A stretch of DNA of 41,020 nt from Chloroflexota bacterium. GTDB lineage: Bacteria; Chloroflexota; Limnocylindria; Limnocylindrales; CSP1-4. The stretch spans positions 1 through 41,020 of the forward strand of contig DAHXON010000010.1 in the NCBI GenBank assembly GCA_027364875.1. The letters run 5' to 3'. Numbering within the stretch: the stretch's first letter is position 1; the number at the start of each line of letters is the position of its first letter. This document shows, piece after piece, positions 1-41,020 of the stretch. Below the pieces are notes generated by a model. That model made no database searches. It saw nothing but the letters and a program-made list of their open reading frames with translations, and had not been told where the DNA came from. The position numbers and the translations under genes were made by a program.

Positions 1-304
1 CCAAATCCGCCCGCCCCACCCAAAACCCCGCGACGTTCCACCGGAGCTGGAACTGAGTGAAGAACCCGCCGACCCGCCGGCCACTACGACAACCTGACAC
101 GTTCTGGCAGCTTAGCCGCCCATTCTTGCCCTCGACGATGGCGCGAGAGGCGGTACCTTGCAGACCCTGAACCCACCACCCGGCGCGCACCGCGACCTGG
201 CCGAACCGCCAGCGAAAGTCCGCCTCGGGGATGATCCAGCCGGCCGGGGCTTTGCAGTAAACTCCGTCCCCGCCAACCGCCACCTCAGGAGCGGAAGCCA
301 CTCG
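1..304. other. Gene-free left edge upstream of the ABC operon
   Basis: I see no convincing gene here. An imperfect-looking stretch near the edge contains a small perfect inverted repeat (GTTCCA at 35-40, TGGAAC at 48-53, 7-nt loop) that could be the tail of an upstream transcription unit. A TAAACT at 258-263 is a possible -10 element for the ABC operon but I find no matching -35. Purine-rich GGAG/GGAAG sequence at about 289-299 is the likely ribosome binding region for the ATG at 305. Confidence 0.4.
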
Positions 305-1363
305 ATGCCGCCGCTGATCGAAGCCCACGGGCTGACCAAGAAGTTCCGACAGGCAGTCAAGGAACCTGGTCTCGCCGGGGCGCTCAAGCATTTCTTCGTC
401 CGTCAATATCGAGACAAGCTCGCCGTGGACCACATCGATCTCGCGATCGAACCCGGCGAGTCCGTGGCATACCTCGGACCCAACGGCGCGGGCAAATCCA
501 CCACGATCAAGATGCTCACCGGAATCCTCGTGCCGAGCTCCGGGAGCCTGATCGTCAACGGCCTCGTGCCGTACGAGAAGCGCCAGCGCAACGCCCGCAA
601 CATCGGCGTGGTGTTCGGCCAGCGGACCCAGCTCTGGTGGGACATCCCCGTCGTGGAGTCGTTCAACCTGGCTCGCGACATGTACGAGATCCCGGCGGAC
701 CGCTACAAGAAGAACCTGGGCGAGTTCACCGAGATGCTCGGCCTGGCCGAGTTCATGAACGTCCCCGCGGCCAAGATTTCGCTGGGCCAGCGGATGCGGG
801 CGGACCTGTGCATGGCCCTGCTCCACGACCCCAGGATCCTGTATCTCGACGAACCCACGATCGGCCTGGACATCGCGGTCAAGGACAGCATCCGCAAGTT
901 CGTCCGGGCAAGGGTCGAGGAATACGGGACCACCGTGATGCTCACGACCCACGACCTCGGCGACATCGAGGACATCTGCCGTCGCATCGTGATCATCGAC
1001 AACGGCAAGATCATCCACGACGGCGACCTCGCGACGCTCAAGGACACGTACGCCCGCGATCGAGTCATCCACTTCCAGCTCGCCCGCCCCGCCGAATCGA
1101 TGGCCGCGATCTGCCAGAAGCTGCCGGCCTGCGAGGTCGCGTCCGACGGGCTGCGCCTGTCCGTCCGGTTCGACCGGTTCGAGCATGCCGCCGGCGAGAT
1201 CGCCGGGGCGGTAATGCCGCTCGTCGAGGTCATCGACTTCCGGATCGACGAGCCCGAGGTCGAGGACCTGATCAGGCGGGTGTACCTCGGCCAGCTGAGC
1301 CTCGCCCCCGGCGACGAGCCCGAGCTGCGGTCGGCCAAACCGGCAGTCGTCGCGGAGGCCTGA
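305..1363 (+). CDS. ABC-2 type transporter ATP-binding protein
   Basis: 352-residue cytoplasmic ATPase that powers the two membrane subunits encoded next. Walker A GPNGAGKST lies near residue 60, the signature is the SLGQRMR variant typical of this exporter branch instead of LSGGQ, and Walker B is ILYLDEPTIGLD followed by the H-loop in TTHDLGD. About 100 residues after the nucleotide-binding domain form an accessory C-terminal region of the DUF4162 kind. The reading frame is open upstream to 158, but ATG 305 is chosen because the family begins a few residues before the conserved GLTKKF-like strand and purine-rich sequence precedes it. The stop is one base before the next start, so translational coupling is likely. 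Substrate cannot be told from sequence; related trios export drugs or amphiphiles. Confidence 0.93.
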   Translation: MPPLIEAHGLTKKFRQAVKEPGLAGALKHFFVRQYRDKLAVDHIDLAIEPGESVAYLGPNGAGKSTTIKMLTGILVPSSGSLIVNGLVPYEKRQRNARNIGVVFGQRTQLWWDIPVVESFNLARDMYEIPADRYKKNLGEFTEMLGLAEFMNVPAAKISLGQRMRADLCMALLHDPRILYLDEPTIGLDIAVKDSIRKFVRARVEEYGTTVMLTTHDLGDIEDICRRIVIIDNGKIIHDGDLATLKDTYARDRVIHFQLARPAESMAAICQKLPACEVASDGLRLSVRFDRFEHAAGEIAGAVMPLVEVIDFRIDEPEVEDLIRRVYLGQLSLAPGDEPELRSAKPAVVAEA

Positions 1364-1364
1364 C

Positions 1365-2168
1365 GTGTCGGGCTTGCGCAAGTACGTCTCGTTCGCCCGG
1401 ACGAGCCTCGAGATCACGTTCGTCTACAGAGCCGGCTTCGTCCTGAACATGATCGGCACGATCTTCTACGTCGTGGCGATGTTCTACCTGTGGCAGACCG
1501 TCTTCCTGGGCAATCCCGGGTCGCTCGGCGGCTTCACGTGGCCCGAGATGAAGGCCTACATCCTCGTCAGCTTCCTGCTGAGCTCTCTGCTGACCTGGTA
1601 CGACGAGTGGGTCATGAGCCAGGACATCCGCGAGGGTTACGTGGCAGTGGACCTGGCCCGGCCCTTCGACTTCCAGGCCAGCCGCTTCGCCCGGGCAATG
1701 GGCCCGATCATCTTCGAGGCCACCTCGGCCGTAGGTGTCGCCGCCGTCGTGGCCCTCGTGTTCGGCGGTGCGGCGCTGCCCGCCGATCCCGGGCGCGCGG
1801 CCCTCTTCGTCGTCTCGTGCGCTCTGGCGACGATCATCAAGTTCGGGCTCGTCTACTGCGTGTCGATGACTGCTTTCTGGACGACGAGCATCGAAGGCAT
1901 CATGGTCGGCCGCAGCGCCATCCAGAACATCTTCTCAGGCGCGCTGATCCCGCTCGTCTTCTTTCCGGATTGGCTGCAATCGGTCGCGGCCGTGCTGCCC
2001 TTCCAGGCCATGATCTCGACGCCCGCCCTCGTCTACCTTGGCAAGCTCGACGCGCAATCCACCGCCGTGGCGATAGGCGTCCAGGTCGTCTGGGCAGTCG
2101 GGCTCCTGTTCCTCGGCCGGCTGGCCTTCCGCCAGGCGGTCAAGGTGGTGACGATCCATGGCGGTTGA
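1365..2168 (+). CDS. ABC-2 family permease, first subunit
   Basis: 267-residue integral membrane protein with about six hydrophobic segments, starting at GTG one base after the ATPase stop. It resembles the ABC-2 family transporter proteins (Pfam PF06182 type): an N-terminal cytoplasmic helix, a first helix near residues 25-45, and a SxxIQNIFSGALIPL-like segment late in the protein that is characteristic of the group. It should form a heterodimeric channel with the next gene product. It overlaps the next gene by 11 bp, which supports a strict operon and stoichiometric synthesis. Export direction is inferred from the family. Confidence 0.88.
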   Translation: MSGLRKYVSFARTSLEITFVYRAGFVLNMIGTIFYVVAMFYLWQTVFLGNPGSLGGFTWPEMKAYILVSFLLSSLLTWYDEWVMSQDIREGYVAVDLARPFDFQASRFARAMGPIIFEATSAVGVAAVVALVFGGAALPADPGRAALFVVSCALATIIKFGLVYCVSMTAFWTTSIEGIMVGRSAIQNIFSGALIPLVFFPDWLQSVAAVLPFQAMISTPALVYLGKLDAQSTAVAIGVQVVWAVGLLFLGRLAFRQAVKVVTIHGG

Positions 2169-3024
2169 GATGCACCCGAATCGTTCGATCGTGGACGCGC
2201 TTGGGGCGGACCTGCGCGCTCGAGCGCACGGCGCTCGCCGTGGCGTCTACCTCTACTTCCGCTGCCTGGGCCAGCAGATGAAGGCGATCATGGCCTACGA
2301 GACCGACTTCATCGTCCTCCTGCTCTCGGCCGTCCTGGTCCAGCTGGCGGGCTTCGCGGTCATCTGGGCCATCTTCCAGCGAATTCCGAGCGTCAACGGC
2401 TGGACCTTCTGGCAGGTCGTGATGATGTACGCCCTGATCTTCGTGACCGAGGGCGTGGGCTCGCTCTTCTTCGAGGGGACGTGGCGTCTATCGAGCCTGG
2501 TCTACACCGGCCAGTTCGACCAGATGCTGCTGCGCCCCGTCTCACCGATCGTCCAGGTCCTCGCCGGCGCGGTGGGCTTCAACGGCCTGGGAAACCTCGT
2601 GACCGGCTTCGTCCTGATCGGCATCGCGGTGACCAACGTGCCGGTGGAGTGGACGCCGGGGCGGCTGCTCATGCTCGCCATCCTGATCGTGAGCGCGTCC
2701 GTCATCCGCGTGGCGATCAACCTGGCCTCGGCCGCGAGCACGTTCTGGATCCGCTCTCCGTGGAGCATGGTGCCGATGTTCGTCCACCGTCTCGGCGATT
2801 TCGCCAAGTACCCGATCACGATCTACTCGTACGCGGTCCAGGCGCTGATCGTGGTCGCGGTGCCGTTCGCGTTCGTCAGCTTCTTCCCAACGGCGTGGGT
2901 CTTCGGCGTGGACGCGTGGAGCCTGCCGGGGCTGCTCACTCCCCTCGTGGCGATCTACGCGGTGTTGATGTCGGTCTGGCTGTTCCGGGTTGGCCTGCGC
3001 CGCTACGAGTCGAGCGGCCACTGA
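2158..3024 (+). CDS. ABC-2 family permease, second subunit
   Basis: 288-residue membrane protein, second half-channel of the exporter. It carries about six hydrophobic segments and the FDQMLLRPVSP motif that is common in the second PF06182 subunit. The ATG at 2158 overlaps the previous gene; a further ATG at 2170 is possible. The N-terminal 40 residues are basic and probably cytoplasmic. It ends 109 bp before a tRNA gene, and I see no strong hairpin in between, so the operon may end by other means. Confidence 0.88.
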   Translation: MAVEMHPNRSIVDALGADLRARAHGARRGVYLYFRCLGQQMKAIMAYETDFIVLLLSAVLVQLAGFAVIWAIFQRIPSVNGWTFWQVVMMYALIFVTEGVGSLFFEGTWRLSSLVYTGQFDQMLLRPVSPIVQVLAGAVGFNGLGNLVTGFVLIGIAVTNVPVEWTPGRLLMLAILIVSASVIRVAINLASAASTFWIRSPWSMVPMFVHRLGDFAKYPITIYSYAVQALIVVAVPFAFVSFFPTAWVFGVDAWSLPGLLTPLVAIYAVLMSVWLFRVGLRRYESSGH

Positions 3025-3133
3025 GGTCGGCGGGGGGGCAGGGCGGCGCGAACCCGGCCGCAACGTCGGCCGGCCGGGGATGGCCCGACTCTGAATCCCC
3101 GGCGTCCTGTGCTAGACTGCCCCTCGCTCGCGT

Positions 3134-3209
3134 GGGGATGTAGCTCAGCTGGGAGAGCACCGCGTTCGCATCGCGGGGGTCAGGGGTTCGAGTCCCCTCA
3201 TCTCCACCA
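3134..3209 (+). tRNA. tRNA-Ala (anticodon CGC)
   Basis: Cloverleaf folds by eye. Acceptor GGGGATG (3134-3140) pairs with CATCTCC (3199-3205) with one G-U; the D arm contains TAGCTCAGCTGGGAGAG; the anticodon stem CCGCG/CGCGG encloses loop TTCGCAT with anticodon CGC at 3167-3169 (codon GCG). The T arm has GGGGTTCGAGTCCCC. ACCA (discriminator plus CCA) at 3206-3209 is encoded. Confidence 0.97.
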
Positions 3210-3358
3210 ACTCCTCCGAGCATCCAGCCGAGAACGACGACGACGATGCCGCCGGCGATGCTGCCGGCGACGTCCAAGCAGGTCACGCGATGGCCCACTT
3301 GGCTTGGAGGAGGAGCCACCGGACCGCAAGCGGCTTTTCCTCGGTCTCCCGGACGGAC

Positions 3359-4126
3359 TCACAGCTCAGCCACCCGCGGCGCCGCCGCTTCCGTCCTGGA
3401 TTGCGGCAACCACACGTCGATCTTGAGCCGTCCATCGGTCACATGTGAGATCGCAACACCAGCCTCGCCGATCGCCCTCTGGAGTTCGACGTGCATTTCA
3501 TGTGGGAGGGTATAGAGCCCTACCGGCGCCTCACTCGTGACTTGGAGCCTCACGTGGGCAATTGCCCAAAAGCCACGGAGCACCGGGCGGAAGACCCTCA
3601 ATGTCACCTGGATCGGACCTGTGGGAGTGGTCGAGCGCGCCACGGACAGGACCGTGCGGACCAGCGCAGTCGCCCCATCCTGCGGTAGATCGACGACTAT
3701 GGGAGACACACCGACCTCAAGGCGCAGGTCTGGGCGCGTCCCCCTTTCCCTTGCAATCTCGTCGGCCACGAGTTCGGTGAGGTCGCACTGTTCGCCGTTA
3801 ACCCGAACGCCCTTACCGGACAACGCCGCCATTGGTGCCAAGATCCTAGACATCCTTTCCGCGGCCAGGATGGTCTCCTTGAACGCCCAAATGGTGTCGT
3901 CCGGGTTGGCAGTCTCCAGGACCAATCCGCCAAAACCGCCGAGAGACGTACAGATGTTGTGCAAATCGTGGTGTGCCTGCGCAAGTACGTAGGCCAACAT
4001 CTCCGCCTGATCCTCGGCGGCCTGCAGCTCGTCAACTAGGTTGGCCACGAGCTCCGACTGGTAGAGGCGCGAGTCCTGGGCGGGATCTGCCCCCTCAGTC
4101 CCGTCGTCCCGCTCAGGCCCTGGCAT
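3359..4126 (-). CDS. Histidine-kinase-like protein with degenerate ATP-binding domain
   Basis: 255 residues, soluble, no membrane segment. Residues 25-100 look like a dimerisation/phosphoacceptor helix pair: a coiled stretch, then an H-box AHHDLHNICTSLGGF with the likely phospho-acceptor H53. The C-terminal half has the size and ending of a HATPase domain (VGLYTLPHEM... then a KIDVWLP strand), but the position of the N-box reads LVRTVLSVARS, without the Mg-binding Asn, and no DxGxG motif is visible. It may therefore be a phosphotransfer protein like Spo0B or ChpT, or a divergent kinase. ATG 4126 is chosen over 4177 because it overlaps the upstream regulator by only 14 bp. The tight overlap argues it partners with that regulator. 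Confidence 0.7.
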   Translation of the reverse strand: MPGPERDDGTEGADPAQDSRLYQSELVANLVDELQAAEDQAEMLAYVLAQAHHDLHNICTSLGGFGGLVLETANPDDTIWAFKETILAAERMSRILAPMAALSGKGVRVNGEQCDLTELVADEIARERGTRPDLRLEVGVSPIVVDLPQDGATALVRTVLSVARSTTPTGPIQVTLRVFRPVLRGFWAIAHVRLQVTSEAPVGLYTLPHEMHVELQRAIGEAGVAISHVTDGRLKIDVWLPQSRTEAAAPRVAEL

Positions 4127-4733
4127 CGACCCATCCCTCACGGAGCGCCAGCACCGCAAGCTCGACCCGATTGGCAATCCCGTAGCGATCGAAGAGACGA
4201 CGCAGGTGGGTCTCTACAGTCCGGCTTTCGATCCCAAGCGCCGCTGCTATCTCCTTGTTTGCAGAGCCATTCACGAGCAGCGTGAGCACCTGTCGTTCCC
4301 GAGCGGTCGGGCTGCGTGGACCGCGCCTTACAAGCGCGAGCACTTGCTGCGAGAAGGCAGTGCGGCCCGCAGCGACAGAACGGATGCCGGCCACCACGGC
4401 ATCGAGTGACTCGTATTTGTGCACATAGCCAGCGGCGCCATTCTCGACCGCCGCCGACACGATGTCGGGTCGAATGTGAGCCGAGAGGAAGACGACTCTG
4501 GGGCCCGTCGGGCCTAGCTCGAGCGGAAAGTCGAGTGACCACTCGTGGTCGGCTAGCTCGGCGTCGGCGAGCACGATGCTGGGTTGCTCGCGCGCGACCA
4601 ACTCCCGGGCTTCCGCCAGTGTCGTGACGACGCCCACGACTTGAATGCCGGGCACGGCGCTGAGCGCGGCCGCGAGGCTCGTCCCGACCACTCTGTGGTC
4701 CTCGAGCACCGCCAGCCGAATGACCTCGCCCAC
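4113..4733 (-). CDS. NarL/FixJ-family response regulator
   Basis: 206-residue two-domain transcription factor. Receiver: acidic pair E11-D12, phospho-acceptor D57 in VLADAEL, S84 and K106 at the conserved switch positions. A LuxR-type helix-turn-helix follows (PTARERQVLTLL ... NKEIAAALGI ... VETHLRRLF). GTG 4733 is preferred over ATG 4799 because AGAGGGG lies 7 bases upstream and the receiver normally begins here. Its 3' end overlaps the degenerate kinase gene, so both are made from one transcript. It is divergent from the stand-alone receiver gene at 4866; the 132-bp gap should carry both promoters. Confidence 0.92.
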   Translation of the reverse strand: MGEVIRLAVLEDHRVVGTSLAAALSAVPGIQVVGVVTTLAEARELVAREQPSIVLADAELADHEWSLDFPLELGPTGPRVVFLSAHIRPDIVSAAVENGAAGYVHKYESLDAVVAGIRSVAAGRTAFSQQVLALVRRGPRSPTARERQVLTLLVNGSANKEIAAALGIESRTVETHLRRLFDRYGIANRVELAVLALREGWVDARA

Positions 4734-4865
4734 CAGGCACCCCTCTGTCGTGGAGAACCCGTAACGGCGCGTGCGTGCCGCCACGTTCCCCGAAGGCATC
4801 GGCGGCCCGAGCCTGGACAGAAGGGCGGCGAGCAGGTGCGTCGCTTCGAGTGTAAGGGGTGCAAG

Positions 4866-5228
4866 GTGGCCGTTCTCGTCGTCGATGATGATCCGCTCAT
4901 CTGCTCGGTTGTCGCCCGTGTCCTTGCGCGGGCTGGACGAGAGGTGCAGACCTGCCCCGACGCCGACTCGGCGCTGGTGGCGTTCGACTCGACCGCGGAG
5001 CCATTCGAACTGCTGCTGACCGACGTCTCGATTCCGGGTGAACTCGACGGCATCGCCCTTGCGGCGCTTGCATCCGAACGCTGCCCGCAGCTACCGATCG
5101 TGATCATGTCGGGCAATGCAGAGTCGCTCGCTCGAGGGGGCGCGCTGGCCGGCGTGGCGGCCACACTTGCAAAGCCGTTTACCCTCGCCGAACTCGGCGC
5201 CGTGCTTGAACTAGCAGGCCGGCCGTGA
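4866..5228 (+). CDS. Stand-alone receiver domain protein
   Basis: 120-residue single REC domain without an output domain. The acidic triad D7-D8-D9, phospho-acceptor D53 in LLLTDVSIPG, the Ser in IMSGNAES and K103 in LAKPF are all present, so it should be phosphorylatable. GTG 4866 is chosen because AAGGGG sits 6 bases upstream and the domain starts immediately; the frame is open further 5' but that part overlaps the opposite gene. Such CheY/Spo0F-like proteins act in phosphorelays or bind partner proteins. Its kinase is not determined; the neighbouring degenerate kinase and the CheB-CheR kinase are candidates. Confidence 0.85.
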   Translation: MAVLVVDDDPLICSVVARVLARAGREVQTCPDADSALVAFDSTAEPFELLLTDVSIPGELDGIALAALASERCPQLPIVIMSGNAESLARGGALAGVAATLAKPFTLAELGAVLELAGRP

Positions 5229-5310
5229 AGGCCCCGGTTGACGTCCGCCGCGTCTTATCAGCGCGCCGTTGCCGGCGGCTCCGCTGCCGGCGCTAGGAAT
5301 CGGCCGTGGC

Positions 5311-5757
5311 TCAGCTTCGGGCCGAGAGCGACGCCTCCAGCTTCACGATCTTGTCCAGCATCTCGTTGATCGCCTTGTCCTGTTCGAGCAGGTGGGCCTG
5401 GATCTGCTGCGACTCGTGGAACGTGGCGTCGGCATCCTGGTAGGTCATATCCGCTCGCTTGTCCGAGGCTCGAGACAGGATGTTCTGGCCGACCATGATG
5501 ACCGAGAGCATGACCAACTGGATGAACGTCTGGCTCACCCACTGGATGAGCAAGAGCGGACTGCCCGTGGCCGACGGAAGCGCCACCAGCGCGAGCACCG
5601 CGAAGGCATAGGCGCACCACATCGTCCCCACGACCGTGGTCAGGATGAGAGCCACCTTGCCATTGAAGCCGACGTGCTCGTCGGTCGTCTTGGGTGGCTT
5701 CGATTCCTTGTGCTTGGCGATGTGCGGGTGCGGGACGTGCGTGTAGGTGATGCTCAT
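5311..5757 (-). CDS. DUF1003-like small membrane protein
   Basis: 148 residues. A basic, His-rich N-terminus (about 35 residues) is followed by two hydrophobic helices (near 35-60 and 65-90), a SVIMVGQN turn resembling the PLIMMSQNR motif of DUF1003 proteins, and a C-terminal amphipathic helix (DADATFHESQQIQAHLLEQ...) likely to be a coiled coil. AAGAGGAT precedes the ATG at 5757. It lies 86 bp downstream of the second NarL regulator on the same strand and could be co-transcribed. No enzymatic role is known for the family. Confidence 0.8.
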   Translation of the reverse strand: MSITYTHVPHPHIAKHKESKPPKTTDEHVGFNGKVALILTTVVGTMWCAYAFAVLALVALPSATGSPLLLIQWVSQTFIQLVMLSVIMVGQNILSRASDKRADMTYQDADATFHESQQIQAHLLEQDKAINEMLDKIVKLEASLSARS

Positions 5758-5843
5758 GACGATCCTCTTGCGAGCTGCGGGCGGCACCTCGATCGGCACC
5801 GCACGATCGGTTCGCACATATTCGCGCCTGGAACGAGCGAACG

Positions 5844-6452
5844 CTACCGATCCGCTTGGAGCCAACCCTGTCTTTGGGCCACATTGACCAGAGACGTCCG
5901 GCTCGAAACGTCGTACCGGTCGAACATCCGCCGCAGCTGGCTCTCGACCGTCTTGATCCGGAGCGACAGGCGCTCGGCGATCTCGGCGTTGCTCAGGCCC
6001 TCGGCGACGAGGGCCAGGATCTGGGCCTCGCGCGGGGTTGGCGATCGAAGGGCGGTGCGCGCGGCCCGGCGCACTTCGACCGGAAACGCCGTGCCACCGG
6101 CGGCGACCGTGCGAACGGCCTTGAGGATCTGCTCGATCGTCGCCATCTTGGAGAGGTAACCCTTCGCCCCGCGCTCCACCGCCGCGACGTAGTAGCTCGG
6201 ATATGAGTACGCGCTCAGGATGATGAACGCCGGGCCCGGGGTGTGGCGGGACAGGACCTCGAGCCCGTCCACGGTCCCGGCCAGGCGGATGTCGCACAGA
6301 ACGACGTCGGGGGCCTGGGACTCCAGGAGGCGATCCGCCTCGACGCTGTCCCGGGCAGTTCCAACGACCAGCACATCGGACTCGTCCCTCATCAAGGCCG
6401 TCAGGCCGTCGGCGATGGCGGGATGATCCTCGATGATCGCGACCCTGATCAT
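5844..6452 (-). CDS. NarL/FixJ-family response regulator, partner of the CheB-CheR kinase
   Basis: 202 residues. Receiver with E8-D9, phospho-acceptor D54 in VVLCDIRLAG and K102 in LSKMAT; C-terminal LuxR-type HTH (PTPREAQILALVAEG ... NAEIAERLSL ... VESQLRRMF). Its ATG overlaps the stop of the 1091-residue kinase gene by 4 bp, the usual sign of a cognate kinase-regulator pair. It shares overall design and the RRMFDRY-type helix with the regulator at 4113, so the two are probably paralogues. Target genes are unknown; the envelope/stress genes on the other side of the kinase are plausible targets. Confidence 0.93.
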   Translation of the reverse strand: MIRVAIIEDHPAIADGLTALMRDESDVLVVGTARDSVEADRLLESQAPDVVLCDIRLAGTVDGLEVLSRHTPGPAFIILSAYSYPSYYVAAVERGAKGYLSKMATIEQILKAVRTVAAGGTAFPVEVRRAARTALRSPTPREAQILALVAEGLSNAEIAERLSLRIKTVESQLRRMFDRYDVSSRTSLVNVAQRQGWLQADR

Positions 6453-9400
6453 TCAGTGGTCCCCCCTGCCGGCCGTGCGCCACGCCTGGCTGCGGGCTTG
6501 CGGAGCGGGAGCCGTACGACGACCGTGGTTCCCTTGCCCACGGTCGACTCCGCCTCGATGACCCCACCATGTGCGGTCACGATCTCGCGAGCGAGGTAGA
6601 GCCCCAGACCCAACCCGCCGGACGCCTTCTGCCCGAGTTGCGTATACGGCTGGAACAGCAGCGGCAGCATGTCCGCTGGGATCCCCGGACCCTGATCTCT
6701 GACCTCGACGATGGCGGCCGACGGGGACCGACTCACGGTTACGTCGATTTCCGGCGAGCTCGACGCATGCTCCACGGCGTTGGAGAGGAGATTGACGAAG
6801 ACCTGCTCCAGGCGACCTCGATCCGCCTGGACGAGGATCCGCTTGGGATGCTCGGATATGCGGATGGCCGGGGCGTTCGGAAGGAGCGCGGCAGTCTCGG
6901 CCGCGTCGCGGACGACCGACACCAGATCCACGGACGCGACCGCGAGCTCGAACCGGCCGGCCTGGATGCGACTCACGTCGAAGAGGCGCTCGACGAGCTC
7001 GCCTACCTGCCGGGTCTGGGCGAGCGCCCGGGCCGCATAGGTGCGAGCCTGCGCGGAGCTTTCCGGGCCAAGCCCCCGTTCGACGAGCTGCAGGTACCCG
7101 TGCAACGCGGCCACCGGGGTCTTGAGCTCATGACCCGCCGCGGCCATCAATCGTTCCAGGCTCAGTCGCATGGTCCGCTCGGAGAGATCCCGGATCGTCA
7201 GCACGCCGCCCCAGGTCCGGTCGCCGGCGGTGAGCGGCTCCGCCACCGCTTCGAACCAGCGTCGCGTTCCGTCCGCCGAGGAAACCGCGAACTCCATTCG
7301 GAACCGCTCGCCTCGAGCCGCGCGCTGCTGCGGCCGGTCGGACGGAGGGATCGGTAGGCCGGCCACGTCCTGGGGTTCGATCTCGGCATTCGGGCCGCCG
7401 AAGAATCGATCGTAGGCGTCGTTGGTCGTCATGATCCGGCCTTCGTGGTCGACGGCGACGATGGCGTCGCCCAGACTGGCCAGGATCGATCGGAGACGGT
7501 CCTGTTCCTCCTGGGTATCCAGCCTCTCCCGTTCGAGTACGACCGCCTGGGCGCTCAACTCACCGGTCCGCGTGGCCAGATCCTCGTTCGCGACCCGCAA
7601 CTCCTCGACGCTCGCGGTCAGCTCCTCGTTGAGCGTTTCGAGCTCTTCGTTGGTGGCCTGGAACTCTTCGTTGACGGTTTCGACCTCTTCTCGGGTCGCC
7701 TGCGCGTCTTCGCTCGCCAGGAGCATCGCCTCGTTCGCGGATCGGAGCTCGGCGACGAGGGCCGTCAGTTCCTCGTTTGCCTGAAGAAGCCGGCCGTTGG
7801 TTGCTGCCACTTTCGCCAGCCGCTGCTTCGTCCTGAGGGCGGCCTGACGCTCCTGCTCGAGCGCCGTTACGTCTATGAGCTCGACCACGGCGCCTTCGCT
7901 ATCGCGCGCTTCACCGCGGTAGGGCCGCACCGTCGCTTCGAGGAAATGCGGCGCTTCGCTGGCGGCGTCCGCGGGCTCCGTTTCGAACACGGTCGAAGTC
8001 GTTCTGCCGGCCAGGGCTGAGTCGATCGCGGCGCGGATCGAGCTCGGCGGAAGAGCCTCCGCAAGATGGACGAAATCCTGGCCGTAGGCCGTGCCGTGTA
8101 TGCCGAGCATCTGGCGCGCCGCGGTGTTGATCCGGACGACGTAGTAGCGCGGATCGACGACGACGATGCCGACCGTCAGGTTCAGGAGCAGGTCGTCCGC
8201 CGACGCGGAGGACTCGGCCATGCGCCGGACGTCGCGATGGGTGACTCGAATGGCCTCGTCGAGTCGCGATCCCGCGGCCCGGCGCGGGCGGAGGACCGCA
8301 GGTCGCATCGGTGGGATCGCGTAGCTGCCCGCCAGTCGTCGGAAGACCCGCAGTGACGAGTGCTCCTCTTCGAACGGCTCCGGCAGAGCCAGGACGCTTT
8401 CGGACGCGCCGAGGGCCAGCCGGCCGCCGGGCCGCAGAGAGAAGGCGAAGGTCTCGAGGGCGACGCGCTGCATGGGCGAGGAGAAGTAGATCAAGACGTT
8501 CCGGCAGAGAAGGAGGTCGATTCTCGGGAAGGGAGCCCTTTCCGCGAGGTCGTGCTCTCCGAAGGCCATCACCGCTCGGAGGCGTTTGGCGACCGTGTAT
8601 CCGCCGTCCGACTTGACGAAGTAGCGGTCTCGAGTGCCCGCGGGCAGATGCTTGAGCGCGGCGGCGGGATACACGCCGCGGCGCGCAAAGGCGATCGCCT
8701 CGCGGTCGATGTCCGTCGCGAAGATGCGGACGTCCGGCCATGGCTCGTCTCCAAGAGCCTCGGCGACGATGATGGCCAGCGAGTAGGCCTCTTCGCCGGT
8801 CGAGCAGCCGGCCGACCAGATCCGGAGCTCCCGGCCTTCGCGCCGGGCATCCGAGATCAGCTCCGGAAGGACGCTGGCGCGGAGGTAGTCGAAGACCTTC
8901 GGGTCCCGGAAGAACTCGGTCACCTTGATCAGCAGGCTATTGAGGAGGCGCGCGTACTCTTCGGGATCGGTCTCGAGATACGCCGCGTAGGCGGCCAGGG
9001 TTGGCCGGGCAGTGGCGCTCATCCGGCCGTGCAGCCGGCGCAATATCGTGGCCGGTTTGTAGCTGCGAAAGTCGATGCCGCTTCTCTCGTGGATGCGGCC
9101 GAGGAGGGCTCCCAGTTCGTCCGTCTCGGCTGCCGCGGCGTGGCTTCCGGCTGCCAGCAGATCGCAGACGATCGGCCCGATCGCGTCCAGATCAGCCGTC
9201 GCGTCGACCAGAGACGGGGGGATTGAGCTCGGCATCGAGGGGAACATGGCGGTCGCGGGGTTCTCGATCACGACGGCCCCACCGGCGTTCTTGACGTGCC
9301 AGGCTCCAGAGGCTCCATCGGACCCGCTGCCGGTCAGGATCACGGCGATCAGCCCGGAACCGAAAACGCCGGCCGCGCTTTCGAACAGCACGTCTATCGA

Positions 9401-9724
9401 CGGCGCGACCGCGCCGGCCCTGGCCGCACGAAGCCTGAGGTCGCCGTGGCTGATCTCCACGATCCGGTTCGACGGAACGACGAAGATCACGCCGCCCTCG
9501 AGGGCCTCCCGCTCTTCCACCACGCGGACGGGCAGCGTGGCGTGGCGGGCAAGGATCTCGTGCAGGTGGCTGGGCCGGCGGGGGTCCAGGTGCTGGGCGA
9601 TGACGATCGGCGCCGGGAAGTCCGCCGGCAGGCTCGCGACCACTCGCGAGAGCGCCTCGATGCCGCCCGCCGACGAACCGATCACGACGAGTTGAGATTC
9701 CTGTGAGACCGCGGCTCGGGTCAT
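6449..9724 (-). CDS. CheB-CheR-PAS-histidine kinase fusion protein
   Basis: 1091-residue soluble multidomain sensor. Residues 10-190: CheB methylesterase with intact triad S18 (IGSSAGG), H45 (IVIAQH), D136 (TGSGSDGA). About 200-470: CheR methyltransferase with SAM loop SAGCSTGEEAYS, ATDID and LLLCRNVLIYF. About 500-620: PAS domain. About 620-730: long Glu/Asn-rich coiled coil (NEEFQATNEELETLNEEL). About 730-850: second PAS. Then HisKA with H865 in GHELKTPV, and a complete HATPase (N982, DQGPGIP, GGLGLGLYL). It lacks a membrane segment. CheB and CheR normally act on chemoreceptor glutamates, but no chemotaxis operon is near; here they probably modify or sense something else. Overlap with the downstream NarL gene indicates the phosphotransfer partner. 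Confidence 0.95.
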   Translation of the reverse strand: MTRAAVSQESQLVVIGSSAGGIEALSRVVASLPADFPAPIVIAQHLDPRRPSHLHEILARHATLPVRVVEEREALEGGVIFVVPSNRIVEISHGDLRLRAARAGAVAPSIDVLFESAAGVFGSGLIAVILTGSGSDGASGAWHVKNAGGAVVIENPATAMFPSMPSSIPPSLVDATADLDAIGPIVCDLLAAGSHAAAAETDELGALLGRIHERSGIDFRSYKPATILRRLHGRMSATARPTLAAYAAYLETDPEEYARLLNSLLIKVTEFFRDPKVFDYLRASVLPELISDARREGRELRIWSAGCSTGEEAYSLAIIVAEALGDEPWPDVRIFATDIDREAIAFARRGVYPAAALKHLPAGTRDRYFVKSDGGYTVAKRLRAVMAFGEHDLAERAPFPRIDLLLCRNVLIYFSSPMQRVALETFAFSLRPGGRLALGASESVLALPEPFEEEHSSLRVFRRLAGSYAIPPMRPAVLRPRRAAGSRLDEAIRVTHRDVRRMAESSASADDLLLNLTVGIVVVDPRYYVVRINTAARQMLGIHGTAYGQDFVHLAEALPPSSIRAAIDSALAGRTTSTVFETEPADAASEAPHFLEATVRPYRGEARDSEGAVVELIDVTALEQERQAALRTKQRLAKVAATNGRLLQANEELTALVAELRSANEAMLLASEDAQATREEVETVNEEFQATNEELETLNEELTASVEELRVANEDLATRTGELSAQAVVLERERLDTQEEQDRLRSILASLGDAIVAVDHEGRIMTTNDAYDRFFGGPNAEIEPQDVAGLPIPPSDRPQQRAARGERFRMEFAVSSADGTRRWFEAVAEPLTAGDRTWGGVLTIRDLSERTMRLSLERLMAAAGHELKTPVAALHGYLQLVERGLGPESSAQARTYAARALAQTRQVGELVERLFDVSRIQAGRFELAVASVDLVSVVRDAAETAALLPNAPAIRISEHPKRILVQADRGRLEQVFVNLLSNAVEHASSSPEIDVTVSRSPSAAIVEVRDQGPGIPADMLPLLFQPYTQLGQKASGGLGLGLYLAREIVTAHGGVIEAESTVGKGTTVVVRLPLRKPAARRGARPAGGTTE

Positions 9725-9792
9725 GTACGGGACATTCTAGGTGGACGCCCCGCTTAGGGACACCGAGTCCATCCCGCGGGCCGGACCTCCCA

Positions 9793-9814
9793 CCGACGCG
9801 GGTTTTCATCCTCG
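9793..9814 (+). repeat. Copy 1 of a 22-nt element upstream of the 9940 gene
   Basis: The 22 bases are identical to 11359-11380 (core GCGGGTTTTCATCCTCG). The match continues leftward as TCCCA with a one-base gap. It lies 125 nt upstream of the next start codon. Short CGCG arms (9797-9800 and 9813-9816) flank the core, so the conserved core would sit in a hairpin loop. A second copy stands at nearly the same distance from another membrane-protein gene, which suggests a regulatory site. Confidence 0.65.
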
Positions 9815-9939
9815 CGGAAACGGGCGCCGGCGCCCAACCTGGCTGAGCCAGGGCGAAACGCGTCGCCCTCATCCAATTTGCGAGTTCTCGGGGCGCGGAC
9901 GCGACCTGACGCCTCGACGTATCGACGACGGAGATCAAC

Positions 9940-10326
9940 ATGAGATTCCACAGGAACGCGCACGAATCCCTCGGAAGTGCGCCCGGCGCGATTGGCCGGG
10001 TCCGCAGAGCTGCGTCCGACGCCATCGGGCACGTGCCGACTCTGGTCGGCAGCGCGGGTCGTCACGGCGCCCACGTCGCCGTACGACTCCCGACCACCTG
10101 GGGCAACTTCCAGTGGAGCGCCGAGAGCACCGTGACAAGCCTGCAGAAGATGCCCGACTCCGAGCTGGGACTGCTGGCCGCGGCATCGCTCGGGCTCGGC
10201 GCCGGGCTTGGTATCGCCGGCGCGCCGCGCCTGGCCACGCTGGCCAGCTTCGCCGGCGCTTCGATTCTCGGCTTCGCAATGGTCTCCCGGCCGGGCTTCC
10301 GCGGGCACAACGCAGCGCGAGCCTAG
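9940..10326 (+). CDS. Hypothetical protein with one glycine-rich membrane segment
   Basis: 128 residues, not recognised. The N-terminal 75 residues are basic and amphipathic (several Arg/His). Residues about 80-115 form a Gly/Ala-rich hydrophobic stretch (LGLLAAASLGLGAGLGIAG ... ASILGFAM) able to make one or two membrane helices, reminiscent of small stress-associated membrane proteins. GGAG lies about 8 bases before the ATG. It begins a run of four small genes, all on the + strand, divergent from the large sensor kinase. Confidence 0.65.
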   Translation: MRFHRNAHESLGSAPGAIGRVRRAASDAIGHVPTLVGSAGRHGAHVAVRLPTTWGNFQWSAESTVTSLQKMPDSELGLLAAASLGLGAGLGIAGAPRLATLASFAGASILGFAMVSRPGFRGHNAARA

Positions 10327-10398
10327 TTCCACGGTCTCTGGGCGGCCTTTGACATGCCAACCAGGACCTGGCGAGGGATCCAGCAGGGAGAACGCACT

Positions 10399-11328
10399 AT
10401 GAAAGCACGCAAAAACGGGTTCAGGTTGTCACTCTCGGCCGGCATCGCGGGCGTCGTGACGATCGGAATGCTCGCCTCCGGGGGAACGGCATACGCCGCC
10501 GGTCCAACGTCGGTCGGGCTCGGGACGGCAGCCCCGTTCGCGGTCCTCGCTGGCACGGCGGTGACGAGCACCGGCGCAAGCAGCCTGACCGGAGAGCTCG
10601 GCATCTCCCCTGCCAGCGCGGCCGCGGTCACAGGGTTCCCACCCGGGACCGTGAGCGGAGCGATACACGCGGCAGATCCGGTCGCGGTGCAGGCCAAGGT
10701 CGATCTGGCCACCGCGTACACGGTCGCCGCGGGACTGCCCGCGACTGCCACGCACGGGACCCTCGGCGGCTTGACGCTGGTCGGTGGCGTCTACAACGCA
10801 GGCGGCGCGGTGATGGGTCTCACGGGCACCGTGACCCTCGACGGCCAGAACGACCCGAGTTCCGTCTGGGTATTCCAGGCCACGTCGGCTCTCACTACGG
10901 ACTCGGCGAGCAGGGTTGAGCTGATCAACGGCGCGAGCGCGTGCAACGTCTTCTGGCAGGTCACGAGCTCAGCCACGCTGGGCTCCGGCTCAACGTTCGC
11001 GGGCACGATCATGGCCCTCACGTCCATAACGATGGCGAGCGGCGTGACCGTCAACGGTCGAGCGATGGCCCGCAACGCGGACGTGACCCTGATCGCCGAC
11101 ACGATCACCAACACCTGCTCGGCGGCGTCAGCCCCGACCCCGGCGCCAACCCCCACCGCAACGGCATCCGGGACAGCCGCGGGAACGTCCGCGACACCCC
11201 CGCCAACGAGCACCGTGAGAAACAGCTCGAGCGGCGGCTCGACTCTGCCACTCGGGATGATCGTCATCGCGCTGGTCGGATTCGGCGTGGCGACTGCATT
11301 CACGAAGCGTCGGAGCCTCCACCGCTAG
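10399..11328 (+). CDS. DUF3494 ice-binding-like surface protein
   Basis: 309 residues. Signal peptide at 1-34 (basic start, hydrophobic core, TAYAA end), then a DUF3494 domain at about 35-235 (LGTAAPFAVLAGTAVTSTG ... GNSSLTGELGISP-type opening, GGVYNAGGAV, VWVFQATSAL, CNVFWQVTSSATLG, and GRAMARNADVTL are hallmark segments). A Pro/Thr/Ala linker (about 240-275) leads to a C-terminal helix and basic TKRRSLHR tail, anchoring the domain outside the cell. In characterised members the beta-solenoid binds ice; many mesophiles carry homologues of unknown adhesion role. ATG 10399 follows AGGGAG by 8 bases. Confidence 0.88.
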   Translation: MKARKNGFRLSLSAGIAGVVTIGMLASGGTAYAAGPTSVGLGTAAPFAVLAGTAVTSTGASSLTGELGISPASAAAVTGFPPGTVSGAIHAADPVAVQAKVDLATAYTVAAGLPATATHGTLGGLTLVGGVYNAGGAVMGLTGTVTLDGQNDPSSVWVFQATSALTTDSASRVELINGASACNVFWQVTSSATLGSGSTFAGTIMALTSITMASGVTVNGRAMARNADVTLIADTITNTCSAASAPTPAPTPTATASGTAAGTSATPPPTSTVRNSSSGGSTLPLGMIVIALVGFGVATAFTKRRSLHR

Positions 11329-11357
11329 TCAACCTGCAAATCCTTGAGGCGATCCCA

Positions 11358-11392
11358 GCCGACGCGGGTTTTCATCCTCGTGCCGCGTCGGC
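11358..11392 (+). repeat. Copy 2 of the 22-nt element, inside a perfect 10-bp hairpin
   Basis: Bases 11359-11380 repeat 9793-9814 exactly. Here the element is the left arm and loop of a perfect inverted repeat: GCCGACGCGG (11358-11367), 15-nt loop, CCGCGTCGGC (11383-11392). It ends about 100 nt before the next start codon. No T-run follows, so it does not look like a plain intrinsic terminator of the DUF3494 gene. Confidence 0.7.
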
Positions 11393-11489
11393 CGCAGGTC
11401 CATTGTCAGGTCACGACCACCGACCAAAGGCTCCTCCGGCGCGATTGCCGGGTGCAGGTCCTTCGTCCGTAGCCGGGAAGTAGTTCTCA

Positions 11490-11903
11490 ATGACAGTTCA
11501 GGAACAAAGGAGCGTCACCACCGACGCTCCGACCACGACTGAGTCCGGCGGGCTCAGCAACCGGACGACAACACGCCGCCAGATCGACTACCGGCCCAGC
11601 AACAACGAGACTGCGCGGCGGATCGTGATCCTCGTGGCCGGCCTCTTCCAGTTAGTGATAGGCCTGCGGATCGTCTTGCTTCTGCTCGACGCCCGAACAG
11701 GCAACCTGCTCGTTTCCATCGTCAACAACGTCGGCGGCCTCCTGGTCGCACCGTTCCAGGGCATCCTGAAAATCAGCGCGGTCTCGTCCGGGGGCTCCGT
11801 GCTCGACATCGCGGCGGTGGTCGCGCTCGTCGGCTGGACCATCGTCGAGCTGATCGTGATCTGGAGCCTCGGAATCTTCCGTCGCGAGCCCGCGACGGCC
11901 TAA
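11490..11903 (+). CDS. YggT-like membrane protein
   Basis: 137 residues. A Thr/Ser-rich polar N-terminus (about 45 residues) is followed by a helix RIVILVAGLFQLVIGLRIVLLLL, a loop containing VAPFQGIL, and a second helix ending VGWTIVELIVIWSL. The two-helix pattern with a PF motif between them matches the YggT family. Function of the family is unclear; it is linked to cell shape, division and osmotic stress. It is preceded by repeat copy 2. The ATG has only weak purine sequence upstream. Confidence 0.75.
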   Translation: MTVQEQRSVTTDAPTTTESGGLSNRTTTRRQIDYRPSNNETARRIVILVAGLFQLVIGLRIVLLLLDARTGNLLVSIVNNVGGLLVAPFQGILKISAVSSGGSVLDIAAVVALVGWTIVELIVIWSLGIFRREPATA

Positions 11904-11973
11904 CAACTCACCAATCAAGCAGCCGCGCCGAAGGCTTCGGTTCGGGGTTGCAAAGAAAGAACGAAGGAATTCG

Positions 11974-12264
11974 ATGGATATTCCCCAAATGACTCTCGTC
12001 TCCTGGCTCGTCGTCGGCGCGATTGCCGGCTTCCTCGCCAGTCTCATCATGGGAGCCCGTGAGGGCCTCGTGATGATGGTGGTGCTCGGCATCGTTGGCG
12101 CCGTCGTCGGCGGATGGCTTGCCGCGGACGTCTTCAAGATCGCCAACGTGACCGGCATCAACACCACGAGCGTGATCGTCGCCGCCGTCGGGGCAGTGAT
12201 AGTCATCTTCGTCGTTGGTCTCTTGGGTGGACGCCGCAGCACTCGTTTCGGCTGGGGCCACTAA
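11974..12264 (+). CDS. GlsB/YeaQ/YmgE-family stress membrane protein
   Basis: 96 residues with three hydrophobic segments and the family's glycine pattern (GAIAGFLASLIMG, GIVGAVVGGWLA, VGAVIVIFVVGLLGGRR). These small proteins are commonly induced by general, acid or osmotic stress and were formerly called transglycosylase-associated proteins. AAGAACGAAGGAATTCG precedes the ATG, giving a good ribosome binding site. A strong hairpin lies 35 nt after the stop. With its neighbours it suggests an envelope-stress cluster. Confidence 0.9.
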   Translation: MDIPQMTLVSWLVVGAIAGFLASLIMGAREGLVMMVVLGIVGAVVGGWLAADVFKIANVTGINTTSVIVAAVGAVIVIFVVGLLGGRRSTRFGWGH

Positions 12265-12275
12265 TCGAGCACACC

Positions 12276-12941
12276 GTGGCAATTGCCCCGAAGCAATCCA
12301 GCAGGAACGACCCTCAACATCGAGGGTCGTTCCTGCTATCTCCCGAGCCGCCGGCACGCGCGGCTGACGAGCTCGCTCACCTGATCGACCTATCGCAGCC
12401 GGCGATTCGACGAATCGTCGACGCAGCCTTCCGCAAGGGCGTAATCCTCGACATCAGGCCGCTGCCGGGCGGGGCTCACACCCCCGAATCGGCCGCGGCG
12501 GCAGTCGGCGCAGAACTCGGCCAGATAGTCACGACGATGGTGTTCGTTGCCCCGCGCGCCGGAGGCACGCTTGCCCCGGTCATCTGGCTCGCCTCCGGGC
12601 GAAGACGGGTCGACCCCCGCCTGCTGGCGGCACTCGCCGGCGAAGTGTGGTTGCGAGCAGCCACGCCGGCTGAGACCCGCGACCTCACCGGCTACGAAAT
12701 CGGCAGAGTCCCGCCCTTCGGACACGGCCACCAGGTGCGGACGCTGATGGACGGGGACCTGCGAGATTTCCAGTGGGTTTGGGCCCTCGCGGGCACGGCG
12801 GACGCCGCGTTTCGCGTGCGGCCGCGAACACTCGCCGTCCTATCCAGCGCGGTAATCGTCCCCGTCGCAGAGCAGCTACCGATGGGCCCGGCAGGCGCGC
12901 AGTTCGAGCCGTGGCGCCCTCTGGAGGTCGGCGCGGCTTAG
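12276..12941 (+). CDS. YbaK/ProX-type tRNA-deacylase-like protein, key lysine absent
   Basis: 221 residues from GTG 12276. The YbaK domain spans about residues 40-205 (AHTPESAAAAVGAELGQIV, then GYEIGRVPPFGHG and a C-terminal beta strand region). Family members hydrolyse misacylated tRNA in trans, for example Cys- or Ala-tRNA(Pro). The usual GQIVKSLVF lysine, essential in studied YbaK proteins, is Thr here (GQIVTTMVF, T86), and the GG of the GYEIGGVPP loop is GR; activity may be lost or altered. No ATG, GTG or TTG lies in frame between 12276 and the domain, so the start is uncertain: either this GTG, with a 16-bp hairpin inside the early coding region, or a rarer CTG start. Confidence 0.75.
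   Translation: MAIAPKQSSRNDPQHRGSFLLSPEPPARAADELAHLIDLSQPAIRRIVDAAFRKGVILDIRPLPGGAHTPESAAAAVGAELGQIVTTMVFVAPRAGGTLAPVIWLASGRRRVDPRLLAALAGEVWLRAATPAETRDLTGYEIGRVPPFGHGHQVRTLMDGDLRDFQWVWALAGTADAAFRVRPRTLAVLSSAVIVPVAEQLPMGPAGAQFEPWRPLEVGAA
12300..12337 (+). terminator. Perfect 16-bp hairpin after the GlsB-like gene
   Basis: Left arm AGCAGGAACGACCCTC (12300-12315), loop AACATC, right arm GAGGGTCGTTCCTGCT (12322-12337), no mismatch. It is placed like a terminator but lacks a T-run. It falls inside the 5' part of the YbaK-like reading frame if that starts at 12276. Confidence 0.7.
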
Positions 12942-12996
12942 GGTTCACTGTGATGGCAATCGGGCGGGTCCCCGGCATTCTGGCGGGAGGAGTCGT

Positions 12997-13785
12997 GTGC
13001 GATATCCGGAGGTGGATGTGGCCGACCGACTGACATTTCTCGGCCATTCGACCGTCGTCATCGAGCTCCAGGGTGTTCGCGTGCTTACGGACCCGATTCT
13101 CGGCCACCTGGCTGTGGCGATCCGGCGCCAGGTACCGGCCGTGGCCGCGGACCAGCTCGCAGGCATCTCGGCGGTATTCATCAGCCACGGACACCTGGAC
13201 CATCTGGATCTGGCCTCTCTGCGGGCCATTCCCGGCGAGCCCGCGTTCATCGTGCCGGCCGGCCTGGGGCGAGTCGTGGCAAAAGCGGTGCGTGGAGAGG
13301 TACATGAGATGGTGGCCGGCGACCGGATGTCGATCGGCGGCCTGACCCTGGAAGCCGTCCCTGCCGAGCACGGACGCCGCCGCTCTCTCCTCACTTCTGC
13401 CGCAGGACCTCTCGGAATGCTCCTGACCGGGTCGATGAGCATCTACTTTGCCGGCGATACCGGGCTCTTCCCAGAAATGGCCGGTCTGGCCGGGCGTGTC
13501 GACCTGGCGCTCCTGCCGGTCGGCGGTTGGGGTCCAAGACTGGGAAGCGGCCATCTCGACCCGGAGCGTGCCGCCGAGGCAGCGGTTCGGGTCCGCGCCT
13601 CGGCCGCGGTGCCGATCCACTGGGGCACGCTCTACCCCCTTGGCCTGAGGCGTCTGGCGGGCTACCGTTTCGAACAACCGGGCGAGGCCTTTCGGAAAGC
13701 GGTTGCGGCTCGAACAGCCGCCATCGAGGTGCACGTCTTGCGGCCGGGCCAGTCCATCCTTCTCGACGGACGGACGCCACTGTGA
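12997..13785 (+). CDS. MBL-fold metallo-hydrolase
   Basis: 262 residues, UlaG/lactamase_B_2-like. It opens with FLGHSTVVIEL and LTDPIL, has the zinc motif SHGHLDHLD, a further ligand in the EHGRR region, YFAGDTG with the bridging Asp, and a late IHWGT His. All metal ligands appear present, so a hydrolase acting on a lactone, phosphodiester or similar bond is likely; the substrate is unknown. GTG 12997 is supported by GGGAGG 6 bases upstream; GTG 13018 is an alternative. Its stop overlaps the next gene's GTG. Confidence 0.88.
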   Translation: MRYPEVDVADRLTFLGHSTVVIELQGVRVLTDPILGHLAVAIRRQVPAVAADQLAGISAVFISHGHLDHLDLASLRAIPGEPAFIVPAGLGRVVAKAVRGEVHEMVAGDRMSIGGLTLEAVPAEHGRRRSLLTSAAGPLGMLLTGSMSIYFAGDTGLFPEMAGLAGRVDLALLPVGGWGPRLGSGHLDPERAAEAAVRVRASAAVPIHWGTLYPLGLRRLAGYRFEQPGEAFRKAVAARTAAIEVHVLRPGQSILLDGRTPL

Positions 13786-15875
13786 CGGCCGAGCCTGGTC
13801 GCGCCGGCAGGCGCGGGGTCGGCACCATCGGGCTCTACAGGCTCGAGGCTCGACTGGTGTGGGCCTGGCGGCCGACACGCCTGGCGATGCTGCGACGCGG
13901 GATCCTGTCCTACCTGGGCGCCTGCCTGGCGTTGGCGATCACCGCCACCCTTCTGCCGGGCCTGAGGATCGACGGCCCCTTCGCGCTCGTGCTGGCCGCC
14001 CTTCTGATGCTGGCCCTCGACAGTTTCGCCGACGTGTTCCTCCAGTGGCTGCTGGTTTCGCGGCCGATCTTCGTTGCCCAGACCCTTGGGCTCGTCGTCC
14101 AGGCCTTCGCCATCGTCGCGGTTGGGCGGCTGGTTCCGGGCGTTTCGGTGGACGGAGTCGCGACCGCGGCCTGGAGCGCTGTGCTGCTGACGCTCCTGAA
14201 TAGCCTGTTCGTCGAGCTCGTGGCCGTGAGCGACGACGATTCCTACTACGGGATGCTCGTCCGGCGTCTGGTTGCACACAACTTCAAGCGCGCCGCTGTG
14301 TCGACGCCCGGCTTGCTCGTGGTCCAGATCGACGGCCTGAGCCTGCCCGTGCTGCGCGAGGCCGTAAGAGGCGGCCGCGTTCCCGTGCTCGGCGGTCTCG
14401 TGCGCGATGGCGCAGCCACGCTCCAACCCTGGGTGGCGCTGCTGCCGCCCACCACGCCGGCCAGTCAGGCCGGCATCCTCCACGGTCGCAACGACGGTGT
14501 CGCCGGGTTTCGGTGGTACGAAAAGGCGACCGCCAGGCTGATCGTGGCCAATCATCCCGACGACGCGGCCGAGATCGTCCGGCGGGTCAGCGATGGCAAG
14601 GGCTTGCTCGCCGATGACGGAGCGAGCGTCGGCAACCTCATGAGTGGAGACGCGCCGCGCAGCTACCTGACGATGTCGACCATCGGCGAAGGCGCCCCTT
14701 CCGACGACGCGAGGCGGCTGCGCGGCTTCCTCGCCACTTCCGTCAACTACGTCCGCCTGCTCGCACTAATGGCCGGCGAAATCTTCAAGGAGCTATATCA
14801 GGCGGAACGCCAGCGGGCTCGCTCGGTCGAGCCGCGCATGCATCGTGACCTGCATTTCGCGGTCGAACGAGCCGTCACCAATATCGCGCTTCGAACGACT
14901 TCCACGGCCTTCGTGATCGAGGAGATGTACCGCGGCGCCCCGACGATCTACGTGGACTACACGGGATACGACGCCATCTCGCACCACTGCGGCCCCGAAC
15001 GCGAGGAGTCGGTCGACGCGCTTGCCGGAATCGACCGGGCAATCGGATCTCTGCTGAAGGCCGGCCAGTACACCTGCCGGCCGTATCGCCTGGTCGTCCT
15101 CTCGGACCACGGCCAGTGCCTCGGGGCGACGTTCAGCCAGCGCCACGGCCGGCCGCTCGAGGCGGTCATCGCTTCACTGCTACCGGGCGACATGAGCGTC
15201 GTCGGTACCACTGACTCCGTCGAATCGGCCGGCATGGGCCGGCGCATCGTGGCCGAGCTGGGCCGTGGCCCGGGCATCGGATCGATGCTTGGACGCGTGC
15301 TGCCAACGGGCCTGCGGCGTTCCGGAGGCGGCGACGAGCACGCCGGCGCGACCCCCGACGTGGTCGTGGCTTCGTCGGGCAACCTGGCCCACGTCTACTT
15401 CACGGGCCTGCTCGGGCAGGCTGCCGTCGATGCGATCCAGGCTCGACACCCAGGCCTGATCGAGGCACTGGCGGGCCATCCCGGAATCGGGGCTGTCCTG
15501 GCACGACCAGCAGCCGGGCAAGCGTTGGTGTTCGGGCAGCACGGGCGAGTGGACCTGACAACTGGCCTTGCTGAGGGCGACGATCCGCTTGCCCAGTACG
15601 GCCCCCGCGCCGCCGATGACCTGTTGCGTCTCGAGGCCTTCCCCAACTCCGGCGACCTCATCCTCCTCGGCGCGGTGGATGCCGGCACGGGTGAGGTCAC
15701 GGGGTTCGAGCAGCTCATCGGCTCTCACGGCGGCCTCGGCGGCTGGCAGAGCGAGCCGTTCATCATGTATCCGGCCGAGCTTGCACTGGCCGAGGACCCG
15801 ATCCTGGGCGCGCCGGCGATCTACCGGCAGCTCGTGCGCTGGCGAACTCAGCTACAAGCCGGGACCGGCGATTGA
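13782..15875 (+). CDS. Holin_4_2-like membrane domain fused to a type I phosphodiesterase/alkaline-phosphatase domain
   Basis: 697 residues. Residues about 40-160 form four hydrophobic helices with the PF04020 pattern (ACLALAITATLLPGLRIDG ... LGLVVQAFAIVAVGRLVPG). Residues about 180-690 form an alkaline-phosphatase-superfamily domain: LLVVQIDGLS metal Asp, LLPPTTPASQAG with the nucleophile Thr, VDYTGYDAISHHCGP with Asp/His ligands, and VVLSDHGQ. The catalytic half probably lies outside or at the membrane and cleaves phosphodiester or sulfate-type substrates. GTG 13782 overlaps the MBL gene stop by 4 bp. Domain fusions of this order occur in high-GC bacteria but the biological role is unsettled. 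Confidence 0.85.
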   Translation: MTAEPGRAGRRGVGTIGLYRLEARLVWAWRPTRLAMLRRGILSYLGACLALAITATLLPGLRIDGPFALVLAALLMLALDSFADVFLQWLLVSRPIFVAQTLGLVVQAFAIVAVGRLVPGVSVDGVATAAWSAVLLTLLNSLFVELVAVSDDDSYYGMLVRRLVAHNFKRAAVSTPGLLVVQIDGLSLPVLREAVRGGRVPVLGGLVRDGAATLQPWVALLPPTTPASQAGILHGRNDGVAGFRWYEKATARLIVANHPDDAAEIVRRVSDGKGLLADDGASVGNLMSGDAPRSYLTMSTIGEGAPSDDARRLRGFLATSVNYVRLLALMAGEIFKELYQAERQRARSVEPRMHRDLHFAVERAVTNIALRTTSTAFVIEEMYRGAPTIYVDYTGYDAISHHCGPEREESVDALAGIDRAIGSLLKAGQYTCRPYRLVVLSDHGQCLGATFSQRHGRPLEAVIASLLPGDMSVVGTTDSVESAGMGRRIVAELGRGPGIGSMLGRVLPTGLRRSGGGDEHAGATPDVVVASSGNLAHVYFTGLLGQAAVDAIQARHPGLIEALAGHPGIGAVLARPAAGQALVFGQHGRVDLTTGLAEGDDPLAQYGPRAADDLLRLEAFPNSGDLILLGAVDAGTGEVTGFEQLIGSHGGLGGWQSEPFIMYPAELALAEDPILGAPAIYRQLVRWRTQLQAGTGD

Positions 15876-16024
15876 CGCGAGTTGCCGCTTGCGCCTTTTC
15901 GGCCCGGCCGCTCGACGAGTCGCCTTGCCTATCCCACAGGGTGGGCAACACCGGGCGTCCCGCTTGACCCGGCGTCGAGTACGTCCGAGTCTTCGACCGA
16001 CCACCCCCAGCCGAGCGAGTTGGC

Positions 16025-17218
16025 ATGTTCGAGTCACTCCTCCTGATCGTCCTGGCAGGGCTGATCGGGCCGCTCATCGCGGCCGGTCCCCGACCGCTGG
16101 TCCCGGCTGTAGTCGGCGAGCTCGCGGCGGGCGTGATCCTCGGGCGAACGGGCGTCGGGGCGATAGACCCGACGACCCCGACCAACAGCTTCCTGTACGC
16201 ACTCGGCTTCGCGATGCTGATGCTCGTCGCCGGATCGCACGTGCGACTCGAGGGCGGGATGGCCTCGGGTCTTCGGTCGGCAGCGATCGCGTTCCTGCTG
16301 GTAGTCGTGGCGGCCGTGCCGCTCGGGCTTGCCATCGCGGTGGTGTTCGCGCCTTCGGCGCCTCTTGCGCGCTTCCCGGTGCTGCTGGCCGGAAGCTCGG
16401 CCGCGGTCGCGTTGCCGATCCTGGAGGAACGTGGATTGCTTGGCCCGTCGGTCGCGCTCCTGCTGGCCTGGATCCCGCTCGCGGATGCGGTGACCGTCCT
16501 CGTCATGCCGCTCACGCTGATCGGCCCGGAGAAGATCCCCGGCGCCCTGGCAGGAGACGCGGCGATCATCCTGCTTACCGCAGCCGCTCTCTTCGCGGGC
16601 GAGCGGATCGAGCGGGTTCCCGGCGCCCTCACGATGCGCGATCGGTCCCGAACGCGAGGCTGGGCTCTGCAGCTGCGGCTGACGATGCTGATTCTCATAG
16701 GGCTCACGTTCGTGGCCACTCAGACCGGCGGTTCCACGCTTCTCGCCGGGTTCGGCGCCGGCCTGGTGCTGGCACGCCTGCGCACGCCCGAACGCCTGGA
16801 GCTGCAGCTCTCCGGCATCGCCGAAGGCTTCTTCGTCCCGGCGTTCTTCGTCCTGCTTGGAGCCGAGCTGGACTTCCGGGCGCTCGCCGGCGATCCGCGA
16901 GCGATCGGCCTCGCGATCGCCATGGGCGTCGCGGCAGTCGCCGTCCATGTCGGGGCGGCGCAGCTTGTGGCGCCCCCGCCGAAAAGCGCCTTCGGGCTTG
17001 CCGCGTCGGCTCAGCTCGGACTTCCGGCGGCGGCCGCGTCGCTCGGCCTCGCGACCGGCCATCTCTCGGCCGCGGTCGCCGCGGGCGTCGTCGCGGCGGG
17101 CTGCATCACCGTCCTGCCGGCGTCGATAGGCACGCGCCGCCTGGCCGATCGCCTCGCGTCGGGCGGCGCCGCAGCCACGTCTTCGGCTCTCCCATCAGGT
17201 TCGGAGGTCTCGACATGA
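16025..17218 (+). CDS. CPA2-type cation:proton antiporter
   Basis: 397 residues with about 11-12 hydrophobic segments. It follows the Na+/H+ exchanger pattern: PLVPAVVGELAAGVILG near residue 25-45 matches the VGYLLAGIILGP motif of KefB/NapA-like proteins, and GFGAGLVLARL plus the FVPAFFVLLGAELD stretch match the later core helices. No C-terminal RCK/TrkA-N domain is present, so it is a bare membrane module. It starts 149 bp after the phosphodiesterase gene and its stop overlaps the Ppx/GppA start (ATGA). Confidence 0.88.
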   Translation: MFESLLLIVLAGLIGPLIAAGPRPLVPAVVGELAAGVILGRTGVGAIDPTTPTNSFLYALGFAMLMLVAGSHVRLEGGMASGLRSAAIAFLLVVVAAVPLGLAIAVVFAPSAPLARFPVLLAGSSAAVALPILEERGLLGPSVALLLAWIPLADAVTVLVMPLTLIGPEKIPGALAGDAAIILLTAAALFAGERIERVPGALTMRDRSRTRGWALQLRLTMLILIGLTFVATQTGGSTLLAGFGAGLVLARLRTPERLELQLSGIAEGFFVPAFFVLLGAELDFRALAGDPRAIGLAIAMGVAAVAVHVGAAQLVAPPPKSAFGLAASAQLGLPAAAASLGLATGHLSAAVAAGVVAAGCITVLPASIGTRRLADRLASGGAAATSSALPSGSEVST

Positions 17219-18192
17219 GCAGATCTGAACGCATCGCCGCGATCGACATCGGCAGCGACACGATCCATCTGCTGGTAGGTTCGGTCGCAAATTCCGAGGA
17301 CGGGCCCGTCGTGAATCGCCTGCGGCAGGACGGACAGTTGCTGCTGCTTGGCGGTCGGCTGGCGGTAAAGGGCCGGATCGGCGCTCGTGCGACGTCGGAT
17401 CTCGAAAAGGCGCTCGTCCGGCTCGTTGCGGTAGGCCGGCGGCGCGCCGCGCGTGTCGTCGTCGGCGCCACCGAGGCGTTGCGCCGGGCCGAGGATGGAC
17501 CGCAGATCGTCGAGCGCCTGAGTTCGGCGGCCGGCGAGCCGGTCCGCGTCCTCTCCGGAGAGCGCGAGGCAGAACTCGATTTCGAAGGGATAGTCCACCG
17601 TCTCGATCCAACAGGCACTCAGCTGGTCATCGACTCGGGGGGCGCCAGCACCGAGATCACCCTGACGGAAGGCCGGCGACGGACCGACTCGGTGTCGCTG
17701 CCGGTAGGCGCGGCGCTGCTCGGAGCCACGCTTCGTGGCGATCCGCCCGAGGCGCTTTCCTGGGCGCTTCGGGCCCAACAGATAGGCACCGCCCTCGCTG
17801 CCGCCCCGGCCGGCAAACCCGTCAAGGCGTGGGCGACGGGAGGATCGGCCCACAACCTCGCGGGCCTGGAGCGGACGCGGGGCAAGAGCGGGCCGCAGGT
17901 CCTGACGACGCGGTCGCTCAGCCATCTGGCGCAGGAACTGCTGACGCTACCGTCTCGGAAACTGGCCAAACGCAGCGGCGAAGATCCAGGCCGGGTCGCC
18001 ATCCTCGCGCCGGGTCTTCTGATCGTGGCTGCCGCAATGGAGCACTACGGCCTGGATTCGCTCACGGTCGTTCCGGAAGGCGTTCGTGACGGGATGATCC
18101 TCGCTGTTTCGACGCTTGGAGACGACTGGTGGCTCGACCGGCAAGAGCCGGACCGGCCGCCAGCCGCAAAGCCAACCAGGGCCGACGCCTGA
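17215..18192 (+). CDS. Ppx/GppA phosphatase family protein
   Basis: 325 residues, about the length of short Ppx2/GppA proteins with only the ASKHA core. AAIDIGSDTIHLLVG is the phosphate 1 loop, VVGATEALRRAED the region before the catalytic Glu (GEREAELDFEG), VIDSGGASTEIT the phosphate 2 loop, and ATGGSAHNLAGL the adenosine motif. Members hydrolyse polyphosphate or pppGpp. The variant IDIGSDTIH instead of DIGSNSIR is seen in high-GC lineages. GGAGG lies 8 bases upstream of ATG 17215, inside the antiporter gene. Confidence 0.88.
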   Translation: MSRSERIAAIDIGSDTIHLLVGSVANSEDGPVVNRLRQDGQLLLLGGRLAVKGRIGARATSDLEKALVRLVAVGRRRAARVVVGATEALRRAEDGPQIVERLSSAAGEPVRVLSGEREAELDFEGIVHRLDPTGTQLVIDSGGASTEITLTEGRRRTDSVSLPVGAALLGATLRGDPPEALSWALRAQQIGTALAAAPAGKPVKAWATGGSAHNLAGLERTRGKSGPQVLTTRSLSHLAQELLTLPSRKLAKRSGEDPGRVAILAPGLLIVAAAMEHYGLDSLTVVPEGVRDGMILAVSTLGDDWWLDRQEPDRPPAAKPTRADA

Positions 18193-18254
18193 CTTTTGGC
18201 TCAGCCCGCAAGGCTTCGCCGGTCGTGTCGGGCGGCAATCGGGCCCGCGATCGC

Positions 18255-18279
18255 CCGCTCCCCCCGCCGATGGGGGCGG
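18255..18279 (+). terminator. GC-rich hairpin after the Ppx/GppA gene
   Basis: CCGC-TC-CCCCC pairs with GGGGGCGG around loop GCCGAT (one small bulge), 63 nt after the stop codon. No T-run follows, so its role as terminator is moderate. Confidence 0.4.
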
Positions 18280-18285
18280 CCCTCC

Positions 18286-18311
18286 TGGTACCTATTGGTA
18301 CTTATTGATTG
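18286..18311 (+). repeat. Tandem TGGTACYTAT repeat
   Basis: TGGTACCTAT and TGGTACTTAT stand head to tail (18286-18305), followed by TGATTG and the palindrome GCATGCATG. The 10-bp period places them on one face of the helix. The local AT content is well above the surroundings, so this is a possible operator or promoter region for the WD40 gene. Confidence 0.45.
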
Positions 18312-18410
18312 CATGCATGACCGTCTAGCGTTTCCGATGCACGGATCGACGGGGTGCCACCGGCGATCCCACCGCAGAACGCAAGGGAACCGGGGGCAAC
18401 GGTCCTGAAG

Positions 18411-18440
18411 TTGGGCGGCCTCGGTGCCGATGTCTATATA
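18411..18440 (+). promoter_or_regulatory. Candidate promoter of the WD40 gene
   Basis: TTGGGC (18411-18416), 18-nt spacer and TATATA (18435-18440) resemble a sigma-70 promoter. Transcription would start near 18447, giving a leader of about 100 nt and making the upstream in-frame codons untranslated. Confidence 0.5.
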
Positions 18441-18549
18441 GGAAGTGCTGACGGCGCATGCCCGTTTGGGTAGATCGGTGCGTGTCGCCGCCCTCTCGCT
18501 TGACCATCAGGTCCGGCCTGCAAGCAGGCTCGGAAGGGAGTATCGCCCC

Positions 18550-19467
18550 ATGTTGAGCAGGTTGATGGGCCAGCCCGGGTGGACGCTGCTGAAGTCACTC
18601 GACGGGCACCATCACTGGGTCCACTCGGTGGCATTCAGCCACGACGGCCGCTTCCTGGCATCCGCCAGCGCCGACACGACTGTCAAGGTATGGAACCCGA
18701 GCACCGGACGCTGCCTGACGACTCTCGAGGGCCACGACGATGCCGTCCTGGCCGTCGCCTTCAGCCCCGACGGCGCGGTCCTGGCTTCCTGCAGCTGGGA
18801 CCAGACCATCAAGCTGTGGGATCCCCTGTCCGGTCAGTGCCTGAGGACGCTGGAGGGACACACCGGTTGGGTACTCGACGTCGCCTTCAGCCCGGGCGGC
18901 GCGCTCCTGGCTTCCGCGAGCGCCGACAAGACGATCCAGCTCTGGGATCCGGCTTCCGGCCGAAGCCTGCGGACCCTGAAGGGCCACAGCGACGAAGTGA
19001 ACGCCATCAAGTTCAGCTTCGACGGCACCCGAATGGCCAGCGGCAGCTCGGATCGCAGCATCCGGCTCTGGGATCCGGTAACCGGCGGCCAGACCAAGCA
19101 GCTCGAAGGCCACGCCAACTGGGTGAACGACGTGGACTTCGCCTCGGACGGCAAGTCGCTCGCCTCCGCCGGCCACGACCACACCGTTCGTATCTGGGAT
19201 CCGGCAGCTCCACCCATGTCGGCGAAGCGGCTGACGGGCCACACGGGCTCGGTGGACTCCGTGTCGTTCAACCCGAGCCGCAAGATGGTCGCCTCGGCGA
19301 GCGGCGATCGGACGATCCGGCTGTGGGACCCGAACTCGGGCAAATGCCTCGAGACCCTCGAGGGCCACACGATGGGTGTCCGCAAGGTGGCGTTCAGCCC
19401 CGACGGCAAGTTCCTCGCCTCCGCCAGCGCGGACAAGACGGTCCGGATCTGGACTCGGCCCTCCTGA
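18550..19467 (+). CDS. Stand-alone seven-blade WD40 repeat protein
   Basis: 305 residues made almost wholly of seven WD40 repeats of about 42 residues, each with GH ... VAFSPDG ... LASASxDxTIxLWD. Seven repeats close one complete beta-propeller; only about 12 residues precede the first blade. There is no kinase, NACHT, caspase or TIR domain, which bacterial WD40 proteins often carry, and no signal peptide. It is therefore a cytoplasmic scaffold of unknown partner. ATG 18550 follows GGAAGGGAG by about 9 bases. The near-identical blades suggest recent internal duplication; the gene's reverse strand meets two lipoprotein genes. Confidence 0.92.
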   Translation: MLSRLMGQPGWTLLKSLDGHHHWVHSVAFSHDGRFLASASADTTVKVWNPSTGRCLTTLEGHDDAVLAVAFSPDGAVLASCSWDQTIKLWDPLSGQCLRTLEGHTGWVLDVAFSPGGALLASASADKTIQLWDPASGRSLRTLKGHSDEVNAIKFSFDGTRMASGSSDRSIRLWDPVTGGQTKQLEGHANWVNDVDFASDGKSLASAGHDHTVRIWDPAAPPMSAKRLTGHTGSVDSVSFNPSRKMVASASGDRTIRLWDPNSGKCLETLEGHTMGVRKVAFSPDGKFLASASADKTVRIWTRPS

Positions 19468-19535
19468 CCCTTTGGCGCCGCGGCAGCGGCCTGCCGGGCG
19501 TGGTCACGGGCGGCCGACGGCGCGGCGGCCCGGGC

Positions 19536-20489
19536 CTACGAAGAAAGCGGAACCACGTTCGACGGGGCAGTGACGACGTTGGTCGGATCGTCGACGTTGG
19601 TGATCTCGAACGTGTACCCGGACGGACTGCCCGCCTGCGGCACCAGGTAGCGGCCGCCCACCGGAAACGCCCCGTTCCTCGCGACCCAGAGCTCGGCCTG
19701 GAAGGTTCCGCCGGTCATGCTCGCGTACAGATTGCCGAGCGACTCGCTGCCAGAGTAGTGAGTGCAGGCGACGTCGTTCCTGGTCTCGTCGCCGACCGCG
19801 CCGAAGCCGCTCACATGCGGCTCGAACCAGGTGCCGTAGTAGGCCGCGGGCAGCAGGTCGGTCACGTCCGCGACGTTGTCGAGCGGCGCCCAGACCTCGC
19901 CGTCCACGGTCGTCCAGCCTGACTGTCCGACGACCACGTACTGGACGGCTCCGATCGAGATGCGGATCGACCGGCCGCCCAGGTTGACCATGGTGCCCTC
20001 GATCCGCAGCGACCCGGCCGCGACTGCCGGCGACGGCGGCGAGCTCGCAAGGGGCGCCGAAGGCGAAGCGCGGGTCGAAGACGCGGACGCGGAAGCGCTC
20101 GCCCCGGCGGAGCCGCTCGCTGTTGCCGAGGCGCTCGCGGTTGCCGAGGTTCCAATGGTTGCCGAAGCACCCGCGGTTGCCGGGCCAGGGGACGCGGAGC
20201 CGGCCGACGCGCTAAGGCTGGCGCCGGCGTTCGACGCGGCGGCAGCGGACGCCCCGGCACTCGCGACGGGCTCGGCCGGCAGCGCCGAGTAGATGATCTC
20301 CGAGAAGCGATAGCTCTTGAGCTTGTCCAGGTTCGCCGCGAGGCCGGCCGGCGGCGACTTCGCGTCCGGCGGGAGGGAGGCGGGCGGAGCGGTGGAGCTC
20401 ACCGAAGGAGCGCTCGAGCCGCAGGCTGTCGCCACGGCCAGCACGGCCAGCAGGGCGGCGAGCGAGACGCCAAATCGGCGGGCCGGCAT
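19536..20489 (-). CDS. Lipoprotein with Ala/Ser-rich insert, paralogue of the upstream gene
   Basis: 317 residues. Signal peptide with lipobox ATAC (Cys23) makes it a membrane-anchored extracytoplasmic lipoprotein. Residues about 75-155 are a low-complexity Ala/Ser/Gly/Thr stretch. The C-terminal region (ETRNDVACTHYSGSESLG ... LWVARNGAFPVGGRYLV ... ITNVDDPTNVVTAPSNV) lines up with the end of the neighbour encoded upstream, so they are tandem paralogues. The fold resembles LppX/LolA-like outer lipoproteins in spirit (KLKSYRFSEII, a target binding strand), but I cannot assign a ligand. ATG 20489 gives a normal signal peptide; GTG 20516 is also possible. Confidence 0.75.
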   Translation of the reverse strand: MPARRFGVSLAALLAVLAVATACGSSAPSVSSTAPPASLPPDAKSPPAGLAANLDKLKSYRFSEIIYSALPAEPVASAGASAAAASNAGASLSASAGSASPGPATAGASATIGTSATASASATASGSAGASASASASSTRASPSAPLASSPPSPAVAAGSLRIEGTMVNLGGRSIRISIGAVQYVVVGQSGWTTVDGEVWAPLDNVADVTDLLPAAYYGTWFEPHVSGFGAVGDETRNDVACTHYSGSESLGNLYASMTGGTFQAELWVARNGAFPVGGRYLVPQAGSPSGYTFEITNVDDPTNVVTAPSNVVPLSS

Positions 20490-20547
20490 TCCCGCCGGTT
20501 GTCCGAAGCCGTTCACGACCAGGGCCGCTACGCCGCGTCCGGGGCGA

Positions 20548-21426
20548 CTACGCGCCGCCGATGTTCGTTGGCGCGGTGACCTTGTTCGCGGCGTCGTTGA
20601 CGTTGCTCAGGTCCAGCAGGAACTCGTAGGCCAGGCTGTTGTCCTTCATCTTGGCCACCAGGGCGATGCTGACCGGATACCCGCCATCCGTGGCGAGCCA
20701 GATGTCGGAGGTCCAGGTGGCGTCGGTCACACCGAGCGTCGAGCCGTACTGCTCGAGTGCCTGAGCGCCGGCGGTGCAGTGGATGGCCTGGACGTTGTCC
20801 TTCGTCTCGGTGCCGGCGACGCTGTATCCGCTGCCCGTCGACGAGGCGACGGTCGTCTGGTAGATCTGGGCCGGCGAGAACTGCTCGGCGAGGCCCGGTC
20901 CCGCGGCCCCGCTCGGGCTCGCGCCGGCGTCCGGTGCGGTGGCGGACGCGTCGGGGGCGATGGAATCGCTCGCACCGGGATTGCTGTCCGGGCCGACCTG
21001 AGTGAACGTGCCGTTGCCATCCGGATCGAAGTAGTCGAAGCCGCCAACCTCGATCAGATGGAACTTGGCGATGGTGATGTCGGCCGCCCATTGCGGCTGA
21101 TTGACGATCGTGCCCTTCAGCGGATAGCTGTCCGCCTGGTCGAGCTGCAGGGTCGCGAGAGCGGTGTCCGCGGCTCCCCCGGCCAGCGTCATGGTGAACT
21201 TGTAGCTGCTCAGGTTGGTCAGAGCCGCGCCGGCGCCGGTCAGATCGCAGCCGGTGACGGGGCTGGCGGTCGCCTCGGGGGTCGAGGTCTCAGAGGCCGG
21301 AGTGGCGGAGGGAGCCGCGCTCGGGGTAGACGTCGCGGTGCTGCCGTTGCAGGCGGCGAGAGCGATGGCCGCCACAGCTCCGAGTACGAGCAGGCTGCGA
21401 CCACTCCCCCTGGCTACCGCGAACAT
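20548..21426 (-). CDS. Lipoprotein, first of a tandem paralogous pair
   Basis: 292 residues. Lipobox ALAAC (Cys26), followed by a Ser/Thr/Pro linker, then a sensor-like region with NLSSYKFTMTLAGG, QWAADITIAKFHLIEVGG and a C-terminal half shared with the next gene (ETKDNVQAIHC ... IWLATDGGYPVSIALV ... LSNVNDAANKVTAPTN). An Ala/Asp/Ser-rich insert interrupts the middle. A near-perfect AGGAGGT lies 5 bases before the ATG, so this is probably well translated. The downstream paralogue follows after a short gap on the same strand, likely an operon. Family resembles LppX_LprAFG-type lipoproteins, which carry lipids; that link is tentative. Confidence 0.8.
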   Translation of the reverse strand: MFAVARGSGRSLLVLGAVAAIALAACNGSTATSTPSAAPSATPASETSTPEATASPVTGCDLTGAGAALTNLSSYKFTMTLAGGAADTALATLQLDQADSYPLKGTIVNQPQWAADITIAKFHLIEVGGFDYFDPDGNGTFTQVGPDSNPGASDSIAPDASATAPDAGASPSGAAGPGLAEQFSPAQIYQTTVASSTGSGYSVAGTETKDNVQAIHCTAGAQALEQYGSTLGVTDATWTSDIWLATDGGYPVSIALVAKMKDNSLAYEFLLDLSNVNDAANKVTAPTNIGGA

Positions 21427-21671
21427 CGCCACCTCCTGGTCCTGCGACCCTAACTCGGGCGTCCGCCTGGACGCCACCCCGCTGCCGAACCGGCATCCGA
21501 TCGGCACACGGTAGCACGAAGGATGGACCCGGAGGCGGGCACGGAGGCCGAGACGCGGATCCGGTTGGCTCCGCGAGCGTGACGCATCGGTGCCGGGCGA
21601 GCTCGGCGAAGGCATGCGCCGCCCCCGGCGTCGCGGGACGCGAGCCGAGTGGCGCTTCCGAGCGCACCCAC

Positions 21672-21701
21672 TTGACCGACCCCGCGTGTCTCCGTCATGA
21701 T
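21672..21701 (+). promoter_or_regulatory. Candidate promoter of cysE-cysK
   Basis: TTGACC (21672-21677), 18-nt spacer and CATGAT (21696-21701) form a reasonable sigma-70 promoter. Transcription from about 21708 would give a leader of roughly 230 nt before the cysE start. Confidence 0.5.
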
Positions 21702-21707
21702 TCATGC

Positions 21708-21850
21708 GTGACTTCGCATTCATTCGCCTGCTTCTGTCCCCGGCGGCCCCGCCGCAGGAGGTAGCAGGCTGCGTCGCGCTCCCTGAGGGAGCCCGGCGAA
21801 CCAGTCCCGGGGCCGCGGTCATGTCAGAACCGCGGCCTTCTTGTTTCCTC
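21708..21850 (+). promoter_or_regulatory. Structured cysE leader ending in an intrinsic terminator
   Basis: Leader contains CGGCG-GCCC-CGCCG, the perfect hairpin CTCCC-TGA-GGGAG (21779-21791), then terminator stem GGCCGCGGT (21811-21819), 9-nt loop, ACCGCGGCC (21829-21837) followed by TTCTTGTTT. No + strand gene precedes it; the neighbouring genes point away. A terminator between promoter and cysE therefore suggests attenuation by a riboswitch, T-box or similar. The segment GCCCGGCGAACCAG recalls the SAM-I core, but I cannot fold the whole aptamer. Confidence 0.55.
21811..21847 (+). terminator. Intrinsic terminator in the cysE leader
   Basis: Perfect 9-bp GC stem (21811-21819 with 21829-21837) directly followed by the T-rich tract TTCTTGTTTCC. 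It lies about 90 nt upstream of the cysE start codon, and no gene upstream on this strand needs it. Confidence 0.7.
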
Positions 21851-21937
21851 CCATCGGACACGCCGCGTCACCCAACCACGGCGAGACGAGAGCTGCCACC
21901 CCGCTCGCCGCCGCACCAGCTTTCTTTCGAGGCACCG

Positions 21938-22825
21938 ATGGTTCTCCCGCTCAGATCCCTGCCCAACACCAAATCCAATCAATCGGCGGATCCGCTCGAC
22001 GGGCTTGCCGAGCGGCTTCACTCGGTCTTGGCCGACGACCAGGGCACGCATCTGGCCAAGACCAGGGTCACGGCCTGGATCCGTGCGCTCCTCGACACGC
22101 TCTTCCCCCAGACGGCGGAGAGGACGTACGCGACCGCGAGCGAAGTCCGAGACGCCCTCGACCGTTCGGCGGCCGAGCTTCGATCGATCCTTCGACCGCT
22201 CGAAGGCGAGGTCGAGGACCCGGCGGAAGTCGCCCGGCAGTTCTTCGCGTCGCTGCCCGAGATCCATCGCCAGCTGCTCATCGACGCGGCGGGGATCGAG
22301 CGCGGCGATCCGGCGGCGGAAAGCGTCGACGAAGTTGTCCTTGCCTATCCCGGGTTCCTGGCGATCGCCGTCCACCGGATCGCCCACAGACTGCACGAGC
22401 TCGGCGTGCCTCTCATCCCGCGAATGCTGTCCGAGTGGGCGCACGAGCGGACCGGCATCGACATCCATCCCGGCGCGACGGTCGGCCACCCGTTCGTCAT
22501 CGACCACGGGACCGGCGTCGTGATTGGCGAGACGGCCGAGATCGGCAACAACGTCAAGCTCTACCAGGGCGTGACTCTCGGCGCCCTGTCGGTCAACAAG
22601 AACCTCGCATCCACCAAGCGCCATCCGACGATCGAGAGCGACGTCGTCATCTACGCCAACGCCACCATCCTCGGCGGCGAGACCGTGATCGGACGGGGCA
22701 GCGTGATCGGCGGCAACGTCTGGATCACCTCCAGCGTCCCGCCGGACTCGATCGTCTACCAGCGCGCGGAAGTCCATGTCCGGCAGGGCCGGGCCGATTT
22801 CGAGGATTCCGACTGGGTCATCTGA
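21938..22825 (+). CDS. cysE: Serine O-acetyltransferase
   Basis: 295 residues, slightly longer at the N-terminus than typical CysE. An alpha-helical N-terminal domain (about 1-160) is followed by left-handed beta-helix hexapeptide repeats: GIDIHPGATVGHPFVIDHGTGVVIGETAEIGNN, with the catalytic His in IDHGTG and IHPGA. It acetylates serine with acetyl-CoA to make O-acetylserine, the substrate of the enzyme encoded next. GAGG precedes ATG 21938. An ATG at 21821 falls in the terminator loop and is unlikely to be the start. The pair cysE-cysK are 82 bp apart and probably one operon, controlled by the leader. Confidence 0.93.
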   Translation: MVLPLRSLPNTKSNQSADPLDGLAERLHSVLADDQGTHLAKTRVTAWIRALLDTLFPQTAERTYATASEVRDALDRSAAELRSILRPLEGEVEDPAEVARQFFASLPEIHRQLLIDAAGIERGDPAAESVDEVVLAYPGFLAIAVHRIAHRLHELGVPLIPRMLSEWAHERTGIDIHPGATVGHPFVIDHGTGVVIGETAEIGNNVKLYQGVTLGALSVNKNLASTKRHPTIESDVVIYANATILGGETVIGRGSVIGGNVWITSSVPPDSIVYQRAEVHVRQGRADFEDSDWVI

Positions 22826-22907
22826 CCCCGACTGCCAATTCGACTTCGAATTCCAGGCGGTCGATCATTGGATCGGCTGCTGCGTCCCAACCTTTTGAGG
22901 AAACCCC

Positions 22908-23849
22908 GTGGCCAAGGTCAACAGCGCGCTCGAGCTCATCGGCAACACCCCGGAGCTGCGCATCAACAAGCTCTTCGATTCCCGGGTGGAAGTTTGGGCC
23001 AAGCTCGAGCGTCAGAACCTGGGTGGCAGCATCAAAGACCGTATCGCCCTGTCGATGGTCGAGGACGCGGAGCGGCGCGGGGTCATCGGCCCCGGCAGCG
23101 TCATCGTGGAGCCCACGTCCGGGAACACTGGCGTCGGATTGGCCCTCGTCGCCGCGGTGAAGGGCTACAAGCTGATCCTCGTCATGCCCGAGTCGTTCTC
23201 CGTGGAGCGGCGCAAGCTCATGGCCGCCTACGGCGCCAGCTTCGAGCTGACGCCACGCGAACTGGGCATGAAGGGCGCCATCGCCAAGGCACAGGAGATC
23301 GTGGCCGCAACGCCGGGCGCCTGGATGCCGATGCAGTTCGAGAACGCCTCGAACCCGGCCGTCCACCGCCGCACCACGGGCCAGGAGATCCTGCGCGACT
23401 TCCCCGACGGCCTGGACTTCATCTTCGGCGGAGTTGGGACGGGCGGCCACATCACCGCCGCCGGCGAGGTTCTGCGGCAGCGCTGGCCGAAGCTGCAGGT
23501 CCTCGCCGTTGAGCCCGAGCTTTCGACGGTGCTGAGCGGCGGCACGCACAGCCCGCATCCGATCCAGGGCATCGCCGCCGGGTTCGTGCCCGGCAACTTC
23601 CACGCCCCGGCGGTGACCGGCTACGTCCAGGTTTCGGCCCAGGACGCGTTCACGTACACGCAGCGCGCGGCGAGGGAGGAAGGGCTGTTCGTCGGCATCT
23701 CCTCCGGGGCCGTTCTCGCGGCCGTGGCGCGGAAGCTGCCGGAGATCTCCGACGGAGCCCGAATCCTGGCCTTCACCTACGACACGGGCGAGCGGTACCT
23801 CTCCGTGCCTGGCCTCTTCGACATTCCCGAGGCCGTCACGGTGGCATAG
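22908..23849 (+). CDS. cysK: Cysteine synthase A (O-acetylserine sulfhydrylase)
   Basis: 313-residue PLP enzyme that makes cysteine from O-acetylserine and sulfide. K43 in LGGSIKDR binds [14 protein letters not shown] is the substrate/asparagine loop, [13 protein letters not shown] binds the phosphate, and ISSGAVLAA closes the site. The GTG start at 22908 is supported by the immediate [12 protein letters not shown] start of the family. Length and motifs match CysK. CysE normally forms a bienzyme complex with CysK through its C-terminal Ile; the CysE here ends in WVI, consistent with that interaction. A strong terminator follows. Confidence 0.96.
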
Positions 23850-23877
23850 GTCACGGCGCCTCGACTTGGGCTACTCG

Positions 23878-23914
23878 GGCCGGCCGCGGGTTTCGCGGCC
23901 GGCCTTCGTTTGTT
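23878..23914 (+). terminator. Intrinsic terminator after cysK
   Basis: Perfect 11-bp stem GGCCGGCCGCG/CGCGGCCGGCC with loop GGTTT, followed by TTCGTTTGTT, 28 nt after the cysK stop codon. Confidence 0.93.
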
Positions 23915-24107
23915 AGGCAGATGCCGCTCTTCGGCCGCGAAATGGCGAGCAATCTAATGCACATACACAATATTTAGCGATTCGCTTAGGGACCTCCGCC
24001 CTGCCGGATGAGGGCGATGGGGCCCTGCCCGCGCACCAGTTTGGAAGCCAAACTTTGGACGTGGGCCGGGCGCTTGCCCGACCGGAGGCCGCGCAAGCGG
24101 AAATGCC

Positions 24108-24275
24108 GTGCGAGAAGAACTCGTCAAACACTTCGACGTCGTGGTCGTCATCTGGGTGCTCGCCCTGGCGGTCGGCTGGTCCGTTATGACTCTGTCCCGG
24201 GCCCAGCTCTCCTCCGACCAGTGGTCGTCGGTCCCACAGAACGGCCCGGCCTGGGTCGTCCCCGTAGCCGACTGA
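24108..24275 (+). CDS. Possible 55-residue single-pass membrane protein
   Basis: Reading frame GTG 24108 to TGA 24273-24275, 55 residues. After a short polar start (MREELVKHFD) comes one hydrophobic helix (VVVVIWVLALAVGWSVMTL), then a polar tail rich in Ser/Gln. AAGCGGAAA lies upstream as a weak binding site, and an unusually AT-rich stretch at 23930-24000 (ACACAATATTTAG) could be its promoter. It is the only plausible gene in the 500-bp space between cysK and the convergent kinase-like gene. No homologue recognised. Confidence 0.4.
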   Translation: MREELVKHFDVVVVIWVLALAVGWSVMTLSRAQLSSDQWSSVPQNGPAWVVPVAD

Positions 24276-24353
24276 CGCTCGCCGCCTCCTCGAGCCCTGG
24301 GCTCTTGCAGTCATGCGCACCGCGCCCCCGAGCCACCTCCCGGCACCCTCCAC

Positions 24354-25004
24354 CTAACCCGCGGCGGAGACGCTCCCAGCCCGCCCCCTGACGCCCCGCA
24401 GAATCATCTCGGCCGCGGTCTCGTAGCTGATCCGGCCGGTGTTCACGATCAGGTCGTACTCGTCCGGATCGCACCACTCGTGCCCGTAGAGCTGCTTCGT
24501 GTAGGCGGCGCGGTTGACGTCGGTCTCGTGCATCTTGCGACGGGCATCGGCCTCGCTGAGGCCGAACCTCTCGACGAGGTTGCGGACTCGGACGTTCTCG
24601 GGCGCGCGCAGGAAGACCCGGAAGACGTCCGGGTCGTCCCGAAGGACATAGCTCGCTGCCCGGCCGATGATGACGACGTTCCCCGATGCCGCCGTCCGCC
24701 GGATCATCTCTTCGGTGAGGTGGATGATCTCCGCCCTCGGGTCGTAGAACGGGTCCGGGTACGGCGGCGTCCATGCCGCGCCGATCCCGGGCTCGAGCGT
24801 CGAGAACGAGCGCACGACCCGCTCGAGCATGGTTCGAGGCCGCTCCGTCTCGGCTTCGACCTCGCTCGGGTTGATCTGCAGCCTCGCGGCGACGTCTTCG
24901 ACTATCTTCTTGTCCACGATCTCGGCATGGAGCTCGGTCGCGACGAGCGCGGCTACGCTCGAACCGCCGGCGCCGAACTGGCGAGAGATTGTGACGACGG
25001 GCAT
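24354..25004 (-). CDS. Cytidylate kinase-like family protein
   Basis: 216-residue P-loop protein of the cytidylate-kinase-like family (PF13189 type). MPVVTISRQFGAGGSSVA holds the variant Walker A (GAGGSS); VDKKIVEDVAARL follows as in the family; VVIIGRAASYVLRD and the RVRNLVERFGLSEADARRKMHETDVNRAAY segment with its Arg/Lys lid complete it. Canonical CMP kinases differ in the nucleotide-monophosphate site, so substrate is unknown. AAGGAGCG precedes the ATG at 25004. It converges with the small membrane ORF and is 217 bp from the metallopeptidase gene. Confidence 0.88.
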   Translation of the reverse strand: MPVVTISRQFGAGGSSVAALVATELHAEIVDKKIVEDVAARLQINPSEVEAETERPRTMLERVVRSFSTLEPGIGAAWTPPYPDPFYDPRAEIIHLTEEMIRRTAASGNVVIIGRAASYVLRDDPDVFRVFLRAPENVRVRNLVERFGLSEADARRKMHETDVNRAAYTKQLYGHEWCDPDEYDLIVNTGRISYETAAEMILRGVRGRAGSVSAAG

Positions 25005-25221
25005 CGGGGCGCTCCTTCGTCCACTGGCACCGACGGCTCGCCGGCCGTTCGACCGCGGGTGATCGGCGCATGCTCACTGTAGCCACGGGGCTGCGCGGCG
25101 CCAAGAGCCGGGCGGCAGCCGCCCATCGGGATACCGGGGCCATGCGGGGCTATCCATCGAGGCAGGGCCGGCGTCCGAACGTCACGCCCCCGCACGACGG
25201 GAAACTACGGCCCGGGACGCC

Positions 25222-26013
25222 TCAGGTGCGGCCGTTTCCGTCGAGGGCCGAATGGAGTTCGAGAGAGTGCTCCCGGAGCCAGCGCCGCCACTGGCGGTGG
25301 TCGGCTCGATGCGTCGCGACGATCGCCCAGAACTCCGGCCCGTGGCCGAAGACGCGGAGGTGGGCCAGCTCGTGGACAACCACGGTCTCGAGGGCCTCCG
25401 GCGGCGCCAGCACGAGCCGCCACGAGAACGACAGGCGCCGTTGCCGGGAGCAGCTGCCCCATCTGGTCCGGGCATCCCGAACGGTCACCGCCGCCGGCTG
25501 CACGCCCATCGCCGTGGCGTGCCGTTCGATCTCCCGTACGATCGCCGTCCGAGCCCGGACGCGCAGCCAGGCCTCCAGGACGGATTCGATGCTCCGGCGC
25601 TCTCCGGCGGCCAGCCGGACCACGAGCTCGTCGCCGCTCTCTCCGCCTTCGCGGCTCACGCCGGTCCGATGACGCGGCTCGGCGGCCACGATCCGGAGAC
25701 GGTGCGGCTCGCCCCGGAACCTGAACGTGCCACCGTCGCGGAGCGGACCCATCGCCTCGATCCGGGCTCGCTGATGGGCCTGGCGGTCCAGGTGCCGGCG
25801 CAGCCACTCCTCTCGCTCGGCCACGAACGCGGCCGCGACTCTCTCCGCGTCGGCCTTGCTTCGAGCGGCCCTGCTGGGGACGGTGACGACGGCGTTGTGC
25901 CTGGGATCGATGGTGAGACGGAGGAGGCGAGCCCGCGACGACCGCCTGATGGTCAGCTCGAGAGCGCCACCGGCCAGGTGGAAGGGCGCGCGCCATTCGG
26001 TCGAGACTGTCAT
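25222..26013 (-). CDS. YgjP-like (SprT/DUF45) metallopeptidase
   Basis: 263 residues. The first half is an Arg-rich beta domain (LRLTIDPRHNAVVTVP) typical of YgjP/WLM proteins. The zinc motif HELAH at 214-218, the third ligand H224 and the following PEFW are all present, and ARTRWGSCS upstream is the family hallmark. A zinc-dependent protease or hydrolase is predicted; substrates for YgjP homologues are poorly defined. No signal peptide. The start at 26013 has no obvious strong Shine-Dalgarno. Confidence 0.92.
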   Translation of the reverse strand: MTVSTEWRAPFHLAGGALELTIRRSSRARLLRLTIDPRHNAVVTVPSRAARSKADAERVAAAFVAEREEWLRRHLDRQAHQRARIEAMGPLRDGGTFRFRGEPHRLRIVAAEPRHRTGVSREGGESGDELVVRLAAGERRSIESVLEAWLRVRARTAIVREIERHATAMGVQPAAVTVRDARTRWGSCSRQRRLSFSWRLVLAPPEALETVVVHELAHLRVFGHGPEFWAIVATHRADHRQWRRWLREHSLELHSALDGNGRT

Positions 26014-26116
26014 CGGCGGCTACATTAGCGGTTCGGGCTCACTGTCGACCCCCGACGCGGCCGCGATGGGGTCGCGGAAAGCGCCGGCGTTCGGCCCGGA
26101 GGCCGGCGCTCACGGG

Positions 26117-26638
26117 TTAGCGTCCCGACGATTCGAGCGGTCGCGGCTTCCTCGTCCGAAAGTCGATCACGCCTACCCAAGAAGGCCGCAGCGAGATCCG
26201 GGCCATTCGGGTTCCCGGCGCGCTCATGCTCGCCACGTAAGCGGCACCGTTCTCCGGGCCCATGTAGCGCCGAGCGCAGCTGGCGTATTCGGGCACGATC
26301 CCCTGCATCTCGAGGATGTCGACGGAACCGCGGAGAAGCAGCACCTCTGTGGGGTCGAGCGTATCGATGGTCACCGCCACGGCCGGGTTCGCCCGCAGCG
26401 CGCGGACTCTCCCTGCTCCCCGTTCAGTGCCGGGCGTCCACAGGAACGCCGCCGTAACAAGCTCCTCGCCGCTCCATTCGAACCAGGTCGGATAGACCCG
26501 CGGCGTGCCGTCGAGAGCGATATAGGCGATGCGCGCCAGGATCGTCGCGCTCAGCAGTCGCCGGGCGACGTCGGTTTCGAGGAGATCGAGCGAGCCTTGA
26601 GGGACCTCTGATGTGCTTGGCATGGTTTCCGCGTTCAT
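26117..26638 (-). CDS. PNPOx-like flavin/F420-binding protein
   Basis: 173 residues, pyridoxamine-5'-phosphate-oxidase-like split barrel. A short N-terminal helix leads to LSATILARIAYIALDGTPRVYPTWFEW, the strand pair that shapes the cofactor site, and AVTIDTLDPTEVLLLRGSVDIL, and ends with the ISLRPSWVGVIDFRT strand. Such proteins bind FMN, F420 or haem and reduce small molecules; the cofactor here is undetermined. Two tandem AGGAGAGGTAG blocks precede the ATG. Confidence 0.87.
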   Translation of the reverse strand: MNAETMPSTSEVPQGSLDLLETDVARRLLSATILARIAYIALDGTPRVYPTWFEWSGEELVTAAFLWTPGTERGAGRVRALRANPAVAVTIDTLDPTEVLLLRGSVDILEMQGIVPEYASCARRYMGPENGAAYVASMSAPGTRMARISLRPSWVGVIDFRTRKPRPLESSGR

Positions 26639-26660
26639 CTACCTCTCCTCTACCTCTCCT
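26639..26660 (-). repeat. Tandem duplicated ribosome binding site
   Basis: Read on the minus strand, AGGAGAGGTAG is repeated exactly twice, the second copy abutting the ATG at 26638. Both copies resemble a Shine-Dalgarno sequence. Slippage may have duplicated an 11-nt unit. Confidence 0.75.
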
Positions 26661-26831
26661 CGATCGAACGGCGACGATGACGGACCCCGCAAGTCTGGCG
26701 CGTCAGCCTAGATTTGCCCGCCGGCGGCCGAGCCGGCCCCCGATGGCACGCAGGCCCTTCGTCATCGTGGCTGCCCTCAAGCCAGGCGAGTCCTGGCCAA
26801 CCGTCATCAGGCGCGGCTGTGCGATCGCCGC

Positions 26832-27410
26832 CTACCTCGTGAGTTCGTTCGTCAACTTGACCCACTCGATCTGGCCCGAGCTATTTGCACACGCGGTGAA
26901 TGGCTGGACCGATTGGCCCTCGGATGTCCAGGCTTTCCTGCCCGCCACGTCGGTGGTCGGCACGTCCGAGTGGTAGTCCGCCGCCTTCGGCAGCTCGATG
27001 CCGCCGTAGGAGAAAAGGATCGCGTCGCCCTCGTCCCAGGCAATCCGCCAGTTACCCTGGTTCGGCCATGCTTCCCAGCAGCCTGGCTGTTGCTCAATCG
27101 GCCTGAGAATCTCGAAGAATCGCGGCGGGCCAGTGCGAGCAATGGCGAGATTGTTTTTCTCAGGTATGGCTCCAAGGACTTGCGTGTCCGCTCGGTGCTG
27201 CGGCTGATCAATCGTCCGACCGTCTGCCATTGTGAGAAGCCAACCGTCGCTCGAGTCTTCGACTCTGTCGATCACCGCGGCGAAATCCGGCCGCAGCGGC
27301 GCAGCGGGCGGCGACGGATAGGGGTCGTAGCCCTTGCAGCCGCCAGAAGTCAGAAGAAGGACAACTGCAGCCGCCAGCAGCAGAGGTCGACGTCCTGATC
27401 GCTCCCCCAT
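26832..27410 (-). CDS. Putative lipoprotein, unknown function
   Basis: 192 residues with a signal peptide and lipobox SGGC (Cys25), then a Pro-rich spacer. The mature region has FAAVIDRVEDSSDGWLLTMADGRTI, a small beta segment shared in outline with the lipoprotein encoded at 27568. A Cys pair in the C-terminal half (QPGCWEAW, FTACANS) may form a disulfide outside the cell. GGAGGG lies about 9 bases before the start. I do not recognise a family. Confidence 0.72.
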   Translation of the reverse strand: MGERSGRRPLLLAAAVVLLLTSGGCKGYDPYPSPPAAPLRPDFAAVIDRVEDSSDGWLLTMADGRTIDQPQHRADTQVLGAIPEKNNLAIARTGPPRFFEILRPIEQQPGCWEAWPNQGNWRIAWDEGDAILFSYGGIELPKAADYHSDVPTTDVAGRKAWTSEGQSVQPFTACANSSGQIEWVKLTNELTR

Positions 27411-27567
27411 CGGCGTGCCCTCCAGCGCCTCGCGACCCGCCTCCTCGCGGTCCTCCCAGGTAGTAAAGCCAGTTGGCCGAGGCTGTCAACTCTGCGGGCG
27501 GATCTCTGATCGCTTGATCGCGCCGCTCGCACCATATCGGCCCTTCCGCCCATGGCGCCGAACAACG

Positions 27568-28068
27568 CTAGTAGATCTTCCGAACCTGGCCCTCGCGGTT
27601 GAGGCAGATGACCCCGCCGGTGATCCGCGCCGAGAACTTCGGATTGCGGCCGCCCTCGTCGAAATCAGGCGCCTTCTGAAGCGTTATGCCGAAGTCGAGC
27701 TCGACGGTGGTGTCCCGCTCCTCGCCGTTCTCCACGAGGCCGTAACAGAGAACGGGCATGTCCGAAATGTCGCGGAGTGGAGCGACGAGCATCCAATTGC
27801 TCGGCTTGGAGCCCGCGATCAGGAGGTCTCCCGCGTTGGGGCTGGGACCCAAACCGGTCTGGGGACCACCCTGCATCTCGTAGGTGCGGCCGTCATCGAA
27901 GGTGACCTTGTATACGCCCGAGTTGCCAGCCGGGGTCCACTCGACCGCTGCGACCACACCGATGGCATCGATCTCCTTGTGAGGCGTCGAGCAGCCGGCC
28001 ACAGCGGAAGCCATCACGAGCAACGCGAGCGCCGCGATCACGAACCGCTGCCTGGTATTCCCTCGCAT
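27568..28068 (-). CDS. Putative lipoprotein, distant paralogue of its neighbour
   Basis: 166 residues from ATG 28068, which has GGGAGGTG 4-5 bases upstream; an in-frame ATG at 28161 is too far upstream for a signal peptide. Lipobox VAGC near residue 26. The mature start IGVVAAVEWTPAGNSGVYKVTFDDGRTYEM resembles the DRVEDSSDGWLLTMADGRT region of the next gene, and both carry a GDLLIAGSKP or comparable turn. It ends with VICLNREGQVRKIY. The two genes are separated by about 160 bp on the same strand. Function unknown. Confidence 0.75.
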   Translation of the reverse strand: MRGNTRQRFVIAALALLVMASAVAGCSTPHKEIDAIGVVAAVEWTPAGNSGVYKVTFDDGRTYEMQGGPQTGLGPSPNAGDLLIAGSKPSNWMLVAPLRDISDMPVLCYGLVENGEERDTTVELDFGITLQKAPDFDEGGRNPKFSARITGGVICLNREGQVRKIY

Positions 28069-28342
28069 CCCCACCTCCCGTCGACTCCAGGGCTCCTCAA
28101 CCCGAGACCGCCGACACCGTGTTCGTACGCTAGCACTCGATTCAGACATCGGATCGGTCAAATCGCACGCACTCGGGCAGCTAGAGCCTCATCGTTGCCG
28201 CTGGAGCAGCAAAAAAGGGGCGCCGAGAACGGTGATGCTGTATGATCCCCCGCGCTGGTCCGCAAATAGGCTCTTCGAGCGGTGAACTACCGTAGAAGAG
28301 ACGAATCCGATCAGTAATCCGCTCACATTGAGCGTGAATCGT

Positions 28343-28418
28343 GGGGCTATAGCTCAGCTGGGAGAGCGCCTGCATGGCATGCAGGAGGTCCAGGGTTCGA
28401 ATCCCTGTAGCTCCACCA
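28343..28418 (+). tRNA. tRNA-Ala (anticodon GGC)
   Basis: Acceptor GGGGCTA (28343-28349) pairs with TAGCTCC (28408-28414); D arm TAGCTCAGCTGGGAGAG; anticodon stem CCTGC/GCAGG around ATGGCAT with anticodon GGC at 28376-28378 (codon GCC); T arm CAGGGTTCGAATCCCTG; encoded ACCA at 28415-28418. It differs from the CGC tRNA at 3134, so the two cover different alanine codons. Confidence 0.97.
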
Positions 28419-28471
28419 TTTGATTCTTCCGGCGAGCGCCCAGCCCCGGTCCCGATCGCAGAATGAGCGGT

Positions 28472-29107
28472 TCAGGCTGCCCGACGGGTGACCCGGCCGA
28501 CCGCCCGTGACGAAGGAACGGCGAGCGAGAGTGAGCCGCCAGCCGCCATCCGGTCGTCCTCGCCGAACTTGAAGCGGCTGACCAGCTCGTCGAGCTGGCG
28601 GGCCATTTGCGAGAGCGAATCCGCGGAGGCCATTACCTCCTCCGCCTGTGCCGACATCTCTTGAGTGGCCGCGGAGACTTCCTCGGTCGCGGCCGAGTTC
28701 TCTTCGGAGACGGCCGCGATCGACTCGACAGAACGGGCCACCGTGGCCGCGGCGCTCATCATCCGGCTCGCGGCCGCGTTGGTTTCGCCGGCGATCGCGG
28801 AGATGGCCTCCGACGACGCGACGACTCCGGAGCTGGCTCCATCCATTGCGTGGACGGCAACGGTGATGCGGGCCGTGGCCGCGCGTGTCGCCTCGACTGA
28901 GTCGCGGATCTCGCCCAGCGCCGCGCCCGCCTGATCGGCGAGCTTCGCCCCGGATTCGACTTCGCGGGCGCCCACTTCCATCGCCCGAACGGCCTCTTCT
29001 GTGCCGGCCTGGACTTCGGTGATGAGAGCGGCGATCTCCTTGGTGGCACGCGAGGAGCGCTCTGCCAGCTTGCGGACCTCGTCGGCTACGACGGCGAAGC
29101 CCTTGCC
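28472..29107 (-). pseudogene. C-terminal remnant of a methyl-accepting chemotaxis protein
   Basis: Open frame from 29107 to the stop at 28472 with no start codon until Met at 28981. It begins with GKGFAVVADEVRKLAERS, the hairpin-tip motif that binds CheA and CheW, and runs on through TKEIAALI and the long methylation helix (ETNAAASRMMSAAATV ... ENSAATEEVSAATQEM). A TAG stop lies directly before the tip glycine. All N-terminal parts (sensor, membrane helices, HAMP and the descending helix) are missing, and the 374-bp space before leuS does not contain them. This is a truncated receptor, broken exactly at the tip. Confidence 0.88.
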
Positions 29108-29156
29108 CTAGACGACAGGTAAGTCCCAGGTGATCGGCATCTGGCAAGGTCGCGCC

Positions 29157-29864
29157 GTGGAAGATCAGAGGCTCAGCGCGCTGATCCGGAGCGTCAGGCT
29201 GCGGCGGAGCATGCGCCAGGAAGACCTGGCCCGGCTTGCGGGCGTGAGTCAGGCCACAATCTCGCTGGTGGAGCGCGGCCACTTCCGGAAGCTGTCGATC
29301 GAGACCCTCAGACGGATTGCCGGCCCGTTGGATATCCGTGTGGACGTACTGGGACGGTGGCGCGGCGGAGATGGAGATCGGCTTCTGAGCCGAGCCCACT
29401 CGCTGCTCGCGAATCAGGTCTCCGCGGTGCTTGGCGACGCCGGGTGGGTCGTCCATCCTGAGGTTTCCTTCTCCATCTACGGGGAGCGCGGAGCCATCGA
29501 CCTGCTCGCCTGGCATTCGGCGACCCGTCACCTCCTCGTCATCGAGCTCAAGACAGCGTTCGTCGACGTCAACGAAATGCTCGGAACGCTGGACCGCAAG
29601 GCTCGACTGGCAAGGAAGATCGCCGCGGAACGTGGACTGACGCCCGACCAGGTCAGCGTCTGGCTGATCGTCAGCGAGTCGAGGACGAATCGACGGCACG
29701 CCCGACAGCACGCGTCCCTGCTGGAGTCTCGCTTCACCCTCGACGGTCGATCGCTGAGGCCGTTCCTTCGACGGCCGGGCACCGCGACGTGCGGCATGGC
29801 CTTCTGGCCAGATAGCAGTGGGGGTGTTGCGAGACACCGTGCGACCGTTCCTGAGAGCCGCTGA
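29157..29864 (+). CDS. XRE-type HTH domain fused to a PD-(D/E)XK-like nuclease domain
   Basis: 235 residues from GTG 29157. Residues 8-60 are a Cro/C1-type helix-turn-helix (MRQEDLARLAGVSQATISLVERG). Residues about 75-200 show a restriction-endonuclease-like core: E102, E110, D115 in GERGAIDLLAWH and E130-L-K132 in LLVIELKT, matching D-(x)n-E-x-K. The frame is open from 29130, but GTG 29157 matches the usual start MEDQRL-type and has AAGG upstream. It is divergent from, and starts 50 bp beyond, the truncated chemoreceptor; the tail carries a copy of a local repeat. The HTH-nuclease fusion suggests DNA binding and cleavage, perhaps defence or mobility; that is inference. Confidence 0.78.
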   Translation: MEDQRLSALIRSVRLRRSMRQEDLARLAGVSQATISLVERGHFRKLSIETLRRIAGPLDIRVDVLGRWRGGDGDRLLSRAHSLLANQVSAVLGDAGWVVHPEVSFSIYGERGAIDLLAWHSATRHLLVIELKTAFVDVNEMLGTLDRKARLARKIAAERGLTPDQVSVWLIVSESRTNRRHARQHASLLESRFTLDGRSLRPFLRRPGTATCGMAFWPDSSGGVARHRATVPESR

Positions 29865-29995
29865 GAGGCGGGAGTCGCCGCTTTCCGGCCATGGTGTTGG
29901 GGCGTGACTGCTATATGGCCAACTCTCGCGGCCGCTCGGCGGCCTCTGCGCCATCGAAGGCGGCCGGGTACCACCGGGGGTGCTATCTGGCCAGA
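29803..29995. repeat. Three copies of a TGCTATMTGGCCA motif
   Basis: TCTGGCCAGATAGCA at 29803-29817, inside the 3' end of the HTH-nuclease gene, is the exact reverse complement of TGCTATCTGGCCAGA at 29981-29995. A third copy, TGCTATATGGCCA (29909-29921, one mismatch), lies between them in the forward orientation. The core TGGCCA is palindromic. The gap from 29865 to 30238 before leuS has no gene that I can support; it is GC-rich filler apart from these motifs and the leuS binding site. Confidence 0.75.
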
Positions 29996-30238
29996 TTGGA
30001 CGGCACCGGCGGCGCGGGGCCGACGCGGCCACCGGCGCCGGTCGGCGCGGCGGACGCAGGCACGGGCCACGAGGGGCGGCGGACGCGGGCACGAGGGCCG
30101 GCGCGGCCACGGCTGGGCACCGGTGGCCGGCCACCTTTCCCCGCCGCTGAGTAGCGCTCGGCCGGTGACGGTAAACTTGGCACTCCGGACCCGCGGCTCC
30201 CTATCGGCCGCTCGGACAAGCCACGGAGAGGTTTCGTC

Positions 30239-32779
30239 GTGTCGGCACCCGAGAGAACAGAACGCATCCGCATCGATCGCTACGATCCCGCGGCCATCGA
30301 GCCGCGCTGGCAGCAGCGGTGGGCGGAGCTCGGGCTCTACGACACGAACCTCGCCGACGAGACGAAGCCCAAGTACTACCTGCTGACGATGTACCCGTAC
30401 ACATCGGGCAACATCCACATCGGGCACTGGTACGCGAAGACGCCAACCGACGCGATAGCCCGCTTCCACCGCATGCAGGGCGAAAACGTCTTCTTCCCGA
30501 TCGGCTTCGATGCCTTCGGGCTGCCGGCCGAGAACGCCGCAATCAAGAACAAGATCAACCCCCGCGAGTGGACGCTCAAGAACGTCGAGAATATGCGGCG
30601 CCAGCTCCGGACCATGGGCGCCACCTTCGACTGGAAGAGCGAGGTCGTCACCTGCGAGCCGGACTACTACCGCTGGAACCAGTGGGTCTTCCTGCAGTTC
30701 CTCAAGGCCGGACTGGCGTACCGGGCGAGCTCCCCGGTGGATTGGTGCCCGAACGACGGCACGCTGGCGCGCGAGCAGGTCGAGGGTGTCGATCGGCACT
30801 GCTGGCGCTGCGGCGCGCGGGTGGAGAAGCGGCTGCTCGATCAGTGGTACCTGCGGATCACCAGGTACGCGGACGAGCTGCTCGACTTCTCGGGGATCGA
30901 ATGGCCGGAGCCGATCCGCGTCATGCAGACCAACTGGATCGGCCGATCGGAAGGCGCCGAGGTCGACTTCGCGGCCGAGACCGGCGACACGCTTCGCGTC
31001 TTCACGACCCGGCCCGACACGCTGTACGGCGCGACCTTCATGGTCCTGTCGCCCGAGCATGCGCTCGTTCCCAAGCTGACGACGCCGGATCGCAGGGCCG
31101 AAGTCGAGGCCTATGCGGAAGCCGCCGGGCGCGAGACCGAGATCGAGCGGATGTCGACCGATCGACCCAAGACGGGCGTCTTCACCGGCGCGTACGCGAT
31201 CAACCCCGTCAACGGCGAGCGGATCCCGATCTGGATTGCCGACTACGTGCTGGCCGGCTACGGCACGGGCGCGATCATGGCCGTGCCGGCGCACGACGAG
31301 CGCGACTTCGACTTCGCGAAGAAGTTCGGGCTGCCCATCAGGCGCGTGATCGCCGGCCCGGAGATCTCCGACGCGGACGCCGAGGCTCCACTGGAGGTCG
31401 CCTACATCGCTCACGGCGACGCGGATCGGATGGTCAACTCCGGGCCGCATTCCGGCAAGCCGGCAAAGCAGGGCTTCGCCGACATCGTGGCGATGCTGGA
31501 GAAGGAAGGTCGCGGCAAGGCCACGGTCAACTACCGGATCCGCGACTGGCTGATCAGCCGCCAGCGCTACTGGGGCGCGCCGATCCCGGTCGTCTACTGC
31601 GACAGGGACGGCATCGTGCCGGTGCCGGACGATCAGCTGCCGGTTCGCCTGCCCGACACGGTCGACTACGCGGGCAGCGGCAACAACCCGCTCAAGTCGG
31701 ACAGCTCCTTCGTGAACACGACCTGCCCCACGTGCGGCGGTCCGGCGTGCCGCGAGACGGACACGATGGACACGTTCATCGACTCGAGCTGGTACTGGTT
31801 CAGGTACCTGTCGCCGAAAGATCAGACGGCACCGGTGGATCGCGCGATCGAAGCTCGCTGGTGCCCGGTCGACCAGTACACGGGCGGCGCCGAGCACGCC
31901 GTCATGCACCTGCTCTACTCGCGCTTCTTCACCAAGGCGATGGCGGACCTGGGCCTGGTCCACGAGCGCGAGCCATTCAAGCGGCTGTTCAACCAGGGTC
32001 AGATCCTGGGCGCCGACGGCGAGCGGATGAGCAAGTCGCGCGGCAACGTCCAGGATCCCGACGAGCTCGTGGCGCGCTACGGTGCGGATACGGTCCGGCT
32101 GTTCCTGATGTTCATGGGGCCGTGGGACCAGGGCGGCCCGTGGAGCCCGACCGGAATCGGCGGCATCGCCCGGTTCCTCAACCGCGTCTGGACTCTGGCG
32201 CTCGATCCTCACGGAGTGGAAGCCGGCGATCCGGAAAGCGGTGTGCTGCCGGCCGGCCAGGACGCCGAGGCCGCGTCACGGGCGATCCGCAAGGCCGCCC
32301 ACCAGACGCTGCGGACCGTCTCCGAGGAGTACGCCGCGCTGCACTTCAACACCATGGTGGCGCACCTCATGGAGCTCTCGAACCTGCTGATGCGGTATCG
32401 AGGGACCGAGGTTGCGGGCGGCTCGGCGTGGGACGAGGCGGTCCGGCTGCTCCTGCTGATGCTGGCGCCCGCGGCTCCGCACGTCACCGAGGAGCTGTGG
32501 TCCCGCCTGGCCGAAGCACAGGGCCTGGCCTGGACTTCCATTCACACCCAGTCGTGGCCGGCCGGCGACGCGGCGGCCGCCGCCGAGAACGAGCGCGAGG
32601 TGCCGGTCCAGATCAACGGCAAGCTCCGCGACCGAGTTATGGTCCCGGCCGGGATCAGCGAGGCCGAGCTGGAAGCCGTAATCCTGGCCCGGCCCAAGAT
32701 CGTGGCCGCCCTGGAGGGCAGGACCCCGACGAAGGTCATCCACGCCGGCGGGCGGCTCGTGAACGTGGTGGTGCGGTAA
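30239..32779 (+). CDS. leuS: Leucyl-tRNA synthetase
   Basis: 846 residues, close to bacterial LeuS length. HIGH is H60-I-G-H63 in [10 protein letters not shown]; the zinc-binding hairpin region and CP1 editing domain ([15 protein letters not shown], and the [21 protein letters not shown] strand) are present, and RMSKSRGN gives the KMSKS loop near residue 597. The editing domain probably removes noncognate Ile and norvaline. The C-terminal anticodon-binding domain is complete ([12 protein letters not shown]). GGAGAGG precedes the GTG start. This is a chromosomal housekeeping gene. Confidence 0.98.
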
Positions 32780-32844
32780 ACACTCGGAGACACTCGGAGG
32801 CCGGACGGCCAGGAGCGCCGAGCGCGCCGGAGGGCCGGGGGCGG

Positions 32845-32913
32845 CGCCGGTAAGCCACTGGTGATCGGCAGATAAGCGGGCGGTGAGCCGGCGGTAAGCC
32901 GGGGGTGAGCGGC
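32845..32913 (+). repeat. Degenerate 11-bp repeats upstream of comEA
   Basis: A short run of units resembling GCGGTRAGCCG (e.g. GCGGTGAGCCG, GCGGTAAGCCG, then GGGGTGAGCGG) occupies most of the leuS-comEA gap. The units are imperfect. They could be a local slippage product or a protein-binding array. Confidence 0.45.
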
Positions 32914-32984
32914 CGCCAATCGCCAGGCAAGCGGCTGCCGGTAGCCTCAACGATGCCCGCCCTGAATCGCTCTCGGAGTGCCCG

Positions 32985-33674
32985 ATGGATGAGAGTGCGC
33001 CCTGGAGGGCGCTCGAGGCGGGGTCGAACCCGGCGGATGCCGGGGCGCAGGAACGGCATGGCGGCCTCTCGGCCAACTTGCTCGTGCTGCTGGCTGCCGG
33101 AGCCCTGGCGATCGGAGCGCTGGGGCTCGTGGGCCTCGCCGCCATGCGCGGTGGAGGCCAGGCGGAACTGGTTTCGGAGCCTGTGTCGTCGGAGGTGGCG
33201 GTTGGACCCGTGGCATCGCAGCCGAGTGTCGTGGTGCAGGTGGCCGGCGCGGTTCTTCGGCCCGGTGTCTACTCCCTGCCGGCGGGGTCGCGGGTCGGGG
33301 ATGCCATCAAGCTGGCAGGCGGCTACTCGGCCGACGTGGATCCGAGGCTTGCGGAGACCGCGCTCAACCTGGCTGCAAAGCTCACTGATTCACAGCTCAT
33401 CGTGGTGCCTCGTCGAGGTGATCCTGGACCGGTACCCGGCGGCTCCGGAGGAGGAGGCGTAGCGGCGGGATCGGAGGCGCCCGGTCTCGTGAACCTGAAC
33501 ACGGCTACCGCCGCTCAACTCGACACCCTGCCGGGCATTGGGCCCGCGACCGCCGCGAAGATCATCGCCGCGCGCGAGGAATCGCCCTTCGCGTCCGTCG
33601 ATGACCTGGTCAAGCGCAAGATCGTCACCGCGTCCGTGCTGGCCAAGTTTCGTGGCCTCGTGACCGTCGGGTAA
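32985..33674 (+). CDS. comEA: ComEA-type DNA-uptake protein
   Basis: 229 residues. One N-terminal membrane helix (about 30-55), then an SLBB-like segment (VQVAGAVLRPGVYSLPAGSRVGDAI) and a C-terminal helix-hairpin-helix domain (VNLNTATAAQLDTLPGIGPATAAKIIAAREESPF). ComEA binds double-stranded DNA outside the membrane and passes it to ComEC, encoded 4 bp downstream. The gap between them and shared strand indicate a transcription unit. ATG 32985 is preceded by only weak purine sequence. Confidence 0.93.
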   Translation: MDESAPWRALEAGSNPADAGAQERHGGLSANLLVLLAAGALAIGALGLVGLAAMRGGGQAELVSEPVSSEVAVGPVASQPSVVVQVAGAVLRPGVYSLPAGSRVGDAIKLAGGYSADVDPRLAETALNLAAKLTDSQLIVVPRRGDPGPVPGGSGGGGVAAGSEAPGLVNLNTATAAQLDTLPGIGPATAAKIIAAREESPFASVDDLVKRKIVTASVLAKFRGLVTVG

Positions 33675-33678
33675 GCGG

Positions 33679-36393
33679 ATGCTGCCGCGACCGGCGTGGC
33701 TGGCAGTCGGAGTCTTGGTCGCCGCCGGGACAGCTTCGTACCTGCCGCTCGGCGGCGACTCCCCCGCCCCGGTGGCGGCGGCCGTGGCAATCACCGGGGC
33801 CCTGGGCGCCGCCGCCACCGGAGCCCATGCCATCAGGCGGCCGCGCCTCGCTTCCGCCCTGAACGTGGCGGCGCTCGGCGCGGCGCTCATCGCCGCCAGG
33901 CTGGCCGTGGGATTGGCCATGGGCGGCGACGCGGGTTCCGCGGCCTCGCCCGCGCACGCTTCCCCGGCCCTGCCCTCCGGAAGCGGACCGTGGCACGCCC
34001 GGGTTGAGAGCGCCCACATCTCCAAGGGGCGGCAGATCGCCACTCTGGCTCTGGCCGAGGCCAATGCTCGCTGCTCCGCCCTCATGCCGGCGGATCCGCG
34101 GTTGCTCGCGGGCGATCGCATCACGTGGAGCGGCCGGATCGAGGCCCTGGGCGACAGCGACTACGAGCGGTTTCTGGCCGCGCAGGGGCTCGACGCCAGC
34201 TGCCAGGCAACCTCGTTCACGGTCCAGGCCCACGACGAATCCGCCGCCGGATGGCTCGAGCGGTTCCGCCAGTCGTCCGGAGACGCGGTCCAGCTCGTCG
34301 TCCCGGAGCCCGGCGGCGGCCTTGCGGCCGCAATCCTGATCGGCCTCCGCGACCGCGTGGACCGCGACGTGGCAGCCGCTTTCACCACCGCGGGAGTGAG
34401 CCACATCGTGGCGATTTCGGGCTGGAACATAGCCATTCTCTCGGCCACGATCGCGGCGATGCTCCGGGGGTTTCTGAGCCGCCGGCGGCGGGCGGCGGTG
34501 ACGGTGGGCGCGATCCTCGCCTATACCCTGTTCGCGGGCGCCTCGGCCTCGGTGGTTCGGGCGGCGGTGATGGCCGTGGTCGCGGTGGGAGCCGCGGAAA
34601 CGGGCCGCGGCTCGCGGGTCAGCGTCGGGCTCGCGTGGGCCATCGCCGGCATGCTCCTGGTCGAGCCCGCGACGGTCGCCGACGTCGGCTTCCAGCTCTC
34701 CGCCGCCGCCACTGCGGGGCTGATCGCCTGGGCCACCCCGATTGGGCACTGGCTGGAGGCTCGCGCGCCTCGCGTGCCGGGCCCCATCCGTGAGAGCCTG
34801 GGAGTCTCGCTCGCGGCCCAGGTTGCCACGCTGCCGATCGTTCTGCTGGTGTTCGGCCGGCTGGCGCTCATCTCCCCGGCCGCGAACCTCGTGGCGGTTC
34901 CTCTTGTCCCGCCGGTCATGGTCCTCGGCCTCGTGGCGCTCGCCGCGGGCTGGCTTCAGATGCTCGGCGCACCGGCCCTGCTGTGCGGTCTCGTCTCGCT
35001 CCCGGCTTCGTTGCTCCTGTCCGCGCTCATGGGCGTGGTCGGGGTGGCGGCCGGCGTTCCGGGTGCGAGCCAGACCCTGCCTGTGCCGTGGAACGTGGCC
35101 GGTGCGGGAGTCGCGGCCGCTGCGCTGGTGGCGGTCGGGCGCTGGTCGGGGAGAGGCGGCGAACAGGTGGCGAGGCGCGATATTCTCGCCGCAGTCCGGC
35201 CGCGGACTCGCGCGAGGGGCGGCGGCCCACGATACGGGCTGCTCGCGGGCGTCGTCGGACTGTCGGTCGTCGTAGCCGCGTCGGTCGTGTCGGCAGCTCC
35301 CGACGGGCGCGTCCATGTCGTCGTGCTAGACGTCGGCCAGGGCGACGCTATCCTGATCGAGGGCGACCGAGGCAGCCGGATCCTCGTCGACGGCGGGCCC
35401 GACGGTCAGGCTCTCCTCGCAAGTCTGGACCGGTGCGTCCCCTCCTGGGATCGGCGACTCGACGCGGTGGTGCTGACTCATCCGCACGACGACCACGTCG
35501 CGGGCCTGGTCTCGCTGATGGAACGCTACCGGGTGGACGCGGCCTACGAATCCGGCTGGCCGTCGAAGAGCCCCGAGTACCTGGCGTGGGTGGACACCCT
35601 CGACAGCCACGGCCTGCGGGCGGTCCGCCTGCGGACCGGCAGCGTGCTGCAGCTCGACGACGTCAGCCTGCGGGTGGTCTGGCCGGACGACGGCACCATT
35701 CGACCGTCATTCCTCGATCCCACAGCCGCGGACAATCGAAAGGCGAACGATTCGTCGATCGTGATCCTTGGCGACTACGAAGGTCGCAGGTTCCTTTTGC
35801 CGGGCGATGCCGAGGAAGACGTCGATTCGACGCTCGTCACGAGGGGGCTGCCGAGGGTCGACATGCTGAAGGTTGCGCATCACGGCAGCGCGACCGCCTC
35901 GTCGAGCGAGCTGCTCGGGGCCATCCGGCCGGCCGTATCGGTAGTTTCCGTCGGGGCAACCAACACCTACGGCCACCCGAACGCCGGCACGATGGCCCGA
36001 CTGGGGAGCAATTCGGCGAAGACGTTGCGGACGGATCAGGTCGGGACGGTGGACGTGGCCCTGGATCGGGCGGGGGTGTCGGTTTCCTGGCAGCGCGGCG
36101 GCGAAAGCGGCGCCGCCGACGGCGGGGAAAGCGGCGCCGCAGGCACTCACGCGCCGATCGGGCGCGGCCCCCTGCCGCCCTCCCCGGGCCCGGCGCTCCT
36201 GTACGATGCCCGCGATGTCCGTTCCAAGCCGGCGAGAGAGCGTGGCGCTGCTCCTCTCACTCGATCCACCCTACTGGCACCTGCGTCATTCGCGTGCCGT
36301 GGCCGAGACCGCGGCCTGGTTGGCCCTGCGTGCCCAGGAAGCCGGACATCCGGTCGATCGCCGCCTCGCGGAGTCGGCGGCACTCCTGCATGA
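33679..36393 (+). CDS. comEC: ComEC/Rec2-family DNA-uptake channel, with unusual extended C-terminus
   Basis: 904 residues. N-terminal helices and an OB-like extracellular stretch (about 1-210), the Competence membrane domain (about 220-520, AISGWNIAILSATIAAML, VSLAAQVATLPI), and an MBL-like domain (about 550-790: VVLDVGQGDAILIE, LTHPHDDHVAG, LPGDAEED, KVAHHGS). It would carry single-stranded DNA across the membrane. The normal end is after VDVALDRAGVSVSWQ; beyond it a Gly/Glu/Ser/Ala repeat and a Pro/Arg-rich tail run to 36393, overlapping the next gene by 188 bp. The tail looks like readthrough after loss or displacement of the stop. Confidence 0.88.
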   Translation: MLPRPAWLAVGVLVAAGTASYLPLGGDSPAPVAAAVAITGALGAAATGAHAIRRPRLASALNVAALGAALIAARLAVGLAMGGDAGSAASPAHASPALPSGSGPWHARVESAHISKGRQIATLALAEANARCSALMPADPRLLAGDRITWSGRIEALGDSDYERFLAAQGLDASCQATSFTVQAHDESAAGWLERFRQSSGDAVQLVVPEPGGGLAAAILIGLRDRVDRDVAAAFTTAGVSHIVAISGWNIAILSATIAAMLRGFLSRRRRAAVTVGAILAYTLFAGASASVVRAAVMAVVAVGAAETGRGSRVSVGLAWAIAGMLLVEPATVADVGFQLSAAATAGLIAWATPIGHWLEARAPRVPGPIRESLGVSLAAQVATLPIVLLVFGRLALISPAANLVAVPLVPPVMVLGLVALAAGWLQMLGAPALLCGLVSLPASLLLSALMGVVGVAAGVPGASQTLPVPWNVAGAGVAAAALVAVGRWSGRGGEQVARRDILAAVRPRTRARGGGPRYGLLAGVVGLSVVVAASVVSAAPDGRVHVVVLDVGQGDAILIEGDRGSRILVDGGPDGQALLASLDRCVPSWDRRLDAVVLTHPHDDHVAGLVSLMERYRVDAAYESGWPSKSPEYLAWVDTLDSHGLRAVRLRTGSVLQLDDVSLRVVWPDDGTIRPSFLDPTAADNRKANDSSIVILGDYEGRRFLLPGDAEEDVDSTLVTRGLPRVDMLKVAHHGSATASSSELLGAIRPAVSVVSVGATNTYGHPNAGTMARLGSNSAKTLRTDQVGTVDVALDRAGVSVSWQRGGESGAADGGESGAAGTHAPIGRGPLPPSPGPALLYDARDVRSKPARERGAAPLTRSTLLAPASFACRGRDRGLVGPACPGSRTSGRSPPRGVGGTPA
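36097..36144 (+). repeat. 24-bp tandem repeat near the end of comEC
   Basis: Units at 36097-36120 and 36121-36144 match at 21 of 24 positions and encode GGESGAAD-GGESGAAG. They lie directly after the last conserved ComEC residues, so slippage may have displaced the original stop codon. Confidence 0.8.
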
Positions 36394-36883
36394 CGTGGAC
36401 AAGCTGCCGGCCGTTCGGCCGCAGGTGGACGGCGCCTGTCACGGCGACGGCGCTGCGATCTGGCTGGCCGGCCGGGGCTATGGAGAGCTGGGCCCGGTCG
36501 TCGCCGGGCATCCCGTGACTCGACTGGCCGACGCCGACTGGTATGCGGCCTGGCTTCGGGATGCGTCGCCGGAAGCCCTGATCGTCTCCTACTCGGACAA
36601 GCGGGCCGGTCAGCGGCTCGAGCCCATGGCCGGGCGCTTCGCCTCCTGGGACCGTCGTTATCCGCCGACCGAGAGAGCGGGTCGTACGAGAGGCAGCTGG
36701 ACTGTCGACACCGTCGAGCTCGTCCGTCGACGTTCGGAGGAGATCGAAAGGCGGGTCTGCGAGCTGGTCGGCGTGTCGCCGCAGGATGTCGGCCGTTTGC
36801 GCTGGACGGGCCGAGCGATCGCCTCCGTCCTGGAGACCGGCGTGCATGCCCGCCGGGACTCGGTGACGGAGACGCCCGAATGA
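36206..36883 (+). CDS. HD-domain protein
   Basis: 225 residues, HD superfamily. H28 (YWHLRHSRAVAE), the H62-D63 pair in ALLHDVDKLP and a later Asp form the metal-binding set expected of a phosphohydrolase. The C-terminal half is less conserved. The start is ATG 36206 or 36215; neither has a clear Shine-Dalgarno, perhaps because translation is coupled to comEC, whose frame overlaps here. The stop overlaps the holA start (ATGA). Substrate unknown; YqeK-type Np4A hydrolases are one possibility. Confidence 0.8.
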   Translation: MPAMSVPSRRESVALLLSLDPPYWHLRHSRAVAETAAWLALRAQEAGHPVDRRLAESAALLHDVDKLPAVRPQVDGACHGDGAAIWLAGRGYGELGPVVAGHPVTRLADADWYAAWLRDASPEALIVSYSDKRAGQRLEPMAGRFASWDRRYPPTERAGRTRGSWTVDTVELVRRRSEEIERRVCELVGVSPQDVGRLRWTGRAIASVLETGVHARRDSVTETPE

Positions 36884-37908
36884 GCGGACCCACCGCGCCC
36901 CTCGGCTACTACTGGGGGGACGATGCCTATGGCGTCTCCCACGGCCCCGACGCGCTGGCAGCCAGGCTCGCGGATGGCGGACCGCCGCTCGAACGCGTAC
37001 GCCTCGCCGGTTCGTCCACGTCCCACGCCGAGATCGAAGAGAAAGTCGCCACCGCCACCCTGTTCGGCGGCGGGGCGCTGGTGATCGTCTCGGAACCCGG
37101 AGCTCTCGTGGCCACGAAGCCACTCCAGGCCAGGATGGCGGAGACGCTGACGGCCGTCGCTCCGGGGAACGGGCTCGCCTTCCTCGATACGGTCGATGCG
37201 ACCACGCGCCGGCCCGCTTCACTGGAGGCGCTGCGCAAAGCGGTGGCGGAGGCCGGCGGCGACGTCCGCGAGTTCGTTGCCCCAACCCGCGACCAGATGG
37301 CCCGCTGGATCGAAGAGCGAGCGCGCGAGCGAAACATCCGCATCTCCGGACCCGCGGCCGCGCTGCTTGCGGAGCGCGTCGGCGCCAACGTCCGCGAGCG
37401 CGACGTCGATCGGCGGCGACAGGGCGAGCTGGCCGTAGCCGAGCTCGAGAAGCTGGCCCTCTATCGGCTAGACGGACAGATCACCCCCGAGGACGTCAAA
37501 GCCCTGGTCTCCGATGCGGTGCCGGGGTCCACCTGGGCCTTCCTCGACGCGGTCGGCTCACGCAGAACGGCCGAGGCGCTGACCCTGGCTCAACGCCTGG
37601 AGTCGGTGCCCGGCCCGCTCCTCATCACCCACCTCCATCGCCGGATCAAGGATCTGATCGACATCGGCGACATGCTGGCCTCGGGTGAATCGGCCGCCAC
37701 GATGATCCGGACGCTCAAGCTCAACCCGTATCGGGCCGAGCGTCTGGCCGAGCAAGCCCGAACATGGGCCCTTCCGGAGCTCGACGATGCGCTGGCGGGT
37801 CTGCTCGATCTCGACCAGGCCCTCAAGGAGCGTGGCGGCGAGGCCCGCAGGAGAGTGCTCGTGGCGTTATGGATCGGCGAGCACGTCCGGCGACCGGGGA
37901 CGAACTAG
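36880..37908 (+). CDS. holA: DNA polymerase III subunit delta
   Basis: 342 residues, the usual length for HolA. N-terminal AAA+-like part (GYYWGDDAYGVSHG, LVIVSEPGAL) and a C-terminal helical domain (GSTWAFLDAVGSRRTAEALTLAQRL ... LLITHLHRRIKDLIDIGDML ... LNPYRAERLAEQARTW). It opens the sliding clamp during loader function. The FxxxDAVGxRR segment is a family signature. It begins with the ATGA overlap and ends 7 bp before a convergent gene. Pairing with comEC is a common neighbourhood in bacteria. Confidence 0.93.
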   Translation: MSGPTAPLGYYWGDDAYGVSHGPDALAARLADGGPPLERVRLAGSSTSHAEIEEKVATATLFGGGALVIVSEPGALVATKPLQARMAETLTAVAPGNGLAFLDTVDATTRRPASLEALRKAVAEAGGDVREFVAPTRDQMARWIEERARERNIRISGPAAALLAERVGANVRERDVDRRRQGELAVAELEKLALYRLDGQITPEDVKALVSDAVPGSTWAFLDAVGSRRTAEALTLAQRLESVPGPLLITHLHRRIKDLIDIGDMLASGESAATMIRTLKLNPYRAERLAEQARTWALPELDDALAGLLDLDQALKERGGEARRRVLVALWIGEHVRRPGTN

Positions 37909-37915
37909 CGGCGAT

Positions 37916-38407
37916 TCAGGAGCCGGCGGCAGATCCTTCGCCGGCGTCGGATGCATCCGCCTCGGCCGCGGCCCTGGCCATGTCGGACGCGCTCTGGAGG
38001 TGGAAAGACACGCCGTAGACCTCTCCGTCCCCGGCGTCCACGCGCGGCACTGCCGTCATCCGCCAGCGCTCGCCGTCGAGGCGAATCCAGCGAGCCAGCG
38101 GCTTTGCCCTGACGAAGACCGCGTCCAGCAGGTCGAAGGCTTCGCGGGGCAGATCGGGCATCGCCTCGCGGGCGGGCATTCCGACGCACACGCCGAACCG
38201 CGAGACCATCGCCGGATTGCCGTAGACCACTACGTGGCCCCGGCCTTTGCACATACCGGCGGGGCAGACTTCCGGACCGCAGGCAACGGACGAGCGGTCC
38301 TTCGTGGAACGAGGCTCCCCGGGCGATTCGCCGGCCGCGCCGAGATCGGCGGAGCCAGAGGGCCGTTCGTCAGAGGGAGGGCCGGGTAGTTCGCGTGCCT
38401 GACTCAT
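37916..38407 (-). CDS. PAS-like protein with Cys-rich N-terminal patch
   Basis: 163 residues. The N-terminus is disordered and acidic; CGPEVCPAGMCKGRG at about 43-57 is a three-Cys cluster that may bind a metal. Residues about 58-140 look like a PAS domain (HVVVYGNPAMVSRFG ... EAMPDLPREAFDLLDAVFVRAKPLARWIRLDGERWRMTAVPR-type strands). No kinase or DNA-binding domain is attached, so it would be a sensor or adaptor. It converges with holA. Residues after 140 are Ala/Asp-rich tail. Function unknown. Confidence 0.65.
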   Translation of the reverse strand: MSQARELPGPPSDERPSGSADLGAAGESPGEPRSTKDRSSVACGPEVCPAGMCKGRGHVVVYGNPAMVSRFGVCVGMPAREAMPDLPREAFDLLDAVFVRAKPLARWIRLDGERWRMTAVPRVDAGDGEVYGVSFHLQSASDMARAAAEADASDAGEGSAAGS

Positions 38408-38449
38408 GCCCCAATTGTCCGCCGGTGCGCAAGTCGACGGCGCGGCGAT

Positions 38450-38633
38450 GCACCGGAGCGAGCAGGCTCAACGCCTGTGAGCGAGGAGCGCACGCTCCAA
38501 CAACGCGATGGCCCGCCACAGCCTGCCGTCGCGGTTCAGGCGAGGTCAGCGCTAGGCGGAGCGGAGCACCGGAGCGAGCAGGCTCAACGCCTGTGAGCGA
38601 GGAGCGCAGGCTCCAACAACGCGATGGCCCGCC
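38450..38633. repeat. Duplicated 68-bp intergenic element
   Basis: 38450-38517 and 38566-38633 are identical except for one base (GCGCACGCTCC against GCGCAGGCTCC), with a 48-bp spacer. Each contains the inverted repeat CAGGC-TCAAC-GCCTG and GGAGC...GCTCC arms, so it could fold as RNA or DNA hairpin. It lies between two minus-strand genes and does not overlap their coding sequence. Confidence 0.85.
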
Positions 38634-38645
38634 TCAACCGCGACC

Positions 38646-38915
38646 CTAGTCGGCAGAGGACCAGGCCTGCTCCTGGACGACCAGATCGCTCTCGATCGCA
38701 AATACGCAGCGACCCTGTGCCAGATCGAGCAGCTCGATGAGCTCGGGGTCGATATAGAGCTGGTGGCAGTCTTCGCACAAACCGCCCGGGATGCCGAAGC
38801 AGAGTCTTTCGCTGCGGTCGGGAAGCCGGAAGGTGGTGTCGAAGCGCGTGCTCACCAGGCGCCTTCCACAGCGGGGGCAGCGTTCGCGAGCCCGAGTCAT
38901 CGCATTCGACCTCAA
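38646..38915 (-). CDS. Small zinc-ribbon protein
   Basis: 89 residues. Two Cys pairs, CPRC (about 13-16) and CEDC (about 46-49), should bind one zinc ion. The order (CPRCGRRL ... GGLCEDCHQLYIDPELIELLDL) resembles YgiT-type zinc-finger modules, but no HTH follows, so it is not clearly an antitoxin. ATG 38900 is an alternative start. A 68-bp repeat pair lies directly downstream. Function unknown; a regulatory or protein-interaction role is possible. Confidence 0.72.
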   Translation of the reverse strand: MRSNAMTRARERCPRCGRRLVSTRFDTTFRLPDRSERLCFGIPGGLCEDCHQLYIDPELIELLDLAQGRCVFAIESDLVVQEQAWSSAD

Positions 38916-38990
38916 TCGCGGGCGGCCAATCCAGCCGCTTCGAATGGTGCGATGCTAGGCGGGCGCCCGACACGGGCATATGACTCACTC

Positions 38991-39008
38991 GTACCGCACG
39001 AACGGTAC
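38991..39008. promoter_or_regulatory. Perfect inverted repeat between zinc-ribbon and EamA genes
   Basis: GTACCG (38991-38996), 6-bp spacer CACGAA, CGGTAC (39003-39008), extended by imperfect ACTC/TCGT. It stands in the shared upstream region of two divergent genes and is a possible operator. Confidence 0.45.
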
Positions 39009-39194
39009 TCGTCCCGTAGTCTTCTCGGAGGGGGCCGGTCGAGGAGGCAGCCCTACTCCAAACGACCCGTGCGGGTGGTAAACGCCGCGTGCAAGCTGTC
39101 ACCACTCTCCCCAAGTTGAGGGAGGCCGCCATCTTGTCGACCCCTTCTGGTGGGTCCCGAGCGGACGCGTGGGGAGTCCTGGTAGCCTTCGGCG

Positions 39195-40163
39195 GTGGAT
39201 AGGCGACGAGTAGTTGGCATCGGCCTGGGCGCGCTTGCGGGCGCCGCATACGGCACGGGGCCGCTCTTCTTCAAGAAGTACGTGTTCCCCGCGGGCGTGG
39301 GTTGGATCGAGATGCTCATGTGGCGGTTCTTGTTCGCCACGCTGGTGAGCTGGGCCTGGCTGGCCCTCCAGCCCAGGGCTCGCGCCGCCTGCCGCGATCT
39401 GGATCGCCCGACGGTCGCACGTCTCCTGTTCACCGGCGCGTTCTTCGTCGTGAACGCAAGCGTCTACTACGCCGCCATCGAGCGGATCGACATTTCCCTC
39501 GTCGCACTGCTGATGAGCGCCTATCCGGCCCTCGTCGCGGTGCTGTCGCTGCGGCTCGGCTACCGGTTCGAAGGCAAGCTCGCCTGGGGCTCCCTCGGGA
39601 TCGTCATCGCCGGCTCCGTCCTCACCATCGGCGGCGTCAACGCCGGCACGAGCGAGCTCGGCGTGGTCCTGGCACTGCTCTCGCCGGTGGCCTACGCCTT
39701 CTACATCATCCTCACGGCCTGGATGGCCGGCGAGCGGCCCGGTCAGACGGCGGACATGCGATCGAAGGGCCGGGGTGCCCAGGTACCGCCTCCGGTCGCC
39801 GGGGCGATCATGATGACCGGGACCTGGATCACGACGCTGATACTCGCGCTGGTGGCGGGCCAGCCGGTGCTGCCCGGAGAGGTCCCGCTCGACGCCTGGC
39901 CCGGGCTGGTCGGCATCGGCATTTTCGCCGCGGCGATCGCGATTCAGGCCTTCTACGCGTCGGCGGCCCGCATCGGCGCGGCCCAGGCGTCGCTGATGGC
40001 GACCGTCGAACCGGTCGTGGTGATCTTCCTGGGCATCGCGTTCCTCAGCGAGGCGTTCTCGCCGATCCGTGCCCTCGGCGCGATCGTGGTTCTGGCCGGC
40101 GTGTTGCTGGCCCAGACCGCCACGCCATCGGAATCGAGGCCCGTCGTGCTCGAGGAACCCTGA
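39195..40163 (+). CDS. EamA-family (DMT) transporter
   Basis: 322 residues with ten hydrophobic segments in two repeated halves, as expected of the drug/metabolite transporter superfamily. The first half has AYGTGPLFFKKYV and LMSAYPALVAVLSLRLGYR; the second ends with ASLMATVEPVVVIFLGIAFLSEAFS, the typical EamA signature, and LGAIVVLAGVLLAQ. It exports or imports small metabolites or amino acids; the substrate is not predictable. GTG start at 39195 has weak upstream purines. The gene stands alone, divergent from the zinc-ribbon gene. Confidence 0.92.
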   Translation: MDRRRVVGIGLGALAGAAYGTGPLFFKKYVFPAGVGWIEMLMWRFLFATLVSWAWLALQPRARAACRDLDRPTVARLLFTGAFFVVNASVYYAAIERIDISLVALLMSAYPALVAVLSLRLGYRFEGKLAWGSLGIVIAGSVLTIGGVNAGTSELGVVLALLSPVAYAFYIILTAWMAGERPGQTADMRSKGRGAQVPPPVAGAIMMTGTWITTLILALVAGQPVLPGEVPLDAWPGLVGIGIFAAAIAIQAFYASAARIGAAQASLMATVEPVVVIFLGIAFLSEAFSPIRALGAIVVLAGVLLAQTATPSESRPVVLEEP

Positions 40164-40377
40164 AATGAGGCTGAGGCTCCACTGAGACCCCTCGAATCGG
40201 GTGGCCCGAGAGCGGTAGCCGGGCTACGCACGATCTCGCAGTTCGGTTCCCCTCCGCACCGGCCCGGTTCCCGCGGGCAACGATCACGCCTGCGCCGCGC
40301 TTCGAAACCCCGCGGCGGGGCTCACAAACAACGGCTGAATCGCTAGGCTACGGACCTGAGCCGGCGCTCCGGCCGCG

Positions 40378-40905
40378 ATGGAGGACACGGTCGACCAGAT
40401 GGCGACTCTCATCGATCAGGTAGAGCGGATGCGAACCGCTCGAGACAACCTCGTCCGGATGCGCAGCCGGCTCGAGCTCAGCGCTCCCCCGCCCGAGCAG
40501 CTGCCGCGCCGCCGCGACTGGGTCGCCAGGGAGACGCTCGCGCACATCGACGAGATGCTCCTCTACTGGCTGGGCGAGATCGAACGGATCCTGGCCGGGC
40601 CCATCGAGCCGGTCCCGTTCGGGCGGCCGGCGACGGACCTGGTTCGGATGCTCACGGTAGACCGCGACCGCACGTTGCCCGTTTCGGAGCTGTACACGAG
40701 GCTCGACCACTCGCTCGAGCGGGTCCTCCGAAGGCTGCTCGAACTCGACGAGCGCCAGACGGCTCGCCGCGGCCTCCACAAGCAGCGGGGCGAGATGACG
40801 GTCAAGCAGATCGTCGACGTGATGCTCGCCAGCCACATCGAGGAACACTGCCGGCAGATCGCCGTCGCCCTGGATCGAGAAGCAGCGGCCGCGGCCAACC
40901 CCTGA
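40378..40905 (+). CDS. DinB-like four-helix protein
   Basis: 175 residues, all-helical. TLAHIDEMLLYWLGEIERIL near residue 55-75 and VMLASHIEEHCRQI near the end supply the widely spaced His residues that bind a metal in DinB/YfiT-type bundles. LVRMLTVDRDRTL lies between. Some family members are thiol-transferases using mycothiol or bacillithiol; this one cannot be assigned. A CCCCG-CGG-CGGGG hairpin ends 57 bp upstream, and the gene is preceded by about 210 bp without another gene. Confidence 0.82.
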   Translation: MEDTVDQMATLIDQVERMRTARDNLVRMRSRLELSAPPPEQLPRRRDWVARETLAHIDEMLLYWLGEIERILAGPIEPVPFGRPATDLVRMLTVDRDRTLPVSELYTRLDHSLERVLRRLLELDERQTARRGLHKQRGEMTVKQIVDVMLASHIEEHCRQIAVALDREAAAAANP

Positions 40906-40984
40906 TCCTCGGCTCCCGCCGACCCGCCGCAGGACCGTGGCGGGCCGCTCCGCCATCGTGTGGCCGGATCCCCGGCCGCTAACC

Positions 40985-41015
40985 TTGACTCTCATCCTGC
41001 CGCAGACCCCATAAC
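40985..41015 (+). promoter_or_regulatory. Weak candidate promoter at right edge
   Basis: TTGACT (40985-40990), 19-nt spacer and CATAAC (41010-41015) could be a promoter for a gene beyond the window. The last three bases are ATG. The spacer is longer than usual, so this is a weak call. Confidence 0.3.
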
Positions 41016-41020
41016 ACATG

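Follow-up and report, generated by a model that had tools for sequence, protein, structure and literature searches.

T-box leaders respond to the charging state of tRNA and regulate termination upstream of amino-acid genes. In other bacteria, genes for sulfur amino acids are attenuated by the SAM-I riboswitch, and those for methionine and lysine are usually controlled by riboswitches, T-boxes or repressors. The trp, his and leu attenuators combine a leader ORF containing codons for the product amino acid with an antiterminator opposed to an intrinsic terminator, the position of the ribosome being the switch. Short ORFs with Cys codons also make up the cys leader peptides of mycobacteria, for which a 2005 survey found no conserved terminator; in Actinobacteria that survey detected no leaders with Met or Lys codons (PMC1262725). 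PMC13236596, citing Canestrari et al. 2020, presents the leaderless polycysteine ORFs of mycobacteria as a case of translation attenuation. A search for attenuators in Chloroflexota, or with Met or Lys codons, returned nothing matching from open-licence papers, the only ones covered, and is weak evidence for that reason.

Here we describe the leader of cysE in a 41,020-nucleotide stretch (the window; contig DAHXON010000010.1) from the genome of an uncultured Chloroflexota bacterium, probably of the class Limnocylindria; on computational evidence this leader is very probably a ribosome-mediated transcription attenuator sensing charged tRNA-Cys. It resembles the trp, his and leu attenuators in several respects: a short leader ORF contains codons for the product amino acid of the operon, an intrinsic terminator recognized by sequence and covariation precedes the first gene, and an antiterminator overlaps the 5' arm of this terminator and would exclude it; computation further predicts that the position of the ribosome at the regulatory codons decides the outcome. 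In our model the leader would thus work like trp-type attenuation. It differs from those attenuators in that the leader ORF of the cysE type is probably leaderless, the ORF itself contains the antiterminator strand, which codes for an almost invariant Arg-Pro, and a single frame, belonging to no Rfam family, carries Cys, Met or Lys codons. With the mycobacterial polycysteine ORFs it shares a short Cys-codon ORF upstream of cysteine genes, leaderless there and probably so here; however, it has a conserved antiterminator and comes from a different phylum, and whereas the mycobacterial systems lack an intrinsic terminator between ORF and operon, the cysE leader has a conserved one.

The leader ORF and its overlapping RNA elements

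The leader precedes cysE, encoding a serine O-acetyltransferase of the EpsC type (21938-22825, plus strand), and cysK, encoding cysteine synthase A (22908-23849, plus strand), both identified by profile matches and presumably sharing one operon. The cysE product scores 157 bits against NF041874 (EpsC/CysE type; cut-off 150) and falls under the cut-off of the TIGR01172 cysE profile. Elsewhere in the window are two tRNA genes (3134-3206 and 28343-28415). The gene upstream of cysE is divergent, so that, as the earlier note had it, no gene precedes cysE on its own strand. The promoter-like pair which that note placed at 21672-21701 also holds up: a sigma-70-like promoter on the plus strand, with a -35 element TTGACC (21672-21677) separated by 18 nt from a -10 element CATGAT (21696-21701), scores 9/12 (one found against 0.1 expected in shuffles) and is kept in the 20 aligned congeners as TTGAC-18-CAT(G/C)AT.

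Direct reading of the sequence revealed what had been overlooked earlier, namely a plus-strand leader ORF with Cys codons at 21708-21764 (VTSHSFACFCPRRPRRRR*; GTG start, TAG stop, 18 codons), in which the regulatory codons TGC-TTC-TGT (Cys-Phe-Cys) occupy 21729-21737. Its start codon, at 21708, lies 6 nt 3' of the -10 hexamer, and an A/GTG follows the -10 at exactly this distance in every aligned congener (n=20). A transcription start at the GTG, as predicted from the position of the promoter, leaves no room for a ribosome-binding site, and the ORF is therefore probably leaderless.

Each of the 21 examined genomes of the genus has the leader. The alignment comprises 20 cysE leaders, i.e. that of the genome under study and those of 19 congeners with readable leaders; the remaining congener leader, in G005, sits at a contig end and was found by covariance model. 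None of the 20 aligned leaders has lost the promoter, the spacing, Cys-X-Cys or the terminator. The ORF is intact in these (18 or 19 codons) and also in G005, and both Cys codons are invariant, as TGC-NNN-TGT, in 20/20, with C-x-C found again in G005. Its reading frame is preserved across a 3-nt insertion, and Arg is retained despite AGG/CGG and CGC/CGT codon changes, while codons 2, 4 and 5 are highly variable. Within the same 20 leaders the Pro-Arg codons CCC and CGC show no variation at all, silent changes included, which points to a second role for them at the RNA level.

These codons belong to the predicted first strand of the antiterminator, GCGGCCCC (21743-21750, plus strand), which is embedded in Arg-Arg-Pro-Arg codons directly 3' of the Cys codons and was recognized by complementarity and folding. 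Its complement, GGGGCCGC (21809-21816, plus strand), overlaps the 5' arm of the intrinsic terminator (21811-21846, plus strand; identified by sequence, fold and covariation). The latter consists of a stem, GGCCGCGGT (21811-21819) with ACCGCGGCC (21829-21837), a 9-nt loop and the T-tract TTCTTGTTT (21838-21846); a simple terminator scan missed it as loops were capped at 8 nt. Folding also supports the two plus-strand hairpins that had been reported before cysE: the first (21726-21769; GCCTGCT/AGCAGGC with an inner CGGCG/CGCCG) conceals the first antiterminator strand when the ribosome is absent, and the second (21778-21792) has the form GCTCCC-TGA-GGGAGC.

The GC-rich terminator with T-tract, likewise reported earlier, is conserved in the congeners, and its stem shows covariation: 7/11 pairs are altered on both sides, giving 21 double-change cells where shuffles give 6.7 ± 2.2, counts that ignore the relatedness of the species. 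An alternative antiterminator, which the earlier note proposed to look for, exists in the form of GCGGCCCC and GGGGCCGC, all 8 pairs of which are possible in 121/133 leaders as opposed to 4.5% of shuffled downstream sequences; here too relatedness is ignored, and since the species are related the leaders are not independent events. The eighth pair is C:G in 97 of the 133, U:G in 15, U:A in 14 and C:A in 3. In alignment A2, 98% of the antiterminator cells are paired, against 42-53% when the strands are slid, and a search for double changes in the same alignment found none. As the strands are almost invariant within the cysE set, covariation support for the antiterminator comes from the wider family.

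The terminator bears on a reading in which the Cys-codon ORF governs access to the cysE start or the loading of Rho, with the hairpin not being the main switch. This translational or Rho-dependent attenuation has precedents in the leaderless Cys-codon ORFs of mycobacteria, which lack terminators (PMC1262725; PMC13236596), and in a locus of another genus (L021) where a leaderless poly-Cys ORF precedes cysE without a T-tract. Yet we regard it as unlikely for the locus considered here, given a conserved terminator with strong covariation and a T-tract, and a complementary antiterminator positioned to respond to the Cys codons. The L021 ORF itself (1221-1313), which starts 6 nt 3' of a -10-like box (MTTRTRRSARGACCSCPRRAPAGSSASVAH) and is followed by no T-tract terminator before cysE, is possibly a translational or Rho-dependent relative.

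A further pair of complementary segments, GGAGG at the end of the ORF (21756-21761) and CCTCC after the T-tract (21847-21851), is conserved in cysE leaders and many metY leaders. When partners were swapped 50 times, the true partners of this long-range pairing beat all swaps in metY leaders only, and were not favoured in cysE or dapB leaders.

Ribosome position and the computed folding of the nascent RNA

In the attenuation mechanism that we propose, transcription would start at ~21708, at the GTG of the leaderless 18-codon ORF. When Cys-tRNA is plentiful, the ribosome would clear both Cys codons and mask GCGGCCCC, leaving GGGGCCGC free for the terminator, and transcription would end at ~21840-21846. 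When it is scarce, the ribosome would stall at the first Cys codon with its edge just 5' of GCGGCCCC, which could then pair with the emerging GGGGCCGC, block the terminator and allow cysE-cysK to be transcribed. If translation is absent, the first hairpin would hide GCGGCCCC, making termination the default. We infer the transcription start, the leaderless translation and the response to cysteine, including its direction.

Equilibrium folding of the complete leader RNA was uninformative, as the terminator is the most stable fold at every ribosome position tried; antitermination must hence be kinetic, as in trp, and we adopted nascent-RNA folding instead. Here the RNA was folded between the ribosome edge, assumed to lie 12 nt past the beginning of the codon in the A-site, and the terminator loop. 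When the first Cys codon of the pair occupies the A-site, the computed probability of the antiterminator is ~0.9-1.0 in 20/20 cysE leaders, and it drops to ~0 in 20/20 once the ribosome is beyond the Cys pair. Without a ribosome the strands pair little or not at all in almost every species, although in one the value is 0.62. Thus, as computed, antiterminator pairing depends on the position of the ribosome.

Leaders of metY, dapB and cystathionine-beta-synthase-like (CBS-like) genes have a folding profile like that of the cysE leaders. Counting codons backwards from the Arg-Pro codons, the computed pairing peaks at codon -5 for metY and CBS-like genes, at -6/-5 for dapB, and collapses at -3. 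In this model, a ribosome at one or the other of the two regulatory positions has its edge either barely short of the antiterminator strand or barely over it.

A probable class-wide leader family with interchangeable codons

A first covariance model, built from the 20 cysE leaders and run against 177 genomes of the class, recovered all 21 congeners at E<1e-36 together with weaker matches in other genera, the latter being leaders with a common core but different codons. A second model, trained on Cys and Met leaders only (one of them mixed, CVCMC) and on no Lys leader, found leaders in 90/177 genomes, fragmented and of uneven completeness as these are, and, unexpectedly, revealed a class of Lys leaders before dapB. 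Each downstream gene was named from its similarity to a single reference, the references for cysE, cysK, metY, dapB, CBS, OsmC, carbonic anhydrase and reductase being checked by profile.

At -5/-3 relative to the Arg-Pro codons, codon identity follows the downstream gene. Of 120 loci retrieved, 60 were added after the codon pattern had been noted. Both positions are Cys before cysE (20/20) and CBS-like genes (4/4; 24/24 together), Met before metY (55/55 with a readable core) and Lys before dapB (29/29), and no codon-gene crossing occurs among these four kinds of leaders. The metY genes belong to the PF01053 family (O-acetylhomoserine sulfhydrylase-like) and their leaders read Met-X-Met. The smaller sets are more varied: OsmC-like genes have 6 Met leaders, 1 Cys and 1 other, and carbonic anhydrase genes 4 Met, 1 Cys and 1 other, some of these genes adjoining metY; threonine-synthase-like genes have 1 Met and 1 other, and a sulfite/nitrite-reductase-like gene is preceded by a CVCMC leader. 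DUF4395 genes have 2 Cys leaders; in genus g2, family leader peptides with ACCCC stand before a DUF4395 membrane protein (L320 and L354), which hints at a role of this family in sulfur metabolism. The genome under study itself has three family leaders: in addition to that of cysE, a metY leader with Met codons (MNARTFCRRETSRRTLSLRGSMMAMPGRPQSAEALI*; C135 10298-10479, locus L225, G000:C135:9950-12000) and a dapB leader with Lys codons on the minus strand (MVDREFSKPKAKRWRPCPEARP*; C129 34815-34954, L285, G000:C129:32800-35080).

Several other matches were set aside. In the phylum-wide search, those beyond the class are weak (best E ~1e-5), the one inspected (L304) lacked the core, and they were taken as chance; weak matches within the genus (L321, L323 and L324; E>1e-5) are without regulatory codons. 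The cysE leaders aside, a pattern scan of the genome under study for C-x-C-P-R-R-like sequences and a scan of relatives for leaderless C-x-C ORFs both returned chance matches for the most part.

Taken across relatives, these comparisons show, at the level of sequence, that the ORF, its Cys codons, the terminator and the complementary strands are conserved and that codons match genes throughout the family. They also weigh on two further readings. In one, an unrecognized class of metabolite riboswitch or a T-box controls the terminator and the ORF is incidental; the length and structure of this leader, its place upstream of a cysteine gene and its conserved stretches outside ORF and terminator would suit it. 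However, the Rfam covariance search proposed in the earlier note, when run at the gathering cut-off and at E<=5, gave no real family match (only two weak minus-strand matches at E<=5), the ORF is conserved as coding sequence, and a riboswitch leaves unexplained why the codons at two positions track the downstream gene; we consider this reading very unlikely. Thus, of the earlier suggestions, an attenuator before cysE is well supported, as is a new leader class, in the sense of a family unknown to Rfam; the riboswitch or T-box alternative gives way to a leader peptide, presumably translated, as the sensor. The proposed likeness to the SAM-I core is limited to one unconserved string, GCCCGGCGAACCAG, private to this genome, in place of which congeners have CCGCCGAGTCGC, and the SAM-I riboswitch (RF00162) matches neither the cysE leader nor anything else in the genome. 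The T-box (RF00230), from which the leader would differ in sensing through the translating ribosome rather than by direct tRNA binding, has no match at the cysE leader.

The idea that the lineage merely lacks riboswitches holds only in part: among the 21 genomes searched, SAM riboswitches occur in 4 and the lysine riboswitch in none. T-box-like matches under the Rfam cut-off are seen in 13/21 genomes searched, similar ones being present in all 13 genus genomes searched, and the genome under study has two (G000:C110:29912-30144 and 34145-34416), ~4 kb apart.

The other reading, an ordinary promoter and terminator with a chance short ORF and no regulation, appeals to the high G+C content, which makes hairpins common; it is likewise very unlikely in view of the presence of the leader in 21/21 congeners and of a class-wide family with matched codons.

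Regulation by attenuation, as preferred here, likely extends to a lineage-wide family in one Chloroflexota class, in which a single RNA frame would owe its specificity to the codons that occupy two fixed positions. This frame would comprise the Arg-Pro-encoding antiterminator strand, a fixed spacing and a matching terminator, placed before cysE-cysK, CBS-like, metY, dapB and related genes. One RNA frame with swapped codons would represent a natural experiment on how the specificity of an attenuator changes; the family would also provide a rule by which many unannotated leaders of a poorly studied phylum could be annotated, and would suggest how programmable amino-acid sensors might be designed.
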